From contig ONIU01000012.1 of NCBI GenBank assembly GCA_900317935.1, positions 1 to 64,000 of the forward strand: a stretch of 64,000 nucleotides of DNA, in the 5' to 3' direction. The position numbers and the translations under genes are program-made. Below the pieces are notes generated by a model, which did no database searches, had not been told where the DNA came from, and saw only the letters and a list, made by a program, of their open reading frames with translations. Origin of the DNA: an uncultured bacterium. Lineage in GTDB: Bacteria > Muiribacteriota > Ozemobacteria > Ozemobacterales > Ozemobacteraceae. Below, piece after piece: positions 1 to 64,000 of the stretch; within the stretch, counting starts at the first letter, position 1, and each line of letters begins with the position of its first letter.

Positions 1-1611
1 AAGAAAAAGAATATGATTATAAGTTCTGTTTTCCAAATTGTTTTTCAGACTTGAAATATTATTATTACAATAATTAAAACTTACAGTACTGTATTTAAAA
101 GGAACATACAGATTGGCTCTGTCTGCAACAAGAATATATTCGTTCTTATTCGGGTAAAATTGCTCCAGATATTCTCTTGCTGCTCGAAATTCTCTATACA
201 AAGTAAGTTCTCTAACACCTAAGTTTTGTCCGGCTACAGGCCAATAAACAAGCAATATAACTACAGAAACCAAAACGAAATAGATTTTCTTTAATCTAAA
301 CATATAATAAATGCTATACAGAAAGCCTGTAGCAAAAAAGACTATTAAAGGCAAGAATATTATTCCTAATCTTGAATTGAATCTATATGTCAAATCTCCC
401 CAATAATAAGCAAATCTGATTATTGCATGAAGAAAATAGAACAAAAAAAGACCAGACCAAAACAATATTCCTTTATAATTAAGTCTCTTTCTTTTATTTG
501 CCTTTGTAAATGCCATAAAAGCAAGAAGAATCAAACCCATTATAGCAAAATAAGTTATAATCGGAATCATTCCATAAACAATATCTTCACCACTAAAAAA
601 TGAAAGTGCCTTCTTTATGTTCGTCACAAAGTGCTCCCAGGCAAAAGCAGCTTTACCAACCTCATCAACCTGCAACCCTCTGGCGTTATCTGTTAAAAGC
701 CTCAGCCATGCTACAGGAACAAAGAACAGAGGTATTAAAAATAATTTATAACTGAATTTGCGATATTCTATTTTTGGAAGCATCAGAAATACTATTGGTA
801 TTGCAGATAATAACGCCACAGATGATTCATATCTGGTTTGACTTATGAGAGGCAGCATAAGAAGCAATACTTCTGCATTTGCCGCTGTTGGTTCCTTGAT
901 GAACTTTGCCAGATACCAAAATAAAATAAGAGAAAAAAGAAGATTAAAAACTTCAAAGCCAGCAGAAGTATAGTAAAGCACCCAAAGAGGGTAAGCCGAT
1001 AAAAGAATCATTGAGCATATTCCCCAAAAACGTCCAAATCGGCTACAAACAAGGTTATATAAAATTAATAAAGAGAAATTATATAAAATTAATAAAGAGA
1101 AAAAACTAGCTAGAATATTTACTGCAAAAGCATTTTCAGGCCGATACCCGAAAGCAGAATGGAAAAAACATACTGTTAAAGGGAAAAGAGCCGGTCTTTT
1201 ATCTATTTCATAATTTATTACACTCTTAAATCCGTAATAATAATAGGTTGCAGAAGTTAAGTTTTTACATTCCCTATTTTCATATAAAGCCTGTGAAATA
1301 GAAAGCAAGTTCGTCTCATCAGCCAATATTCTGAATTCCGGCTTAGAAACCAAAACACCGCAAAGAGTCAAGGAAAAAGCCACAAGAATTGCCCATTTAT
1401 GCTTTTTACAGTAATTAAAAAATTCATTATTCCAATTCTTTGATTTTGTAGCAATAATAGCAAAGAACCAAAGAAGTATATTAGCTATTAAAATATAATA
1501 TACCCAATTAATATATAGATTTTTCATTTTTTCACTTGAAAAAGCTGAAAAACCCCAATAAAAAGACAAAATAGTAGTTATTACGGTAAGCAATATAGGA
1601 ACAAAAAACAT
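1..1611 (-). CDS. GT39-like multi-pass membrane glycosyltransferase (3' end cut by window)
   Basis: The frame is open from an ATG at 1611 to the window edge, giving 537 codons without a stop, so the C-terminus is missing. The start lies one base after the stop of the YqgF-like gene, so the two are probably co-transcribed. The protein is strongly hydrophobic with many membrane helices. After the second helix an acidic ADET motif precedes a KRPALFPLT stretch, which resembles the first periplasmic loop of ArnT/PMT (family 39) lipid-linked-sugar transferases, where an acidic residue is catalytic. By family such enzymes move a sugar from a polyprenyl-phosphate carrier onto lipid or protein outside the membrane. 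Acceptor and donor are unknown. It carries a recent in-frame 24 bp duplication (listed separately). Fold assignment is moderately sure; function is inference. Confidence 0.6.
   Translation of the reverse strand, partial: MFFVPILLTVITTILSFYWGFSAFSSEKMKNLYINWVYYILIANILLWFFAIIATKSKNWNNEFFNYCKKHKWAILVAFSLTLCGVLVSKPEFRILADETNLLSISQALYENRECKNLTSATYYYYGFKSVINYEIDKRPALFPLTVCFFHSAFGYRPENAFAVNILASFFSLLILYNFSLLILYNLVCSRFGRFWGICSMILLSAYPLWVLYYTSAGFEVFNLLFSLILFWYLAKFIKEPTAANAEVLLLMLPLISQTRYESSVALLSAIPIVFLMLPKIEYRKFSYKLFLIPLFFVPVAWLRLLTDNARGLQVDEVGKAAFAWEHFVTNIKKALSFFSGEDIVYGMIPIITYFAIMGLILLAFMAFTKANKRKRLNYKGILFWSGLFLFYFLHAIIRFAYYWGDLTYRFNSRLGIIFLPLIVFFATGFLYSIYYMFRLKKIYFVLVSVVILLVYWPVAGQNLGVRELTLYREFRAAREYLEQFYPNKNEYILVADRANLYVPFKYSTVSFNYCNNNISSLKNNLENRTYNHILFL
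1055..1102. repeat. perfect 24-bp tandem duplication inside the glycosyltransferase gene
   Basis: Bases 1055-1078 and 1079-1102 are identical 24-mers. The unit is a multiple of three, so the reading frame is kept and the protein repeats FSLLILYN twice in a predicted membrane helix. Confidence 0.95.
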
Positions 1612-1612
1612 T

Positions 1613-2065
1613 CTATTTCTCTTTTGTTAACTCTTCTACAAGATTATTCTTTTTTAAATAAGCTTCTCCAATCAATAAGGCAGCATAATCATCTATAGGT
1701 CTAGGTGGAAAAAGCATTCCCTTGGGTACAAGCTTCCATAAGCCTTTTGGAGGATTTTCTTCAAAATATCTAGAGCGAGCCATAAAAGTAGTATTTTTTT
1801 CGTCTCCAAGCTTTATATCAATATTAAGTTCTAAGCTATTAAAAAGCTTGCACAAAATACCACTCTTCGTTCCATTACCTAAAACCAGAAACTGGGGCGG
1901 ATTAGACGTATCTCTGCAATATTTGGCAAAAATTCTATGCATATCCGGCAAATAACCTATGCCAAGATCCCCATGCGTAAGGTCTAAATTTACAACAGCA
2001 TAGCCGACTTTGTCTGAACCGGGGTCAATTGCCAAAATCCATTTTTTTTCGTCAGTATTACTCAT
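1613..2065 (-). CDS. YqgF/RuvC-like RNase H-fold protein
   Basis: A protein of 150 residues. An N-terminal LAIDPGSDKVGYAV segment places an Asp at residue 14 and looks like the first beta-hairpin of the RuvC/YqgF nuclease fold. GDEKNTT at 87-93 matches the DERxTT element of YqgF, and IDDYAALLIG near 124-133 matches the C-terminal Asp-containing DxxAA helix. All three acidic positions of the family are therefore present. YqgF proteins process the 5' end of pre-16S rRNA, and RuvC resolves Holliday junctions. The sequence is more diverged than ordinary YqgF, so it may be a lineage-specific paralogue. The stop of the upstream ADP-ribosylglycohydrolase lies directly before its start, suggesting one operon. 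Confidence 0.6.
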   Translation of the reverse strand: MSNTDEKKWILAIDPGSDKVGYAVVNLDLTHGDLGIGYLPDMHRIFAKYCRDTSNPPQFLVLGNGTKSGILCKLFNSLELNIDIKLGDEKNTTFMARSRYFEENPPKGLWKLVPKGMLFPPRPIDDYAALLIGEAYLKKNNLVEELTKEK

Positions 2066-3016
2066 TTATACAGCAGATTCAGGAATAGCAATTCTATAAA
2101 TATTGCATGCAAGTAGTTTTATTTCTTCGTAATTTTCTAATTTTTCAAACCATTTTTCAGGAATAGCTGCCAAGCCGAACCAAGCACCAAACATTGCGCC
2201 AGCCATAGCTGCTATAGCATCTGAATCTCCACCGCTATTTGCTGCGCCAATAATCATATTATCAAAACGGCCTTCTGCTCTTAAAAACCAATATAAAGCA
2301 GCAGCAAAAGTATCTATACAATAGCCACTGTTACCAATATTAGCTATAGCTCTCTTAGAATCAAGCTTTAAAGAATCTTTTACAATTTTCAACTTTCTGC
2401 CCATTTCTATAGCGTAAGGCTGTGCTTTTTCTACAGCTCTGCTGCATATAAAGTCAACAGAAAATTCTTCTTTCGATAAACCCATATTTATAACAGAAGC
2501 AAAAGCAAGTGAAGTTCCTAAACATCTTGGGTCTGTATGACTTAAACGGCATGATTTATCCAAACTGGTCTTTAACATTGATGAAGATTTGCAGAAAGCC
2601 AATGCATAAGGAAGAGTCCTGCAGACAGCGTTGCTTCCAGCAGACATTAAACCTGAAGTTTCCCAAGTTGCACCAGCAGCCAGCTTTCTACAAGCTGTTA
2701 TAACAGTATTTCCAGGGAAACGCCACTCTGAACGTTTTTTCTGCGAATGAGACCAGTCAATGAATTTTCGTTCTAAGTCTTTAATAGAAAAACAGCCACA
2801 TTCAGAAAGACTTCTCGCCACTAGTAGCATTAATTGTGTTTCATCTGAATATTGACCTGGCTGCAAATGGGCTAAGGGGTGCGATCTCGCTGCTTTGGTA
2901 TAATATTTTACAATTTCTTCCCCTTCATCAGGATATCGCACAACATCTTCAATAGGTGCAGCTAAAGCATCACCTATTGCATAGCCAAGCATGCTGGCCT
3001 GAAACTTATCAATCAT
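2066..3016 (-). CDS. ADP-ribosylglycohydrolase family protein
   Basis: A protein of 316 residues, the usual size for the DraG/ARH family. The family hallmarks are visible: GYAIGDALAAPIE at 11-23, the metal-binding SDET at 57-60, and the second metal site GGDSD at 262-266 followed by an Ala/Gly-rich helix. These proteins bind two Mg or Mn ions and remove ADP-ribose from proteins or from ADP-ribosylated metabolites. The start overlaps the end of the metallo-beta-lactamase/cNMP gene by 8 bp, so translation is probably coupled and the pair may work together in nucleotide signalling. The substrate is unknown; there is no ADP-ribosyltransferase in the window. Confidence 0.85.
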   Translation of the reverse strand: MIDKFQASMLGYAIGDALAAPIEDVVRYPDEGEEIVKYYTKAARSHPLAHLQPGQYSDETQLMLLVARSLSECGCFSIKDLERKFIDWSHSQKKRSEWRFPGNTVITACRKLAAGATWETSGLMSAGSNAVCRTLPYALAFCKSSSMLKTSLDKSCRLSHTDPRCLGTSLAFASVINMGLSKEEFSVDFICSRAVEKAQPYAIEMGRKLKIVKDSLKLDSKRAIANIGNSGYCIDTFAAALYWFLRAEGRFDNMIIGAANSGGDSDAIAAMAGAMFGAWFGLAAIPEKWFEKLENYEEIKLLACNIYRIAIPESAV

Positions 3017-5201
3017 TGCTGCCTACCTTACCATCTTTGCTAATAATTGAATCTCGCAAACGAACTTCTTTTAAATTAAGAAATACACCGGGATTCTTTT
3101 CCAAAAAATGGTAAAATTCAAAAATATCTATTGTGTAAACAACAGAATCTTCTAAAGCCTTATAAGAAAAACGTTGCCCACCTCTTCTCATATCACCGTA
3201 TATCTTGAAGAGAAAACTTCCGCGCCCACCAGTAGCAATTTCTTTATTATCACGGCAAAGTGCAACAGTTCCACTGTCAACCAAATAGAACTTGCTCCTG
3301 ACTCTTCCCTGATGAGCAAATATAGTTCCTGCTTCAATATGCTCACGACTCATAATACCTTGTAAATGAGTCCTCTGAGTTGGAGAGAGATATTTTAATA
3401 CAGGTGTATCATCGAAAAGTTGCCAAGTATCAAATTCTCTATTCAAAGCAACTACTTTCATTCTGCGGGCAACTTCTGTTCCTCTGATAAAATACAGGAA
3501 ATCGTATTTGTCCATTGTCAAAACACGCATTTCTGATTCTGCAATTACATTAGCGTTTCTCGGCTTATTCAAAATCATGGAAGTTTCGCCAATATAGTCA
3601 TTATTACTATATACTTTAAACACTTCTCCATTGCGTTCTACACGTGCTCTGCCGCTGACTATCATAAAGAATCTATCGCCAATTGCGCCTTCTTTAATAA
3701 GATAATCACCTGGTTTGTAATGCTCAACTTTTACTAGAGTCAAAAATTCTCTAGCTTTATCAATAGACAAATCCGAGAACAAATCAATATGACTGAGAAC
3801 ATCTAAGTATTCAAGAGCTTCATTTGTTGGTGGTGGAGCAACTGGAATTACTAAAGACGATTCTCTGCCATCTGGTGCCTTTTTCAAACCTGAATCTTTA
3901 GGAATTTTTGTATCGCTGAGATGCATCAGATACAATCGTTTTTTAACAGATTCTGGTAAATTAATAAGATTCTGCATAGGTGTATGCAGAGGAGGCATAC
4001 CAGCTTCATGGAATATTACAGTATGATGCCATGGGAAATTCTGAAGCTCTATCATACGGAAACGATTGATATCGCCGCGTTCATAAAGCTTTTTAAAAAT
4101 AGCTGGATCATACATAGAATCCGATGAATTAACAAAGCTTTTTCCTTGGAAATATACTTCAAAACCTATTGTAGGAATAGAATGAAGAGTATAGAAAAAT
4201 CTGAATTCGCCACCATTAATTCTTATTGGAACCTGAAGATTAATCGGATGGAAATTAAACAGACTCATAAATGAACTGCGATTCAAACCGGTTAATGGCT
4301 GATACTTTCTGATAAAGCTTTCCATAATAGTTTCAGTCGTATAAAGATTAATCTTCTTTTCTTCTAATAATTTCTGAAGAATACCAGAATCGTGATCTGC
4401 ATGGCAATGGCTGAGAATACAATCGTCGATAAGTCTTGGATTTATATCCATAGTTCTGAGCCATTTTGTAGAATCTACAGGTGGGTCAACAAGTATCCCG
4501 CGCTTATTTATCCACAGGATAAAACCACTGGTCAATTCTTTTGTATCAAATCCTGAGCCGGAACCAATTACAGTCAAACCGAACAGAGGTGGCTCAAAAG
4601 GTTTTGTTGACTCAATATCTGGAACATTTGCGCCAAAAGATATATCTAGTGGAATTTCAGCTAAAACTTCTTTTCCATCAACAACTTTAAGAATATCTTT
4701 AGTGCGTTCCAGAGCCATGTTACCAAACGGAACTCTGTTGTTCGGACCCCATGGAACAGGAATAATCATATCAGCTAATTCCGCTTTGCGTTTTCCAGAA
4801 AGACCATCTGCACGCAAATATTCCATTTCAGCACGTAAATTAGGTATTAAATCTCTATTGATACCATAAGGGTATTCTCTTACAAGATTAATAACTTCTG
4901 GACCTAATAAGGCTTCTCTAACTACATGCTGGCAGGTTTTTAACTGATGATCAAAACCGATAATACGAACAGGTCTTCTTTTTATAAAGAAATTGAAATA
5001 AGTCGGGAACTCAAAATCTGCAAGAGAAACACCCCGTTCAACAGAGAAAATTTTGTTAGGAACAACAAATGTATCAGGAACTTCGCCCAATACATTCATA
5101 GTATCTTTAATTGTTTCTGGAGGTGCACCAACTTGAAGACAACCACATGGAGTCTTTACGAGGAACCCGCCTCTAGATAATTCAATTACTTCTAAAGACA
5201 T
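3009..5201 (-). CDS. metallo-beta-lactamase fold protein with two C-terminal cyclic-nucleotide-binding domains
   Basis: A protein of 730 residues. The middle holds a metallo-beta-lactamase domain with the zinc motif HCHADHD at 265-271. The C-terminal third holds two cNMP-binding domains. The first (around 465-590) has clear FFMIVSGRARV and GETSMIL elements, the phosphate-binding-cassette region. The second (around 595-715) has FYLVDSGTVAL and is more degenerate. No transmembrane segment or effector DNA-binding domain is seen, so it is probably a cytoplasmic hydrolase controlled by a cyclic nucleotide. The N-terminal 200 residues are unassigned. It is the first gene of a compact operon with the ADP-ribosylglycohydrolase and YqgF-like genes. 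A GGTGG sequence just before the ATG may serve as ribosome-binding site. Confidence 0.75.
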   Translation of the reverse strand: MSLEVIELSRGGFLVKTPCGCLQVGAPPETIKDTMNVLGEVPDTFVVPNKIFSVERGVSLADFEFPTYFNFFIKRRPVRIIGFDHQLKTCQHVVREALLGPEVINLVREYPYGINRDLIPNLRAEMEYLRADGLSGKRKAELADMIIPVPWGPNNRVPFGNMALERTKDILKVVDGKEVLAEIPLDISFGANVPDIESTKPFEPPLFGLTVIGSGSGFDTKELTSGFILWINKRGILVDPPVDSTKWLRTMDINPRLIDDCILSHCHADHDSGILQKLLEEKKINLYTTETIMESFIRKYQPLTGLNRSSFMSLFNFHPINLQVPIRINGGEFRFFYTLHSIPTIGFEVYFQGKSFVNSSDSMYDPAIFKKLYERGDINRFRMIELQNFPWHHTVIFHEAGMPPLHTPMQNLINLPESVKKRLYLMHLSDTKIPKDSGLKKAPDGRESSLVIPVAPPPTNEALEYLDVLSHIDLFSDLSIDKAREFLTLVKVEHYKPGDYLIKEGAIGDRFFMIVSGRARVERNGEVFKVYSNNDYIGETSMILNKPRNANVIAESEMRVLTMDKYDFLYFIRGTEVARRMKVVALNREFDTWQLFDDTPVLKYLSPTQRTHLQGIMSREHIEAGTIFAHQGRVRSKFYLVDSGTVALCRDNKEIATGGRGSFLFKIYGDMRRGGQRFSYKALEDSVVYTIDIFEFYHFLEKNPGVFLNLKEVRLRDSIISKDGKVGSND

Positions 5202-5282
5202 ACGCCACCGCCTAATAAGTCTCTATTAAAAGATAATCAAAACTAAGGAAATATGCAAGAAATTTATGTACAAATAGCAAGA

Positions 5283-5312
5283 TTGCAAGCAATAATATTC
5301 ATATGATAAAAT
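5283..5312 (+). promoter_or_regulatory. putative promoter placing the start at the ATG (leaderless)
   Basis: A TTGCAA -35 box (5283-5288), an 18 bp spacer and a TAAAAT -10 box (5307-5312) end seven bases before the ATG at 5320. No Shine-Dalgarno sequence is present, so the mRNA could begin at or next to the start codon. Confidence 0.45.
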
Positions 5313-5319
5313 ATAAGCC

Positions 5320-5913
5320 ATGCCAGACGAAAAAACATCAAACAATCAAGAGAAAAAAAATACTGCTAATCCTAGCTTAGAGGCTGATTCCAACAACAAC
5401 TCGGAATCGGCAGAAAATAATAGTCAAGACGAAAAAGAACCCACTCTAGCAGAAGATTACGAAGCGCTGAAGAATATGAATCTGCTGAAAAACACCATGA
5501 TTAGAATGCAGTATGGCAGATATCCAAATAAAAAAATAGAAAGTATTCTTCAAAGAAGAATGGATTTAGATGCTTCTCAATATCAGGGACCTCAAATTGT
5601 CAGAATGATTATTACTATAATGGCAATGTTTTTCTTCTGCACTTTTACTTACGTTATTATTTGGCTTATAACCAGCCGCTTAAATCTATATGGAATCAGA
5701 GAAACAGCTTCAATGGTTTTATCTACGCTATTCTTAGGCAGTTGTGGTTTTGCACTTTTTAATTACATCTCTGTTCCTGATGAAAAAAAACTTAAAGAAG
5801 CAATTAAAAATAGAATGGCAGAAATAGAAAAGGAATTGAATTCTGGCACAAACGAAAATGACAAAAATAACCCTGAAAAACAAAGTAAAACAGATAATAA
5901 CAATACTAAATGA
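5320..5913 (+). CDS. two-helix membrane protein of unknown function
   Basis: A protein of 197 residues that I do not recognise. It has a disordered, Asn/Glu/Ser-rich N-terminus of about 45 residues, a basic stretch with a YPNKKIESILQRR helix, two membrane helices at roughly 93-118 and 130-150, and a charged C-terminal tail. It runs 56 bp into the start of endonuclease III in another frame, so the two genes are translationally linked. There is no Shine-Dalgarno site; a promoter box sits seven bases upstream (listed). Composition is normal for the window. Confidence 0.65.
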   Translation: MPDEKTSNNQEKKNTANPSLEADSNNNSESAENNSQDEKEPTLAEDYEALKNMNLLKNTMIRMQYGRYPNKKIESILQRRMDLDASQYQGPQIVRMIITIMAMFFFCTFTYVIIWLITSRLNLYGIRETASMVLSTLFLGSCGFALFNYISVPDEKKLKEAIKNRMAEIEKELNSGTNENDKNNPEKQSKTDNNNTK

Positions 5914-6502
5914 AAAATATCCCGAACCTAAGTGCGCTTTAGAACACATAACACCATGGCAGTTGCTTGTTGCAACTATTCTTTCAGCGCAATGCACAGA
6001 TAAACGGGTTAATATGATTACACCTGCTTTATTTAAAAAGTTCCCAACTATAGAATCTTTTGCAGAAGCAGATATAAAAGAACTAGAGAAATATATTCAC
6101 TCAGCCGGTTTTTATCACAATAAAGCCAAAAACATAATCAACTGTGCAACAGAATTATTAAATCAATACAATGGGGTATTACCGCAGACAATTGATGAGC
6201 TGACAAAATTACCTGGAGTAGGAAGAAAAACAGCCAACGTATTATTAGGAAATGCTTTTGGTATAAATGAAGGAATAGTTGTCGATACTCATGTTTCCAG
6301 ATTGTCTCAAAAAATAGGATTAACCACAAACACAGATCCGGAAAAGATTGAAAAAGATTTAATGAAAATAGTAGAGAAAAAACACTGGACCGATTTTTCT
6401 CACTGGCTGATTTTACATGGAAGGGAAACCTGTATAGCAAGACGACCCAAATGCGAAAACTGTATCATCTCAGCCCAATGCGATAGTTTTAAAACTAATT
6501 AG
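5858..6502 (+). CDS. nth: endonuclease III (DNA glycosylase / AP lyase)
   Basis: A protein of 214 residues, normal for Nth. The helix-hairpin-helix LPGVGRKTA spans 118-126 with catalytic Lys124, and the second catalytic residue Asp143 is in VVDTHVSR. The C-terminal iron-sulfur loop is intact with Cys192-x6-Cys199-x2-Cys202-x5-Cys208. The enzyme removes oxidised pyrimidines and nicks the abasic site in base excision repair. The chosen ATG lies inside the upstream membrane-protein gene; the conserved region begins about 20 residues later, so a slightly later start cannot be excluded. A bidirectional terminator follows. Confidence 0.95.
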   Translation: MTKITLKNKVKQIITILNEKYPEPKCALEHITPWQLLVATILSAQCTDKRVNMITPALFKKFPTIESFAEADIKELEKYIHSAGFYHNKAKNIINCATELLNQYNGVLPQTIDELTKLPGVGRKTANVLLGNAFGINEGIVVDTHVSRLSQKIGLTTNTDPEKIEKDLMKIVEKKHWTDFSHWLILHGRETCIARRPKCENCIISAQCDSFKTN

Positions 6503-6551
6503 TTTTTATTGTAGTTAGTTTCGAAAACCAAATACAATAACAACTAAAAAT

Positions 6552-6584
6552 AAAAAAACCTCGCATTATTGCGAGGTTTTTTAT
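6552..6584. terminator. bidirectional intrinsic terminator between nth and rplL
   Basis: The stem AAAAAACCTCGC / GCGAGGTTTTTT closes on a six-base loop, with A-run and T-run on opposite sides. It therefore serves both convergent genes. Confidence 0.9.
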
Positions 6585-6598
6585 TAGCTAAATATGAA

Positions 6599-6961
6599 TT
6601 ACTTCAAAGTTACCTTAGCACCGGCATCTTCAAGTTTCTTCTTCATAGCTTCAGCATCAGCCTTAGTGAGGCCTTCCTTAACAGTCTTTGGAACGCTGTC
6701 AACAAGTTCTTTTGCTTCTTTGAGACCAAGGCCAGTCAATTCGCGAACAGCCTTGATAACGTTAATCTTGTTAGTACCATTGCTTTCAAGGATAACATCG
6801 AATTCATCCTTTTCAGCAGCAGCAGCAGCTGGACCAGCAGCAGCAACCATAACAGGTGCATTTGCAGTAACATCAAATTTTTCTTCGATAGCTTTAACTA
6901 AATCAGAAAGTTCAAGAACGGTCATCTTTTCGATGGCTTCAAGAATCTGGTCTTTATTCAT
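6599..6961 (-). CDS. rplL: 50S ribosomal protein L7/L12
   Basis: A protein of 120 residues with the standard L12 layout: an N-terminal dimerisation helix ([13 protein letters not shown]), an Ala/Pro hinge near 38-50, and the C-terminal factor-binding domain with [15 protein letters not shown] and a final GAKVTLK. It forms the ribosomal stalk that recruits GTPase factors, bound through L10. It is the last gene of the secE-nusG-rplKAJL operon. A clear ribosome-binding site (AAGGAG) precedes the ATG. Confidence 0.98.
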
Positions 6962-7005
6962 TTTAAAATCTCCTTATAAATAAGTGTTAGTAGAGAAATA
7001 ATAAA

Positions 7006-7524
7006 TTATGCAGCGGGAGCTTCGGCTGGTGCAGCGCCTTCTTCTCTCTTTTTGCGAAGAGCGTCGATAACACATGCAAACTTGCGGATTGGACCCTGAA
7101 CTGCAGAAGCAAGCATTGTATACAATTCTTTCTTGCCAGGTATTTTGGACAATGCAGTGAGTTTTGCTACATCAAGAACTTCACCATCCATAAAACCAGC
7201 TTTGAAAGTGAATTTCTTAGCCTTATCAGCAAAAGCAAACAAAGCTTTTACTGGAGCGATTGGATCTTCATAGCCAAAAGTAACAGCGGTGTTACCCTTA
7301 ACTGACTTTTCCAATTCAGCCATTGGTGTATCATGAAAAGCGCGGCAGAGGAGAGTATTCTTTACAACGCGGATTTCAGAACCAGTTTCACGAACTGCTT
7401 TTCTGAGAGCGGTCATATCAGAAACTTGAACGCCTTCACAGTTAGCCAATACGACTACCTGAGCTTTACCGATTTTTTCCTGAAATTCTTTTACGTAAGC
7501 TTCTTTTTTGGATAAATCTTTCAT
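7006..7524 (-). CDS. rplJ: 50S ribosomal protein L10
   Basis: A protein of 172 residues matching L10 along its length: the N-terminal KEAYVKEFQEKI RNA-binding part, NTLLCRAF, GNTAVTFGYEDP and a C-terminal helix for L12 docking. It anchors L12 dimers to the 23S rRNA. It is preceded by an unusually strong GGAGGAGGTG ribosome-binding site and by a structured L10 leader with a terminator-like stem, so expression is probably autoregulated by the L10-L12 complex. Confidence 0.98.
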   Translation of the reverse strand: MKDLSKKEAYVKEFQEKIGKAQVVVLANCEGVQVSDMTALRKAVRETGSEIRVVKNTLLCRAFHDTPMAELEKSVKGNTAVTFGYEDPIAPVKALFAFADKAKKFTFKAGFMDGEVLDVAKLTALSKIPGKKELYTMLASAVQGPIRKFACVIDALRKKREEGAAPAEAPAA

Positions 7525-7688
7525 GTCTTCACCTCCTCCTTCGTGAGGAATAAAAAACCGTTTTCGGCACGAGACCGAAAACGGTTTGATATCAATATAT
7601 CTAACGATTTTCTAGTCTCGGCAGGGAGGTTCTTAAAGAACCAATTATCAAGACCTGCGGTCTTAGACCAGTTATGTCAAAGACAAAA
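7525..7688 (-). promoter_or_regulatory. L10 leader RNA with attenuator-like terminator stem
   Basis: The rplA-rplJ gap is transcribed as leader RNA. It has a kinked set of short helices around 7600-7680, as in L10-leader autoregulatory RNAs. Downstream is a 13 bp stem (7555-7567 with 7575-7587) with a seven-base loop and a T-run, placed just before the Shine-Dalgarno. By analogy with known L10 leaders, bound L10-L12 represses rplJL, here possibly by premature termination. The gene context and strong stem are seen; the mechanism is inferred. Confidence 0.8.
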
Positions 7689-8396
7689 TCACTTATCAGA
7701 TTCGGTCTTTGCTTCGCTTAAATCTAGATCGTAACCAGGACCCATAGTAGAGCTGAGGGTTACACCCTTGATGTAAGTACCTTTTGCTCCAGATGGCTTA
7801 GCTTTATTAATCGCTTGAAAGAAGGCTAGGAAATTTTCTTTGAGCTTTTTGGCTTCAAATGAAGCTTTTCCTATAGATGAATGAATGATACCTGCTTTTT
7901 CAACACGATACTGAAGTTTACCAGCTTTTAATTCGCCAATAACTTTAGCAACATCCATAGTAACAGTACCAACTTTTGGGTTTGGCATTAAGTTACGTGG
8001 ACCAAGGATTCTACCTAACTTACCAACATATCTCATCATGTCGGGTGTTGCTACTGCGGCATCAAAATCAGTCCAGCCTCCTTCTATTTTGGCTACTAAA
8101 TCTTCTGAGCCAACGAAGTCTGCTCCAGCTGCCTGTGCTTCCTGTGCTTTAGGACCAACGGCAAATACAACTACACGAGTAGTTTTACCAGTTCCGTGTG
8201 GCAATACACAGCTACCGCGCAACTGCTGATCTGCATATTTTGGATCAAGACCAGTGCGAACGGCTACATCGACAGATTCGTCGAACTTAGCGGTGGCAGT
8301 CTTTTTAACTCTTTCAAAAGCTTCGTCCAATGGATATAATTTAAGATGGACTAAGTCTTTCTTTGCTTCGTTAAATCTTTTAGAGTGTTTCGGCAT
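7689..8396 (-). CDS. rplA: 50S ribosomal protein L1
   Basis: A protein of 235 residues, full length for L1. Diagnostic stretches are [13 protein letters not shown], the VLPHGTGKT loop, [15 protein letters not shown] and [10 protein letters not shown] near the C-terminus. It binds 23S rRNA at the L1 stalk and by family also represses its own rplK-rplA mRNA. It is 53 bp downstream of rplK and preceded by an AGGAGG ribosome-binding site. Confidence 0.98.
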
Positions 8397-8449
8397 AATT
8401 TTCTTCCTCCTTTCTTTGAGGATGCGTTACTTTACCATAAAGTAAGTAA

Positions 8450-8875
8450 TTAGTCAACTACTTCCATACCCATGCTGCGAGCTGTGCCCTTAACAACATT
8501 CATTGCTGCTTCCAAAGATGCTGCAGTGAGATCTGGCATTTTCTTTTCAGCAATTTCTTTAATCTGGGCCATAGTGACCTTACCGACTTTATTGCGACCA
8601 GGTGTCTGGTTGCCTTTTGCGATACCAGCTGCTTTCTTAAGTAAGAATGCTACAGGCGGAGTTTTGGTGATGAAGGTGTAAGATCTGTCTGCATAAACAG
8701 AAATTTCAACCGGAATTATTGCATCGCCTTCTTTTGCCGTCTTATAGTTGAAGTTCTTACAAAAGTCCATGATGTTAACACCATGCTGACCAAGAGCTGG
8801 ACCAACTGGAGGAGCCGGATTTGCTTTACCGGCAGGAATCTGTAATTTTACAACAGCTACTAATTTCTTGGCCAT
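8450..8875 (-). CDS. rplK: 50S ribosomal protein L11
   Basis: A protein of 141 residues. It has the Pro-rich N-terminal domain ([20 protein letters not shown]) and the RNA-binding C-terminal domain with [10 protein letters not shown] at the end. It binds the GTPase-associated centre of 23S rRNA. It sits in the conserved nusG-rplK-rplA order. Confidence 0.98.
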
Positions 8876-8921
8876 AATATTTAAAACTCCTTAACTAAGA
8901 ACGATGTCTTCTTGTATAAAA

Positions 8922-9467
8922 TCAAGCTTCTTCAAGCTGAATGAGATCAACTTCTATCGCAGTATCGCGACCGAAAATGTAGACAAGCACTTTGGCCTTG
9001 CGCTTTTCCTGATTGATCTCTTTAATAACGCCGACAAAGTCAGAGAACGGACCACCGATAATCTTAACATTCTGCCCTTCAGTGAAACCTATCGGAGTCA
9101 TTGCGGCAGAACGCTGAGGACCGATACCAGCAGCTCTAAGAATATTCTGAACTTCTTTATCATGCAATGGGGTTGGTTTGTTTCCAAGTCCAACGAAACC
9201 TGTAACACCTGGTGTATTCTTTACAACAGTCCAAGTTTCATCGTCCATATCCATCTGAACTAAAACATAACCAGGATAAACCTTGCGTGATTTGGTAGTT
9301 CTTTCACCGTCTTGAACTCTTTCAGAGCTTTCTTCAGGTACTAATACCTGCAAAATGCTTTCCTTTTTACCTAAAAGTTCAACACGATTTTCAAGGTTCT
9401 TCTTAACTTTGTATTCAGAACCAGAGTTTGTATGGATTACATACCATTTTGCTTTTAAAATATCCAC
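8922..9467 (-). CDS. nusG: transcription termination/antitermination factor NusG
   Basis: A protein of 181 residues. The NGN domain begins with KWYVIHTNSGSEYKVKKNL and contains YPGYVLVQM and NTPGVTGFVG. The C-terminal KOW domain has EGQNVKIIGGPFSDFVGV. It couples RNA polymerase to Rho or to the ribosome. It starts 10 bp after secE, the normal gene pair. Confidence 0.97.
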   Translation of the reverse strand: MDILKAKWYVIHTNSGSEYKVKKNLENRVELLGKKESILQVLVPEESSERVQDGERTTKSRKVYPGYVLVQMDMDDETWTVVKNTPGVTGFVGLGNKPTPLHDKEVQNILRAAGIGPQRSAAMTPIGFTEGQNVKIIGGPFSDFVGVIKEINQEKRKAKVLVYIFGRDTAIEVDLIQLEEA

Positions 9468-9476
9468 AGTTAAACC

Positions 9477-9752
9477 TTATCCAATCCCAGGAGTTCCACC
9501 AGTCATGATGGCCTTAACAATGCCTGTTAAAATGTGATCCATCAGACCAATAAACAGACCTAGTGCTATAGATGAAATAATAACAACTTTTGTTGCTATT
9601 TTAACATTTTCAAAAGTCGGCCATGTAACACGGCCATTATTTGGTCTTACTTCAATCCAAACTTCACGCAGGAACTGACAAGTGTCTTTCCACCAAGCAA
9701 CAACTGGATTATTGCTAGTTTTAACTTCTGATTTTTCGACTTCAGTACTCAT
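9477..9752 (-). CDS. secE: preprotein translocase subunit SecE
   Basis: A protein of 91 residues with one membrane helix near 53-78 preceded by the amphipathic LREVWIEVRP...RVTWPT segment, which is the conserved SecE clamp on SecY. The N-terminal 18 residues are a short polar extension. It is located between tRNA-Trp and nusG as in most bacteria. Confidence 0.93.
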   Translation of the reverse strand: MSTEVEKSEVKTSNNPVVAWWKDTCQFLREVWIEVRPNNGRVTWPTFENVKIATKVVIISSIALGLFIGLMDHILTGIVKAIMTGGTPGIG

Positions 9753-9784
9753 TTAACCCTCTTTTCGGTTGAGGTGTGATCAAT

Positions 9785-9857
9785 CAGGCCAAGAGGGAGT
9801 CGAACCCCCAACCCCCGGTTTTGGAGACCGGTGCTCTGCCAATTGAGCTATTGGCCT
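9785..9857 (-). tRNA. tRNA-Trp (CCA)
   Basis: A 73-base cloverleaf. The acceptor arms AGGCCAA and TTGGCCT pair, the T-arm has GGTTCGACTCC, and the anticodon stem CCGGT/ACCGG encloses CTCCAAA with anticodon CCA. The discriminator is G, as usual for tRNA-Trp. It lies between rpmG and secE. Confidence 0.97.
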
Positions 9858-9884
9858 AAACCTAATTGCTAACAGTCCCTACAA

Positions 9885-10034
9885 TTACTTACCTTCTTTG
9901 TGAAGGGTGTGCTTGCGTTCGGCTGAACAATATTTCATTAGTTCAATACGATCGGGATTGTTACGCTTGTTCTTCATTGACATGTAGTTTTTGCGCTTGC
10001 AACTGCTGCAAACCAATGTAATTTTTTCACGCAT
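9885..10034 (-). CDS. rpmG: 50S ribosomal protein L33
   Basis: A protein of 49 residues when started at the ATG at 10034 ([17 protein letters not shown]). A longer frame upstream runs through a hairpin and is not used. The zinc ribbon is incomplete: Cys9 and Cys12 are present and the second pair keeps one Cys (KYCSAERKH), with Glu at the fourth position. This is intermediate between zinc-binding and zinc-free L33. Two terminator-like stems separate it from tuf. Confidence 0.95.
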
Positions 10035-10048
10035 AACATTACCTCGCT

Positions 10049-10074
10049 TAAAAAAGCCGACTTTGTCGGCTTTA
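10049..10074 (-). terminator. terminator-like stem upstream of rpmG
   Basis: On the minus strand AAAGCCGAC and GTCGGCTTT enclose AAA and are followed by a T-run, just before rpmG. It may be a second tuf terminator or an attenuator in the rpmG leader. Confidence 0.7.
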
Positions 10075-10079
10075 AACAC

Positions 10080-10111
10080 AAAAAGGTGGGACGGGGTTCG
10101 CCCCACCTTCA
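10080..10111 (-). terminator. intrinsic terminator downstream of tuf
   Basis: On the minus strand a stem of AAGGTGGG-type arms around GGCGAACCCC ends in CCCACCTTTTT, 18 bp after the tuf stop codon. The stem is G+C-rich and followed by five T. Confidence 0.8.
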
Positions 10112-10128
10112 CTTACAACAATTTCAGA

Positions 10129-11322
10129 TTATTCAATAACCTTAGTAACAACACCAGCGCCTACTGTGTGGCCGCCTTCACGGATAGCGAAGCGTAAGCC
10201 TTCTTCACAAGCGATTGGTGTAATAAGTTCGCACTGGAACTTAGCATGGTCACCAGGCATTACAAGTTCCTGACCTTCGCCAAGAGTTACAACGCCAGTA
10301 ACGTCTGTAGTTCTGAAGTAGAACTGTGGTCTGTAACCAGACAAGAATCTAGTATGGCGTCCACCTTCTTCTTTAGTAAGAATGTAAACTTCAGCCATGA
10401 ATTTCTTGTGAGGATGAATGCTACCTGGTTTAGCAAGAACCATACCGCGTTCAACATCTTTCTTTTCAATACCTCTGAGAAGAACACCGATATTGTCGCC
10501 GGCCTGACCCTGATCAAGAAGCTTTCTGAACATTTCAACGCCAGTAACTGTGGTTTCACGAGTTTCTTTAATACCAACGATTTCAACCTTATCGCCAACT
10601 TTTACGATACCACGTTCAACACGGCCAGTAACAACAGTACCACGACCAGTGATTGTGAATACGTCTTCGATTGGGAGTAAGAATGGCTTATCGATAGCAC
10701 GTTCTGGTTCTGGAATGTAAGTATCAAGAGCATTCAAGAGTTCTTTGATTGGTTCTGCAGCAGGACCTTTGCCTTCTGCAAGACGAGCCTGTTCAGCTGA
10801 ACCACGGATAACTGGGATATCATCGCCTGGGAATTCATACTTGCTGAGAAGTTCACGTACTTCCATTTCAACAAGGTCAAGAAGTTCTGCGTCATCAACA
10901 AGGTCAGTCTTGTTCATGAAAACAATGATTCTAGGAACACCAACCTGGCGAGCCAAGAGGATGTGTTCACGAGTCTGGGGCATTGGACCATCAGTAGCGG
11001 CAACAACAAGAATTGCACCGTCCATCTGAGCAGCACCAGTGATCATATTCTTAATATAGTCAGCGTGACCTGGGCAGTCAACGTGAGCATAGTGACGAGT
11101 TGCTGTTTCATATTCAACGTGAGCAGTATTAATGGTGATACCACGAGCTTTTTCTTCAGGAGCTGAGTCGATATCAGCATAGTTCATTATATGACCATTA
11201 CCATTCATGTTAGCAGCAGTCATTGTGATAGCAGCAGTCAATGTGGTCTTGCCGTGGTCGATGTGACCGATAGTACCAACATTAACGTGCGGTTTTGTTC
11301 TGTTATAGGTTTCCTTTGCCAT
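10129..11322 (-). CDS. tuf: elongation factor Tu
   Basis: A protein of 397 residues, full length. G1 is [11 protein letters not shown]2 contains RGITI, G3 is DCPGH and G4 is NKTD (more commonly NKCD). Domains 2 and 3 carry [13 protein letters not shown] and the C-terminal [10 protein letters not shown]. It delivers aminoacyl-tRNA to the ribosome as a GTP complex. It is cotranscribed with three upstream tRNA genes, the classical tRNA-tufB arrangement, from the promoter at 11667-11695. An AGGAGG ribosome-binding site precedes the ATG. Confidence 0.99.
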
Positions 11323-11377
11323 TTGGCTTCCTCCTGAAATTTTTGGGTTATTTTAAAATCACCCAATTACAAATAAA

Positions 11378-11450
11378 AGCTCGCGACCAGGATTGAACTG
11401 GTGACCTCTAGCTTACCATGCTAGTGCTCTGCCGACTGAGCTACACGAGC
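11378..11450 (-). tRNA. tRNA-Thr (GGT)
   Basis: 73 bases. Acceptor arms GCTCGTG/CGCGAGC, anticodon stem CTAGC/GCTAG around ATGGTAA with anticodon GGT, and a T-loop GTTCAATCC. It is the last tRNA before tuf. Confidence 0.96.
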
Positions 11451-11457
11451 AATCGAA

Positions 11458-11540
11458 TGGAGAGAGATGGATTCGAACCATCGTAGGCGCCAGCCAACAG
11501 ATTTACAGTCTGCCCCCTTTAGCCACTCGGGCATCTCTCC
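11458..11540 (-). tRNA. tRNA-Tyr (GTA)
   Basis: 83 bases with a long variable arm, as expected for a bacterial tRNA-Tyr. Acceptor arms GGAGAGA/TCTCTCC, anticodon stem around CTGTAAA with anticodon GTA, T-loop GGTTCGAATCC. Confidence 0.97.
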
Positions 11541-11547
11541 AATTGAA

Positions 11548-11620
11548 AGCCGAAGATGGGACTCGAACCCGCAACCTGCTGATTACAAGTCAGCTGCTCT
11601 ACCAATTGAGCTACTTCGGC
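11548..11620 (-). tRNA. tRNA-Thr (TGT)
   Basis: 73 bases. Acceptor arms GCCGAAG/CTTCGGC, anticodon stem GCTGA/TCAGC around CTTGTAA with anticodon TGT, T-loop GGTTCGAGTCC. It is the first gene of the tRNA-tuf operon. Confidence 0.97.
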
Positions 11621-11666
11621 GAATCAATAACAGTTTTTATACTGTACCGCGCTTCACGGTAAGGGG

Positions 11667-11695
11667 ATTATATTTTATTTCATTCTTAAAGTCAA
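11667..11695 (-). promoter_or_regulatory. sigma-70-type promoter of the tRNA-tuf operon
   Basis: On the minus strand TTGACT (11695-11690), a 17 bp spacer and a perfect TATAAT (11672-11667) lie about 45 bp before the first tRNA. Its TTGACTTTA core is shared with the promoter of the large RNA at 43.2 kb. Confidence 0.85.
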
Positions 11696-11797
11696 CTACT
11701 TTTTTTAAAAATATTTTATTTATTTTAAAATACGGTACAATAGCTGATTCTAGAACCATAAAAGAAGAGTTGATTCAAAAAAATGTTCAGGTACATT

Positions 11798-12676
11798 TTA
11801 CTTGCCAAAGAAATTTTTCTGACTAAGAATTTCATATATTGCCATACCAACACTAACAGAAACATTTAAAGAAGGGGTTCTTCCTGCCATAGGTATTTTG
11901 ACAATATCATCACAAGTCTTTTTAACTCTTTCACCTAATCCCACATCTTCTCCGCCTGCAACTAAAACAACCTTAGAATCATACTTCACATCCTTAAGTT
12001 GTTTGTTTGCACTGCCATCCAACCCAGTTATCCAATAACCTGCTTTTTTCAAATCTTCCAAAGCTTCGCAAAGATTATTAACCCTGGCAACCGGTAACCA
12101 TGCTGCAGCACCCTGTGCTGTTCTTACCGCCCATTCTGTCATACCTGCAGAACGATGTTTTGGAATAATAACTCCATCGCAGCCCATAGCTTCCACAGTT
12201 CTGACAATAGCGCCAAGATTTCTAGCATCTTCTACCTGGTTTAAGGCAACAAGAACCTGATGACCTTCTTCTGCCCTTTCAATTAACTCTTCGAGTTCAG
12301 AATACTCAAAAGCTGCTGCTTCTGCAGCTACTCCCTGAGTCTTTTCTCCAAATTTCTTTTCAAATATATCAGGAGAAAGCTCTTTAACAGGAACACTTGC
12401 CTTGCTGGCAAGTTCCTTTATTTGAGCAGCAATGCCACCACGAACTGCCGCAGATATAAATACAGAATTCAAAGACTGACCGCTTTCAAGAGCCTGAACG
12501 ACTTCGTGTCTGCCCTTTAAAAACAAATTGTCTGATTCGTTTCTTTCTTCAGATTTCTTTTCAAAACTTCTGCTATCTTTTTCTGGTTTTCTAACAAAGT
12601 CTTTTTTATCAAAACCTCTTTTGTTATTCTGCTTTTTAAAGTCTTTATATTTATTGTTTTTATTATACTTTTCCAT
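11798..12676 (-). CDS. rlmB: 23S rRNA (guanosine-2'-O)-methyltransferase RlmB, SpoU family
   Basis: A protein of 292 residues. About 50 Lys/Asn/Arg-rich disordered residues precede the substrate-binding domain (GRHEVVQALESGQ) and then the SPOUT knot. The knot motifs are NQVEDARNLGAIVRT (motif 1), VAGGEDVGLGERV (motif 2) and SLNVSVSVGMAIYEIL (motif 3), which bind S-adenosylmethionine. By family it 2'-O-methylates a guanosine of 23S rRNA (G2251 in E. coli). It follows mrnC in the same direction with a 38 bp gap, the usual cysS-mrnC-rlmB order. Confidence 0.9.
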   Translation of the reverse strand: MEKYNKNNKYKDFKKQNNKRGFDKKDFVRKPEKDSRSFEKKSEERNESDNLFLKGRHEVVQALESGQSLNSVFISAAVRGGIAAQIKELASKASVPVKELSPDIFEKKFGEKTQGVAAEAAAFEYSELEELIERAEEGHQVLVALNQVEDARNLGAIVRTVEAMGCDGVIIPKHRSAGMTEWAVRTAQGAAAWLPVARVNNLCEALEDLKKAGYWITGLDGSANKQLKDVKYDSKVVLVAGGEDVGLGERVKKTCDDIVKIPMAGRTPSLNVSVSVGMAIYEILSQKNFFGK

Positions 12677-12714
12677 TTCTAATTCCTTATAAAATACTTG
12701 GAAAACCAGCTATA

Positions 12715-13167
12715 TTATTCTTCTTCCGAAGAAGACAATCTAATCGCTGTCTGAATAACATCTGTCATACGTTCTGTCTGGCCCGTAACAAACAAAAAAC
12801 CAACCCAGGCTTCTAAAGCTGTCGCTTTTGCGTATTCCAATCTAGTGCCAGAACCATATCTAACTGGAATCTTTGAATTTCTCCAGGTTTTAACCATTTT
12901 CATATCTGCTTCTGGCAATTCTGGGAGAATGCTATCGAAAACTTTTGCCTGAGCAGGCGAACTAACTATTCCAACCAAAGAATCATGAAGTTTTCCCGCC
13001 CCATCAATACCAATAGACACATGATTAAGTCTTAAAGCGAGTTCATAAACAGCATCACCAATATATGCCAATGTTCTAGCCGGTAGTTTTGCTGCTTCTT
13101 CAGGGTTCCAAGTCTCTTTAATTAAGAATATATCCGAACCTTTTAGTAAAGTTTTATTAACATCCAT
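12715..13167 (-). CDS. mrnC: Mini-ribonuclease 3
   Basis: A protein of 150 residues. It is an RNase III catalytic domain without a dsRNA-binding domain. The signature YIGDAVYEL at 35-43 supplies catalytic acids Asp38 and Glu42. Mini-III matures the ends of 23S rRNA in Bacillus. The cysS-mrnC-rlmB gene order is the one known from Firmicutes. No Shine-Dalgarno is seen before the ATG, and the upstream gap is filled with heptamer repeats. Confidence 0.9.
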   Translation of the reverse strand: MDVNKTLLKGSDIFLIKETWNPEEAAKLPARTLAYIGDAVYELALRLNHVSIGIDGAGKLHDSLVGIVSSPAQAKVFDSILPELPEADMKMVKTWRNSKIPVRYGSGTRLEYAKATALEAWVGFLFVTGQTERMTDVIQTAIRLSSSEEE

Positions 13168-13179
13168 GATTTTTGAGAT

Positions 13180-13277
13180 ATAAGATATAAGTTACAAGTT
13201 ACAAGTTACAAGATATAAGTTATAAGTTACAAGATATAAGTTATAAGATATAAGTTATAAGTTACAAGTTACAAGGG
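13180..13277. repeat. heptanucleotide repeat array (14 units)
   Basis: Fourteen consecutive heptamers in exact register, drawn from ATAAGTT, ACAAGTT, ATAAGAT and ACAAGAT (the last unit is ACAAGGG). It fills most of the gap between mrnC and cysS. Confidence 0.95.
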
Positions 13278-13306
13278 TTATAAGAGTTGGAAGTGTTAGA
13301 AAAGTT

Positions 13307-13348
13307 CACCTTTCACTTATCACTTACCACCTATCACTTATCACATAT
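13307..13348. repeat. heptanucleotide repeat array (6 units)
   Basis: Six heptamers in register: CACCTTT, CACTTAT, CACTTAC, CACCTAT, CACTTAT, CACATAT. A CCAAGC-TAC-GCTTGG hairpin (13353-13367) follows directly and then the cysS stop codon. Confidence 0.9.
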
Positions 13349-13368
13349 CACCCCAAGCTACGCTTGGC

Positions 13369-14820
13369 TCAGGCTCTCTTCCAGCGAACACCTTCTTTGG
13401 TGTCTTCAAGGACTATTCCAACAGATTTAAGTTTATCTCTGATGGCATCAGCCTTATCATATTTCTTCTGAGCCTTCATTTCTTTACGGAATTCGATAAC
13501 CATATCCATAATCGGCCCTAAATCTATATCCGAACTTGCTTTCTTGTTTTCTGGAAGAATACCAAGAATATCGCCAGCCCAAAGTTTAATAACAGCATAA
13601 ACCTTTTTGGCCGTTTCCGAAGAAATAGAACTTGAACCAATAAAGCGGTTAATATTTGTAACAAAAGAATAGATGGCAGCTATAGCACCTGGAGTGTCAA
13701 GATCGTCATCAAGACAATCCTTAATTTTTTCGTTAACTTCATCAGCTAGTTTTATAGCTTCACCATCAGCAACGCTTGCTCCAACATTTTTATCTATAAG
13801 TTCTAAAAGTTCATTCTGTATTTGAGATAAGCGATTAATTCCGCTTTGTGTTGCAGATATGGCTTCTTCTGTATAATTGCTCGGAGAACGATAATGAGTG
13901 CTTAAAATAAAAGCTCTGATTGCTTCTGGAGAATGCTTAGAAAGCAAGTCTTCACAGGTCTTGAAATTACCTAATGACTTGCCCATTTTTACGCCGTCTA
14001 CAGTAACCATATTATTATGAACCCAGTAGCGGCAGAAAGGAACTCCGTATAAAGCTTCAGATTGCGCTATTTCACATTCATGGTGAGGGAATTTGTTTTC
14101 CAAACCGCCGCCATGAATATCAAAAGTCTGACCTAAATACTTATTAGACATAACAGAACATTCGATATGCCAACCAGGATAACCTTCGCCCCAAGGTGAG
14201 TTCCATTTAAGTATGTGACCAGCTTCTGCTTTCTTCCACAAAGCAAAATCTCTTGGATTCTTTTTGTCTGAGCGTTCTTCAACACGAACAGCTTCTTTTT
14301 GTTCATCTAGCTTTCTGCCTGAAAGCTTGCCGTATTGAGGAAAAGATTCCACATCAAAATATACGTTACCATTTTCAGTAACATAAGCATGACCTTTTTC
14401 GATGAGTCCCTGTATTGCTTCTATCTGTTCAGGAATATGCTGACTAGCTCTGACATAAAAACTGGGGTGAGCAAGACGAAGTTTTTCCATATCGTTCATA
14501 TATTGTCTTGTCCATTTATCAACTATTTCCCATGGATGAACCTTGTCTATACGAGCCTGACGCTGAATCTTGTCTTCACCGTTATCACCATCATCAGTTA
14601 AGTGACCGACGTCTGTAATGTTCTGAACATATCTGACTTTATAACCAGAATTGCGTAAATGCTTTGCTAAAACATCAAAGGTAATATAGCTTTTTGCATG
14701 ACCAAGATGAGGTGGGCCATAAACTGTCGGACCGCAAACATACATTCCGACATAGCCTTCTTCACGAGGTTTGAAAATTTCCTTCATTCTCGACATTGAA
14801 TTATAAAGCATTAAAGCCAT
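13369..14820 (-). CDS. cysS: cysteinyl-tRNA synthetase
   Basis: A protein of 483 residues, full length for CysRS. It has the zinc ligand Cys in MYVCGPTVYG, the HIGH-type motif PHLGHAKS, further zinc ligands in WHIECSVMS and HHECE, and the KMSKS-type loop as KMGKSLGNF. The C-terminal anticodon-binding domain ends in EDTKEGVRWKR. It charges tRNA-Cys. The start has AGGAGG nearby (GGAGGATAATATG). A very diverged heptamer-filled gap separates it from mrnC. Confidence 0.97.
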   Translation of the reverse strand: MALMLYNSMSRMKEIFKPREEGYVGMYVCGPTVYGPPHLGHAKSYITFDVLAKHLRNSGYKVRYVQNITDVGHLTDDGDNGEDKIQRQARIDKVHPWEIVDKWTRQYMNDMEKLRLAHPSFYVRASQHIPEQIEAIQGLIEKGHAYVTENGNVYFDVESFPQYGKLSGRKLDEQKEAVRVEERSDKKNPRDFALWKKAEAGHILKWNSPWGEGYPGWHIECSVMSNKYLGQTFDIHGGGLENKFPHHECEIAQSEALYGVPFCRYWVHNNMVTVDGVKMGKSLGNFKTCEDLLSKHSPEAIRAFILSTHYRSPSNYTEEAISATQSGINRLSQIQNELLELIDKNVGASVADGEAIKLADEVNEKIKDCLDDDLDTPGAIAAIYSFVTNINRFIGSSSISSETAKKVYAVIKLWAGDILGILPENKKASSDIDLGPIMDMVIEFRKEMKAQKKYDKADAIRDKLKSVGIVLEDTKEGVRWKRA

Positions 14821-15056
14821 ATTATCCTCCGATTACTTATTTAGAGATTAGGACATTATTATCTGTTAATTTTTCAAAAGAGAATAATATCACAGCTTAT
14901 ATTATTTGGTTAGTTTTTTATTTTTTTGTTTGTCATAAAAAAGCAACCAAATTGATTGATTTATACATAAAAAAAAATAATAAAAAAATAGTTAACTCTT
15001 TTAAAATATCTGTCGATGAGATAGGTGGAAAATTAGAATACCTGGAGGGTATAGGA

Positions 15057-16499
15057 ATGCTTATCTGCAAAAAAGAATTTATCGCAGGGTTATTAATGGC
15101 CGCTATCTCTGTTTCAGCCGTCACCAACATATCATCACTTTACGCCGTTGAAAGAAAATATGCATCAGAAGTCGAATTCTCTCAAAGAATTGGATTGTTT
15201 GATTCAGAACGTTTAAGTGAAAAAACACTCAAAAGTAATATCGCTGAAATAGCTTTTTACAGAGGGCTTAACCTAATCCTGGCAAATAAAGGCATAGTTA
15301 AAAACTTTAATACTCATAATCTAGAATCTCTAGGTATTACACAGACCACTTCTCCGATGAGCAGTTTAACAAGACAAAAAGCTGCAGAAACAATTCTGAG
15401 AGCTATGATTTATGCTCAAAACAAGGGAATGATAAAGATTCCTGAAAATACAAAGAAGAGAGCTTTCAGAGATTATTCTCCAGAAGCCAAATATCAGGAA
15501 ATGATGAATTACGCTATCGAAAAAGGCGTATTCAAAGGAATGAGCAGAAATAATTTCAAACCTAACAAAAAGCTCAGCGTTAGAGAAGCTTTGAATTTCT
15601 TAAAGAACCTTTATGAACTTGAAACAATTAAACCAAATTCTGTGATAACAGAAAAGGAAACACCTGTTGCAACCAAACCTCAGACAACAGTAAAACCGCA
15701 GGTTAAAACAGTTTATATTGAACCAGACATCACAAAATTCTTCAACGATATAACTCCAACCAATCCTATGGCTGAAACAATAAAAAAGTTGATTAATGCT
15801 GGAGCATTCAACACTGTTGATCTAAATCATGAATTGAATCTTCCAAAAAGTATTAAAAACGGTGATATGATGACTATCTGTAAAGATATGCTTACAAAAG
15901 CAGGGAAAACAGATATGATAGGCAGAATATCTGAAATTGAAAAATCAGTTAATGAAGATGATGCTCTTACAAGAAACAGCTTAGCAAAAATTGGTTCTGT
16001 AATGAGCGATGCTTATCCCCATAAGGATTATAACATTAGAGTTAATTACACTGATGTAAAAGAAGATTCACCAGTTGGTGAAGCTCTTACTCATATTGCC
16101 AAGGCAGGCATTAAAATGGGTTATTCAGACGGAAGCTTCAAAGGAAACGAAAAAGTCAGTCGATATGAAACCTTCAGCCTTCTTGGTATCCTGGTTGGTG
16201 ATAATGTAGGTTCAAAAATCAAAGTTGAAAAAGTAGTTAAAACTCCTGTTCAAGAAACAACAAATAAAACCACCAAAGAAAAAGTTGTTGTAAAAGAACA
16301 GAAGCCTCAGATTGAAAATAAAACTGCCCCAAAAGCAGAACAAAAAACAATCAAATATGACATCAATGATTCTACAAAAGCCTCTAAAATGGAACAACAA
16401 CTTAGAGACAAATATGATGGTCTTACTTTCCAGCAGAGAATTGAAATGCGAAAGAAACAGTTCCACAAGATTTTGAGTCGTGAAAGTACAGCAGAATAA
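15057..16499 (+). CDS. secreted protein with SLH-type domains
   Basis: A protein of 480 residues from the ATG at 15057, chosen because GGAGGG lies just upstream and the N-terminus then becomes a Sec signal peptide ending near SSLYA (residue 30). The open frame extends 87 codons further upstream without coding character. Two SLH-like segments are visible: around 137-186 (FRDYSPEAKYQEM...FKPNKKLS) and around 333-383 (YTDVKEDSPVGEA...GYSDGSFKGNEKVS). A Pro/Thr/Lys-rich linker separates them, and a charged helical tail follows. SLH domains bind pyruvylated secondary cell-wall polymer or peptidoglycan, so it probably tethers to the envelope. Confidence 0.75.
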   Translation: MLICKKEFIAGLLMAAISVSAVTNISSLYAVERKYASEVEFSQRIGLFDSERLSEKTLKSNIAEIAFYRGLNLILANKGIVKNFNTHNLESLGITQTTSPMSSLTRQKAAETILRAMIYAQNKGMIKIPENTKKRAFRDYSPEAKYQEMMNYAIEKGVFKGMSRNNFKPNKKLSVREALNFLKNLYELETIKPNSVITEKETPVATKPQTTVKPQVKTVYIEPDITKFFNDITPTNPMAETIKKLINAGAFNTVDLNHELNLPKSIKNGDMMTICKDMLTKAGKTDMIGRISEIEKSVNEDDALTRNSLAKIGSVMSDAYPHKDYNIRVNYTDVKEDSPVGEALTHIAKAGIKMGYSDGSFKGNEKVSRYETFSLLGILVGDNVGSKIKVEKVVKTPVQETTNKTTKEKVVVKEQKPQIENKTAPKAEQKTIKYDINDSTKASKMEQQLRDKYDGLTFQQRIEMRKKQFHKILSRESTAE

Positions 16500-17430
16500 C
16501 TATTAAAAAGACAAAGCCTGCTTTAAGCGAAAGCCATATCAATGCTTGAAGCAGGCTTTTTTCACGTCTGGAAGTAGCATCAATGTTTGAATTATGGCCA
16601 TGTTTGTGCTGATGCTCATGATTACGATGTTCTAAAGTCTTTTCTTCACCAATTAAAGAATAATTTTCTTTCCGAGAAATGTCCTGTTCTATGGATTTTA
16701 AAGGTTCAAAAATCCCTGTTTGCTTATATTTTAATAAAAGTCCGGCAAGAATATCGCTGCTTCCCATAAGACTATTATTACTGTTTTCCCAAGCTTCTAA
16801 TGCCTGATGAGGTTTTTCTAATTCCCAGAAAATTCTAGCTTTAACAATATAATAGTTTTCCAATTTAAAAACAGGGTCAGGGAAATCACCAGTTTTTATA
16901 TACTTTGATATAGCTTTATCAATATAAACAACTGCTTTTTCTAAATCTGTCTTACGGTTTTCGGAAGTGTTTGATTGAGCAAACAAATAAATAAAAGCCG
17001 CAGAAGCATATAGTTCATGAAGATATTTTGAATTTTCACAGTTATAAAACGCATCTTCAAGCAAGCTTAAAGCATCTTCTCTCATTCCTAGATGATAAGC
17101 ATAATTACTGGCTAAAAGACGATATGGAGCAGTCTCTTCAGGACAAAGAGCTATAACACATTTTAAATAAGGAATAATATCTGTATTCCCTGCGTATGAC
17201 CCCGCAACAAAAGATTGTCTTGAAATAACAGGGCCTTTATGCATAAGATGGTCAGCTTTTTCCCAGAATCTAGCTGCAATAAAAGCACGTAATCTTTCAG
17301 GAAGAATCTGTAAAGCATCAAAGCTACGCCTATAATTTTTTTTATTAGTCTCTATAGGTAGAAAATTATGAAAAACTAAGCTAAGTAGTAGAAAAAATAT
17401 AGATAAAATTATCAGCCTTTTTGAACTCAT
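16423..17430 (-). CDS. membrane-anchored TPR-like protein with His-rich loop
   Basis: A protein of 335 residues. It has an N-terminal membrane helix (residues 5-23), a helical TPR-like body (YRLLASNYAYHLG, ALSLLEDAFYNC, KARIFWELEKPHQALEAW), a short His-rich stretch EHRNHEHQHKHGH and a second membrane helix near the C-terminus. It is the third gene of an ABC transporter operon, overlapping the permease by 4 bp (ATGA), so it is probably an accessory subunit. The His-rich loop could bind metal. Its last 77 bp overlap the convergent SLH gene and carry that gene's terminator stem. Confidence 0.65.
   Translation of the reverse strand: MSSKRLIILSIFFLLLSLVFHNFLPIETNKKNYRRSFDALQILPERLRAFIAARFWEKADHLMHKGPVISRQSFVAGSYAGNTDIIPYLKCVIALCPEETAPYRLLASNYAYHLGMREDALSLLEDAFYNCENSKYLHELYASAAFIYLFAQSNTSENRKTDLEKAVVYIDKAISKYIKTGDFPDPVFKLENYYIVKARIFWELEKPHQALEAWENSNNSLMGSSDILAGLLLKYKQTGIFEPLKSIEQDISRKENYSLIGEEKTLEHRNHEHQHKHGHNSNIDATSRREKSLLQALIWLSLKAGFVFLIVILLYFHDSKSCGTVSFAFQFSAGK
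16508..16562 (+). terminator. intrinsic terminator of the SLH gene, inside the convergent gene
   Basis: AAAGCCTGCTT and AAGCAGGCTTTTTT form a long stem with a large loop just after the stop at 16499. The stem lies within the coding sequence of the opposite-strand gene, where it encodes part of a membrane helix. Confidence 0.7.
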
Positions 17431-18158
17431 AAGTCTTTCTGCCTTAATACCAGACTAGCCAAAGTGATATAGAATAAACTTATAAAAGCAGAATAGGCTA
17501 ATAGCAGCAAAAAGGAATAGGCATCTCCGCTTTCTAGTAAAACATCGAACAGTTCAGCATCTGGAAAGAAAATCAACAATATTTCAGCAACCCAGTAATT
17601 TAAAATTGTCTTAATATAAGACAAGGAATGAGACATAAAGAAAAAAGGAAGCATCATTCCAACAGACATCAACCGGCTTAAAAAAGTAGAAAAAAACACA
17701 AATACAGAAAAAAATACAGAATACTCTAACCACACCAGAAAAGCTGCTTTAAAAGAAGACAGCAAAAAACTTCCAGAAGTAAAATATATAAGCAAAGATA
17801 ATAATAAGGAAAAAACCCCTAATACAAAGATTAACACAAAACTGACACCGCAGAATTTGCCTAATGGAAAGAGTATCCGCGAATTTTGACGGCTAAAATA
17901 GAACCAGGGAGTTGTCTGTTCGGAAGGCCAAAACAGATGTTCAAAGCTTAAAACCACAATAATAACTACAGCAAGAAAAGCCATAAGGCCACCACCAGCA
18001 TCTAAGACAAACCCTGATTGAAAGCCGGGATTGGAGGCTTCAAAAAGCCATGCGGCCAAAAGCAAAGGAAGCATTATCAACAAAGAAGCAGTAATTACAT
18101 TTTTTCTTAAGGAAGAAACAACAACAACTCTAGCTATTTCGTAAACCTGCTTAAACAT
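17427..18158 (-). CDS. ABC transporter permease
   Basis: A protein of 243 residues with about six membrane helices and no extracytoplasmic domain, typical for an ABC-2-type exporter permease. It overlaps the ATPase gene by 8 bp and the TPR gene by 4 bp. Substrate unknown. A heme or bacteriocin exporter would look the same at this level. Confidence 0.75.
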   Translation of the reverse strand: MFKQVYEIARVVVVSSLRKNVITASLLIMLPLLLAAWLFEASNPGFQSGFVLDAGGGLMAFLAVVIIVVLSFEHLFWPSEQTTPWFYFSRQNSRILFPLGKFCGVSFVLIFVLGVFSLLLSLLIYFTSGSFLLSSFKAAFLVWLEYSVFFSVFVFFSTFLSRLMSVGMMLPFFFMSHSLSYIKTILNYWVAEILLIFFPDAELFDVLLESGDAYSFLLLLAYSAFISLFYITLASLVLRQKDL

Positions 18159-18873
18159 TATTGCCTCCCTGCTCTATGAGAGAAGCAAATCTTTTTTCCA
18201 AGGCTTCAAGATTTGAATCATTACAAAAATCAGCTAGAGAACCAGAAAAAATAATTTTGCCTTTGTGAGCAACAGCTATTTTATCACAAAGTTCTGGCAA
18301 ATCAGCCAGCATATGAGTAGTAAAAATAATAGTATGCCCATCTGACTTCAACAGCTTTATGGCAGATTTTATAAGTTTTCTGCCTAATGGATCCAAACCG
18401 CTGGTAGGTTCATCAAAAACAATGACAGAAGGTTTATAGACTGTAGCAGCAGCTAACGACAAACGCTGACGATTTCCTTTAGAAAGAGTAGAAACAAGTT
18501 TGTCTTTCAAACCTTCTAGTTCAAACATTTTCAAACTTCTATCTAAAAGTTCTGGCGAAGAATCGATTCCGCTTAAACGACAAGAAAGATTCAAAACTTC
18601 TTTTGCAGAAAGATAATCGGGTAAATCAGGAATCTCAGGAGCAAACCCTATCTGAGCAACAAGAGAATCTGAAAAAGAAACTTCAACTTTTCCTTCATCA
18701 AGTTTTATCAAATTAAACAAAGCTTTTAATGCAGTAGTTTTTCCTGCCCCATTTATACCAGCTAAGGCCAAAACCTCATTATCGGATACTTCTAAAGAAA
18801 ATCCATCAAGAGCCTTGATGATTTCACCTGTTTTGGTTTTATAAGTTTTTTTCAGATTATCAAATTTAATCAT
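18151..18873 (-). CDS. ABC transporter ATP-binding protein
   Basis: A protein of 240 residues. Walker A is GINGAGKTT at 39-47, the signature is LSKGNRQRLSL, Walker B is VIVFDEPTSGLDP, and the H-loop is TTHMLADL. It drives the adjacent permease. No Shine-Dalgarno precedes the ATG, and this gene is divergent from the leaderless STAS gene with a 92 bp gap. Confidence 0.95.
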   Translation of the reverse strand: MIKFDNLKKTYKTKTGEIIKALDGFSLEVSDNEVLALAGINGAGKTTALKALFNLIKLDEGKVEVSFSDSLVAQIGFAPEIPDLPDYLSAKEVLNLSCRLSGIDSSPELLDRSLKMFELEGLKDKLVSTLSKGNRQRLSLAAATVYKPSVIVFDEPTSGLDPLGRKLIKSAIKLLKSDGHTIIFTTHMLADLPELCDKIAVAHKGKIIFSGSLADFCNDSNLEALEKRFASLIEQGGNNV

Positions 18874-18928
18874 ATTCGTGTAATAAGAACTAAAAAAACA
18901 ATTAATATTTATGAATTTTACTAAAAAC

Positions 18929-18958
18929 TTGACACTAACTCAATAGACTTTCTATAAT
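18929..18958 (+). promoter_or_regulatory. consensus promoter giving a leaderless STAS mRNA
   Basis: TTGACA (18929-18934), an 18 bp spacer and TATAAT (18953-18958) end seven bases before the ATG at 18966. The expected transcription start is therefore at the start codon, and no ribosome-binding site exists. Confidence 0.8.
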
Positions 18959-18965
18959 TCCAACT

Positions 18966-19325
18966 ATGAGTGATTTTAATTCTGAATTTACAATTAAGGA
19001 TAATATAGTCGTCGTTAAGACCCACGGATACCTCGATGATGCGGGAGGCCAAGTATTACGTCAAAAATGTAGTGAGCTTATCGACAAAGGTAACATTTAC
19101 TTCGTTTTCAATCTCGAAGGAACACCTGTTATCAACTCAACTGGTTTATCAATGATTCTGGACATACTAGTTCAGATAATAGATTACAGCGAAGGTGAAG
19201 CAGCCATTTGCGGTCTAACTTCTCTTACCCAGACAGCACTAAAAATGACCGGTGTTTTGACTCTCTGTGAAAGTTATCCAACAGAAGACGAAGCTATTGA
19301 AGCAATAAAAGAAACTATTGGTTAA
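18966..19325 (+). CDS. STAS-domain anti-sigma-factor antagonist
   Basis: A protein of 119 residues consisting only of a STAS domain. The conserved VINSTGLSMIL places the phosphorylatable Ser at residue 58. Such SpoIIAA/RsbV-type proteins bind a switch-protein kinase when unphosphorylated and release a sigma factor or another partner. No kinase or sigma gene is adjacent, so the partner is elsewhere. The promoter suggests leaderless translation. Confidence 0.9.
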   Translation: MSDFNSEFTIKDNIVVVKTHGYLDDAGGQVLRQKCSELIDKGNIYFVFNLEGTPVINSTGLSMILDILVQIIDYSEGEAAICGLTSLTQTALKMTGVLTLCESYPTEDEAIEAIKETIG

Positions 19326-19393
19326 TCTTATTTGAATAATAACCAAATTTTAACTATAACTACTGTTATAGTCTATTAATTGGAGAGTTTGTT

Positions 19394-20467
19394 ATGAATA
19401 AAAGATTATGTTTTTCATGCATACTCTCCTTATTGCTTTCGCCTGTTTTTGCAGCCAGTGATCTTGATCTTGAAAAATTAAAGGAAAAAGCAAAAGAATA
19501 CGGCAGCAAAGGCGGTGGTTCTTCAAAAAAACTAGAAGATTTAGCTGTTGAACCTCCTAATTCAAGATTCATAGATTCAGCCACCAAAAGCTTGTCTGAA
19601 GAAGACAAACGACACATTCTCGTTCATATGAAATTGGCAAATCGTCATTTTTCAAAAAAGAACTATGATAAAGCCAAAGAAGAAGTAAACAAAGTATTTG
19701 AACGAGATCCTTCACACTCTGGCGGTCATTTTATGTTGGCAGTTATTGCAGGTCGCATGAAAGACCACTTGCCCGCCTGGTATCATATAACCGTTGCAAA
19801 AGAAAAAGATAGTGGTAACAAAAAGATAGACGATTTCATAGCCAAATTGAAAACAGTCTCTTCTGAACCAGACTCACCTCAATGGATACCTGGTATTTAC
19901 AACGGTATAGAAATAGACGCTTCTGAAAGAATCTTTGATTTACTAGAAAAACTTCTTTTAGATGAATGCAGTCAGAATATTACCTCTATAGAATCATCTG
20001 ATTATCAAAAACAATCCGGCAACAAAACCAATGTTGAATTAACCTTTAAAGCGAGAGAGTCTCTTCCCGGCGACAAAATAATCAGCAATCTACAAAAATC
20101 AAACAAATCAGGAATAAAAACAGAAGAAAACAGCTCTAAAAATCTAAAACTAACAGTCACTCTCAATTTAAATTGCGAAAATCCTAACGCAAAACCGATA
20201 AAGGGAATCAACGATTTTATAAACGACCTTACAGAAGATATGTCTGAAATTGCCATTAGCAATACAGAAGAAGGTGAACCTTCCAATGGTTTTCAAGAAA
20301 TAATCTATGAAATTTCTGTAAGAGATTTCTCTTCATTAAATAAATTCATGAGAAGAATATCTCCCTTTGCTTCAAAATTTGTTTTGCAAAATATGGATCT
20401 GGCTTATGTTCCTGGCACCCAGTCAACCATGTGGAAAGCCAAAATCAAGGTCATTTACAAAGTTTAA
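19394..20467 (+). CDS. secreted TPR-containing protein of unknown function
   Basis: A protein of 357 residues with a Sec signal peptide cleaved near SPVFA-AS (about residue 20). After a Gly/Ser/Lys-rich linker, one to two TPR motifs follow around 70-125 (MKLANRHFSKKNYDKAKEEVNKVF). A C-terminal part of about 180 residues alternates strands and helices and ends in KVIYKV. The C-terminal domain resembles nothing I can name. GGAGAG precedes the ATG at a suitable distance. It stands alone; heptamer repeats follow it. Confidence 0.65.
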   Translation: MNKRLCFSCILSLLLSPVFAASDLDLEKLKEKAKEYGSKGGGSSKKLEDLAVEPPNSRFIDSATKSLSEEDKRHILVHMKLANRHFSKKNYDKAKEEVNKVFERDPSHSGGHFMLAVIAGRMKDHLPAWYHITVAKEKDSGNKKIDDFIAKLKTVSSEPDSPQWIPGIYNGIEIDASERIFDLLEKLLLDECSQNITSIESSDYQKQSGNKTNVELTFKARESLPGDKIISNLQKSNKSGIKTEENSSKNLKLTVTLNLNCENPNAKPIKGINDFINDLTEDMSEIAISNTEEGEPSNGFQEIIYEISVRDFSSLNKFMRRISPFASKFVLQNMDLAYVPGTQSTMWKAKIKVIYKV

Positions 20468-20474
20468 GACCTAT

Positions 20475-20530
20475 ATAAGACACAAGATACAAAATACAAG
20501 ACATAAGATAGAAGATACAAGCTAGAAGAT
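20475..20530. repeat. heptanucleotide repeat array (8 units)
   Basis: Eight heptamers in register: ATAAGAC, ACAAGAT, ACAAAAT, ACAAGAC, ATAAGAT, AGAAGAT, ACAAGCT, AGAAGAT. It has the same consensus as the array at 13180. Confidence 0.9.
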
Positions 20531-20643
20531 TGATTGTCCCACTGTAAAGTGTAACTTTTGTCTTTTTTTTGGTCTTTTATTAAATTATTGTTATAAAATT
20601 CATAATTTCAGACGAACTTTTACCTAAGATAGGGTAAAAGTTT

Positions 20644-21501
20644 GTGATTAAAAAAGTAATTAAACAATTATTAATCTTAAGCTGTACAATAAAAATAATC
20701 GGACTGTTTTTCGTCTTTAATCTTCCTACAGCATATGCAAAATTTGACCAAAAAAGATTATATATTACCAATATAGCCATACCCACAGGAATGGCAGCTC
20801 TAAGAGCACACTTTGAAGGAACTTCTATAAAAAAAGCTATTATTCAGTCTATATTCGGCGGATATATAATGCAGGAAAGCATGAAAAGAGCAGCAAAAAT
20901 AGAGGAAAAAAGTGCTCTATATGCCTGGGAAACCAAATTAATGTTTAATTTGGGTGCTTCACTCTGCGAATCTGCCGGGTATAAAGACTTTACGTTTAAA
21001 ATGGATGTAGGCCCGGTCTGGATAATTAATCAAGGAAATGATATAAAGTTCAAATTTGGCATAAATGGTGTTATGGCCCCTATTCTTCATTTAACACAAG
21101 GTTCCAAATTTGATTATAAGAAATCTTTAAAATATGGAACAATGGTTTTTGAGAAGAAACAAAAAAAGAATGGGAATCTTTATGGTTCAAATGCCTTAGC
21201 CTATAGTACAGCTAACACTTTCGTAACTAACCACGATGGCAATCACAGTGGTCATGAACTAATACACACTTATCAATATCGAAGAAACTGTCTGTATCCA
21301 ATTCAAATAGGAGACTACTGGCCTGAATTTACAACAAAGTATTTTAAAGAAGATAAATGGGTTGATGATACCGGTTGGTTTTTGAACTGGAGTTTACAGT
21401 GCGGTTGGTCTAGTTGGAGGAATAAAGACAAAGACTATGATATTCCATTAGAACAAGAAGCCTATTATATGGAAAGATACCGAAAAAAATGGGAACCATA
21501 A
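20644..21501 (+). CDS. secreted putative HExxH zinc metalloprotease-like protein
   Basis: A protein of 285 residues starting at GTG, which gives a complete signal peptide ending near AYA (residue 32). The motif HELIH at 204-208, in the context GHELIHTYQYRR, fits the zinc-binding HExxH of metallopeptidases. A third ligand is not evident, though an acidic LEQEAYYME follows near the C-terminus. Two Cys in the mature part (near 108 and 216) could form a disulfide. Its end overlaps the start of the membrane transporter gene by 13 bp. Protease activity is inference. Confidence 0.6.
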   Translation: MIKKVIKQLLILSCTIKIIGLFFVFNLPTAYAKFDQKRLYITNIAIPTGMAALRAHFEGTSIKKAIIQSIFGGYIMQESMKRAAKIEEKSALYAWETKLMFNLGASLCESAGYKDFTFKMDVGPVWIINQGNDIKFKFGINGVMAPILHLTQGSKFDYKKSLKYGTMVFEKKQKKNGNLYGSNALAYSTANTFVTNHDGNHSGHELIHTYQYRRNCLYPIQIGDYWPEFTTKYFKEDKWVDDTGWFLNWSLQCGWSSWRNKDKDYDIPLEQEAYYMERYRKKWEP

Positions 21502-23660
21502 AACAATTTAAAGCCCTATTTTTAATAAGATTAAGACTTCTTTATAACACAATAAGAAACAAAGCCGGTTTAGGGAAATTAATCGGCATGAGTTTTGCTG
21601 CTTTTATAATGATAATAGCCACGGCTTCAGGAGCCTCAGACATTTTAGAAGCCATTTTTAAATTACCTTTCGCTAATATTATAGCTGAGTGGTGCATCGG
21701 AACACTTATCATTTATGCAATATTCATAGTATTTACAGGTGATCTGGTATCTGGCCACACATTAAATACGGGGCAGATGAGTTCTGACTTTAACTATTTA
21801 TCAACTCTGCCGTTATCTCCAACAATTTTAATACTAACTAAGGTTTTTGAGCGTCTTATTACAGATTATTTTGGAATCCTTTTCCTACTGCCTGCTTTTA
21901 TTGGAATCTCATGTTACAAAGCTTTCACTTTTAACGCTATTGCTGCTGCTTTGTTATTGTATTTTGAAATCAGTTTTTTAATAGGCCTTTCAATTAATCT
22001 TGTAATGATTTGTCTAACAAGATTTTTCAAAAACTCAACTATAAATAACTTTTTTTCTATTTTTGGCTATATAAGCGCATTATTAACATTAATACCCTTT
22101 CTAATGCTCTCAAATTTCAATCCAAGCCATGTTCCAAAAGTTATAGAAACAATAGATTATCTACAAACAACCTTAGGCTGCCTGCTTTCACCGATAAAAT
22201 GGATGGCTTCAACAATCTTATATTCAACTCCATTCAGCATGGCATTCTTGAAATTTTCAATATTATGGCTGATAACATCTGCATTTTTGACTTTTTTATT
22301 CCGCCTGGCCATTGTCAACAACTGGTTTGCTTACGTTCATTCCAACAAATCGGTTTCTTCGGCACATAAAGGCAGAAGACTTTTTACAGGACTTTTCCGA
22401 AAAGAGTTTCTAATGATAAAAAGTGACTTAAATCTGCTTGTAAATGCGATACTTATGCCTATCTCTATAATTGCCGTAGAAATCTATTTTTTGAAAAGAG
22501 TTTTCAGTTTTACTTCTGTTGATTCAATAATGAACTTCATATTTGGCTCGATTATTTATTTTTCGATGTTCGGCCCTATCAACATAATCGGCTACGAAGG
22601 CAAGGCCATATCTCTTTTAGAAACTATGCCTATTCCGCCAGCTAGATTAATAAAAAAGAAATACACTTTCTGGGTGATAATTGCCTTAATCATTTTTATT
22701 CCTGCAGCAATAATCACATTCAGAACCCTAGGTTTTGACTGGTCGATAACAACAAATGCAGCTTTACTTACTGCAGCCTTTACATTGGCCTCTGTCTGGA
22801 TAACAGTTTCTCTCTCTGCTATATTTGCAAAATATGATGCCAAAGTTCTTCAACAGCATTCTACTTTTTTAGGAAAAATGACTGCAATGGCTTTAATGAG
22901 TCTGCTACTGCCTTTAAAAAGCCTAACCTGGTTAAATTTCTATTCTTTGCTCGTATTCATTGTTCTAGCCCTACTCTGTTACACCAAAGCCCAAACATTA
23001 CTTGTCTTCAGACAAGATAAGGAAGCTTTAAACTCGCCTAGTTACTGCAGACTGAACTGTTTTCTGTTATTTTTAAGCTTTGCAGCAATAGAAGCTAGTA
23101 TCAATCAGTTTTTCTATTCTGTCATACCCGATACAGATACAGGAATCTGGTCATGGTGTTTAACTCTTGCTATAAGCCTACCATTCTTTTTACTTATAAG
23201 AAAAAGCTCTTCACCCATTTTCCCAAAAGCCAATTTCAAAGATATTATTAAATCTATAACAACTGCACTACTTTCCTTAGCTGTTGCCATTATTTATTTA
23301 AAATATAACCAAAATTTATCTGCAACAATTATAAACAATTCAAATCATATTGCTGAATTCTGTAAAATCCTTTTTATTCCGCAGTTAGTCTGGAAAATCA
23401 TAATGTTTATACTAGCTGTTTTAATGATGACAACAGTAGTCAAAAGATCTGAAGAAGTATTTTTATCAGAAAAGAACAAACTTTTGGTTCTATTAGGGAA
23501 TTTGCTTATTTTACTGGTTTCATTAAATAGTTTGATTCCGTTTATTGCTGTCTATTTAATGATTTTAACAATCTTCACTCTCAAACAATCGAAAACCTCG
23601 GTTTCCTTTTATTCTTCAATATTATTCTTCTCCGGTATTTTTTATTATTTAATATTCTAA
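21489..23660 (+). CDS. large ABC-2-like exporter membrane subunit
   Basis: A protein of 723 residues with about 14-16 membrane helices in two halves separated by a cytoplasmic loop (RRLFTGLFRKEFLMIKSDLNLL). The phrase LSTLPLSPTILILTKVFERL resembles the first part of ABC-2 exporter permeases whose ATPase is encoded elsewhere. There is no ATPase next to it. Overlap with the upstream secreted HExxH gene suggests a coupled pair. No Shine-Dalgarno is seen, in line with translational coupling. Confidence 0.6.
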   Translation: MGTIKQFKALFLIRLRLLYNTIRNKAGLGKLIGMSFAAFIMIIATASGASDILEAIFKLPFANIIAEWCIGTLIIYAIFIVFTGDLVSGHTLNTGQMSSDFNYLSTLPLSPTILILTKVFERLITDYFGILFLLPAFIGISCYKAFTFNAIAAALLLYFEISFLIGLSINLVMICLTRFFKNSTINNFFSIFGYISALLTLIPFLMLSNFNPSHVPKVIETIDYLQTTLGCLLSPIKWMASTILYSTPFSMAFLKFSILWLITSAFLTFLFRLAIVNNWFAYVHSNKSVSSAHKGRRLFTGLFRKEFLMIKSDLNLLVNAILMPISIIAVEIYFLKRVFSFTSVDSIMNFIFGSIIYFSMFGPINIIGYEGKAISLLETMPIPPARLIKKKYTFWVIIALIIFIPAAIITFRTLGFDWSITTNAALLTAAFTLASVWITVSLSAIFAKYDAKVLQQHSTFLGKMTAMALMSLLLPLKSLTWLNFYSLLVFIVLALLCYTKAQTLLVFRQDKEALNSPSYCRLNCFLLFLSFAAIEASINQFFYSVIPDTDTGIWSWCLTLAISLPFFLLIRKSSSPIFPKANFKDIIKSITTALLSLAVAIIYLKYNQNLSATIINNSNHIAEFCKILFIPQLVWKIIMFILAVLMMTTVVKRSEEVFLSEKNKLLVLLGNLLILLVSLNSLIPFIAVYLMILTIFTLKQSKTSVSFYSSILFFSGIFYYLIF

Positions 23661-23723
23661 AAAACCTCTTGCCAAAGATTAGATTTTGCATACTTTCTTG
23701 TTTTACCACACATGGAGGTCGTT

Positions 23724-24296
23724 ATGTTAAACAGGAAAATTGGAGTTTGTATCAGTGCTTTAATTGCTACTGTTGTAATGATAATTGGCAGTAATCAATT
23801 AAAAGCAGCTTTGAAAAGCTGGGAAAACTCTCCAGATATCGCTTCTATGAATCCAGATACTGCTTATGCCTTTAAAGCAACTGGGAATAAGAGTATTGGC
23901 CAATTCGATAGAAATGGAGACGGAGTAATAGATTTAATTATTACCGACAGGAATGGAGACGGACTTCCAGATTACTGGGCTACTGACAGAAATTTTGACG
24001 GCCATTTTAACGATTATCAATATGATAGAAATTTTGACGGCAGAATCGACCAATGGGAATATGATTTAGACCTGGATGGGGTTTCTGACAAAATTTATGT
24101 TGATGCTGACGGAGACGGAAAAGCTGAATTATATGCTATACTAAACCCAATAAATAAAACTTATACATGGTATGGAAACATGGGCGCAAAAGAAGCTTCT
24201 GCCAGCAATGTTTCTTCTTTCCCAAGCATGAATTACTCTAATTCATCCAGCATAAGAAAAAGCTACAAAGGAGGAAGAGCTACAGATTCTCATTGA
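23724..24296 (+). CDS. secreted protein with Asp/Asn/Gly calcium-binding repeats
   Basis: A protein of 190 residues from the ATG at 23724. The earlier in-frame ATG at 23712 overlaps the GGAGG ribosome-binding site and is rejected. A signal peptide (about 30 residues) is followed by at least five short calcium-loop repeats of the DRNGDG or DRNFDG kind (QFDRNGDGVIDL, TDRNGDGLPDYW, TDRNFDGHFNDY, YDRNFDGRIDQW, DLDLDGVSD, DADGDGKAEL). These resemble thrombospondin-type-3 or EF-hand-like loops that bind Ca2+. The C-terminus is Ser-rich. It is probably extracellular; role unknown. Confidence 0.7.
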   Translation: MLNRKIGVCISALIATVVMIIGSNQLKAALKSWENSPDIASMNPDTAYAFKATGNKSIGQFDRNGDGVIDLIITDRNGDGLPDYWATDRNFDGHFNDYQYDRNFDGRIDQWEYDLDLDGVSDKIYVDADGDGKAELYAILNPINKTYTWYGNMGAKEASASNVSSFPSMNYSNSSSIRKSYKGGRATDSH

Positions 24297-24323
24297 TACA
24301 AAAAAGTAGTATAATTCTATTAT

Positions 24324-25616
24324 ATGAATAGATTACTTACCTCCACAACATTACTAATTCTGACATTAAGTATTTTAAATCCATGCTCCGCAGAAGAAAT
24401 AAGCTCTTCGGAGCATGATTCTGTTAAGATTTCAGAAGTTTTACAAGAAAACGAATCTGAAGTTACTACCAAAGCAAAACCTATTGATTTTGAAGAAGAT
24501 TATCAGAACAAAAAAACAGTAGCCTCCGATACAACAGTAAAAACAGCAAAAATAGAAAATCCAGACAACTTCTGGATAGAAAAATTTAGCGGAAAAAAGC
24601 TGAATACCCTAAAAGGCAATCTTGAAGAATTGCAGAAAATTTACAACAAGAATTATAAAACTTTCTGTATTGGTGAAGCTATAAACAATACAGACAAAGC
24701 AGATTCACAACAGAAACGCAATACGAATTTAGTTTTAAATATTTCCAGACAATCACCTTTTTCTATTTATGCAGCTTCATATATTTTCCCTGAATTAATC
24801 AAATTAAATATTCAAAGATTTAACGATAAGTTGCTAGAAACAGAAAAAAACTTAACTGACGAAATCTCTGAAACTCCAGAAGAAATAAATAACCTCATAA
24901 TTAAAATATCTGATGATGTTCAGAAATATAAAAGTATTAATGAGGCTTACCATAAACTAGTAATAAAAGCCGAAGAAAACATAAAAAGCATTAAAAAGAC
25001 AAATACTAGACTAAACGACCTGACAAAACTTGGCTTTTATGTAAAAAAGACAAATGATAAAATTTTAGATATCATTTCGAAACAAACAGACTCTATCGGA
25101 GATATTACAAATCAACTGGAATACGCAATTGATTACAGTGAAAAACAAATCAGCTTTATTAATCAGCACAATCACAATATAGCAGAAAAAGTAAAATACT
25201 TTTCTGAAATTCGAAGCAGTTTTAAAGACTTAGAGTTATTCATAGAAAGGCTTGAAACAAAAGAAAAATATAACTTTTATCTAATCAACAAAGTTTTTTC
25301 TGATTTTCATACTAATTTAATGCAACAAATAGGAAATGACGAAATCAGAGCAGGCCGTATCAATACTTTAATAAAAAGAAGCAAATTCGTTCCTGTTCAC
25401 AAATCTGTAGATATTTTCAATGCTAAAGATGATCTAAATAATATATTTAATCTTTTAGGTCTTATTGAAACAGATGAAAAGCTTTATTCTGTATTATTGC
25501 CTTATATTAGCGACGAAAGCTGGCAATGCCGTTATATAGATGAAGAAAGTGAAAATAATAAAGACAAAACAGAAGAAAAACCTAAGCCAAAGCTGATAGA
25601 CTTCGAAGAAGACTAG
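24324..25616 (+). CDS. secreted coiled-coil protein of unknown function
   Basis: A protein of 430 residues. A signal peptide ends near NPCSA (residue 23). Most of the rest is helical and rich in Lys, Glu, Asn and Ile, probably coiled coil (for example 150-330). The same short motif IDFEED occurs at residues 54-59 and as the last six residues 425-430, each after a Lys/Pro stretch. I do not recognise a family. A TATAAT box at 24310-24315 lies eight bases before the ATG and there is no ribosome-binding site, so it may be leaderless. Confidence 0.6.
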   Translation: MNRLLTSTTLLILTLSILNPCSAEEISSSEHDSVKISEVLQENESEVTTKAKPIDFEEDYQNKKTVASDTTVKTAKIENPDNFWIEKFSGKKLNTLKGNLEELQKIYNKNYKTFCIGEAINNTDKADSQQKRNTNLVLNISRQSPFSIYAASYIFPELIKLNIQRFNDKLLETEKNLTDEISETPEEINNLIIKISDDVQKYKSINEAYHKLVIKAEENIKSIKKTNTRLNDLTKLGFYVKKTNDKILDIISKQTDSIGDITNQLEYAIDYSEKQISFINQHNHNIAEKVKYFSEIRSSFKDLELFIERLETKEKYNFYLINKVFSDFHTNLMQQIGNDEIRAGRINTLIKRSKFVPVHKSVDIFNAKDDLNNIFNLLGLIETDEKLYSVLLPYISDESWQCRYIDEESENNKDKTEEKPKPKLIDFEED

Positions 25617-25629
25617 TTTTTAATAGTTG

Positions 25630-26145
25630 TTATTGTCCTAAAGCTCTCCCTCCATAGAGGATCTTATAAAGCTTAATACCGTTTTCAAGGTCATAACTGC
25701 CGTTTATACTGCTATAATAACCATATAGAGTTTTTGTTATTTTATAACCTAGTTTCTGGAATAAATTTAATGAGGCCATATTGCTTTCTCTGACTTCTGC
25801 AAAGATTCCTGTCATAGAATTCTTTAAAGCATATTTTTCTAATTCACAAATAAGCTCAGAAGCTAATCCAATTCTTCTAAAACCTTTTTTTACAGCTATT
25901 TTAAGTATTCTTGCAGAAGGCTTATTCTTAAAATGCCTGATTGCAATCAAACCATAAGCACAAATCTGCTTTTCAAATTTGATTAGTAAAAATTTTGAAC
26001 TCGAAGATTTTATATATTTTTGCAAATTTCTTTTAGAAGAATACTCTGAAGAATCGTTTAAAACATTTTTCTCAAAAGATATAATATCATCTAAATCAAA
26101 AATACAAGCTCTTACGAGCTTGTATTTTATTCTATTTCTTTTCAT
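25630..26145 (-). CDS. GNAT-family N-acetyltransferase (RimI-like)
   Basis: A protein of 171 residues. It has the GNAT acetyl-CoA site RRIGLASELICELEKYA and the flanking ILKIAVKKGFR strand. The NMASLNLFQKLGYKI motif is typical of RimI-like N-terminal acetylases. The start is seven bases after the clostripain stop with no Shine-Dalgarno, which suggests coupling or leaderless translation. A perfect ten-base-pair hairpin followed by a T-run lies inside its first codons (see separate entry). Confidence 0.8.
   Translation of the reverse strand: MKRNRIKYKLVRACIFDLDDIISFEKNVLNDSSEYSSKRNLQKYIKSSSSKFLLIKFEKQICAYGLIAIRHFKNKPSARILKIAVKKGFRRIGLASELICELEKYALKNSMTGIFAEVRESNMASLNLFQKLGYKITKTLYGYYSSINGSYDLENGIKLYKILYGGRALGQ
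26097..26125 (-). terminator. terminator-like hairpin within the first codons of the GNAT gene
   Basis: The minus strand has a perfect ten-base-pair stem (26125-26116 with 26111-26102), a four-base loop and five T. It starts about 20 bases into the GNAT coding region and could terminate transcripts of the upstream clostripain gene. Confidence 0.5.
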
Positions 26146-26152
26146 GCAAGAA

Positions 26153-27520
26153 CTATTTATTCTTTAGTTCAGCCAATAGAGCTTTAACTCTTTTCTGAGT
26201 CTTTTCATCACACTTTTGTTCTGAAAAACACAAAAAATTCAGTTTCGCAATAAGCTCTAAGCTAAGATCTCTGTTGTTTTCGTTAGCTTTAGCAACATAC
26301 TCTTTTAGCTTTGTAACTCTGTTTTGGGCTACTTCTTCCATAATAGGGGCAATTACAGACTTTTTGTAATAATCCAAAATTAGTGATGGCCACATTGTTC
26401 CTTTTGCAAAAGGCAAATGAAAATATTCTCTGCTGAATTTATTAGATTCTTTTGGGAAATAAATTGCAAGACCATAAGCAAAATTAACTCCATAACCGCT
26501 TCTTCCAGCCATTGGAACAAGTCTTTCTAATGCACTTAAAAGCTTATCAGCAGCATTTTTTACTGTTGGATTTTTGATTTTTGATTTTGAAAGAACAACA
26601 AAATGCTTTAAATCAATATTTTCTGGGTAACCAAATACCTGAACTTCACTCAGTATCTTAGTTATCTGTTTCCCAGAATCAGATGACATAAGCGATTTTG
26701 CATAACCATTCAAAGCATCTTTAAAGTTTTCATATGCTGATGAAACTACAATAGACTGTGTGCTTGCATGATAACCGGCACTGCCGTCATCATAAGAATC
26801 AGTATAAGCCTTTGTAATAAGCTTGGCGACGTCATTAGGAGTCATACCCTTTTTCATACCAGAAAAAATTTCTTTGTATGGATAGCCATCGCCAGGTTCT
26901 GTTTCTTCAGAGCCAACAATTAAGTCTGCCCCTTCTTTAACCGTATAAGCAACTTCAGCCATCTGCATAAGACAAGCATCAAAGCAAAGCAAATCAAGCT
27001 TTCTTCCTAATGCCTGTTTTATATCTTTTAAGGAAAAACCTAACTGAGCAGTAGTAATATGGTTTCCAGACTGGTCATCATATGAAATACCCCTTACCAT
27101 GCCTTGCGCAGCTTTAATAGCTTTCCAACCGGTTCCATGGTTCCAAATTATTGAACAATAATGCTTAGCCGGGTATTTTTTGATTGCACTTTTAACGAAA
27201 TTAGTATAGACCTTGTAATCACCCATGTCTACTTCGCCATGCTTTGTAACTATTTCCATCTTACCATCTTCAAGATAATAGGTAACAGCTGGGCCTTTTT
27301 CTCGGTCTACCATGACAACAATATTCATAAACTCATTTGAGCCGCCTTTAGCACGCATTTCTTTCAAATCTTTAACGGCGCTTTGGTCTAAATTGTTGTC
27401 GGCATTCATGAAAATCATGAAAGTCCATTCTTTTTGATTTCGTTTAGCCGCTTCTGTTTCGGTACACAAAACAAATACCAAAGCAAAAACAAGCATTAAT
27501 TTTGCAATCATTCTTTTCAT
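26153..27520 (-). CDS. secreted clostripain-family (C11) cysteine peptidase
   Basis: A protein of 455 residues with a Sec signal peptide (cleaved near residue 24). It matches C11 peptidases: FMNADNNLD near 38, catalytic His128 in WNHGTGWK, SYDDQSGNHIT, and catalytic Cys183 in FDACLMQMAEVAY. Clostripain-like enzymes autoprocess and cut after Arg or Lys. It is the most diverged of three C11 genes in the window. It is followed directly by a GNAT gene. Confidence 0.9.
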   Translation of the reverse strand: MKRMIAKLMLVFALVFVLCTETEAAKRNQKEWTFMIFMNADNNLDQSAVKDLKEMRAKGGSNEFMNIVVMVDREKGPAVTYYLEDGKMEIVTKHGEVDMGDYKVYTNFVKSAIKKYPAKHYCSIIWNHGTGWKAIKAAQGMVRGISYDDQSGNHITTAQLGFSLKDIKQALGRKLDLLCFDACLMQMAEVAYTVKEGADLIVGSEETEPGDGYPYKEIFSGMKKGMTPNDVAKLITKAYTDSYDDGSAGYHASTQSIVVSSAYENFKDALNGYAKSLMSSDSGKQITKILSEVQVFGYPENIDLKHFVVLSKSKIKNPTVKNAADKLLSALERLVPMAGRSGYGVNFAYGLAIYFPKESNKFSREYFHLPFAKGTMWPSLILDYYKKSVIAPIMEEVAQNRVTKLKEYVAKANENNRDLSLELIAKLNFLCFSEQKCDEKTQKRVKALLAELKNK

Positions 27521-27603
27521 ACTATTTAACCTTATATTCTTATTAGAAAAGCATACCTTGTCTTTTAATTATATTTATCAAAATTAAAAGTGTCAAGAAT
27601 TCA

Positions 27604-28899
27604 TCATTTTATTGAGAAATCAAAGAAGAATTCATAATTTGAAATAGAATTGTTAGAAAGAACATGAGTGCCTTTAAAATCTAATTCATAAGGTTCATTA
27701 GTTATTCTATTATTAGGAAGTTTGCTTCCAAACCATTCGCTTAACTCATCCATAGATTTAGGATATTTCTTCTTCTCACAAACAAAAGAATTTATAGCAA
27801 GAGCAATAGCCGTCATTTCCATTTTTGCCAAACTTGCTTCATAAGCCTCTTTAGCTTTTGAAAAATTAGGGCTAGCTAGATTAAAAATCATAATAGCAAC
27901 GGCCTTATCCGGATTAAGTAAAGCAGTAGTATATAAATAAGCAGAATCATCATCAAGCAATTTTTCACGTTTTTCAGAAAATTCTTTCATCTGTTTCTTT
28001 ATTTCATAAATAGGTTTATCAAAATTCTTCTTAGGTTCGTTATAACAAATATCCAATATTACTTTATATGCATTAGACTTCACTAACTTAGCATAGATTG
28101 AACCACCTTTTTTTGTTGCAAAACTGTTTAAAACGTCTTCTATCAACAAACTTTCATGTTCTATAGTTACAGATAACGGATATTCATTCTTTATAAAATC
28201 CAAAATGTCTTTCGCAACTTCCTTGCTAAGTTCTTTACATTGAGGCTTAGGTCTGCTGGCCCAATACATTATTGAATTGCAAGCAATATTGTTAAGGGCA
28301 ACGCATATCATCTTATTAATCAAAGAACCACTATTGCTGTAATTCGACTGACAATCCTTTGTAATATAAAAAATAGCATGACTTAAATACAATGAGGTTT
28401 CGTAATCTTTTTTCTGCTCCAACACTCTACTTATCATATACCAGTATCTTGCCGTAGCTCTCATAGTTTTAAAAGTAGGGGAAGATGGAAAGTTTTCACT
28501 TTCTGAAAAAGAAGGTGCAGTAGATTTTTTTGTCTCCTTCATTTTATTTTTTATAATTGGAACTATCTGTTTAAAATCATCTATATTCTGAGCTGAAAAC
28601 TCTGCTTCTGTTGCTGTAACTAATTTATTAACAGCTTCATGATCAAAAATCTTATCTTTATCAGGCAGTAACGTTTCTAAATTTGATGTCTTTCCTTTTA
28701 AATCATCATCAGCCATAAACTTTATTAAATAATCAGGGAAATTATCATCTCTAAGTTTTACAGCCCCTCTTCCATCATAATCATCTAAGGATATCTTTTC
28801 TAGTTGTTTATTAAAAGAAAAAACATAATAAACTCTATATCCCATAACTAAAATAACTATTCCCAATATGGCAAAAAATCCTATTATAATTTTCTTCAT
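27604..28899 (-). CDS. membrane-anchored hypothetical protein
   Basis: A protein of 431 residues with an N-terminal membrane helix (residues 4-22) and an otherwise soluble, probably extracytoplasmic, helical body. The C-terminus contains KKYPKSMDELSEWFGSKLP...PYELDF. This resembles the Y-P-x-S-L-x-E-L...LP...P...Y pattern found at the ends of many secretion-pathway and planctomycete-type surface proteins. No enzyme motif is seen. Good ribosome-binding site (AGAGGAAAA). It lies between two clostripain genes. Confidence 0.55.
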   Translation of the reverse strand: MKKIIIGFFAILGIVILVMGYRVYYVFSFNKQLEKISLDDYDGRGAVKLRDDNFPDYLIKFMADDDLKGKTSNLETLLPDKDKIFDHEAVNKLVTATEAEFSAQNIDDFKQIVPIIKNKMKETKKSTAPSFSESENFPSSPTFKTMRATARYWYMISRVLEQKKDYETSLYLSHAIFYITKDCQSNYSNSGSLINKMICVALNNIACNSIMYWASRPKPQCKELSKEVAKDILDFIKNEYPLSVTIEHESLLIEDVLNSFATKKGGSIYAKLVKSNAYKVILDICYNEPKKNFDKPIYEIKKQMKEFSEKREKLLDDDSAYLYTTALLNPDKAVAIMIFNLASPNFSKAKEAYEASLAKMEMTAIALAINSFVCEKKKYPKSMDELSEWFGSKLPNNRITNEPYELDFKGTHVLSNNSISNYEFFFDFSIK

Positions 28900-28970
28900 T
28901 ATTTTTCCTCTAATAAAATATTATTTCTTTATTTTATATTTATTTCCCCAAAAGTCAAAAATTAAGCAAT

Positions 28971-29007
28971 AAAAAAGCCGCTCTCTTATAAAGAGAACGG
29001 CTTTTTT
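28971..29007 (-). terminator. intrinsic terminator of the second clostripain gene
   Basis: AAAAAAGCCGTTCTCTT and AAGAGAGCGGCTTTTTT form a stem with a short loop just after the stop codon at 29029. Confidence 0.9.
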
Positions 29008-29028
29008 ATACTAATTAAGGATTAGAGA

Positions 29029-30441
29029 TTAGCGAGCCTGCATTGCGCTCTTTAAACTCTTGAACAATCTGTCGAATTCAGCCTGATCTTTTGCTGGAAT
29101 CTTCTTTTCAGTGTAAGCAACATAGTTGAGTTCACGAACAAGCATTCTGGCATACTGACTGCGAGGATTCTTCTTTGCTTCAGAGATAGCACTCTTCAAG
29201 CCTTTGAATTCACCTTTGCAAGCATTGTCTACAGTTTCTTTAACATCTCTCTGGCTGCGAAGAGCAAGAATCATATCATCCCACATAGAAGCCTTAGAGA
29301 AACCAAGATCTAAGTATTTTGATTCAAGATTAAAGCGCTGAGGCAAATAGATTGCTATACCTTCAGCATCTTTGTATCTATTGTAAGAAGAAGATCTTGC
29401 AGTAGTCTTATTATTGATAATAACAGCTCTAGCAGCTTTTTCTACTTTATCCATAGCTGTGATAACAGAAGAATCACCTTCTACAGATGGTTTGAAGTTT
29501 TTGAGGAAGTGGAGAAGGTCTATATTTTCAGGATATTCAAACTTAACAGTCTTAGCAACAGCAGCACTTACTTTTTCAGCATATTTGCCACTCATAATAG
29601 CTTTAGAGAAACCGTTAAGAGCATCAACCAAAGCATCAATCTTGCTTAAATCCATAGCAGACTGAGTTGAATCATCACGTCCCTGGCTACCGCCCTGATA
29701 AGATTTAGCATAAGCATTTACCCAATGATTAGCGAAATCTTTTGCAGTCATGCCGGGTTTGAGACCTTTGAGAACGTCATCGTATGGAGTACCTTTGCCG
29801 GCTTCAACTTCTTCAGAACCTACAAAGTAATTACAATGGTCTTTAATTGCATAAGCAACTTCAACCATGCCCATGAGACAGCAGTCCATGTTAATAACAT
29901 CAATCTTCTGACCAAGAGCTTCTTCACAAAGCTTTGTAGCTGTAGTAAGTTCATTTGTAGTGATGTGATTGTTGGAAGAATCATCATAAGAAACACCACG
30001 AACTACGTTCTTGTCAGTTTTTGCTTTCCAGCCAGAACCATGATTCCAAATACCTATCATGTAATGTTTAGCAGGATAATTTTCTTTGACGAACTTAACA
30101 AACTTAACAAGTTCTTTATAATCGCCCATGTCGAGCTCGCCCATGTCTTTAATCTTTTTGATTTTGCCTTTTTCAATGTAGTTAATCTGAGCCGGACCTC
30201 TTTCACGGTCAATCAAAGTAACAACATTAACATTTTCATTAGAACCTATGCGAGCCATTTCTTCCTGATCTTCAACTCCAAATGGGTCGAGATTGTTATC
30301 AGCATTCAGGAATACTGCGAAAGTCCAGTCTTTTACTACAGCTTTTTTAGCTGGTTTCTTTGCTGGGGTAGCTGCAAAAGAAGCAGCAGAAATGCTTATC
30401 ATAAGAGCAGTAGCAGCGATTATACTAGATACTTTTCTCAT
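29029..30441 (-). CDS. secreted clostripain-family (C11) cysteine peptidase
   Basis: A protein of 470 residues from the ATG at 30441, which has GGAG upstream and starts the signal peptide MRKVSSIIAATALMIS. The longer in-frame extension runs through the promoter and is rejected. A Lys/Pro/Ala linker follows cleavage near residue 24. Catalytic His134 (WNHGSGWK) and Cys188 (MDCCLMGM) are present. It is a close paralogue of the gene at 43696-45099: the N-terminal 130 residues are nearly identical, and the promoter is conserved too. Confidence 0.92.
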   Translation of the reverse strand: MRKVSSIIAATALMISISAASFAATPAKKPAKKAVVKDWTFAVFLNADNNLDPFGVEDQEEMARIGSNENVNVVTLIDRERGPAQINYIEKGKIKKIKDMGELDMGDYKELVKFVKFVKENYPAKHYMIGIWNHGSGWKAKTDKNVVRGVSYDDSSNNHITTNELTTATKLCEEALGQKIDVINMDCCLMGMVEVAYAIKDHCNYFVGSEEVEAGKGTPYDDVLKGLKPGMTAKDFANHWVNAYAKSYQGGSQGRDDSTQSAMDLSKIDALVDALNGFSKAIMSGKYAEKVSAAVAKTVKFEYPENIDLLHFLKNFKPSVEGDSSVITAMDKVEKAARAVIINNKTTARSSSYNRYKDAEGIAIYLPQRFNLESKYLDLGFSKASMWDDMILALRSQRDVKETVDNACKGEFKGLKSAISEAKKNPRSQYARMLVRELNYVAYTEKKIPAKDQAEFDRLFKSLKSAMQAR

Positions 30442-30505
30442 TTGGCTTATACTCCTATACTTATAATACTTATTTTTCTCAATATAATGAGAGATGATTA
30501 AGTCA

Positions 30506-30534
30506 ATTATAATGATAAAAATTAAAAACCGCAA
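30506..30534 (-). promoter_or_regulatory. promoter of the second clostripain gene
   Basis: TTGCGG (30534-30529), a 17 bp spacer and TATAAT (30511-30506) on the minus strand, about 65 bp before the ATG. The same TTGCGG-17-TATAAT occurs before the third clostripain gene. Confidence 0.75.
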
Positions 30535-30594
30535 TCATTTAAACAATATTTTTTTGTTCGGTTAATTGCAAAAGTAAATCGAATTTAAATTGCG

Positions 30595-30642
30595 TTTAGT
30601 TCTCAAACAATCAAAAGGTTGAAATAAATCATTAAATCGCAA
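30595..30642 (+). repeat. dispersed repeat, left flank of the defence island
   Basis: This ~48 bp sequence (starting TTTAGTTCTCAAACAA) is similar to 40860-40910, in the same orientation. A shorter related piece occurs at 45267-45307. The gap 30442-30780 otherwise holds only the clostripain promoter and a heptamer array. Confidence 0.7.
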
Positions 30643-30673
30643 CAATAAAAACAATGACTACTTTAATCTTATA

Positions 30674-30715
30674 TCTCTCATCTCTCATCTCTCATCTCTC
30701 ATCTCTCAACTCTCA
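30674..30715. repeat. heptanucleotide repeat array (6 units)
   Basis: Five copies of TCTCTCA and one ACTCTCA in register. Confidence 0.95.
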
Positions 30716-30780
30716 ACATCTTGCTAAAAAATAGGTTTCCTATTAGAATTAACCTATAAAATAAAAGTAGGAACATAGAT

Positions 30781-32484
30781 ATGTCCAATAAAAAGCCATT
30801 ACCAATAGGAACAGATATTTTTGAAAAACTAATAAACGACCATTCTTATTATATTGATAAAACAGGGTTAATAGAATATCTGAAAGAGAAAAAGGGTGAT
30901 GTAAATCTATTCACCCGCCCAAGACGTTTCGGCAAAACTCTTAACATGACCATGCTTTACGAATTTTTAAGAATGGGTGGCAATCCAGAATTATTCAATG
31001 GCTTGAAAATATCTGAGAACAAAACACTTTGTGAAGAATGGCAGAACCAGTTTCCTACTATTTTTATGACTTTAAAAGGCGTTGAAGGAAACAGTTTTGA
31101 ATCCGCAAGACTCCATCTAATGGGACTGGTTCTAGATGCTGTTCGCTCTTTTAATGATTTATCTAATAGTGAAAAATTAAACGATGAAGAAAAAGATACT
31201 TTTAAAAGTATAAAAAATATAGAAAAATACGATAAAGAAAAACAAAATGATTTAATTACCAAAAGCCTAAGAATTCTTTCCGAACTAATATACAAACATT
31301 ACGGCAAAAAGACTGTTTTCATAATAGACGAATATGATGTTCCCTTAGATAAAGCGGAAATCAATGGTTATTTCAACGAAATGATTTCTCTTATAAGGGG
31401 AATGTTCAATAACACTTTCAAAACAAATCCATATTTAGAAATGGCTGTGCTTACTGGTTGCCTGAGAATAGCCAAAGAAAGCATTTTTACAGGAGTAAAT
31501 AATTTCAACGTATTTTCTATTGCAGATAATGAAGCTTCCGAATTTTTTGGTTTCACAGAAGACGAAGTTAGAGAAATGTTCGATTACTACAAAGTTTCTT
31601 CTAGATTCGACGATGCAAAAAAATGGTATGATGGTTATAGATTCGGGAAAAAAGAAGTCTATTGCCCATGGGATGTAATACTTTTCTGTAGCCAACTAGA
31701 TACAGATATAAATGTTTTCCCAAAACCTTACTGGGCAAACACCAGCGGAAACGACATAATAATTAAATTCTTAAAAGAAGCCGACAACTCAACCAAAAGA
31801 GAGATTGAAAGCCTTGTTGCTGGCGAGACAATCACTAAAAAGATTAAGCAGGAAATTACCTACAGAGATTTGTATAAAAAGACAGATAATATCTGGAGCG
31901 TTCTTTTCTCTACGGGCTATCTTACCTTTACCGACAGGGAAAGTAACGACACTTTCAGTCTAAGAATTCCTAATAGAGAAATAAGAGTTCTTTATGAAGA
32001 TCAGATTATGGAATGGATGAAAGATTCTTTCATAGAAAAACAGCCTCTTATGAATGAACTCTATGACGGTTTATACGATGGAAATGCAGAAAAAGTTGAA
32101 AAGGCTTTTACTGAAATCCTAGAGCAGTCTATCAGTGTCAGAGACAGTATGGCAAAGACAGATTACAAGGAAAACTTCTACCATGGTCTTCTGCTAGGCT
32201 TATTAACCCCAAACAACAAGAAACTTATTGTTGAATCAAACAAAGAATCTGGTTACGGCTATCCTGACCTTATTCTTTACACTCCAAGCTATACTATTGG
32301 CATAATAATAGAACTCAAATACGCTGAAAGCCCCAAAAAATTCCAGGAAGCTCTTGACGAGGGAATGAAGCAAATCGAAAACAATCGATATATCAAAATC
32401 TTCGATGACGAAGATACCTATGTAGTCAGAAAGTTTGTCATAGCCTGCTATAAAAAGCGCTGCCGAGTAGCTGTTGTAAAATGA
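30781..32484 (+). CDS. DUF1703-type AAA-ATPase-like / PD-(D/E)XK nuclease-like protein
   Basis: A protein of 567 residues. The N-terminus has the family pattern PLPIGTDIFEKLI...YYIDKTGLI and the P-loop-like TRPRRFGKT at 45-53, with VFIIDEYDVPLD as Walker B-like strand. The C-terminus has the nuclease-like core YPDLILY (Asp496) with IIIELKY (Glu511, Lys513). These proteins are common, often in many copies, in gut bacteria; function is uncertain, with defence or toxin-antitoxin roles suggested. It has a weak AGGA ribosome-binding site and is divergent from the clostripain gene. Confidence 0.85.
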   Translation: MSNKKPLPIGTDIFEKLINDHSYYIDKTGLIEYLKEKKGDVNLFTRPRRFGKTLNMTMLYEFLRMGGNPELFNGLKISENKTLCEEWQNQFPTIFMTLKGVEGNSFESARLHLMGLVLDAVRSFNDLSNSEKLNDEEKDTFKSIKNIEKYDKEKQNDLITKSLRILSELIYKHYGKKTVFIIDEYDVPLDKAEINGYFNEMISLIRGMFNNTFKTNPYLEMAVLTGCLRIAKESIFTGVNNFNVFSIADNEASEFFGFTEDEVREMFDYYKVSSRFDDAKKWYDGYRFGKKEVYCPWDVILFCSQLDTDINVFPKPYWANTSGNDIIIKFLKEADNSTKREIESLVAGETITKKIKQEITYRDLYKKTDNIWSVLFSTGYLTFTDRESNDTFSLRIPNREIRVLYEDQIMEWMKDSFIEKQPLMNELYDGLYDGNAEKVEKAFTEILEQSISVRDSMAKTDYKENFYHGLLLGLLTPNNKKLIVESNKESGYGYPDLILYTPSYTIGIIIELKYAESPKKFQEALDEGMKQIENNRYIKIFDDEDTYVVRKFVIACYKKRCRVAVVK

Positions 32485-32578
32485 GAATTGAGAATTGAAA
32501 AAGACAATAAGATCGATTAGAAATTTCATCAACCATAACTAATCCACCTTTAAAACCAAACGTAAAAAATAGTATTAT

Positions 32579-33778
32579 TTATAGACTATTTAAAAATTCT
32601 TTTACAAAAGAAAAATTAATTCGTTCTTGTTCTAAGCGTAAATTGTTGGTGTGTTTGTTTTCTTTTAATTCTTTGTAGGTATTTGCTTCATCAGCTGTTA
32701 AATGAGTTAACTCTCTAATAGATTGTTTTTCCTCTTTAACCCACATATCTTTGTGCTCTTTAACAATTTCTGAAGTCATTAGCATTGATTTGGCTTTTGG
32801 AAAATAAGAACGGAACTGGTCTAGCATAACAAAACCGTTTGTATCTAAGTCACCCCAATAATATAATTCCAAATTATTCAGCCAACCGCATTTTTTAAGT
32901 CTATCTAGCCCAAAACCAAGACCAAAAATAACTATTGCTGATTTTACATTTGGGAAAGACAACCCTGTAATCTTGTTTTCTATTATAAATGCTTTTTTGA
33001 CAGAAATATTTAATCTAGCAAAATCCTCAATAGGGATTTCTAAATCCGTTAAGCCATTTATATCTAAATCTTTGTCAAGAATACGAAAATGAACTGTTAC
33101 AGGCTTTCTTTTGAATCCATAGCGTTCTTCAAAATTATTCGTAGCAAAATCTTTTTCATCTTTGTTAAGAAGAAAATTTATTACTTTTTTCAAAATTCCA
33201 TCATGCTTTTCTATAAATTTTGTATCAACATTAGGAATTTCCAATTCTCTTAAATAAATATTTGGATTTGGATTGTTAGCTATCCAAACAGATACTTGTA
33301 TAATTTTGTGCCATTCTTTTGAATCGTATTTCAAAAAATCGAAAGGCTTATCATTCATTAAATTAAGGAGATTAGAACATTCATCAAAAATAACCGTTAC
33401 TATTTCTTCAAATTGTTTAATCTCTTTTTCTTTTTTTATATAATGTATGAAGCTATTTATATCATTTACCACAATATACGCAGGAAGTTCCTGTTTCCCT
33501 AAAATTCTGTCATTAATCGGCATATATTCAATGCTTATATTAAGTTTTTGCTTGTCAAATAAATCATATTGCTCTTTCCAGTGCTTGCACCAATCCATAA
33601 TTTTATCTAAATTATCTACTCTATCTTTTGAAGCAGGCTGTTTTAACTTTATTTTATAAGGAAATTTAATGATTATTTGATCTTTGTTGATGCTTAATTT
33701 TTGACGCAAAATCAAGCCTTTATTCCAAACTTTATTAAGTTCTTCTTTTATGTCTTTACTGTATTGAAGTTCTTTCAT
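32579..33778 (-). CDS. jetD: Wadjet protein JetD (Toprim-like nuclease subunit)
   Basis: A protein of 399 residues, the last gene of the Wadjet operon. The Toprim-like catalytic acids are visible: Glu267 in IIENKITGLSFP and Asp310 with Asp312 in WGDLDTNG. The C-terminal RLEQERI motif is also typical. In type I Wadjet (JetABCD), JetD is the topoisomerase-VI-A-like nuclease that cuts small circular DNA after loop extrusion by JetABC. Its start overlaps jetC by 23 bp. Confidence 0.92.
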   Translation of the reverse strand: MKELQYSKDIKEELNKVWNKGLILRQKLSINKDQIIIKFPYKIKLKQPASKDRVDNLDKIMDWCKHWKEQYDLFDKQKLNISIEYMPINDRILGKQELPAYIVVNDINSFIHYIKKEKEIKQFEEIVTVIFDECSNLLNLMNDKPFDFLKYDSKEWHKIIQVSVWIANNPNPNIYLRELEIPNVDTKFIEKHDGILKKVINFLLNKDEKDFATNNFEERYGFKRKPVTVHFRILDKDLDINGLTDLEIPIEDFARLNISVKKAFIIENKITGLSFPNVKSAIVIFGLGFGLDRLKKCGWLNNLELYYWGDLDTNGFVMLDQFRSYFPKAKSMLMTSEIVKEHKDMWVKEEKQSIRELTHLTADEANTYKELKENKHTNNLRLEQERINFSFVKEFLNSL

Positions 33779-36700
33779 TATATTCTTCTTTATACTGTTC
33801 TATGCTTAAATTGCGTATTCTAGACCTGTTGTCGCTGATAGCCACAAAACCCACATTGTCTATATATGGCTCTATGACGTGTATTTTTTGCAAAGGTGTT
33901 ATAACCATTATCTGTAAATCCAGTTTTTTGAAAAGTTCTAATCCAAAACGAGCTGATTCTTCACTTCCACGACCAAAAGCCTCATCAATAACAACAAATC
34001 TAAAGCTTCTTGATTTCGTTTCACCTATTTTTCTTAGACCAAATTGGTAAGCTAATCCTGCTGCCAATATGGTATATGCAAGTTTTTCTTTTTGTCCTCC
34101 AGATTTACCAGCAGAGTCACTGTAATATTCAGCCTGACTGTCATCAGAGGAATATCTTTCGGAAGCAGCAAAATTAAACCAATTTCTAACGTCAGTAACT
34201 TTTAAACGCCATTTTTTATCTGTATCAATAAAGCCTTCTCGACCTTTTAATCTGTCTATAATTACTTTAACGGCTTCAAATCTTTGTTCGTTATAATAAT
34301 CGTCATCAGAAAAATTTAATGAATTGCTTGTGCAATTTCGTAAGTCGCTTTTAAAATCATTTATTTCTTTGTCATTATTAGAAATAACTTCAATTCTTAT
34401 ATAACGACCTTCATTATACTGAATTTCTTTTAACGACTCATTTATAGCTCTAATTCTATCTTTTATTTCTTCAGAATCTCTGTTTAACTTTGAATTAAAG
34501 GATGCAATTCCTTGAATTGTTTGTTGATGCAGTAAATCTTTAAATCTTGTTTCAAATCTAGGCAAATCATCATTTTGTAACCTTAAAAGAAATTTATTGT
34601 AATCAGAAAGATATTGATATTCTTGCCCTAGCTCTGCTGATTCTAAGGCATATTTATTTTTAAATACACCCATTTCTTTAACTAGTGTATTCTTTTTATC
34701 ACTAAAATCCTTTTGAAAATTTGATTTCAAATCATTAAATTTTTTGTTTAAAAACCTTTCTTGTCTATCAAACTCATCTAGTGATGATATTTCCTTAATA
34801 TCATTTATAATTTCATTTAAACAACTTTCTAAATACTCTGTCTTTGGGAAGTCGCTATTAGTATTTATTTCATTGCTAGATTTGATTAAAATATACATTA
34901 GTTCGTTTATTTTAGTTTCTATTCCGCCTTGCTTTTTAGTTTTGACGCTAATCTTATTTCTTATCTCAATCAATTTTTCTTCCAAATTTGCTTTTTGCTC
35001 TCTTAGTTTATTAAGTTTGTCTGATGATTTATTTAGCTCATCTAATCTTTCTTTTAACGCTTTTATTTCTGAATCAAGGCTTTTACAGTCTATATCTTCA
35101 TAGCTATTATATTTTATATGTTCATGCAATTTATTATCTTTGAGTTCTAATGATTTTAAGTCATTATCTAGTATTTTTATTTCAGAAACTAAAGAATTAA
35201 TTCTTTTTTGAATTTTATTAGATTCGTCTTTTAAATTAGATATTTTTTCTTTATTGTTCCAACCTAAAATGAAAGTAGAAGCATCGTTAATTGCTTTTCT
35301 ATCGTCTTTTTCATGCTTTACTCCGCCATGTTTAACCTGACCATTTATTGTAACGGCATATTTTTCTTTTTGGAATAATTCAATATTTTCGCAGCATATA
35401 TAATTAAATCTTTCTTCTAGTTCATTTTGCAACCAATCGTAAGTCCAACAATCTGGTTTTACCTTTATTTTTCTAACCATAGAATTTGGTGAAATATTAT
35501 GATTGTTTATTATTTTTTCTTGCTTTTTTACTCTGAAATAAACAATTTTTCCTTTTAAATTTGTTTCATCAACAGCTTTAGATACTTTAGAATATACTGA
35601 ATCAGATACCAATAGAGATAAACCAAAACCATGAAGGACTCGTTCAATAGCTCCTTGCCAAACTTTTTCACTTTCTTTTACCTGAATAAGCTCTCCAACA
35701 AATGGTAAATCACCGTCTAATAAACCTGTTTTATTACATATTAAATTTCTGATATTTATTTGCTCTAGAGGAATATTATTTATACGTCCTTCTAACGAAT
35801 TAATTTCATCATCTATTTGCTTTTTATTATTTTTTAATTCCTGTATATTATGTTTTTGGTTAAATTTTTCTTCTTTTTTTTCGTCATATTCTGATTTCGT
35901 GTCAACTCTTATTTTTTCTATTTGGCGTTTGTTATTTTCAAAACTTGCAATATCAGAAGGTAATATCAAATCCGTCATTGATAAAATAGATTTATAATCT
36001 TGCTCGTTCTTTTTGCGTTTATTTAATTCTTTTTCTTGAATTTTTATTTTATTTTCTATTTCTGTAATCTCATTGCCGCCATTTAAAGCTATATCAGATG
36101 TTATTTCTACTACTTGATTATTATTGTTTGTTTCATCTTCTTTTAATTTATTTAATTCTAAATCAATATTGTCTTTTTCATTATTTAATCTATTAATTTC
36201 TTTTTCTATAAAAGAAACTTTATTAATAAGCATATAAGAAGGGAGAGCATTTATTTTTGTGTCAGTATTAATTATTTCATTTTCTGCTTTGCTACATTCT
36301 TGACCTATATTAGATATTTTCTTCAATATTTCTATTTGGGCTTTTGCTTTAAGGATTTCATCATGGGCTTTTGAAAGCTGTTCGTAATTCTGAATCATTG
36401 CATTTACGTTTTCATTCATTTCATATTCTTGAAGCATATTTTCTCGAATAAAAGACGTAAGATTTCCAACAGACTTCATTGAAATTGTTTGATTAAATAA
36501 ACCCAAAGCCTGATTATTCTCTATTCCAAAATATCTTTTAAAATCGTTAGCGTATTGAGGAAAAGTGTCATATATTTTTGAATCAGGTATTTTTCTTAAT
36601 CTTGATTTTAAAGCTTTGATTTCATTTCCAAAGCCTGAAAAATCATTTTTAATTGATAAATCTGAACTAGCAATAAAATAAAATCTGTCAGGTTGTCCTC

Positions 36701-37136
36701 CTTCAGGCTTAGCCACAAAAACCTGTGCTAGAGTGTAAACCTGGTTGAAGCCTGAATTTTTAAAAACTCCTAATATAACAGAATATGAATTAATATCACG
36801 TAAAGACACTGGCTTACCAATTAAACCACTGTCACTAGATTCCGTTTTATAAAAACCTAAGACATAAGATTTTAAATCTCTTTCTCTCCTTTCTGCTCCT
36901 GCGGCTTTATTAAAAGACAACCACTGCGGAGGAACTAGTAATGTGCTTATTGCATCTGCTATTGTTGATTTTCCAGAACCAATTTCGCCTGTAACTAGAA
37001 TATTTCTGCTTGAGGGATAAAGAGACCAGACTTTTTGGTCGAAAGTTCCCCAATTAAGTATTTCTAACCGATCTAGTCTAAAACCTGTTGTTGAATTATC
37101 TGTTGCAAATTCTAAAAAGCTTTGTTCGTAATTCAT
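33756..37136 (-). CDS. jetC: Wadjet protein JetC (SMC-like ATPase, MksB-type)
   Basis: A protein of 1126 residues. Walker A GEIGSGKST is at 50-58, coiled coil fills roughly 240-480 and 620-900 with a hinge-like region in between, and the ABC-like signature SGGQKEK (1012-1018) and Walker B VIDEAFGRG (1049-1057) close the C-terminal head. This is the SMC ATPase of the Wadjet condensin-like complex and extrudes DNA loops. It overlaps jetB by 4 bp and jetD by 23 bp. It is complete with no frame interruption. Confidence 0.95.
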   Translation of the reverse strand: MNYEQSFLEFATDNSTTGFRLDRLEILNWGTFDQKVWSLYPSSRNILVTGEIGSGKSTIADAISTLLVPPQWLSFNKAAGAERRERDLKSYVLGFYKTESSDSGLIGKPVSLRDINSYSVILGVFKNSGFNQVYTLAQVFVAKPEGGQPDRFYFIASSDLSIKNDFSGFGNEIKALKSRLRKIPDSKIYDTFPQYANDFKRYFGIENNQALGLFNQTISMKSVGNLTSFIRENMLQEYEMNENVNAMIQNYEQLSKAHDEILKAKAQIEILKKISNIGQECSKAENEIINTDTKINALPSYMLINKVSFIEKEINRLNNEKDNIDLELNKLKEDETNNNNQVVEITSDIALNGGNEITEIENKIKIQEKELNKRKKNEQDYKSILSMTDLILPSDIASFENNKRQIEKIRVDTKSEYDEKKEEKFNQKHNIQELKNNKKQIDDEINSLEGRINNIPLEQINIRNLICNKTGLLDGDLPFVGELIQVKESEKVWQGAIERVLHGFGLSLLVSDSVYSKVSKAVDETNLKGKIVYFRVKKQEKIINNHNISPNSMVRKIKVKPDCWTYDWLQNELEERFNYICCENIELFQKEKYAVTINGQVKHGGVKHEKDDRKAINDASTFILGWNNKEKISNLKDESNKIQKRINSLVSEIKILDNDLKSLELKDNKLHEHIKYNSYEDIDCKSLDSEIKALKERLDELNKSSDKLNKLREQKANLEEKLIEIRNKISVKTKKQGGIETKINELMYILIKSSNEINTNSDFPKTEYLESCLNEIINDIKEISSLDEFDRQERFLNKKFNDLKSNFQKDFSDKKNTLVKEMGVFKNKYALESAELGQEYQYLSDYNKFLLRLQNDDLPRFETRFKDLLHQQTIQGIASFNSKLNRDSEEIKDRIRAINESLKEIQYNEGRYIRIEVISNNDKEINDFKSDLRNCTSNSLNFSDDDYYNEQRFEAVKVIIDRLKGREGFIDTDKKWRLKVTDVRNWFNFAASERYSSDDSQAEYYSDSAGKSGGQKEKLAYTILAAGLAYQFGLRKIGETKSRSFRFVVIDEAFGRGSEESARFGLELFKKLDLQIMVITPLQKIHVIEPYIDNVGFVAISDNRSRIRNLSIEQYKEEYNERTSIQ

Positions 37137-37756
37137 TCTAAATCCTCATTTTCATCAGAAATATCTATACTATTTTCTCTCAATTCTTCTGTTAACCTGT
37201 CCTTAAAATTGTTAAGCCAATCCATGTCTACAAATGATACTATTATTGGCTTTATTTCATAATTATCTTCTTCACTTTTTAATTCTCTAATAAAATCTAA
37301 GTCTATAACCTTCTTTAAATATGATTTTAAATCTTTATAGAATTTTTTTTCATCATCATTGCTATTTGGATAAAACGCTCTATATTTATCTGCTATATCA
37401 TCAAAAGAAACAATGATTCTATCATCACTACCTGAGTTTTCTTTTTCTATAACAATTTGACGTAAAACAACAATTAATATTGATACTTGTCTACTTAGAG
37501 GTTGTTTTCTTATTAATCTAGGCAGCTGTTCCTCTTCTTGATTAAATATAATTTGCTTTAAGTAAGCATAACCTCTTGATTTATCAACAATTAGCCGTAA
37601 ACCAATTATTTTAAAGTGTTCTGAAACCTGAGATTCATTATCTTCTAAAAAATTCCATATGTTTACATCATCTTCTCTGTAAACAATACCTTTCATAAGA
37701 TTTATAAGTATTTTGGAAAAGTTATAATTATTTTTTTCTTCTTTAGATATAGTCAT
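37133..37756 (-). CDS. jetB: Wadjet protein JetB (MksE-like, DUF4194)
   Basis: A protein of 207 residues. It is a winged-helix kite-like subunit with typical DUF4194 phrases (NLMKGIVYREDDVNIWNFL, LPRLIRKQPLSRQVSILIVVLRQ). It bridges JetA and the JetC heads. It begins one base after the jetA stop and overlaps jetC by 4 bp. Confidence 0.9.
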   Translation of the reverse strand: MTISKEEKNNYNFSKILINLMKGIVYREDDVNIWNFLEDNESQVSEHFKIIGLRLIVDKSRGYAYLKQIIFNQEEEQLPRLIRKQPLSRQVSILIVVLRQIVIEKENSGSDDRIIVSFDDIADKYRAFYPNSNDDEKKFYKDLKSYLKKVIDLDFIRELKSEEDNYEIKPIIVSFVDMDWLNNFKDRLTEELRENSIDISDENEDLE

Positions 37757-37757
37757 T

Positions 37758-39212
37758 TTATTTCTCGTAACTTATTGTGATTTTTGGAATTTTGGCAACT
37801 CGAATTGCTTGCAGACTTTTATCCAACCATTTTATTTCTTCTTTGCTTGAATCATCACAAATTATATTAATTTTCCTGCTGTTTTGCATTTCACTTGCAA
37901 CGCTAAAATAGCTTATTAACTCCATTAAACCTTCATTTAATGGATTGTTATTTATAACCTGTCCTAAAGTTGTTTGTTCATTTAAATTCAGTGCTTTACG
38001 AATATTATCTATTATGGATTGCTTATCTACAAAGACTTGATTATATAGGGCACTATCATCTATGTCGTTTTCTAAGCCAATTTCAATATCTGAAACAATA
38101 TTTGGCTTTTCAGAAGAAGTCCAAAGAGGTAATTCCATTGGCAAAGATAATTCAATTCCTGCTTTATCTATATCCATGTAATTTTTGTCGTTATTAGCAA
38201 TTGTTTTAAGTTTTATTGCCATGTTTTCTATTCTTTTTATAAGTCGCTCAATACCTTTGTTTTGAGATGATATATTTTGGCTTACATACCTACTTAGTCT
38301 TTGAGTAAGTTTTATGACCATCTTTTGAGTTGATTCTCCAGCTTCCTGCCAATTTCGATATACTTTGGCAATTTTTTTATCTGGTTTGAGCTCTTTAATC
38401 TGTTTCATTTCAAGTATTTTACCCAATTTTACATCGAAATCGTCTATTTTATCTTGCGACATAATAAATTGCATAAAGGCTTTAAAGCTTTTTCCTTCAT
38501 CGGTTGATTCAATGTAATCAAAATCTTTGAATTGAGTTTCTAGAACTTCTCCTTTAGCACCATCACTAGTCGCAATTTTTTCCCGAGTGGCTTGGTCTAG
38601 TTTTCTAAAATTATCTTCAACTTCTCTGAAGTCGCTTAACATCATATTAGATAAAGAAATAACCTGCTGAAATCTGTCTTTAATTTCACTATCACTTAAA
38701 ATAGATACATTTCCAGCTTTTAATTTCTCTATTTCAGCTTCAAGAGTTTGTTTTTGCTTTTCCAAATTTTCTAAACGATTTTCTTTGTTTTTATCAGATC
38801 CAATAACTATTTGTTCAACTAAACTGAAAATAGTTCTTAAACGCGATTCAGTGCCTACGAATTTTTTAGATATTAAATCGTCTATCCATTGAATGGCTTT
38901 TTCTGCCTTTGCGGAAATATCATAATGAGGCTCATCATCGTTATCAATATAAAAATTCCTTAAATAGCCACTTTTTTGCCAATCTGTAATGTATTCAGAC
39001 GCTTTTTTAGGAAAAAGATCCTGGTTTCTATCTCTTAATTTGAACAACTCATCTTCTAGTAAATTTTCTAATATGTTTTTGGCTATATCTCTTTTATTTG
39101 GCTCTATAAAAGTTTTGTGTAGAAAACTTATTATTAATGGGGCATTGTCAGCTCTAAGCAAAATCCATGCGACATTCATTTGTCTTAGATTTACTAGTTC
39201 GTCATAGTTCAT
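37758..39212 (-). CDS. jetA: Wadjet protein JetA (MksF-like kleisin, DUF3375)
   Basis: A protein of 484 residues starting at the ATG at 39212 (MNYDELVNLRQMNVAWILLR), the standard DUF3375 N-terminus. An in-frame extension of 20 codons upstream is rejected. The segment APLIISFLHKTFIEPNKR is typical, followed by a coiled-coil region near 160-200. It is the kleisin that closes the JetC ring. The operon promoter lies at 39261-39290. Confidence 0.92.
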   Translation of the reverse strand: MNYDELVNLRQMNVAWILLRADNAPLIISFLHKTFIEPNKRDIAKNILENLLEDELFKLRDRNQDLFPKKASEYITDWQKSGYLRNFYIDNDDEPHYDISAKAEKAIQWIDDLISKKFVGTESRLRTIFSLVEQIVIGSDKNKENRLENLEKQKQTLEAEIEKLKAGNVSILSDSEIKDRFQQVISLSNMMLSDFREVEDNFRKLDQATREKIATSDGAKGEVLETQFKDFDYIESTDEGKSFKAFMQFIMSQDKIDDFDVKLGKILEMKQIKELKPDKKIAKVYRNWQEAGESTQKMVIKLTQRLSRYVSQNISSQNKGIERLIKRIENMAIKLKTIANNDKNYMDIDKAGIELSLPMELPLWTSSEKPNIVSDIEIGLENDIDDSALYNQVFVDKQSIIDNIRKALNLNEQTTLGQVINNNPLNEGLMELISYFSVASEMQNSRKINIICDDSSKEEIKWLDKSLQAIRVAKIPKITISYEK

Positions 39213-39260
39213 ATTACAAAAGCTCTTACTTTGTTTTTGTGATACTTTAGATTTAATACG

Positions 39261-39290
39261 ATTATAAATCAATAATTATGTCTATAGCAA
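39261..39290 (-). promoter_or_regulatory. putative Wadjet operon promoter
   Basis: TTGCTA (39290-39285), an 18 bp spacer and TATAAT (39266-39261) on the minus strand, about 50 bp before jetA. It separates the Wadjet operon from the upstream HNH gene. Confidence 0.6.
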
Positions 39291-39302
39291 ATTACCATAT
39301 GA

Positions 39303-40061
39303 TTACTTAGCTTTTTTTAGTAAAAGTGCTATATCTTGTTCATCATCGACAATATGCATTTTAGAATGACAATTTGGACATAAAGCAACTGCATTGCTTA
39401 ATTTATCAGCACCACCACGTGAAAGCCATATTACATGATGTACTTCCAAATACGGGTGTCCTTGTTTGTCTTGGAATGGAGCTTGATTACCACACAATTG
39501 ACAAATTCCATTGGCACGTTTTTTTGCTTTTTCGATAACATTTGCATTTCTCTTGAAACCCAAAGTAGTTGTTTCTCTTCTTTGAGATGCCTCTTCACCA
39601 AAATCAATATTTTGTTGAGTTTTTATTGTTGAATTGCGTGGAATACAATCAAATCGAATTCCATCTTTTGATACATATAAAGCAATGTATTCTCTACTGT
39701 CTTCTGGTATAACAAGGTGTGATTTATTATCCGCTTGATTTTTCCAATACTCATTAACGAAATATTCTGTTACAGAAAAAACTTCACGTATTTTTTGGGC
39801 AAGTAAACTTTGCTTAGTATAACGAATCTGTATTAAATCTGAGTGATTTGGAAATTTCACTTCATCAAAAAATTGATTCTTTATAACAGCATCATCGTAA
39901 ATATATCCACACATTTCCACTTTAATATTTTTCTGACTACCTTTTTCTAAGGAGAAATGCATTTTACTTAAAAGAAATTTCTGATAAGCAACAGGAATGC
40001 TTATTCCTTCATAAAGAGTCGATTTATCAACAATTTTTGTAAATAGAAGTTCCTCTACCAT
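39303..40061 (-). CDS. HNH endonuclease (McrA-like architecture)
   Basis: A protein of 252 residues from the ATG at 40061, which has AAGGAG seven bases upstream. The long upstream extension is rejected. The C-terminal HNH domain is complete: zinc Cys187/Cys190 (CQLC), His208-His209 (VHHVIW), Asn in LSNAVALC, and Cys228/Cys231 (CPNC) with His236. The N-terminal 180 residues are unassigned and may recognise modified or specific DNA. It is 90 bp upstream of the Wadjet operon in the same direction, so it belongs to the same defence island. A type IV restriction role is inference. Confidence 0.8.
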   Translation of the reverse strand: MVEELLFTKIVDKSTLYEGISIPVAYQKFLLSKMHFSLEKGSQKNIKVEMCGYIYDDAVIKNQFFDEVKFPNHSDLIQIRYTKQSLLAQKIREVFSVTEYFVNEYWKNQADNKSHLVIPEDSREYIALYVSKDGIRFDCIPRNSTIKTQQNIDFGEEASQRRETTTLGFKRNANVIEKAKKRANGICQLCGNQAPFQDKQGHPYLEVHHVIWLSRGGADKLSNAVALCPNCHSKMHIVDDEQDIALLLKKAK

Positions 40062-40265
40062 TTTAATTCTCCTTATAAATATATAAAAGATAGTTAACTT
40101 TATTATAAGTCTTTTTAAGACCATGAAAAACTTTCTTTGAATAATTTATTAAGTTGTTAACTATGATTTTATATTATTTATGTTGGAATTAAGTAATAAT
40201 AACCAAAGTAGTGAATGTATTTATAACAAATAAACAAAAAATATTACTCTAGTTAGATCACCACC

Positions 40266-40304
40266 CCGTCTGCCTTTGGCAGACACCCCTCCTCAAGTAG
40301 GGGC
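40266..40304. repeat. palindromic intergenic element
   Basis: A perfect GTCTGCC-TTT-GGCAGAC hairpin (40268-40284) followed by CCCC...GGGG (40287-40304). It resembles the element at 43392-43456. The gap 40062-40480 holds this element and the RNA-tail copy and otherwise nothing I recognise. Confidence 0.7.
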
Positions 40305-40373
40305 TTTAGGAGAATCCCAACAAAAGACATTGGCTAAAAAAATATTACGCAAATAGAAGCTAAAATGAAAAAA

Positions 40374-40440
40374 TCTCTGAATTGCTTCAGAGGCGGTTGT
40401 TAGTTAAGTTTTGTGAATCGCAATTTTTCTTTCAATCTTT
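40374..40440 (-). repeat. diverged copy of the 3' tail of the large RNA, with terminator
   Basis: On the minus strand this matches the last ~85 bases of the large RNA (42072-42153) with one 12-base gap and a few substitutions. It contains AAAGATTGAAAG, TTGCGATTCA, AAAACTTA-CTAACA and the CTCTGAAGCAATTCAGAG hairpin plus T-run. It terminates the small secreted-peptide gene. Confidence 0.8.
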
Positions 40441-40480
40441 AGATTTGCTTGCTTTTACCTCTCAATCTGTTTACTGTTTT

Positions 40481-40675
40481 TCAAACTCTTATGCCTGCTT
40501 TTGTTGGATCTATACCATCAGAACCTGTATGTTTGTCGCCCATAAGTTCTACCTGGGTTCTGTCGTTTCTTAAAGTGACATCCTGTTGATCGTTTGATAC
40601 AAAATCTGAATCTGCCATAACCATTGCTGTGTTCATTAATACCATTAATGCTACCATTGATAATACTTTTTTCAT
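40481..40675 (-). CDS. small secreted peptide
   Basis: A protein of 64 residues. MKKVLSMVALMVLMNTAMVMA is a clear signal peptide; the mature part of about 43 residues is polar (DSDFVSNDQQDV...GIDPTKAGIRV) and without cysteine. An AGGAGAAGAAAAAATG ribosome-binding site is strong, which supports it as real. Its transcript would end in the copy of the large RNA's 3' tail. The function is unknown; a signalling or matrix peptide is possible. Confidence 0.6.
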   Translation of the reverse strand: MKKVLSMVALMVLMNTAMVMADSDFVSNDQQDVTLRNDRTQVELMGDKHTGSDGIDPTKAGIRV

Positions 40676-40859
40676 TTTTTCTTCTCCTGAATTTATTTAT
40701 TTTTATTTCGTTCGCTTTCATAAATATAGACAAAATGAAATTTATAAAATCCACGAATTAAAAAAATATTTATAAAAAAAAATTTTATAGAGAAGAGAGA
40801 TAAGACCAAAAGAGCAGACGAGACTAAAGCCTCTTAGAGCAGGAGAGCGGAGAGGATTG

Positions 40860-40910
40860 TTTAGTTCTCAAGCAAATCGAAAGGTTGAAATAAATCGATA
40901 AATCGCTACA
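40860..40910 (+). repeat. dispersed repeat, right flank of the defence island
   Basis: It starts TTTAGTTCTCAAGCAAATCG and is similar to 30595-30642 in direct orientation. The gap 40676-41111 also has purine-rich sequence (40790-40855) and TTATTGTAGT-type repeats at 40955-40990, with no gene. Confidence 0.7.
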
Positions 40911-41111
40911 ACAACTACAATAAAAACCAACAACAATAACAACTTTAAATATTAGTTTTCATTGTAGTGAGTAATTATTGTAGTTATTGTTTAATCGAGA
41001 GTTAGTGAGCATCGGTTATATGTAACAATGTTCAAACGATTAATAAGAAAAAAAGTTGAAGTTGGGTATAATCTTAGCTATATTAAACACAAAAATTAGG
41101 AATATTTTATT

Positions 41112-41846
41112 ATGAAGAAAGCATTTAAAATAAAAGAAACTGTAATTCTAGTTTTTGTGGCAGTATTTCTGTTATCTTTGCTTTGCGGATGTAGCCACCA
41201 TGACCATAAGCCGATATTACCATTGAATCCTTCAGTCGATTCTTTCTATATTACAAAAATCACGGATGATATTTTTAACCGTATTTACGGGAAATCATTT
41301 AAAGTAGACTGCACTTTGCCAAGAGAAGATTTGAGGTATCTTCATGTTTTGCATAAAGATTTAGAAGGAAAAGAACATAATGGTGAGATGATTGTTAATA
41401 AACATATCGCAGAAGATGTCTTAGATATTTTGAAACAGTTGTATGAGGCCAATTATCCGATTGAAAAGATTCGTCTAGTTGATGAATACAATGCAGATGA
41501 TGAAGCTTCCATGGAAGACAACAATTCATCGGCCTTCAACTTCAGATTTATTTCTCATACGACTAAAGTATCAAAACATGGGTTGGGATTGGCTGTTGAT
41601 ATAAACACTCTATATAATCCATACACAAAAATAGTAGATGGAAAAAGAATTGTAGAACCGATAAACGGTGAACCCTATCTTGATAGAAACGCAAATTTCC
41701 CCTATAAAATCGATGAAAATGATTTGTGCTATAAACTATTCATTAAAAAAGGATTTGAATGGGGAGGTTCTTGGGAAGATAGAAAAGATTATCAGCATTT
41801 TGAAATTCCAACTAACAAGATTGCTGAATGGTATCCTGATAATTAA
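41112..41846 (+). CDS. lipoprotein M15-family D,D-carboxypeptidase-like peptidase
   Basis: A protein of 244 residues. The signal peptide ends in a lipobox-like LCGC with lipidated Cys27. The M15 zinc site is present: His156 and Asp163 in SKHGLGLAVDIN and His229 in DYQHFEIP. These enzymes trim peptidoglycan cross-bridge peptides. The protein probably sits in an envelope membrane facing the wall. It has a Shine-Dalgarno (TTAGGA) near the ATG. It is the only ordinary gene in the palindrome-rich stretch. Confidence 0.85.
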   Translation: MKKAFKIKETVILVFVAVFLLSLLCGCSHHDHKPILPLNPSVDSFYITKITDDIFNRIYGKSFKVDCTLPREDLRYLHVLHKDLEGKEHNGEMIVNKHIAEDVLDILKQLYEANYPIEKIRLVDEYNADDEASMEDNNSSAFNFRFISHTTKVSKHGLGLAVDINTLYNPYTKIVDGKRIVEPINGEPYLDRNANFPYKIDENDLCYKLFIKKGFEWGGSWEDRKDYQHFEIPTNKIAEWYPDN

Positions 41847-41914
41847 TCGTAAAATAGTTAATTACAATAATTTTCCGAAGTTTTCCCTCAGCTTCACTTC
41901 GTTCAGCAACTCAG

Positions 41915-41962
41915 CGACTCGCTCACATCCTGTGGCTCGCTTGCACGCCGCCATCCTTGGCG
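41915..41962 (+). repeat. REP-like inverted repeat, left arm
   Basis: It starts CGACTCGCTCACATCCTG and ends GCCGCCATCCTTGGCG. It matches the reverse complement of 43564-43609 with several mismatches, so the two arms bracket the large-RNA gene. Confidence 0.75.
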
Positions 41963-42063
41963 ATAGCCCTCAAGTGGAGCCTTTAGAACAATCACTACCA
42001 AATACAACTATTCTAGCTGTGGCTAAACTAGGGCAGATATAAGATACTTCCCGAATCAGATAA

Positions 42064-42096
42064 AGCAAAACCGCCTCTGAATTGCTTCAGAGGCGG
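42064..42096 (-). terminator. terminator of the large RNA
   Basis: CCGCCTCTGAA and TTCAGAGGCGG form an 11-base-pair stem with a GCAA loop followed by TTTT. Confidence 0.9.
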
Positions 42097-43218
42097 CTGT
42101 TAGCTAAGTTTTGGTTGAATCGCATTTTTCCTTTTCGGAAACTTTCAATCTTTTGTGACTCGCTACGGTCTTTGACCTAACTTGTCTAGGCTTTTCGCCT
42201 TGCTTTGCCTTTTGGGCTTGTCCTCGTTAGAGGGCTTTCGTGGTCAGCTTCAGACGTCACCGTCTTTCAGCCACCCCTTCTTGTCTTTGGTGTCCCTTAG
42301 AGTTTTTAGTGTCTGCCTTTGGCCCCTATTTGTTCGGACCTGACCTTCTAGCGTTCGTCGCTCTCAAGGTCTTAAGTAACAATCACCTACACCTTTTGGT
42401 TATTCGGTTTGCTTTTGTTGTTTTAGCTTTCCTCTTTCGGACTTTCCGTCTTGGTTTTGTTTGTTTCTAGACTTCAAGGTTCTTGCTTCCACGGATTCTC
42501 ATCAGCTAGGGTTCGCTGACGCTTCCTTCAGGTTCGTTTTCCTTACAGCGCCGTCATCTTCGAGCGTGTCAGACGGTTTTCACACCGCCGCTCCCCATTC
42601 CTAGGTTTTCTCAGCCTTTCAACGGGTGGTTTGCGTTCTTCGGAGTTGTGGGTTTGTTCCGCCCCACTGGCACTTCGAGGATTATGGTCTTCAGAGTCTT
42701 ACGTTACATCCGGTCGGTTGCTGTCTCCAGCTCCTTGCTTCCCTCGCTGTTTTCCGTCTCTTTTCGGATTTCTTCCAGAGTCTGCGTGGGTTCCCTTACC
42801 TCTTGGCCGCTTCCGTTCGTTCCGGTTTCACGACCTCGCTTCGCTCTGACCCCTGGCTCATCGTTTCCTTTGAGTTGGTTTCCGTTCTGAGATTCGGTCC
42901 AGCCTCGGAGCTTTCTCCCGGTTGTTCCGCGCCTTGTCCTTGCTTGGTTTCACCCTCGCTTTGTCTCGGCTCCCTCTCTTGACCTTCTGACTCCCTTTGA
43001 GGTATCTGGCTTCTGGTGCCCCGCTCGACCATAAGGTCTGCCTTTCCCTCCTTCGCAGTTTCTACTGCCCTGGGGTTTCTCTGCACCTTTGAAGTTGCTC
43101 TCCCTCGGTGTTACCCGAGTGGCGCTCCCTCTCTGGGGTTTCTTCCTTGCTTCAAAGTTTAAGGTTTTTCGGATTTGCGATTCGTTTTTCAAAGATCTTA
43201 GCTCCCCTTGCGAGGAGA
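42064..43218 (-). ncRNA. large structured non-coding RNA, about 1.15 kb (no family assigned)
   Basis: No ORF with a ribosome-binding site or plausible protein exists on either strand. The segment is much richer in G+C than its surroundings (36 of 60 bases at 42901-42960) and purine-rich on the minus strand. It runs from a consensus promoter (43251-43222) to an intrinsic terminator. The 5' end forms CTCC...GGAG with a GCAA loop (43217-43202). Three nested long-range helices join the ends: 43203-43197 with 42108-42102, 43183-43176 with 42124-42117 (8 bp), and 43160-43154 with 42145-42139. Internal hairpins include 43119-43104, 43068-43055, 43038-43027 (the last two enclosed by 43087-43083/43019-43015), 42667-42648, 42593-42562, 42520-42501, 42265-42252 (GUGA loop), 42233-42222 and 42177-42167. 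Family unknown; GOLLD- or ROOL-like ornate RNAs are comparable in style. Confidence 0.75.
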
Positions 43219-43221
43219 GTT

Positions 43222-43251
43222 AATATATCACAAACAAATTTCTAAAGTCAA
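43222..43251 (-). promoter_or_regulatory. promoter of the large RNA
   Basis: TTGACT (43251-43246), an 18 bp spacer and TATATT (43227-43222) on the minus strand. Transcription should start right at the 5' hairpin. The TTGACTTTA core equals that of the tRNA-tuf promoter. Confidence 0.8.
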
Positions 43252-43391
43252 TAACTTTTTATAAAATATTTTAAAATTATTTTTTGTTTTGCAAAATCCA
43301 CTTTTTATGAGGTTTATTCTATCTTATGACACTTTTTCATTCTACCAAATTTTAAAATTTTTTGTTTTTATTGTAGTTGATAGTTATTGTA

Positions 43392-43456
43392 ATGACCCCT
43401 TTCGACTTGCTTACGCAAGTCACTTCCCCAGCAAAGCCAATGCATTCTGGGGGAAG
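43392..43456. repeat. palindromic intergenic element
   Basis: A perfect GACTTGC-TTAC-GCAAGTC hairpin (43404-43421) followed by CTTCCCCAG (43423-43431) pairing with CTGGGGGAAG (43447-43456). Same plan as 40266-40304. The rest of 43252-43560 is AT-rich without recognisable genes. Confidence 0.7.
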
Positions 43457-43563
43457 ATCTTTTCCCTCGAAAAATCGCCAACACGAAAGAGGCTGTCTAA
43501 AAACTAAGAATTTACTAATAAATCAGTGTGTGGAGTAATGTCTTCGCCCCCTTTTGTATTACC

Positions 43564-43609
43564 GCCATGGATGGCGGTATGCAAGCGAGCGCAGGAGGCC
43601 AGCGAGTCG
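43564..43609 (-). repeat. REP-like inverted repeat, right arm
   Basis: The reverse complement matches 41915-41962. It also contains the short perfect palindrome ACCGCCATGGATGGCGGT (43561-43578). Confidence 0.75.
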
Positions 43610-43642
43610 TAGTAGTAGGGAATTCTCAAATCAGACAAAATA

Positions 43643-43681
43643 AAAAAGGCCTTCTCTTTAAATTTAAGAGAAAGCCTTTTT
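43643..43681 (-). terminator. terminator of the third clostripain gene
   Basis: AAAAAGGCTTTCTCTTAAA and TTTAAAGAGAAGGCCTTTTTT form a long stem just after the stop at 43696. Confidence 0.85.
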
Positions 43682-43695
43682 ATTAGCTAATCAGC

Positions 43696-45099
43696 TTACT
43701 TAGCCTGCATTGTGTTCTTTAATTCTTTGAACAATCTTTCAAATTCAGATTTATCCTGAGATTTGATTCTCTTTTCAGTATAAGCAGCATAATTAAGTTC
43801 GCGAAGTAGAGCTTTTACATAAGCACTGCGAGGATTCTTCTTAGCTTCAGAGATTGCACTTCTTAATGGCTTGAAATCACCTTTGGTTATTTTTTCTACA
43901 GCCTTCTGAACATCTCTCTGCTGGCGAAGAGCCATAAGCATGTCATCCCACATTACCTTCTTAGAATAATCAAGAGTCAAGTATTTGCTTTCGATTGCTA
44001 AGTTGCTTGGCAAGTAAACAGCAATACCCTGAGCTTCTTCATACTTATTGTAATAACGGCCAGTAGTTTTATTGTTGATAATCATAGCCTTAGCTGCTTT
44101 TTCAACTTTGTCCATAGCAGTGATCAGAGAAGTATCACCCTGAACTTCTGGTCTCAAATTTTTGAGGAAGTGGAGAAGGTCGATATTCTGTGGATAAGCG
44201 AATTTAACAGTCTTACCAGCTGCAGTCATAACTTTATCAGCATATTTGCCGCTCATGATAGCTTTTGCAAAACCATCCATAGCATCAAGCAAAGCATCTG
44301 TTTTGCTCAAATCATAAGCAGACTGAGTTGAATCATCACGACCCTGACTACCACCATTGTAAGATGCAGCATATGCATCTACCCAATGACTAGCCAACTG
44401 TTTTGGAGTCATACCAGTCTTCCAACCTTTGAGAACATCATCATAAGGAGTGCCTTTGCCGGCTTCAGTTTCTTCTGAACCAACAAAATATTCACAATTA
44501 TCTTTAATAGCATAAGCAACTTCTGCCATACCCATCAAGCAGCAGTCCATGTTGATAATGTCAATCTTCTGACCTAAAACCTGTGCAATTTCTTTTGTTG
44601 CAATTGCAAGCTGGTCATTGGTTATGTGATTGTTTGAAGAATCATCGTAAGAAACGCCGCGGACAACTTCGTCCTGTTTTGCTTTCCAACCAGAACCATG
44701 GTTCCAGATACCAATCATATAATGCTTGGCTGGATAATTTTCTTTTATGAATTTGGCGAACTTAACGAGTTCATTATAATCGCCCATGTCCATTTCGCCC
44801 ATGTCTTTAATCTTCTTGATATTGCCTTTTTCAATATAGTTAATCTGAGCCGGGCCTCTTTCACGGTCGATTAAAGTAACAACATTCAAATTTTCGTTAG
44901 AACCAACACGAGCCATTTCTTCCTGGTCTTCAACACCGAATCTATCGAGGTTATTGTCGGCATTCAGGAAAACAGCAAAAGTCCATTCTTTTACAGGGGC
45001 TTTTTTAGCTGGTTTCTTAGCGGGGGCAGCTGCAAAAGAAGCAGCGGAGACACTTATCATAAGAGCAGTAGCAGCGATTATACTAGATACTTTTTTCAT
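43696..45099 (-). CDS. secreted clostripain-family (C11) cysteine peptidase
   Basis: A protein of 467 residues. The signal peptide MKKVSSIIAATALMISVSAA and the Lys/Pro/Ala linker are almost the same as in the gene at 29029-30441. Catalytic His134 (WNHGSGWK) and Cys187 (MDCCLMGM) are intact. The DCC instead of DAC motif is shared by this pair only. An AAGGAG-like site lies upstream. The promoter region carries a 44 bp tandem duplication (listed). The pair is a fairly recent duplication; differences are spread through the C-terminal half. Confidence 0.92.
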   Translation of the reverse strand: MKKVSSIIAATALMISVSAASFAAAPAKKPAKKAPVKEWTFAVFLNADNNLDRFGVEDQEEMARVGSNENLNVVTLIDRERGPAQINYIEKGNIKKIKDMGEMDMGDYNELVKFAKFIKENYPAKHYMIGIWNHGSGWKAKQDEVVRGVSYDDSSNNHITNDQLAIATKEIAQVLGQKIDIINMDCCLMGMAEVAYAIKDNCEYFVGSEETEAGKGTPYDDVLKGWKTGMTPKQLASHWVDAYAASYNGGSQGRDDSTQSAYDLSKTDALLDAMDGFAKAIMSGKYADKVMTAAGKTVKFAYPQNIDLLHFLKNLRPEVQGDTSLITAMDKVEKAAKAMIINNKTTGRYYNKYEEAQGIAVYLPSNLAIESKYLTLDYSKKVMWDDMLMALRQQRDVQKAVEKITKGDFKPLRSAISEAKKNPRSAYVKALLRELNYAAYTEKRIKSQDKSEFERLFKELKNTMQAK

Positions 45100-45132
45100 T
45101 AAGCTTATTACTCCTTATTTTTGGCACTTATT

Positions 45133-45220
45133 ATCCCTACTCACTAAAACAGTAGATACATTGATTATAATAATAAATCCCTACTCACTAAAACAGTAGA
45201 TACATTGATTATAATAATAA
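45133..45220. repeat. perfect 44-bp tandem duplication in a promoter region
   Basis: Units 45133-45176 and 45177-45220 are identical. Each contains ATTATA, which is TATAAT on the minus strand, so the -10 box of the clostripain gene is doubled. Confidence 0.95.
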
Positions 45221-45236
45221 TAAAATAAAACCGCAA
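45208..45236 (-). promoter_or_regulatory. promoter of the third clostripain gene
   Basis: TTGCGG (45236-45231), a 17 bp spacer and TATAAT (45213-45208), identical in plan to 30534-30506. The second TATAAT in the duplicated unit lacks a good -35 box. The gap 45100-45429 holds this and the related repeat piece 45267-45307. Confidence 0.75.
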
Positions 45237-45429
45237 GACCTCCGTGCACAAAATTTTATTTTTTGTGAATAGCAAAAATAAATCGAAATTAAACTGTGTT
45301 TAGTTCTATAAAAAAGTCGGTACAGTAAGCTTTTGTGTACAATTTGTTTATTTTAGAATCTGTATATAAATTGAAAAATATATATGAGTTAGCGTATAAT
45401 TAGGCAAATCATGTTTGGGGAGATTCTTA

Positions 45430-45938
45430 ATGAAATTATTTACCGTTATGTCAATACTGTTAGCATGTCTGATAAACAATCCTTTTGCCGCTATCGCTTC
45501 AGAAAATATTAGCGAACGCTACTCACCCCCAAATAGTTTGAAGAAACATATTTATATTCGTTCCTATACTCAAAATACAGTAACATTTAGATTTGAAGTT
45601 ATGTCTATCATTGGAAATGCCAAGGATGTAACCTTAAAAGTTAAATTATCAGGCTTTGAACAATTAGTTCCTGTTCCTTCTGATACTAAATTAAAGAAAT
45701 AGCCAATAGCGGTAAAGTCAGCATAAAGGGAAAGGTTGAATATACTCCGGATTATAATGCGATTATAAAATATGTAGAAAATAACGCAAAAGAACAATAC
45801 CCGAACGATTTAACCCGGGAAATACTAATAGATTCTCTTGTAGATAACGGTAAAAAAGGGTTGAAATCCGTTTATTCTGTTAAATTTCTACCTCAGGATA
45901 AATATCCTGGAGAGCCTTATACGATAGAAGAACAATAG
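45430..45938 (+). pseudogene. frameshifted small secreted protein
   Basis: Translation starts at the ATG at 45430 (GGGGAG seven bases upstream; the earlier TTG is rejected) with signal peptide MKLFTVMSILLACLINNPFAAIA. The first frame ends at 45702 (SDTKLKK). Coding continues in the -1 frame from about 45693 (EIANSGKVSIKGKVEYTPDYN) to a stop at 45938 (PYTIEEQ). The intact product would be about 170 residues, a secreted beta-rich domain I cannot name. The frames meet in an A-rich run (TTAAAGAAATAG), consistent with a one-base indel or an assembly error. A canonical -1 slippery heptamer is not present. Confidence 0.65.
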
Positions 45939-45968
45939 ATTGATTTTACAATAAAAGAAAATTAGCAT

Positions 45969-46002
45969 AAAAAAATAGCCTCCAATATGGAGGCTATTTT
46001 TT
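45969..46002. terminator. bidirectional intrinsic terminator
   Basis: AAAAAATAGCCTCC and GGAGGCTATTTTTT around AATAT, between the convergent frameshifted gene and the HExxH gene. Confidence 0.9.
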
Positions 46003-46014
46003 ATCTATCTTTTA

Positions 46015-47346
46015 TTAATCTTCAAATGGATTACCTGAATTATTATTTAACTGAACTTTTTCTGAAGAAATCTTTCCATCTTCATAATCTACTGGAATTG
46101 CAGTTGTAGCATCTTCTTCTGATTCTTGTAATGTATTATTTGCTGTTTCTTTATCTTTCTTTGAATCAGACTTTTTGAAATATTTATCTTTAAGTTTAGC
46201 CAAAAAACCTTTATTACGATTTTCCACGTATGCAAGACTGTCTTCATTTTCGCCTACGAAATCAAGAAATTCTTTATCGGTCATCTTTCCTAATAAGGTT
46301 TTATCTATAATTTCATAGACAACTTTGGCATCTTCAGGATTATCTTTTAAAAACTGCTTAATGACATTAGACATATTGTTGTCTTCACCATTTGTAGCAT
46401 AGAAAGCAGCAGAGACCTTATCTTCACCCTTGGAATTATTACCTGTTTTTTCATGAATACGATAAAGTAAGGTTGCCATAAAGCATTCATTAGCCAAAAG
46501 TTGTTCTGCTGAAGCATTTTTTGCTTTTACCTTATCTTCCTTACGATAATAACCACCTATTGTATCAGATTCAATTTTTAATAACTGATTCTTTCGGGCA
46601 ATCTTTTCATATTCCTTTACTCTGTCTTTAGATTCAATCATTTCATTGTATTCGGCCCAAGCTTCTTTAAAAGCTGCTCTTTCTGTTGTAATTTCATCAA
46701 GATAATGAACCTTGTCTAATCCATACATGCCATCTATATAAGCACTCTTGTCTAATGTATGGGAATATTCATGTATAAAAATAGACTTTCCTTCTTCGGC
46801 ATTTGTCTGATTAGCAAAATGTGCACTTCCTATTCTTATGTCCCCACTCTTTGCGTAACTTGCTGGCCAAAAGTCTGTTTCCATTATTCTTTGCTTAAGA
46901 CCAGTGGGGTCTAGATCATTATTGCCTTCAAAATCACTTGTGTCATAAAGGTTTACTTTGCAGTCTCTGTAAGCGTGACTTTTTCTATCCTCAACAGACT
47001 GTTGCTGAGATGCTCGATAAGCATTAACAAGAGCCTTTTGGCTATTTGTTAAATCATTATAGGAATCTTCACCCATATCTTTTATGAGTTGTTCTTCAGA
47101 AGTAATCTTCACTTCCTTAATTTTATAGGCCATGTTATGGTCAACTTTTGATCTTACTATTACTTCATCAGGTCCAAGGGAAATACTATTTATTACATCT
47201 TCTAAACTGCTGTTTGCATTACCTTGTAAAAGTTCTTCTACTTTATCATAATAAAGCTCTAATTCAAACGCGAAAGCCTTAGTAGAGCTAAAACAGAACA
47301 GAGTAAACAGGAACAGAATTATAAATAAAAATTTTATATTTTTCAA
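46015..47346 (-). CDS. secreted HExxH protein, putative metallopeptidase
   Basis: A protein of 443 residues with a TTG start at 47346, chosen because AAGGAG lies six bases upstream and the signal peptide then begins directly (MKNIKFLFIILFLFTLFCFSS). An ATG 15 codons earlier has no ribosome-binding site. HEYSH at 192-196 in IFIHEYSHTLDKS is an HExxH zinc motif, and an acidic YLDEITTERAAFKEAWAE follows, which may provide the third ligand. The C-terminal 60 residues are low-complexity and end in NPFED. It is unrelated in length and context to the HELIH protein at 20.6 kb. Activity is inference. Confidence 0.65.
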   Translation of the reverse strand: MKNIKFLFIILFLFTLFCFSSTKAFAFELELYYDKVEELLQGNANSSLEDVINSISLGPDEVIVRSKVDHNMAYKIKEVKITSEEQLIKDMGEDSYNDLTNSQKALVNAYRASQQQSVEDRKSHAYRDCKVNLYDTSDFEGNNDLDPTGLKQRIMETDFWPASYAKSGDIRIGSAHFANQTNAEEGKSIFIHEYSHTLDKSAYIDGMYGLDKVHYLDEITTERAAFKEAWAEYNEMIESKDRVKEYEKIARKNQLLKIESDTIGGYYRKEDKVKAKNASAEQLLANECFMATLLYRIHEKTGNNSKGEDKVSAAFYATNGEDNNMSNVIKQFLKDNPEDAKVVYEIIDKTLLGKMTDKEFLDFVGENEDSLAYVENRNKGFLAKLKDKYFKKSDSKKDKETANNTLQESEEDATTAIPVDYEDGKISSEKVQLNNNSGNPFED

Positions 47347-47631
47347 AGTAAACTCCTTAAATCTGCTGAATAATATTGAATACAATAGCAAGCAGATAAC
47401 CCAAAACCTGATTTCTTATATTCTTCAAGTATAAATTCACTTAATTATATTACCATACATTTGAAGAATAAGTTTTTTTTATTTGATTTTCTTTTCAATA
47501 CTGTGTAAACAGCTATATATTAGAATATACTAATTCTACATAGAAATATTCGCAAGTAATTTATTCCCCCTCTCGTACAAAAACAAGTATTGTGGTAAAA
47601 TGCTGCAAATTTTAAATAGTTGGGAGAATCT

Positions 47632-49818
47632 ATGAAGAAACTTACTCTTATCATTTTATCGGTTCTATTATTATTTATTACTACTAGTCAGCTTTGTGCA
47701 CAAAGTTATCCAAATCATCCAAATCCACCACACAGACCAGATAATCAACATCACACTCCACCACATCAGCCTCCCGTCCAACCCAATGCTCCCATTCCTC
47801 CAGGGCCGCCACCAATGCCTCCAATTCGTCAAGATTTTCCGTCCAGCGGAATGAATATGAATTTGGGTAATTTGCCGGTACATGGCATTAATATATCTGC
47901 TGAGTCTGGTGCAATGGCTGAAAAATCATCTATTGAAGTTGCTAGACATAATCCTGGTGCAGCAATCAGAGAAATGCTAACCAATATAAGAAGCCTTAGC
48001 AACAGATTTGTTGCTGTCTCTGATTTATACGAAATAAAAACAACGGGAATGAACCAGTATTCAGCTCTTCCAATAAAATATGCTCTCTTAGCAAAAGGTC
48101 CTGTTCCTAATGGAAGTCGTATTTTTATGCTTGTTAAACTAGGAAATGAAGTATATTTCATACCAACAATAACCACAAATAGCTACGGAATGGTTATAGG
48201 CGAAATAAACTCTTGTGCAATATATGACAAAATAGCTCTAATTGCAGATACTTCTTATAACTACAACTCAATAAACAGCTTTTTGATTTCATGCAGTCTT
48301 GATTCTGCCAACAAGCCAGCTAATCCACATTATGCGACACTTTCAGACAACGATGGCTTCTCGGTTTCAGCTCACATTTTTCCAACAAATGGAAGAAATT
48401 CAAGATTTTCTTCGCAGACAATGACAATTATTCAACCTCAAACATCTGTTTCAGTCAATGTTTATAAGTTTTATGAAAATGATAAAGTCTTCGTTCAGAG
48501 TCTTCCATTTACTACTGCCAACAATTATAGTTTCTGCAACATTGATTTGAATAATTTTGAAAAATATTATGATAATAATTCTATAAGTTATGCTCTATGG
48601 TTAGGGTTTGAAAACACTAATATAGAAGACATTCCCAATGCTTTGATATTCAGAACAACCTGTTATGATGAAGAAGGAGTACATTATTCAACAGAAGACC
48701 AGTTAGTCTATATAGCTCTTCCTCAAGATGGTTTCAATTCTCCTTTTTCTGGTGGAAACGGGACTTCAGCTAACCCATATATTATTACTCACGTTAACCA
48801 GTTAGATAAAGTCAGAGATTATAAGAGAAGATTCTTCAAACTTGGCTGTGACCTTGATTTAAACAATTACCAAGATAGAAACTGGCTATCTTTAGGAGAT
48901 AACGAAGAACCTTTCAACGGTTTCTTCGATGGGAACAGCAGAACAATTCGCAATCTCTCAATAAATGCCGCCAACGAAAATTATCAAGGTTTATTCGGCT
49001 GTATCAAAAACGGTTCTGTTCGAAATTTAAAAATACAATTATCTCCAGAAGGCATTATCGGCAAAGATTACTGTGGAATTCTTGCCGGCTACTGCTCTAA
49101 TGCTAGAATATTCCAATGTTATGCAGAAGGGAGTATTAAGGCCAACAATTACATAGGCGGTCTAATTGGCTATGCTACAAATTATACTTCAATAAGAAAG
49201 TCTTTAAGCAACATAAATATCAATTCTGACGTAAAAGACACAACTATCGGCGGTCTGATTGGTTACGGTGAAGATTCTACCATAACAGACTGCCACACAA
49301 ATGCATCAATTACTACATCAGGACAAAATAGTTCTATCGGCGGAATAATAGCTCAAGGAGAAAGAACCAAGATTCAAAATTGCTACAGTACCGGATTACT
49401 TCAAACAGGCAGACTTGGGAACAGCTATGCTGGAGGAATTGCCGGATACCTTAACGGAGGCGAAATAAAAGGCTGTATAGCTTTGAATAGCAAGATTTGT
49501 AGTCAAAATCAAGGAAGAATTGGCGGCAAAATTACAAACGCCAATATTACAAGATGCTATGCCTGGGAATTTATTAGAGATATTAACAATAGAAATATTT
49601 CTGAAGGCGGTTTCGGCGGTGGAGAATTCTCTAAAGAAGGTCGAAACGGAGAAAGCATAGACAAAAACTCTTTCTATGGTTCTAAGACAAGAAATAAATT
49701 CTGGACTGTAAACAAAAAAATAGGTTTCAATCTTAACAGTTGGATTTTCAATTCTGGCTACAATCTGCCTCAACTTAGAGGCATGCCTTCAATAGCTAAC
49801 CCTGATTACTTGAGATAA
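47632..49818 (+). CDS. secreted GLUG-repeat surface protein
   Basis: A protein of 728 residues from the ATG at 47632 (GGGAGA upstream; the earlier TTG is rejected). A signal peptide is followed by a Pro/His-rich region (about 25-70), a globular part (70-370), then parallel-beta-helix GLUG-type repeats (YIGGLIGYATN, TIGGLIGYGED, SIGGIIAQGER, YAGGIAGYLNG) from about 400 to 640. GLUG repeats occur in bacterial surface and adhesion proteins. The predicted location is extracellular. A terminator follows. Confidence 0.8.
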   Translation: MKKLTLIILSVLLLFITTSQLCAQSYPNHPNPPHRPDNQHHTPPHQPPVQPNAPIPPGPPPMPPIRQDFPSSGMNMNLGNLPVHGINISAESGAMAEKSSIEVARHNPGAAIREMLTNIRSLSNRFVAVSDLYEIKTTGMNQYSALPIKYALLAKGPVPNGSRIFMLVKLGNEVYFIPTITTNSYGMVIGEINSCAIYDKIALIADTSYNYNSINSFLISCSLDSANKPANPHYATLSDNDGFSVSAHIFPTNGRNSRFSSQTMTIIQPQTSVSVNVYKFYENDKVFVQSLPFTTANNYSFCNIDLNNFEKYYDNNSISYALWLGFENTNIEDIPNALIFRTTCYDEEGVHYSTEDQLVYIALPQDGFNSPFSGGNGTSANPYIITHVNQLDKVRDYKRRFFKLGCDLDLNNYQDRNWLSLGDNEEPFNGFFDGNSRTIRNLSINAANENYQGLFGCIKNGSVRNLKIQLSPEGIIGKDYCGILAGYCSNARIFQCYAEGSIKANNYIGGLIGYATNYTSIRKSLSNININSDVKDTTIGGLIGYGEDSTITDCHTNASITTSGQNSSIGGIIAQGERTKIQNCYSTGLLQTGRLGNSYAGGIAGYLNGGEIKGCIALNSKICSQNQGRIGGKITNANITRCYAWEFIRDINNRNISEGGFGGGEFSKEGRNGESIDKNSFYGSKTRNKFWTVNKKIGFNLNSWIFNSGYNLPQLRGMPSIANPDYLR

Positions 49819-49824
49819 TAAACA

Positions 49825-49859
49825 AAAACCAGGCTTGGAATAATTCTAAGCCTGGTTTT
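49825..49859. terminator. bidirectional intrinsic terminator
   Basis: AAAACCAGGCTT and AAGCCTGGTTTT around a GGAATAATTCT-containing loop, between two convergent genes. Confidence 0.9.
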
Positions 49860-49885
49860 GCTAAACAGTGAGTCAATAATCTAAA

Positions 49886-50620
49886 TCAGATTTTATAAGC
49901 TATACTTGTAATAAAAGTTCTGTCGTATTTTTCTTTAGCATCAACAGGTGCCTTGTTATAATCTACAATATATTTCATTTCTGCATCAATCTTATCATTG
50001 ATTGTAAAAATCAGACCAACGGCAGTTTCTGTTCTATAAGCTTCGTCGGTATCATCTTTTGGAGCTACGAAACCAAAATGACCGGCAAATCTTACATTAT
50101 CAGCAATTTTTCTTTTCCCATCCAAGCCAAATCTTAACCAAGTTTCATCGTCTTTGGTATCATCGGTATATTTTTCTTTTGTAAAATCAAGACCGAGAGA
50201 ACAAGAGAATACTGTTTCTTCTCCTTTAATAAAGTAATTAATCATACCAAGGCCAAGCTTATATTGGTCTTTATAACCGGCAAATTCGTCTTCCATATAA
50301 CCAAAGTTGGCATACCAGGAGAATTTGTCATTCTTTATAAATTCACTGGAAAACTTTAACTGTTTCTTGTCGGCATTCTTTTGGCCATCTGCTTTGCCGT
50401 ATATTGCTAAAGCATCGTATCCGAATTTTAACTGTTCAGTACGTTTTTGAGTCAAATTCAAAGAAAAATTCATCTTACTTTCATCAGTATTTCCTGAACT
50501 TTCAGTATAACCTAGACCAACACGGCCTTTTGCTGGTTCTAAAGACTTGGCACTTGCAGATGTTAATGGTGTCATCATCAAACCAATTAAAAATACTGAT
50601 AAAATATTAAAATTACGCAT
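49886..50620 (-). CDS. DUF481-family outer-membrane beta-barrel protein
   Basis: A protein of 244 residues with a signal peptide (cleaved near SASA, residue 24) and alternating strands throughout, typical of DUF481 barrels (GRVGLGYTESSGNTDESKMNFSL at the start, RTFITSIAYKI at the end). It supports a diderm envelope. Role unknown, perhaps related to salt stress or transport. GGAGG ribosome-binding site. Confidence 0.8.
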   Translation of the reverse strand: MRNFNILSVFLIGLMMTPLTSASAKSLEPAKGRVGLGYTESSGNTDESKMNFSLNLTQKRTEQLKFGYDALAIYGKADGQKNADKKQLKFSSEFIKNDKFSWYANFGYMEDEFAGYKDQYKLGLGMINYFIKGEETVFSCSLGLDFTKEKYTDDTKDDETWLRFGLDGKRKIADNVRFAGHFGFVAPKDDTDEAYRTETAVGLIFTINDKIDAEMKYIVDYNKAPVDAKEKYDRTFITSIAYKI

Positions 50621-50736
50621 ATTTGCCTCCGAAATAACAGCTTCTATATGGGATTTGTTTTGTTTATATTTGTTTATTTATGTCTAAGCTGTTTATATAG
50701 TTATCGGAAGCCAATACAAAAATAATTAATACCTAT

Positions 50737-51675
50737 TTAATGCAAAACCTGTTTTCTAGCAAAAATCAAGTTTGCAACAACATAAAATATTATTGTCCAA
50801 ACAAAGCAGAACCCCAAAGGTCCTGTAACTTTATCTGCAAAAATACTGATTTTTCCATTAAGAAGTTCTTGAATAGTATTGATATAAAAAAGATCTGTAT
50901 AATATCTTGTAAAACAGAAATACTTACTAATACTTTCAAAGCTGTTTATTAACAATTCAAGGCTGGAACCTTTTGTTAAAAAGCCAGAAAGAAGTGCCTT
51001 CAAAATATCTGAGGATAAATAAAACACGTGAATACCAAGAATCGCGCTTAAACTGCAAAAAGCCATAAGTATCGCAGATTCAAAATACATAGAAAAAACA
51101 ATGAAAAAACCAATCATCATTATATTTGCTATAAAACTAATAACAAATAATTGAAGAGCAGAAGTAGCCGTTACCATTGATAAAGAAGTATCCATAGCCT
51201 TCGTCTGAAGCTGTGCTGGAAGCACTCCCATTGGCTGTGTTATACCCCTGGCTATAAGCAAATCAGTCTGCAATATCAAACCACCTATTACAACCGCTAT
51301 TAATAAAAAAGTAATGATAGAAACAGACTTTGCAGCTATAACTTGCCATCTTTTCACAGGCGTTATAAGCAACATCTTCATATAACCGCGACCAAACTCG
51401 GTTGAAAAGCTATCGCCTACAATTAAAGCCAAAAAGAATGGGGCAATATATGAAAAAAGAGTAAAATGACCAGTAAACATAAACTGAATTGCCTTTTTCA
51501 TACCCATAAATTGAATATCGCCTAATCCTAGGCCTCTGCAGGTTATATAAGTCAAAAGCAAAATCAAGCTTGAAACAATAGGCACCATATTAAGAACCAG
51601 CAGAAAAAGAAAGGCTTTTTTATTGTTAAGAATCTTTTTTAATTCAAAAAGAATCAAATTTTTCATTCTATCCAT
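50737..51675 (-). CDS. ABC-2-type transporter permease
   Basis: A protein of 312 residues with six membrane helices. It begins LILFELKKILNNKKAFLFLL and contains FGRGYMKMLLITPVKRWQVIAAK, typical of ABC-2 permeases of antibiotic or lipid export. It begins three bases after the ATPase stop and is thus translationally coupled. Substrate unknown. Confidence 0.85.
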   Translation of the reverse strand: MDRMKNLILFELKKILNNKKAFLFLLVLNMVPIVSSLILLLTYITCRGLGLGDIQFMGMKKAIQFMFTGHFTLFSYIAPFFLALIVGDSFSTEFGRGYMKMLLITPVKRWQVIAAKSVSIITFLLIAVVIGGLILQTDLLIARGITQPMGVLPAQLQTKAMDTSLSMVTATSALQLFVISFIANIMMIGFFIVFSMYFESAILMAFCSLSAILGIHVFYLSSDILKALLSGFLTKGSSLELLINSFESISKYFCFTRYYTDLFYINTIQELLNGKISIFADKVTGPLGFCFVWTIIFYVVANLIFARKQVLH

Positions 51676-51677
51676 AA

Positions 51678-52700
51678 TTATTTAACTTCCTTATTTTCTT
51701 TATCTTCTTTTTGAACCGCTTCTGGTTCTTTTGGCTGCTCAGATTTTTTAGCACGAGTATTAGAAAAGTTTCCTTTATTTTTTTCAGTAAGCTTAATAAA
51801 AGTTTCTTCTAATGAGCTTTCTAATGGAATTAATGCCTGAACCTTAATTCCTGCTTTTACCAATAATTCATTTATAAGATATGAAGTACCGTTTTCTATA
51901 TCAACAATAAAGCCTCTAGGAGCTAATGTTAACGATTTTACAATATTCCTGGCACCTTCAAGAATACTTTTTGCATTATCTATTAATTCATCGGCGACTC
52001 TAATTTCAAAACGTTCTTCGCTAGAAGCCAAAATATCGGAAACAAATCCTTCGGTAACCATCTGACCTTTATTGATTATTACAACATAGTTGCAAAGTTT
52101 TTGTACTTCATCCAACAAATGACTAGACAAGAAAATTGAAGTTTTTTCCTTTTCGTGAATATTCAAAAGGATTTCTCTCATCTGATAGCGGCCTGAGGGG
52201 TCCATACCACTAGTAGGCTCATCAAGAATCAGTAATTCAGGTTTATGTAGCAAACTAAAAGCTACTCCCAAACGTTGTTTCATACCAGATGAAAAAGTAC
52301 CGAATTTTTGGTTAACCGAATCTTTTAAGCCAACCATTTCAATAACTTCAAAAATTCTTTTTTTCTCAATAGGTAAATATAAGGAACCAAACCAATAAAG
52401 GTTTTCAAAAGCAGTCATAGTATCAATAAAACTTGGGTTTTCAACAACTGCCCCAATTCTTTCTAATGCCGAGGCTCGTTCTTCTGGAATCTTATGTCCT
52501 AAAAGTTCTATTTTACCATTGGGAGCGGGAAGAAGACCCAATAACATTCTAAGAGTTGTTGTTTTACCAGCTCCATTAGGTCCTAAAAAACCAGCAATAG
52601 CATTATTAGGAACATTAAAGCTCAAAGAATCCAGAATCTTCTTATTCCCAAAGCTTTTACTCAAAGATACTACTTTTATTGCATTATTCTGGCTGCTCAT
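51678..52700 (-). CDS. ABC transporter ATP-binding protein
   Basis: A protein of 340 residues from the ATG at 52700 (AGGAG ten bases upstream; an earlier in-frame ATG inside the AI-2E gene is rejected). Walker A GPNGAGKTTT, signature FSSGMKQRLGV, Walker B LLILDEPTSGMDP, H-loop SSHLLDEV. A C-terminal extension of about 100 residues ends in a Lys/Glu-rich tail. It overlaps the AI-2E gene by 17 bp and drives the following permease. Confidence 0.93.
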   Translation of the reverse strand: MSSQNNAIKVVSLSKSFGNKKILDSLSFNVPNNAIAGFLGPNGAGKTTTLRMLLGLLPAPNGKIELLGHKIPEERASALERIGAVVENPSFIDTMTAFENLYWFGSLYLPIEKKRIFEVIEMVGLKDSVNQKFGTFSSGMKQRLGVAFSLLHKPELLILDEPTSGMDPSGRYQMREILLNIHEKEKTSIFLSSHLLDEVQKLCNYVVIINKGQMVTEGFVSDILASSEERFEIRVADELIDNAKSILEGARNIVKSLTLAPRGFIVDIENGTSYLINELLVKAGIKVQALIPLESSLEETFIKLTEKNKGNFSNTRAKKSEQPKEPEAVQKEDKENKEVK

Positions 52701-53808
52701 TTTTAATTGGCTCCTGATCATATAAAGCATGATATAACTCAATGCCTAAAACCTTCATTACAACAGTAACAGGAACTGCAAGCAGCATTCCAACAATACC
52801 AGCAAGACTTCCTGCAATAGTAAGAGCTAACATTATGGTTAATGGACGTAAACCAGCATTTTCCCCCACAACATAAGGCTGTAAATACCAAACATCTATA
52901 AATTGTGCAATTCCTATTGTGACAAACAAACCAACCCAAAGTCCTGCTCCAGACTCTCCAACCTGGGTAATAGCTGCAAAAAAAGCTAGTATAAAAGAAA
53001 AGAAGCCTCCTAAATAAGGAATAAAATTAGCAACTCCAGAAAGAGGCCCAAGAAACAAGCAGGCTTTTAAACCAGATAAAGCAAAACCAATAGTCATCAT
53101 GATAGCAAAGATAGAATTTTCAATACATTGTCCTCTAAGCATAGCACTTAACTGAGTATCTATTTTATTCAATACATCTAGAGTTTTGTCTTGATAACCT
53201 GGTGGAATAAGCTTTTTAAACCCCTCAAAAATATCATCCATATCCAATAGAATATAAAAAACCAGCATAGGAATAAAAAACAGGTTAAAAACCCCAGTGA
53301 AAGTATTGCCTAAAAAGCCAAAAACTTTACCAGAAAGCGTTATTAGACCATCTTTAGCAACAACTACAGCATCAGTCAAATATTCCTGCAATTTAGTATT
53401 TTGAAGAATATCTGATAAATTATCTTTGTGTTCTGGGAACCATTCTTTTAACTTAGCTTTTGTATTTGTCAGAACATCAGAATATTGTTTATTCAATCGG
53501 GTTGTATCCAGATTCTTTAGTTTTACTCCCAATTCTGTGGCCTGAGTTATCATAGAATAAAGAATTGGAACTACAACAAGAATAAAAATACTTATAAAAA
53601 AGATAAAAACCATTATCACAGCCCATTTTCTAGAAAATTTTCTTTTGGTAAGAAACTGAACAACAGGATTCAAAATATAAGCAATAATCAAAGCCACTAG
53701 AAATGGTGCAATAACATTATAAAGATAATAGATAAGAAAAGCGGCGATAATAAAACAAATAAAAATCAGAGTATTTTTAACAGTAGAACTTAGATTCTTA
53801 ATCGACAT
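52684..53808 (-). CDS. AI-2E family (PerM/YtgP-like) transporter
   Basis: A protein of 374 residues if started at 53808 (386 from the alternative ATG at 53844; neither has a Shine-Dalgarno, and both overlap the upstream gene). It has about eight membrane helices with the family phrases FLVALIIAYILNPVV, FIPYLGGFFSFILA and LRPLTIMLALTIAGSLAGIVGMLLAVPV. Members include AI-2 exporter TqsA and ion antiporters, so the substrate is open. It belongs to the same operon as the downstream ABC genes. Confidence 0.85.
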   Translation of the reverse strand: MSIKNLSSTVKNTLIFICFIIAAFLIYYLYNVIAPFLVALIIAYILNPVVQFLTKRKFSRKWAVIMVFIFFISIFILVVVPILYSMITQATELGVKLKNLDTTRLNKQYSDVLTNTKAKLKEWFPEHKDNLSDILQNTKLQEYLTDAVVVAKDGLITLSGKVFGFLGNTFTGVFNLFFIPMLVFYILLDMDDIFEGFKKLIPPGYQDKTLDVLNKIDTQLSAMLRGQCIENSIFAIMMTIGFALSGLKACLFLGPLSGVANFIPYLGGFFSFILAFFAAITQVGESGAGLWVGLFVTIGIAQFIDVWYLQPYVVGENAGLRPLTIMLALTIAGSLAGIVGMLLAVPVTVVMKVLGIELYHALYDQEPIKNEQPE

Positions 53809-54784
53809 AGTTGCCAACTTTCTTTGCTTCAAGCATTCTTTCATTCATTTTTATTATAAGCTGTATTTCACTTCTGCACATTTTAAGCTCTGAAGCAATC
53901 TGAGGAATACTGATACCCTGCTCATACTTTTCCATTATTTCTTTAACAACCAACTCTTTACCCTTTGGATAATACTCAATATCTATGTTTTTAGGAATCT
54001 TCAGATCCGGATCTATTCTAGGTACAGCAGGAGAATCAACAAATTTTGGGAACAACTCGGTTACATTGCTTTCTGGCCCATTAATACCACTTTTGTTATC
54101 AGAAGTCATTTCATCAAACGCAACTGCTGTTTCAGCTACTTCTGCAAAACCTTCGTCTAAAACACTCAACTGTTTTGATATTTCATTTGTAACAGCTTCA
54201 GAAATAGAATTTTCAATATTTTTAATATCTCTTTTTATTGAAGTTATTTCTGATTTTAATTCTTTATCAACTCCCAAAGCTTCAGAAGAATCACCGGATA
54301 GTTTTTCTTCAAGTACCTCTATTCGGTTTTTCAAGAAACTAAAATGTTTATTCAAAGTAGTAAGCTCATTTTTATATCCATCAGTCAGCGATGCTACTCT
54401 ATTTTCTACTAACTCCATAATCTTTTCTTCATCAATAGGGGAAGAGATTATCTGACTACCAAAAGACAAATTTCTTTCTTTTAATGTTTGTGCCCCTTTA
54501 TCAACAGCTTCAAGAAGTTCTTCAGCAAACAAACATTTTTTGTCTGCAATAGTTAAAAGCTCTCTCATGCTTTCTATTTTTTCTTCCATTGTCCTAATAT
54601 TCAAATCAGCTGTGGTTTCCATTTCTTCACATAAAAATTTGAAACTTCTTTCCAAATCATCAAGATTCCTTTGAAGGGCAGCTATACGATGTTTATTCTT
54701 ATGCTTTTTTACTAATATTGCAACAATAACACCTAATAAGGCCAAAATAATTCCTATACCAAGCCAGAATTGCCAAATTTCCAT
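53798..54784 (-). CDS. DUF6115-like membrane-anchored coiled-coil protein with C-terminal HTH
   Basis: A protein of 328 residues from the ATG at 54784 (GAGG ten bases upstream; a longer frame upstream is rejected). One membrane helix (6-26), a long coiled coil (about 35-215), an unstructured linker, and a C-terminal DUF6115-like helix-turn-helix (YEQGISIPQIASELKMCRSEIQLIIKM). Probably a membrane-bound regulator or scaffold. It is upstream of the AI-2E gene with an 11 bp overlap. Confidence 0.65.
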   Translation of the reverse strand: MEIWQFWLGIGIILALLGVIVAILVKKHKNKHRIAALQRNLDDLERSFKFLCEEMETTADLNIRTMEEKIESMRELLTIADKKCLFAEELLEAVDKGAQTLKERNLSFGSQIISSPIDEEKIMELVENRVASLTDGYKNELTTLNKHFSFLKNRIEVLEEKLSGDSSEALGVDKELKSEITSIKRDIKNIENSISEAVTNEISKQLSVLDEGFAEVAETAVAFDEMTSDNKSGINGPESNVTELFPKFVDSPAVPRIDPDLKIPKNIDIEYYPKGKELVVKEIMEKYEQGISIPQIASELKMCRSEIQLIIKMNERMLEAKKVGNYVD

Positions 54785-54844
54785 AAAATTTTGACCTCTA
54801 ATTTTTAATTTTGAAAAAATACATACTAATGGTACCATGCTATT

Positions 54845-55828
54845 ATGTCAAAATACAAAAAAATTTGGGGAATATTTTTTAGTTTATTTTTTCTATGGCT
54901 AGCACTTAGAAAAATAGATTTTCAAACCATACCAACTGTTCTATCTCAAATAAACTTAAATTACTTATTCTTACTGATTTTGTCTTATACTTTTGAAATG
55001 ATAACCAGGGCTCACCGATGGCTTATTATTCAAGAAAAAGAAAAGCTGACTTTCAAATACTCTTTTTTCGGTTTAATTTTAACTTTCTTTTTTAACAACA
55101 TTTTACCAGCTAGAGCTGGAGAGTTTTTTAGACCATACTACTTTGCAAAAAAAGATCTGGCTGATTCAGGAGAGACTCTTGCAGCAGTAGTTTTAGAACG
55201 TTTTTTTGACGGTGTAATGCTTTTAACTCTTATTTTAATTTCATTCCAAAATTTTACCAACAATGAAATCTTAAGACAGGCAAGCATTTTCACAACAGCT
55301 TTTTATGCAATTATTCTGGTTGGAATTCTCATAGCCATATTTAGCCGAAGCTTCTTTGAAAAAATGACAGGTTTCATTTTTGGATTGTTGCCTAAAAAAT
55401 TAGAGAATTTTCTTTCTAATCTAACCCATAAATTTATAGACGGTTTATCTACAATAAAAGACTTTAAAAGACTAATAAAAATAATACTTTCCTCTGGTAT
55501 CTGCTGGTTTTGTTCAGTCATAACTGTTTGGTTAGGCTTCAAAGCTTTTGGGTTAGAAGATAATTTAGTCTTAGCCTCATTTGTATTAACAGTTTTGTCA
55601 ATTTCTTCAATGATACCAGCAAGTCCTGGCAATATTGGAGTATATGAATATTTTTGTATATTTACATTTAATGTTCTAGGTCATTCTGCAGAAAAAGGTA
55701 CTGCTTTTTCCATTGTTATGCACGGTATGCAATATTTGTACATTTTAATACTGGGTATTGCTATTGCAATAATTGAAGGCATAAAAATAAAAGAGTTTTC
55801 TCCTCAACAACCTAAAAATAAAGATTAA
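54845..55828 (+). CDS. flippase-like (lysylphosphatidylglycerol-synthase TM-region) protein
   Basis: A protein of 327 residues with about eight membrane helices and the UPF0104 signature NNILPARAGEFFRPYYFAKK. MprF-type TM regions flip lipids; this one lacks the catalytic synthase domain. No Shine-Dalgarno; a TTGAAA/TACCAT promoter ends six bases before the ATG, so leaderless translation is possible. Divergent from the coiled-coil gene. Confidence 0.85.
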   Translation: MSKYKKIWGIFFSLFFLWLALRKIDFQTIPTVLSQINLNYLFLLILSYTFEMITRAHRWLIIQEKEKLTFKYSFFGLILTFFFNNILPARAGEFFRPYYFAKKDLADSGETLAAVVLERFFDGVMLLTLILISFQNFTNNEILRQASIFTTAFYAIILVGILIAIFSRSFFEKMTGFIFGLLPKKLENFLSNLTHKFIDGLSTIKDFKRLIKIILSSGICWFCSVITVWLGFKAFGLEDNLVLASFVLTVLSISSMIPASPGNIGVYEYFCIFTFNVLGHSAEKGTAFSIVMHGMQYLYILILGIAIAIIEGIKIKEFSPQQPKNKD

Positions 55829-55922
55829 TAAGATTTAATCAACTTTATAATCATCTAGACATAAAATTCTAAATACTTGCTGTTTGACTGCCGATAAAAA
55901 CAATAGGCATTAGGAGGCAGGT

Positions 55923-56477
55923 ATGAATTATCAAAAGAATAAAAATAAAAACAAATCCAAAACGCAAATTGGCCTATTCCTGTTTTTCTTGAGTGGTCTA
56001 TTCATCTTACAGATTATTTTTTCTTTCACAATTCATGGAGACATTGGCCCAAGAACAGATATCATTCCTGGAATAGAAAAACCGGCTTCTCCCATTCTTA
56101 TTGGAAAAATTGACAGTTTTGTAGACAAAAATTACAGAGTTTCCAGAGTAGCACCAGAAGGAGCTTTTGCACCAGCTTCCCGTAATCTGACAGCTTCTGT
56201 TCCTCAAGTATCAGCTAGAATAGATGCTCATACCACTGAAAGTCTGGAAAAAGAAAAGAATACCCTTCACAGCACTAACATAGATAGATTTGCTGAATAC
56301 AGAGTTCAAAAAGGTGATACATTGCAAAAGATTTCTCGTAAACTTTATGGCAATAACAATATGGTTCAGCCTATTGTAAGACTTAACAGAATTACCAGTG
56401 AAAAGGCTTTAAAGCTTGGTTCAACACTTAAGGTTCCTCGCTCAGGTTTAGTTGCTTCCATAAAAATTGAAGATTAA
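55923..56477 (+). CDS. LysM-domain membrane protein
   Basis: A protein of 184 residues. One N-terminal membrane helix (18-36), a linker, and one LysM domain at about 121-172 (YRVQKGDTLQKISRKLYGNNN...GSTLKVPRSG). LysM binds peptidoglycan, so it anchors the membrane to the wall. AGGAGG ribosome-binding site. It precedes the penicillin-binding protein gene, likely in an operon. Confidence 0.9.
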   Translation: MNYQKNKNKNKSKTQIGLFLFFLSGLFILQIIFSFTIHGDIGPRTDIIPGIEKPASPILIGKIDSFVDKNYRVSRVAPEGAFAPASRNLTASVPQVSARIDAHTTESLEKEKNTLHSTNIDRFAEYRVQKGDTLQKISRKLYGNNNMVQPIVRLNRITSEKALKLGSTLKVPRSGLVASIKIED

Positions 56478-56500
56478 AAAATAATTTCAGGGAAATCCAT

Positions 56501-58135
56501 ATGCTATCACGATTATTCAAACCGCTTAACATAGTCTGCACCCTTTGTTACATACTTTTTATGTGGTTTGCCTTTAACTCCAAAATTGTTGACGCACTAG
56601 TTCTTTATGTGTCAGAAGGAAAAGGTAAAACCGTTTATGTAACAAAAAAGCAGGAATTAGCAGCTGTAACAGGTCAGGGCAACAATCCCAAACCATTAAT
56701 AGCTATCAAATACAATACAAAATCCTATGGTCTAAAAGAAGAAACCAGTGAAACTCCAGAATTAAGCGGTCTTGAAGACAATGACGGCAAAGAAATAGAA
56801 AGCAGCGACGAAGAAAAGGCAGAAATACCGACTTCTTCAAATGACGATGATTCTACTGTCGAAGATGCTAAAACAACATTAACCCCTAAAGATGAACTCG
56901 TACTTGAAAGCAGTATAGTTAAAGTTCCTGAAAAAACAGAAAATAATAAAACTGAGGTTAAAAAGAGCACAAATAATCCTTTAGACGAAATAAAAGAAGT
57001 TGCAATTCAGAAAAAATCTGATTCTGCTTCTGATGATAATACTCCGGCATCAGCAAAAGCTTATATTGATGCAATTCAAAAAAACAAATGGGAATACGCT
57101 GAGTTAAATGATAGATATATTGTTCGTTATGATCCAGACACCTATATCGTTCTTACAATCAGACCAAGTCTGCAAAAAATGATGGAAAACATTCTTGCAA
57201 AATACGATACAAGAATGTCTGTCGGAATAATAGAAGACCCATTTACAGGCGAAATTCTCGCAATTGCTTCAAGTCATAAAAACAAAGTTCTTAAAATAGA
57301 AGACGATGACTTTAAAACCTCTAACTGGGCTTTTAAATCAACTTTCCCTGTAGCTTCAATATTTAAAATAATCACAGCTTCAGCAGGGATTGATACAGGA
57401 AAAATAACATCCAACAGCAACTTTTTAGCATATAAAAAGTCATACATGAAAGTCTGGAAAGCTTTTGCCAGTTCCCACAACGGCGTATTCGGCTCTGTTG
57501 CAAAAAAAACCGGCAGAGAAACAGTCAACAAATACGCAACAGCTTTTGGCTTTAACAAAAGTTTTTTCTTTGACCTTCCTGTAGGAAAATCTATTTGCAG
57601 TCTATCAACCAATAAAATCAAAATGGGGCAGGATGCAGCGGGGCTAAATAGAGATTTTCTTGTAAGCCCAATGCATGTAGCTAGCATTGTTTCAACTATT
57701 TTAAATCGTGGAAAAACTTTAAAACCATATCTGGTAGATTATGTTGTCAGAAAAGGAAAAGTAGTTTTTAAACGTCGTCCTTTCCAGCTTGCACAACCAA
57801 TAAAAGAATCTACAGCCAGAGAAATATATAAAATGATGTATGCTACTACTGCCGTTGGAACAGGTAAAAAAGGTTTTGGCGGTTATAAAAAGTGTCCTAC
57901 TCTCTCTAAAATGTGCGGTGGGAAAACCGGGACTCTTACTGGTGCTTCACCGAACTACTTGTTCACATGGTTTGGCGGGTTCACTAAAGTTACAGGACGA
58001 GATCTATGTATAGTAACATTATCTGGTCAAAAGAATCATTCTGGAACAAAAGCCGCTTCTATAGCCGGACAAATTGCTTATGAACTATACATGAAGAGAC
58101 AGAATGATAATGCGACTGAAGTGGCATCAAAATAA
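56501..58135 (+). CDS. penicillin-binding protein transpeptidase-domain protein
   Basis: A protein of 544 residues. One membrane helix (10-26), an acidic low-complexity linker (about 75-195) instead of a classical dimerisation domain, then the transpeptidase domain. Active-site motifs are S286-x-x-K289 (VASIFKI), S325-H-N327 and K475-T-G (GGKTGTL). It acts in peptidoglycan synthesis or maturation; the unusual linker suggests a specialised (not PBP2/PBP3) role. It follows the LysM gene by 23 bp. Confidence 0.85.
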   Translation: MLSRLFKPLNIVCTLCYILFMWFAFNSKIVDALVLYVSEGKGKTVYVTKKQELAAVTGQGNNPKPLIAIKYNTKSYGLKEETSETPELSGLEDNDGKEIESSDEEKAEIPTSSNDDDSTVEDAKTTLTPKDELVLESSIVKVPEKTENNKTEVKKSTNNPLDEIKEVAIQKKSDSASDDNTPASAKAYIDAIQKNKWEYAELNDRYIVRYDPDTYIVLTIRPSLQKMMENILAKYDTRMSVGIIEDPFTGEILAIASSHKNKVLKIEDDDFKTSNWAFKSTFPVASIFKIITASAGIDTGKITSNSNFLAYKKSYMKVWKAFASSHNGVFGSVAKKTGRETVNKYATAFGFNKSFFFDLPVGKSICSLSTNKIKMGQDAAGLNRDFLVSPMHVASIVSTILNRGKTLKPYLVDYVVRKGKVVFKRRPFQLAQPIKESTAREIYKMMYATTAVGTGKKGFGGYKKCPTLSKMCGGKTGTLTGASPNYLFTWFGGFTKVTGRDLCIVTLSGQKNHSGTKAASIAGQIAYELYMKRQNDNATEVASK

Positions 58136-58141
58136 AAATAT

Positions 58142-58873
58142 CTAGTATTCGATACCTGCTGCTTTCAACAAAGCTTTTCTTTCTTCAAATGTAATATCAC
58201 GAAGCTTACCAGACTGAAGGCTACCTAGTTTAATAGGTCCAAAAGAAACTCTGTGAAGATTAATAACTTTTCGATTGAAAAATTCAAACATTCTTCTAAC
58301 TTGACGTTTTCTGCCTTCTTTTATTGTTACAGAATAAGTATTATAGGTTTTTAGCGGCTTTATACAGCAAGGTGCAGTTAAGCCATCGTCTAATTCTATT
58401 CCTTCAGAGAATAGTTTTAATTCAGAATCTGATAGTTGTTCCCCAATTATTTTAACTATATATTCTTTTGGAACTTTATAGGAAGGATGCAAAAGACGGT
58501 TTGTTAATTCCCCATAATCAGTAACAAGTAGCAAACCAGTAGAATCGTAGTCTAATCGCCCTATTGGGTAAAGCCTTTTATTTTTAGGTAAATAATCTGC
58601 AATAGAGCGTCTGCCTTGTTCGTCTTTTAAACTGGTAATTACAAGTTTTGGTTTATTAAACAAAAGAATCGTATAATCTGTATTCTGCGAAGGAATTATT
58701 TTTTTCCCATCTAATCGAATAACAGGAAGGTTATCTTCGTCGATTAAAAGACCTTGTTCTGATAAAATACGGTCATCAACAGATATACGACCTTCTGCTA
58801 TAAAACTCTCTATTTTTCTTCTTGAAGCAACACCCCATGAAGCCAAAAGCTTCTGGATTCTTACCAACGACAT
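58142..58873 (-). CDS. RsuA/RluB-family pseudouridine synthase
   Basis: A protein of 243 residues. An N-terminal S4 domain (RIQKLLASWGVASRRKIESFI) is followed by the catalytic domain with the catalytic Asp in GRLDYDSTGLLL. It modifies uridine in 23S or 16S rRNA. The start overlaps the end of the upstream secreted-protein gene by 13 bp. Confidence 0.92.
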   Translation of the reverse strand: MSLVRIQKLLASWGVASRRKIESFIAEGRISVDDRILSEQGLLIDEDNLPVIRLDGKKIIPSQNTDYTILLFNKPKLVITSLKDEQGRRSIADYLPKNKRLYPIGRLDYDSTGLLLVTDYGELTNRLLHPSYKVPKEYIVKIIGEQLSDSELKLFSEGIELDDGLTAPCCIKPLKTYNTYSVTIKEGRKRQVRRMFEFFNRKVINLHRVSFGPIKLGSLQSGKLRDITFEERKALLKAAGIEY

Positions 58874-59598
58874 CTTAATGCAAATACCATGTATCTACCA
58901 ATTTCCGGATCTTCCATATATGTACCTCTTTCAAAGAAGGGCTGTCCATTTATACCGGTATCATTATCATAATATGTTTCTCTGGTAAAAATCTTGCTTC
59001 TATCAAAATTCTTTTTAGAAGCAAATCTGTCAGCATCGAGATTTTCCTTATCTGCTCCAATAGCGGATATTCTAGGAGTCAGTTTTGTAAAGATAAGATT
59101 TGATTTTATTGTCTGACCTTTTATAAGAAAATCTTCACCAAATTGTGTTTCTATTGTTGTTACATAGGCTTCTTTGTTATCAAGAACAGAACCTTTCCAA
59201 GGCAATGCTCCAGGCGCAACTAGTTTTTGTAAAACTCTGAAACGTCTTGAAGAATCATTCTGATTTTTTGTAATATCTAGAAAAACAGCAGTAGAATCTC
59301 CTATAACCTGCATAACCAAGGCTTTTGGATACCATCCATCAGCTACAACCATAGTCAGCATATTTTCTAATTCATCTCTAGGAATAGAAAGAGTCAGCTT
59401 CGTATAAGCACCTTTTTCTGCTACTATAACATTTCCGTATTTCTTCTTGAGCAAATTTGCTGCAGAACAATTGCTGTCTGCTTCAATCATAGTTTCTGCT
59501 TCACTAAAATCTGCCGGATTATATTCATCCTGTGAAAAAGCAGGAAAAGAAATCAACATTAAAAAAGCGAGAACAAAAGAAAGCTTATTCTTCTTCAT
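58861..59598 (-). CDS. secreted protein of unknown function
   Basis: A protein of 245 residues with a signal peptide (cleaved near PAFSQ, residue 22). The rest is mixed alpha/beta with two Cys, at 44 and near the C-terminus, which could form a disulfide. No family recognised. It lies between the PilB-like gene and the pseudouridine synthase, with a good GGAG site. Confidence 0.55.
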   Translation of the reverse strand: MKKNKLSFVLAFLMLISFPAFSQDEYNPADFSEAETMIEADSNCSAANLLKKKYGNVIVAEKGAYTKLTLSIPRDELENMLTMVVADGWYPKALVMQVIGDSTAVFLDITKNQNDSSRRFRVLQKLVAPGALPWKGSVLDNKEAYVTTIETQFGEDFLIKGQTIKSNLIFTKLTPRISAIGADKENLDADRFASKKNFDRSKIFTRETYYDNDTGINGQPFFERGTYMEDPEIGRYMVFALRCRW

Positions 59599-59636
59599 AA
59601 AATCTCCTCTTATTTATATAACAATCCAAAGAATAC

Positions 59637-62600
59637 TTAAGCAGCAGCAGGCAATTCTATGGATACCAAAGTGCTTGTGTTAGGAGTACTCTTTACAGTA
59701 ATTTCTCCTTTTAATGCGTGGAGTAATTTCTGAGCAACAGCTAAACCTAATCCCAAGGAGTTTTTACCCGCATTTCCAAATGGTTTGAACAGATTTTTCT
59801 GTTGTTCAACAGGTATTCCGCAGCCATTATCAAAAATAACCAACTCAACTATATTATTCGTTTTAGGTTTCAATCTTGTTACAACTTTTATTTCTCCGCC
59901 TTTTGCTCCAAGACCAATCAGTGAGTTTATAAAAACATTAGAAATAATAGTTGAAAATGCTTCCATATCTACATTTATTGGAGGCAGATTGACTGGAAGA
60001 TTCTTTGAAAGCTTAAGATTTTTACCAATTTCTTTTACACCTGAAAGCAATCTTGCAGTAACAACATGACTCTTTACGTTGCCAAATATTTCTTTTTCTA
60101 CAAGCTGATTAATCTGAAATTTTCCGATTTTAGGAGCAAATTCAGAAAACTGTGTTATCAGATTTTTAACGTTATGTTCCATCTTCTGACCCTGAGCCTG
60201 AATAATCGGCAAAACTTTTGCTGCTTCTGTTGTCTTGGAAGCATAAGTCTTTATGGCATTAAGAGGAGCTGCAATATTACTCTTCAGAATAGCATCACTT
60301 ACAACAGCATTATTGGATATAGATGTATTAGAAGGAATAGAAGAAACCTTAGCCAAAATAGAATTAAACTCATGCAATTCTTTGGTAAGAGCATCAACAT
60401 TCGCAACATTTACTGGGGCTCCTGTTGTAATCTGTAAAGGAGCTTGATTTGCTACTTCTTCTTTTTCTTCTTCAATTCTGCGCTTTTCAGCAGCTTCTTT
60501 TGCCTTTTGGGAAGCAGCCATCGTTTTATCGTTTGATTCTTCAGCCATTTTCGGCTTTTTGGCTGATGAATCATCTTCTTCACGGCCGCCAGCATCTACT
60601 GTTGTACCAACAACTTCACTAACTGTTGTTCTACCAGTAATCAACTTATAAAGAGCAGATTCACGAAGAGAAAGCATACCATCTTTGATAGCTTGACGGC
60701 GCATATCTTCAGTTGTTGCATTACATTCAATAAGTTCTCTGAACTTAGGTGTTACTTCAAGAACTTCATAGATACCCTGACGTCCTTTAAGACCAGTATT
60801 ATCGCATTCTTCACAACCTTTTCCTTTATGGAAAACAATAGTATCTAAGCTATATTGATCATCAAGTCTTAATCTCTTTAATGTCTTTTCATCAATATTT
60901 AAAGACTGTAAAAGATCTGGTTCTGGTTTATATTCTTCTGCACAATGCTTGCATATACGCTTAACAAGACGCTGTGCTTGAACAATACGTAAAGAAGAAG
61001 ACAAAGAGAACGGTTCAATACCCATATTCAACAAACGGGCAACTGTTGCAGGAGCATCGTTTGTATGAAGTGTAGATATAACCAAGTGACCTGTCATTGC
61101 AGCTTTAATAGCAATACTAGCTGTTTCAAAGTCACGAATTTCACCCAACATGATTACGTCAGGGTCTTGTCTTAAGAAAGAACGCAGGGCAGCCGAGAAA
61201 TCCAAACCTATATCAGCATGACACTGAACCTGATTTATCCCCATAAGGTTGTATTCAACAGGGTCTTCTGCTGTCATAATGTTTTCTGTCGGCTTATTTA
61301 GCAGGAACAATGAAGAATATAGAGTTGTAGTCTTACCAGAACCCGTAGGACCAGTAACAAGAACAATACCGTTAGGTGCTTGAACACCTTTCATAAACTT
61401 TTCTAATACAAAAGGCTCGAAACCTAAATCCTTCAAGTCAACCTTCAAGTTACCCTGGTCGCAGATTCGCATAACGATTTTTTCGCCCCAAACACAAGGA
61501 ATACAAGAAACACGGAGGTCAATCTTTCTATCCTGCATATTTAGTTTGATACGACCATCTTGAGGTCTTCTAGTTTCTGCAATATCCAGATTAGACATAA
61601 CTTTAATACGGCTAACCAAACCAGCATGAGCAGCTTTTGCTGGAGTCATAAACAATTTCATTGTGCCGTCCTGTCTAAATCTGATACGGAATTCACTTTC
61701 ATATATTTCAATGTGAATATCAGAAACATGCAAAACTACAGCCTGAGTTAGAATCAAGTTAACAAGCTTAATAATAGGTGCGTCATTTTCGTTAAGTTCA
61801 CCTAAGCCTTCATCGTCTTCAGATTTCTTTTCTTCACCACCAATACCCTCTGCTAAAGAATCTACACTTTCACCGAAAAGATTACCTAAAGCAGCCATAA
61901 TAGATAATTCTGAACTAACAACTGGTGAAACTCTCATACCAGTCATCATTTCAATCTGGTCAATAGTAATAATGTCTGTAGGGTCAGTCATGGCAAGAAC
62001 AAGTTTGCCATTTTCCTTTTTAACGGGACAAAGAATATGATCTTCACAAAACTTCTGAGTCAAAAGACTGCCAACAACAGGGTCAACCAAACTTTCATCA
62101 AGATCTATAAATGGGATATCATACTGCTTTGATAAGGCAATTGAAAGTTGTTTATTGGTTATTACACCGTTTTTAACGAGATAAGCACCAAGACGAAGCT
62201 TTTGTTCCTTAGCTTTTTTGAATGCCTCATCAATCTGTTCTGGTTTACAATATTTTGAATCAACAAGAATATCACCAAGACGTTTGCGCTGCTGAGATTT
62301 TTTACGAGGTAACTTAGCACCAGTAAGCTGAGCAATTTTAGCTTCTAATAGATCTCCGAGAACCTTTGCCGGCTTAATTGCCATTGAAGGATGTAAACCA
62401 ACAAAAAGATCTGAATTACCTGGTTCAACGCTTCCAACCATTAATTCAGCACCATTCAGCTTTATAGGAATTACATTTTTACTCTTAATAATCTTAACAT
62501 CAATTAATTTAAATATTTCATTGTTTATCTGAGTTTCATCAAGCTTTATATATGGAACTTTTAATATTTCTGATTCTGCTTTGGCTAGAATTTCAGGCGT

Positions 62601-62783
62601 AACACTCTTAAGACCGGCTACTGCTTCAACAAAATCAAGAGGGGTTTGGGATGAACTCTGAAGATTGTTTAATTCATCATCAGTAGAAACCCCATCTTTT
62701 ACAAGCAATTGCTTTAATTGATTGATAGATTCTTCATCTATTGGGAAAGCCGGAAAAGATTTTTTAAACGCTGCCTGTTCCAT
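59637..62783 (-). CDS. GspE/PilB-type pilus assembly ATPase fused to a histidine-kinase-like ATPase domain
   Basis: A protein of 1048 residues. Two GspE N-terminal domains (about 20-160 and 165-305) precede the secretion-ATPase core: Walker A GPTGSGKT 478-485, Walker B DVIMLGEIRD 542-551, His box HLVISTLHTND 566-576, zinc pairs C611-x2-C614 and C657-x2-C660. A Lys/Glu-rich linker follows (about 735-800), then a dimerisation-like helix with NIAAPLNAI (836-844), in which the usual His is Asn836, and a HATPase_c domain: N box around 946-956, G1 DNGCGI 985-990, F box 997-1003, G2 GLGLAV 1011-1016. This fusion is not a standard PilB architecture. PilB drives type IV pilus extension; the C-terminal part could sense or modulate it. 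Confidence 0.9.
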   Translation of the reverse strand: MEQAAFKKSFPAFPIDEESINQLKQLLVKDGVSTDDELNNLQSSSQTPLDFVEAVAGLKSVTPEILAKAESEILKVPYIKLDETQINNEIFKLIDVKIIKSKNVIPIKLNGAELMVGSVEPGNSDLFVGLHPSMAIKPAKVLGDLLEAKIAQLTGAKLPRKKSQQRKRLGDILVDSKYCKPEQIDEAFKKAKEQKLRLGAYLVKNGVITNKQLSIALSKQYDIPFIDLDESLVDPVVGSLLTQKFCEDHILCPVKKENGKLVLAMTDPTDIITIDQIEMMTGMRVSPVVSSELSIMAALGNLFGESVDSLAEGIGGEEKKSEDDEGLGELNENDAPIIKLVNLILTQAVVLHVSDIHIEIYESEFRIRFRQDGTMKLFMTPAKAAHAGLVSRIKVMSNLDIAETRRPQDGRIKLNMQDRKIDLRVSCIPCVWGEKIVMRICDQGNLKVDLKDLGFEPFVLEKFMKGVQAPNGIVLVTGPTGSGKTTTLYSSLFLLNKPTENIMTAEDPVEYNLMGINQVQCHADIGLDFSAALRSFLRQDPDVIMLGEIRDFETASIAIKAAMTGHLVISTLHTNDAPATVARLLNMGIEPFSLSSSLRIVQAQRLVKRICKHCAEEYKPEPDLLQSLNIDEKTLKRLRLDDQYSLDTIVFHKGKGCEECDNTGLKGRQGIYEVLEVTPKFRELIECNATTEDMRRQAIKDGMLSLRESALYKLITGRTTVSEVVGTTVDAGGREEDDSSAKKPKMAEESNDKTMAASQKAKEAAEKRRIEEEKEEVANQAPLQITTGAPVNVANVDALTKELHEFNSILAKVSSIPSNTSISNNAVVSDAILKSNIAAPLNAIKTYASKTTEAAKVLPIIQAQGQKMEHNVKNLITQFSEFAPKIGKFQINQLVEKEIFGNVKSHVVTARLLSGVKEIGKNLKLSKNLPVNLPPINVDMEAFSTIISNVFINSLIGLGAKGGEIKVVTRLKPKTNNIVELVIFDNGCGIPVEQQKNLFKPFGNAGKNSLGLGLAVAQKLLHALKGEITVKSTPNTSTLVSIELPAAA

Positions 62784-62806
62784 TTTTTTAACCTGATTAT
62801 TAAGAC

Positions 62807-64000
62807 TTATTTTTGTTCATTAAGAAATGATTCTGCTATTTTAGCAAAAGATGGACGAAGATTCAACGATAAAGCTTTTTGGAAATATTCCGCAGCTTTT
62901 TTCTTTGCTCTAGACCTTAAAAGAAGACCTAATTGAAAATATGCATCAGCATAATTTGGATTTAATTCTATTGCTTTACTCAAAAGCTCCTTGGCTTTCG
63001 TAGTCTTTTTCAATTGAATCAGCGTTAAAGCTGTCCAGTAGCAAGCATCTGGATAAGAACTATTAATACGCATAGCTTCTTCAAAATGTCTCAAAGCATC
63101 TGTCCAAAGACAATCTTCAAAATACTTTATACCTAAGTTAATTCTGCTAGAAGCCATATCAATTTCGACAACAGCTATTTTTTTCAATTCAGACAAAGCT
63201 TCTTCTACAAAACCCTGTTCTAATAAGTTTTTATAATTAATAAACTCAGAAGTGTTTTCTTTCTTTGCTTTTTCAACAATTTCACAATAACATTCTATAG
63301 CTTCATCATAATCTTTATTGATTTCATAAATAGAGCCAAGATAAAACCATGCGGCCAAAAGATTTGAGTTCTTCTTCAGAATACCTCGAAGCACGCTTTT
63401 TGCTTCAGAATAAAAACCTCTGAAGAAAAGACTTTTTCCCAAATTCAAACCTATATCAAGATAAGTAGGATGTTTGCGGTATTCTTCTCTAATCTGTTCT
63501 ATATTCTTTTCCAAAATCTCCATTCGTTTCGCAAGATTATCAAGATTTTTTAATGGAGTTCTCCATTGTGGTCTTAACTTAGATGCTTTTCTAAAAAGGC
63601 TTTCTGCGTCATCAAGATTATTTGTCTGCATACGAAGAACGCCTAGATTATTCAAAATTCGTGGGTCTTCATGCAAAGTTCTCATTGCTGTTCTATAAGC
63701 TTCTTCTGCTTCGGAATAAACACCTTTGGCCATATAAATATTGCCAAGATTGTTAAGCATTTCGCAGTCTTCAGGGAAAACAAGACGGCCTCGCTTTAGT
63801 ATCTGTTCAGCATCATCAAGCATACCAAGACGGCGGTAAGTATTCCCCAAAAGCATAATAAGAGGCTTAGAATCTGGAATTATAGATTCAGCAACTTTTA
63901 ATTCTTTTAAAGCTTCATTATATTTACCCTGCTTTAAAAGAATCTGTATTTTTGGTCCTAAATGAGAAGAATTTTCAAAAGTTAATTCCTCGGAAAGATC
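62807..64000 (-). CDS. TPR-repeat protein (5' end cut by window)
   Basis: 397 residues are visible; the frame is open to the window edge, so the N-terminus lies outside. The whole visible part is built of TPR repeats (for example YNEALKELKVAESIIPDSK, CEMLNNLGNIYMAKGVYSEAEEAYR). TPR proteins scaffold complexes; next to a PilB-like gene a pilus-assembly role (PilF-like) is plausible. It is 23 bp upstream of the PilB-like gene, in the same direction. Confidence 0.8.
   Translation of the reverse strand, partial: DLSEELTFENSSHLGPKIQILLKQGKYNEALKELKVAESIIPDSKPLIMLLGNTYRRLGMLDDAEQILKRGRLVFPEDCEMLNNLGNIYMAKGVYSEAEEAYRTAMRTLHEDPRILNNLGVLRMQTNNLDDAESLFRKASKLRPQWRTPLKNLDNLAKRMEILEKNIEQIREEYRKHPTYLDIGLNLGKSLFFRGFYSEAKSVLRGILKKNSNLLAAWFYLGSIYEINKDYDEAIECYCEIVEKAKKENTSEFINYKNLLEQGFVEEALSELKKIAVVEIDMASSRINLGIKYFEDCLWTDALRHFEEAMRINSSYPDACYWTALTLIQLKKTTKAKELLSKAIELNPNYADAYFQLGLLLRSRAKKKAAEYFQKALSLNLRPSFAKIAESFLNEQK

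What the first reader, a model, noticed from the sequence alone, without database searches (positions are those of the whole stretch)
42064..43218. Candidate new class of large structured RNA (about 1.15 kb)
Seen: a G+C-rich, minus-strand purine-rich island in AT-rich DNA with no believable ORF, framed by a consensus promoter (TTGACT-18-TATATT) and an intrinsic terminator. Its two ends pair through three nested helices: 43203-43197/42108-42102 (7 bp, the outer two bases shared with the 5' hairpin), 43183-43176/42124-42117 (8 bp) and 43160-43154/42145-42139 (7 bp). At least ten local hairpins lie between them, several with GNRA-like loops, plus a closed multibranch (43087-43083/43019-43015 enclosing two hairpins). 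Known RNAs of this size and style (GOLLD, ROOL, OLE) exist, but I cannot match this one to them.
Basis: partly seen in the sequence, partly recalled or inferred. Interest (0 to 1): 0.92.

Follow-up and report, generated by a model that had tools for sequence, protein, structure and literature searches.

The report
New giant structured RNA in Riflebacteria
This stretch of rumen-bacterium DNA makes no protein but encodes a roughly 1,150-letter folded RNA, whose shape is preserved by matched mutations in nearly every genome of its bacterial family and in at least two other phyla, and which matches no RNA family known to Rfam.

Summary
Window 43215-42062 (minus strand) is a stand-alone RNA gene of about 1.15 kb: sigma70-type promoter, no conserved ORF, intrinsic terminator. 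The genome is a rumen Candidatus Riflebacteria (Ozemobacteraceae). Homologues occur in 23 of 24 genomes of this family (one by fragments only), usually one copy each; in 4 of 4 genomes of a second Riflebacteria family; in 2 of 5 genomes of a second phylum; and in 1 of 8 of a third. A tree-based test gives 290 compensatory branch events on the consensus pairs against 14-20 for slid controls; all 10 top-scoring column pairs are in the structure, 0.1 expected. Rfam, phages, plasmids and IMG/VR give nothing. The genomes carry separate RNase P RNA, tmRNA and probable 6S RNA. Function is unknown; best reading: a housekeeping, trans-acting scaffold or self-assembling RNA comparable in style to OLE, GOLLD or ROOL but unrelated. 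Transcription was not shown.

The parts
43222..43251 (-). sigma70-type promoter TTGACT-18-TATATT
   Evidence: direct reading; TTGAC-box and TA-box at the matching place in the complete homologues
42062..43215 (-). large structured RNA gene, about 1.15 kb (5' end inferred as about 7 nt after the -10 box; 3' end at the terminator T-run)
   Evidence: homologues, covariation, folding z of -5.4
43197..43203 (-). outer closing helix, 5' arm
   Evidence: pairs with 42102-42108; own 5'/3' ends pair better than mismatched ends across all lineages
42102..42108 (-). outer closing helix, 3' arm
43176..43183 (-). second closing helix, 5' arm (GAATCGCA)
   Evidence: consensus helix, 93% canonical in 23 sequences, with covariation
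42117..42124 (-). second closing helix, 3' arm (TGCGATTC)
43148..43150 (-). site where this copy lacks a ~128-nt 5' subdomain present in the two long copies of its closest relative; a corresponding subdomain is present in the rest of the family
42686..42984 (-). central domain closed by 42984-42981/42689-42686, with nested helices and hairpins
   Evidence: covarying helices, scores up to 8
42540..42684 (-). most conserved core domain (basis of models R1-R3), shared with a second Riflebacteria family and two other phyla
42130..42532 (-). 3' domain closed by 42532-42521/42142-42130, with a long arm of short helices ending in paired hairpins
42247..42271 (-). GNRA-capped hairpin (loop GUGA 42260-42257)
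   Evidence: loop varies GUGA/GUAA/GCAA/GAGA across the family; highest covariation score of all helices
42723..42728 (-). GNRA loop GAGA (42727-42724)
42065..42098 (-). intrinsic terminator (GCCGCCTCTGAA...TTCAGAGGCGGTTTT)
   Evidence: direct reading
40375..40432 (-). displaced 3'-end fragment of the same RNA, downstream of a small ORF
   Evidence: 90% identity to query 1117-1176

Best explanation
The locus is a stand-alone gene for a previously undescribed class of large, trans-acting structured RNA. Shown by sequence: own promoter and terminator; ends closed by a long-range helix; the interior built mostly of short helices separated by small internal loops (3x3 purine loops are the commonest kind) and capped by conserved loops, several of them GNRA; maintained by selection on pairing; near-universal in Ozemobacteraceae and usually single-copy. 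Inferred: it is made from a sigma70 promoter and works as a rigid RNA scaffold, either in a ribonucleoprotein (as OLE does) or as an RNA-only homo-oligomer held by GNRA/A-minor and loop contacts (as GOLLD and ROOL are), in a housekeeping rather than phage role, because it is chromosomal, apparently vertically inherited within the family and absent from viral collections. My confidence is about 0.95 that it is a real structured RNA class outside Rfam, and about 0.4 in the scaffold mechanism.
For: Homologues. Covariation against a tree-based null and across lineages (96% of cells paired against 33-45% when slid). Closing helix in every lineage. No conserved ORF. No conserved neighbour or orientation on the downstream side, so not a cis-leader. 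Terminator close behind the closing helix in several lineages. GNRA loops. No viral, plasmid or phage match. No Rfam match.
Against: No transcript data were available. No protein partner or conserved neighbour found. No pseudoknot or loop-loop covariation was detected with a simple scan, so tertiary or quaternary contacts are unproved. The window copy itself lacks a subdomain and could be a decayed paralogue or an assembly artefact in this fragmented MAG (371 contigs). One near-complete family member (G013) has no detectable copy.
Confidence: 0.7

Rival explanations
1. RNA-only nanocage or oligomer: the RNA assembles with itself, needs no protein, and encloses or organises something in the cell.
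For: Size, conserved GNRA and purine loops, and no conserved protein neighbour; GOLLD and ROOL of similar style form RNA-only cages (PMC12286853).
Against: Those are phage/prophage RNAs; this one is chromosomal with no viral match. No loop-loop covariation found.
Confidence: 0.3
2. A ribozyme or other catalytic RNA.
For: Large, intricate and conserved over two phyla beyond its own, as catalytic RNAs are; the same argument has been made for OLE (PMC11332333).
Against: No match to any known ribozyme or intron family; no long invariant single-stranded core (only one run of at least 7 near-invariant columns).
Confidence: 0.1
3. A mobile or selfish RNA element: in the rumen genus, copies spread and leave 5'-truncated copies that share the 3' end.
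For: Several copies and dispersed 3' ends in G000 and G003, some directly after protein genes; flanking inverted repeats.
Against: One copy per genome in most other genera. The flanking repeats are generic dispersed repeats with 43 hits in the genome. Many truncations are contig ends.
Confidence: 0.08
4. A very long 5' leader or 3' UTR acting in cis.
For: It lies between genes, and in 8 loci the same outer-membrane-like gene lies upstream on the same strand.
Against: Own promoter and terminator; downstream genes differ and often face the other way.
Confidence: 0.02
5. A protein-coding gene (purine-rich ORFs of 80-96 codons on the minus strand).
For: Open stretches exist.
Against: Frames are not conserved and compensatory base-pair changes dominate.
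Confidence: 0.01

Closest known systems
OLE RNA (Ornate, Large, Extremophilic)
   Same: Large, intricate, chromosomal non-coding RNA of unresolved biochemical role
   Different: About 600 nt, mostly Bacillota, with known protein partners such as OapA (PMC12054373, PMC12286853); no covariance-model similarity
GOLLD RNA
   Same: Very large ornate RNA (many over 800 nt)
   Different: Phage/prophage, often near tRNA genes (PMC12286853); no covariance-model match, no viral homologue
ROOL RNA
   Same: Large ornate RNA, first described from rumen
   Different: Phage/prophage-encoded, forms an octameric cage (PMC12286853); no covariance-model match
RNase P RNA, tmRNA, 6S RNA
   Same: Stand-alone structured RNAs
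   Different: Present separately in the same genomes: RNase P RNA 23/24 and tmRNA 16/24 over the cut-off; 6S-like 20/24, mostly below the curated cut-off

Membership tests
OLE RNA | match to the Rfam covariance model | tested here: not met
   no hit in the window at E<=10 or in six homologous loci at E<=1
OLE RNA | binding of OapA/OapC partners | not tested
   gene for OapA not searched; no conserved neighbour at the RNA
GOLLD | match to the Rfam covariance model | tested here: not met
GOLLD | phage or prophage location, often near tRNAs | tested here: not met
   no phage or IMG/VR match; the window's tRNAs lie at 9.8-11.6 kb, over 30 kb away
ROOL | match to the Rfam covariance model | tested here: not met
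ROOL | RNA-only octameric cage | not testable with these tools
   needs cryo-EM or mass photometry
HEARO, group I or group II introns | match to the Rfam covariance models | tested here: not met
new RNA class (this one) | homologues with compensatory base-pair changes beyond phylogeny | tested here: met
   10 pairs score >=7 against 0.1 expected, all in the structure; cross-lineage core 96% paired (alignment fitted to the structure)
new RNA class (this one) | stand-alone transcription unit | tested here: inconclusive
   promoter and terminator sequences conserved; transcript not tested

The most novel reading that the evidence does not exclude
A categorically new, ancient class of about 1.1-kb ornate RNA, a housekeeping component in Riflebacteria and scattered through other candidate phyla, that builds a large RNA or ribonucleoprotein particle with an unknown cellular role.
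Probability: 0.5. Interest if true: 0.95.

Novelty: categorically new. Interest (0 to 1): 0.88.

Why it matters
Only a handful of bacterial RNAs exceed 500 nt with intricate conserved folds, and each known one has opened a field (ribosomal RNA, group II introns) or is an active puzzle (OLE, GOLLD, ROOL). This class is at least as large as those puzzles, is tied to the chromosome rather than to phages, is near-universal in one bacterial family and crosses phyla, which argues for an important cellular role. It is directly testable: the consensus structure, promoter and full-length sequences needed for expression, probing and cryo-EM are in hand. 'Categorically new' refers to the RNA class: it shares no detectable sequence or structure with a known family. 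As a loose kind of thing (large ornate bacterial RNA) it has company in OLE, GOLLD and ROOL.

Tried and rejected
Known-family assignment: Rfam at gathering and at relaxed thresholds gave nothing. Replacement of a missing housekeeping RNA: RNase P RNA and tmRNA, and probably 6S, are present. Mobile element bounded by its flanking inverted repeats: these are generic dispersed repeats. A first, all-pairs G-test covariation analysis with a tree null found no pair significant at E<=0.05, although 13 of its 20 top pairs lay in the structure against about 0.01 expected; a second test, counting compensatory branch events, was then used. Functional link through conserved neighbours: only an upstream outer-membrane-like gene recurs, in 8 loci. 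The organism names of the two other phyla could not be obtained. Literature searches for a published description found none in the open-access library; subscription papers and bioRxiv preprints are mostly not held there, so a description elsewhere cannot be excluded.

Full report
Observation. The window sequence 42064-43218 is a GC-rich (0.51 against 0.34), strongly minus-strand purine-rich island, the most strand-biased stretch of its length in the window. On the minus strand it begins with TTGACT-18-TATATT (43251-43222) and ends with a hairpin-plus-T terminator (42098-42065). Its folding energy lies 5.4 SD below dinucleotide shuffles.

Whose genome. A degenerate pattern from the conserved core found 20 stretches in GTDB genomes. 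The closest to the window are rumen MAGs from reindeer and goat. The window genome is a 4.5-Mb MAG in 371 contigs.

Distribution. blastn finds the RNA in 18 of 96 genomes, the window's included, all of the same family. A covariance model of the core (R1) finds it in 22 of 24 family members, usually once, and in 4 of 4 genomes of a second Riflebacteria family that played no part in training (E about 1e-6), but in none of the 12 genomes of six other families of the phylum. A 23rd family member, G001, has only fragments at contig ends. A model including the second family (R2), run on 382 genomes, hit one genome of another phylum (G217, E 2.7e-6). A third model (R3, trained with G217) then hit two genomes outside its training: a second genome of that phylum (G382, two copies, E 8e-7 and 2e-5) and a genome of a third phylum (G390, E 6e-13). 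Within those phyla it is found in 2 of 5 and 1 of 8 genomes held. Each hit lies in a ~1.1-kb island whose two ends pair. E-values are per genome and roughly calibrated, and searches of many genomes used strict filters, so absences are soft.

Structure. A 23-sequence family alignment gives a consensus of 292 pairs in 53 helices. With ancestral states reconstructed on a tree and substitutions redistributed along the same branches, 10 column pairs reach a compensatory score of 7 or more against 0.1 expected, and all 10 are in the structure; 33 reach 6 or more against 2.1 expected, 24 of them in the structure. The consensus pairs show 290 compensatory branch events against 14-20 when one side is slid by 1-3 columns. 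The structure was derived from the same alignment, so the slid control leans in its favour; the all-pairs comparison does not. A less powerful all-pairs G-test with a similar null gave no pair at E<=0.05, though its top pairs are strongly enriched in the structure. Across all lineages the core's 32 pairs are 96% canonical, with 26 pairs changed on both sides (that alignment was fitted to the model). The closing helix is present in every lineage, with own 5'/3' ends averaging -39.5 kcal/mol against -24.9 for mismatched ends. The commonest internal loop is 3x3 and purine-rich (9 of 33 in G022). Conserved GNRA loops occur at several places.

The window copy. It is about as long as its relatives in the wider family, but lacks a ~128-nt 5' subdomain present in both long copies of the nearest relative; in the other genera a corresponding subdomain is present. 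It has instead a longer 3' part peculiar to the genus. As the genome has at least three 5' ends and about ten 3' ends or fragments, many at contig ends, a misassembly or decayed paralogue cannot be excluded.

What it is not. No conserved ORF. Not a cis-leader: the downstream gene and its orientation vary. Not phage: none in 50,697 phage records, in plasmids or in IMG/VR. Not a stand-in for RNase P RNA or tmRNA, which are separately present, and probably not for 6S RNA. Not in Rfam.

How it may work. Shown: a selected, stand-alone, largely single-copy structured RNA gene. Inferred: transcription from a sigma70 promoter and action in trans. Most likely it is a scaffold, either with protein (OLE-like) or by self-assembly (GOLLD/ROOL-like); these two cannot be told apart by sequence. 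By membership it belongs to none of those families. The title 'new class of large structured RNA' is justified; function remains to be found.

Noticed in passing
window 40375-40432 (-); L007 1501-1603 and 2477-2566; L008 1501-1590; L004 1501-1668: The last ~60-170 nt of the RNA with its terminator recur elsewhere in the rumen genomes, some directly downstream of protein genes. They could be 5'-truncated copies or borrowed terminators, and could in principle pair in trans with the RNA's 5' end.
   Followed up: partly
window 41915-41965 and 43560-43609: Inverted dispersed repeats flank the RNA; the unit has about 43 matches in the genome and looks like a REP-type element.
   Followed up: yes
L035, L036, L037, L039, L040, L050, L074, L076: A long gene for an outer-membrane-barrel-like protein (judged by eye, no family search) lies upstream on the same strand in eight loci, suggesting an ancestral location.
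   Followed up: partly
window 39303-40124 (-): HNH endonuclease gene (Pfam PF01844) about 2 kb downstream of the RNA; not looked for at other copies.
   Followed up: partly
window 43696-45099 (-): Clostripain-family peptidase (PF03415) upstream of the RNA.
   Followed up: no
window 7543-7685 (-): Ribosomal protein L10 leader (RF00557) just above its gathering score.
   Followed up: no
L043: A contig filed under 'Candidatus Methylomirabilis' carries the RNA; its length matches a contig of G011, placed in the window's own family, so the record name is probably wrong.
   Followed up: partly
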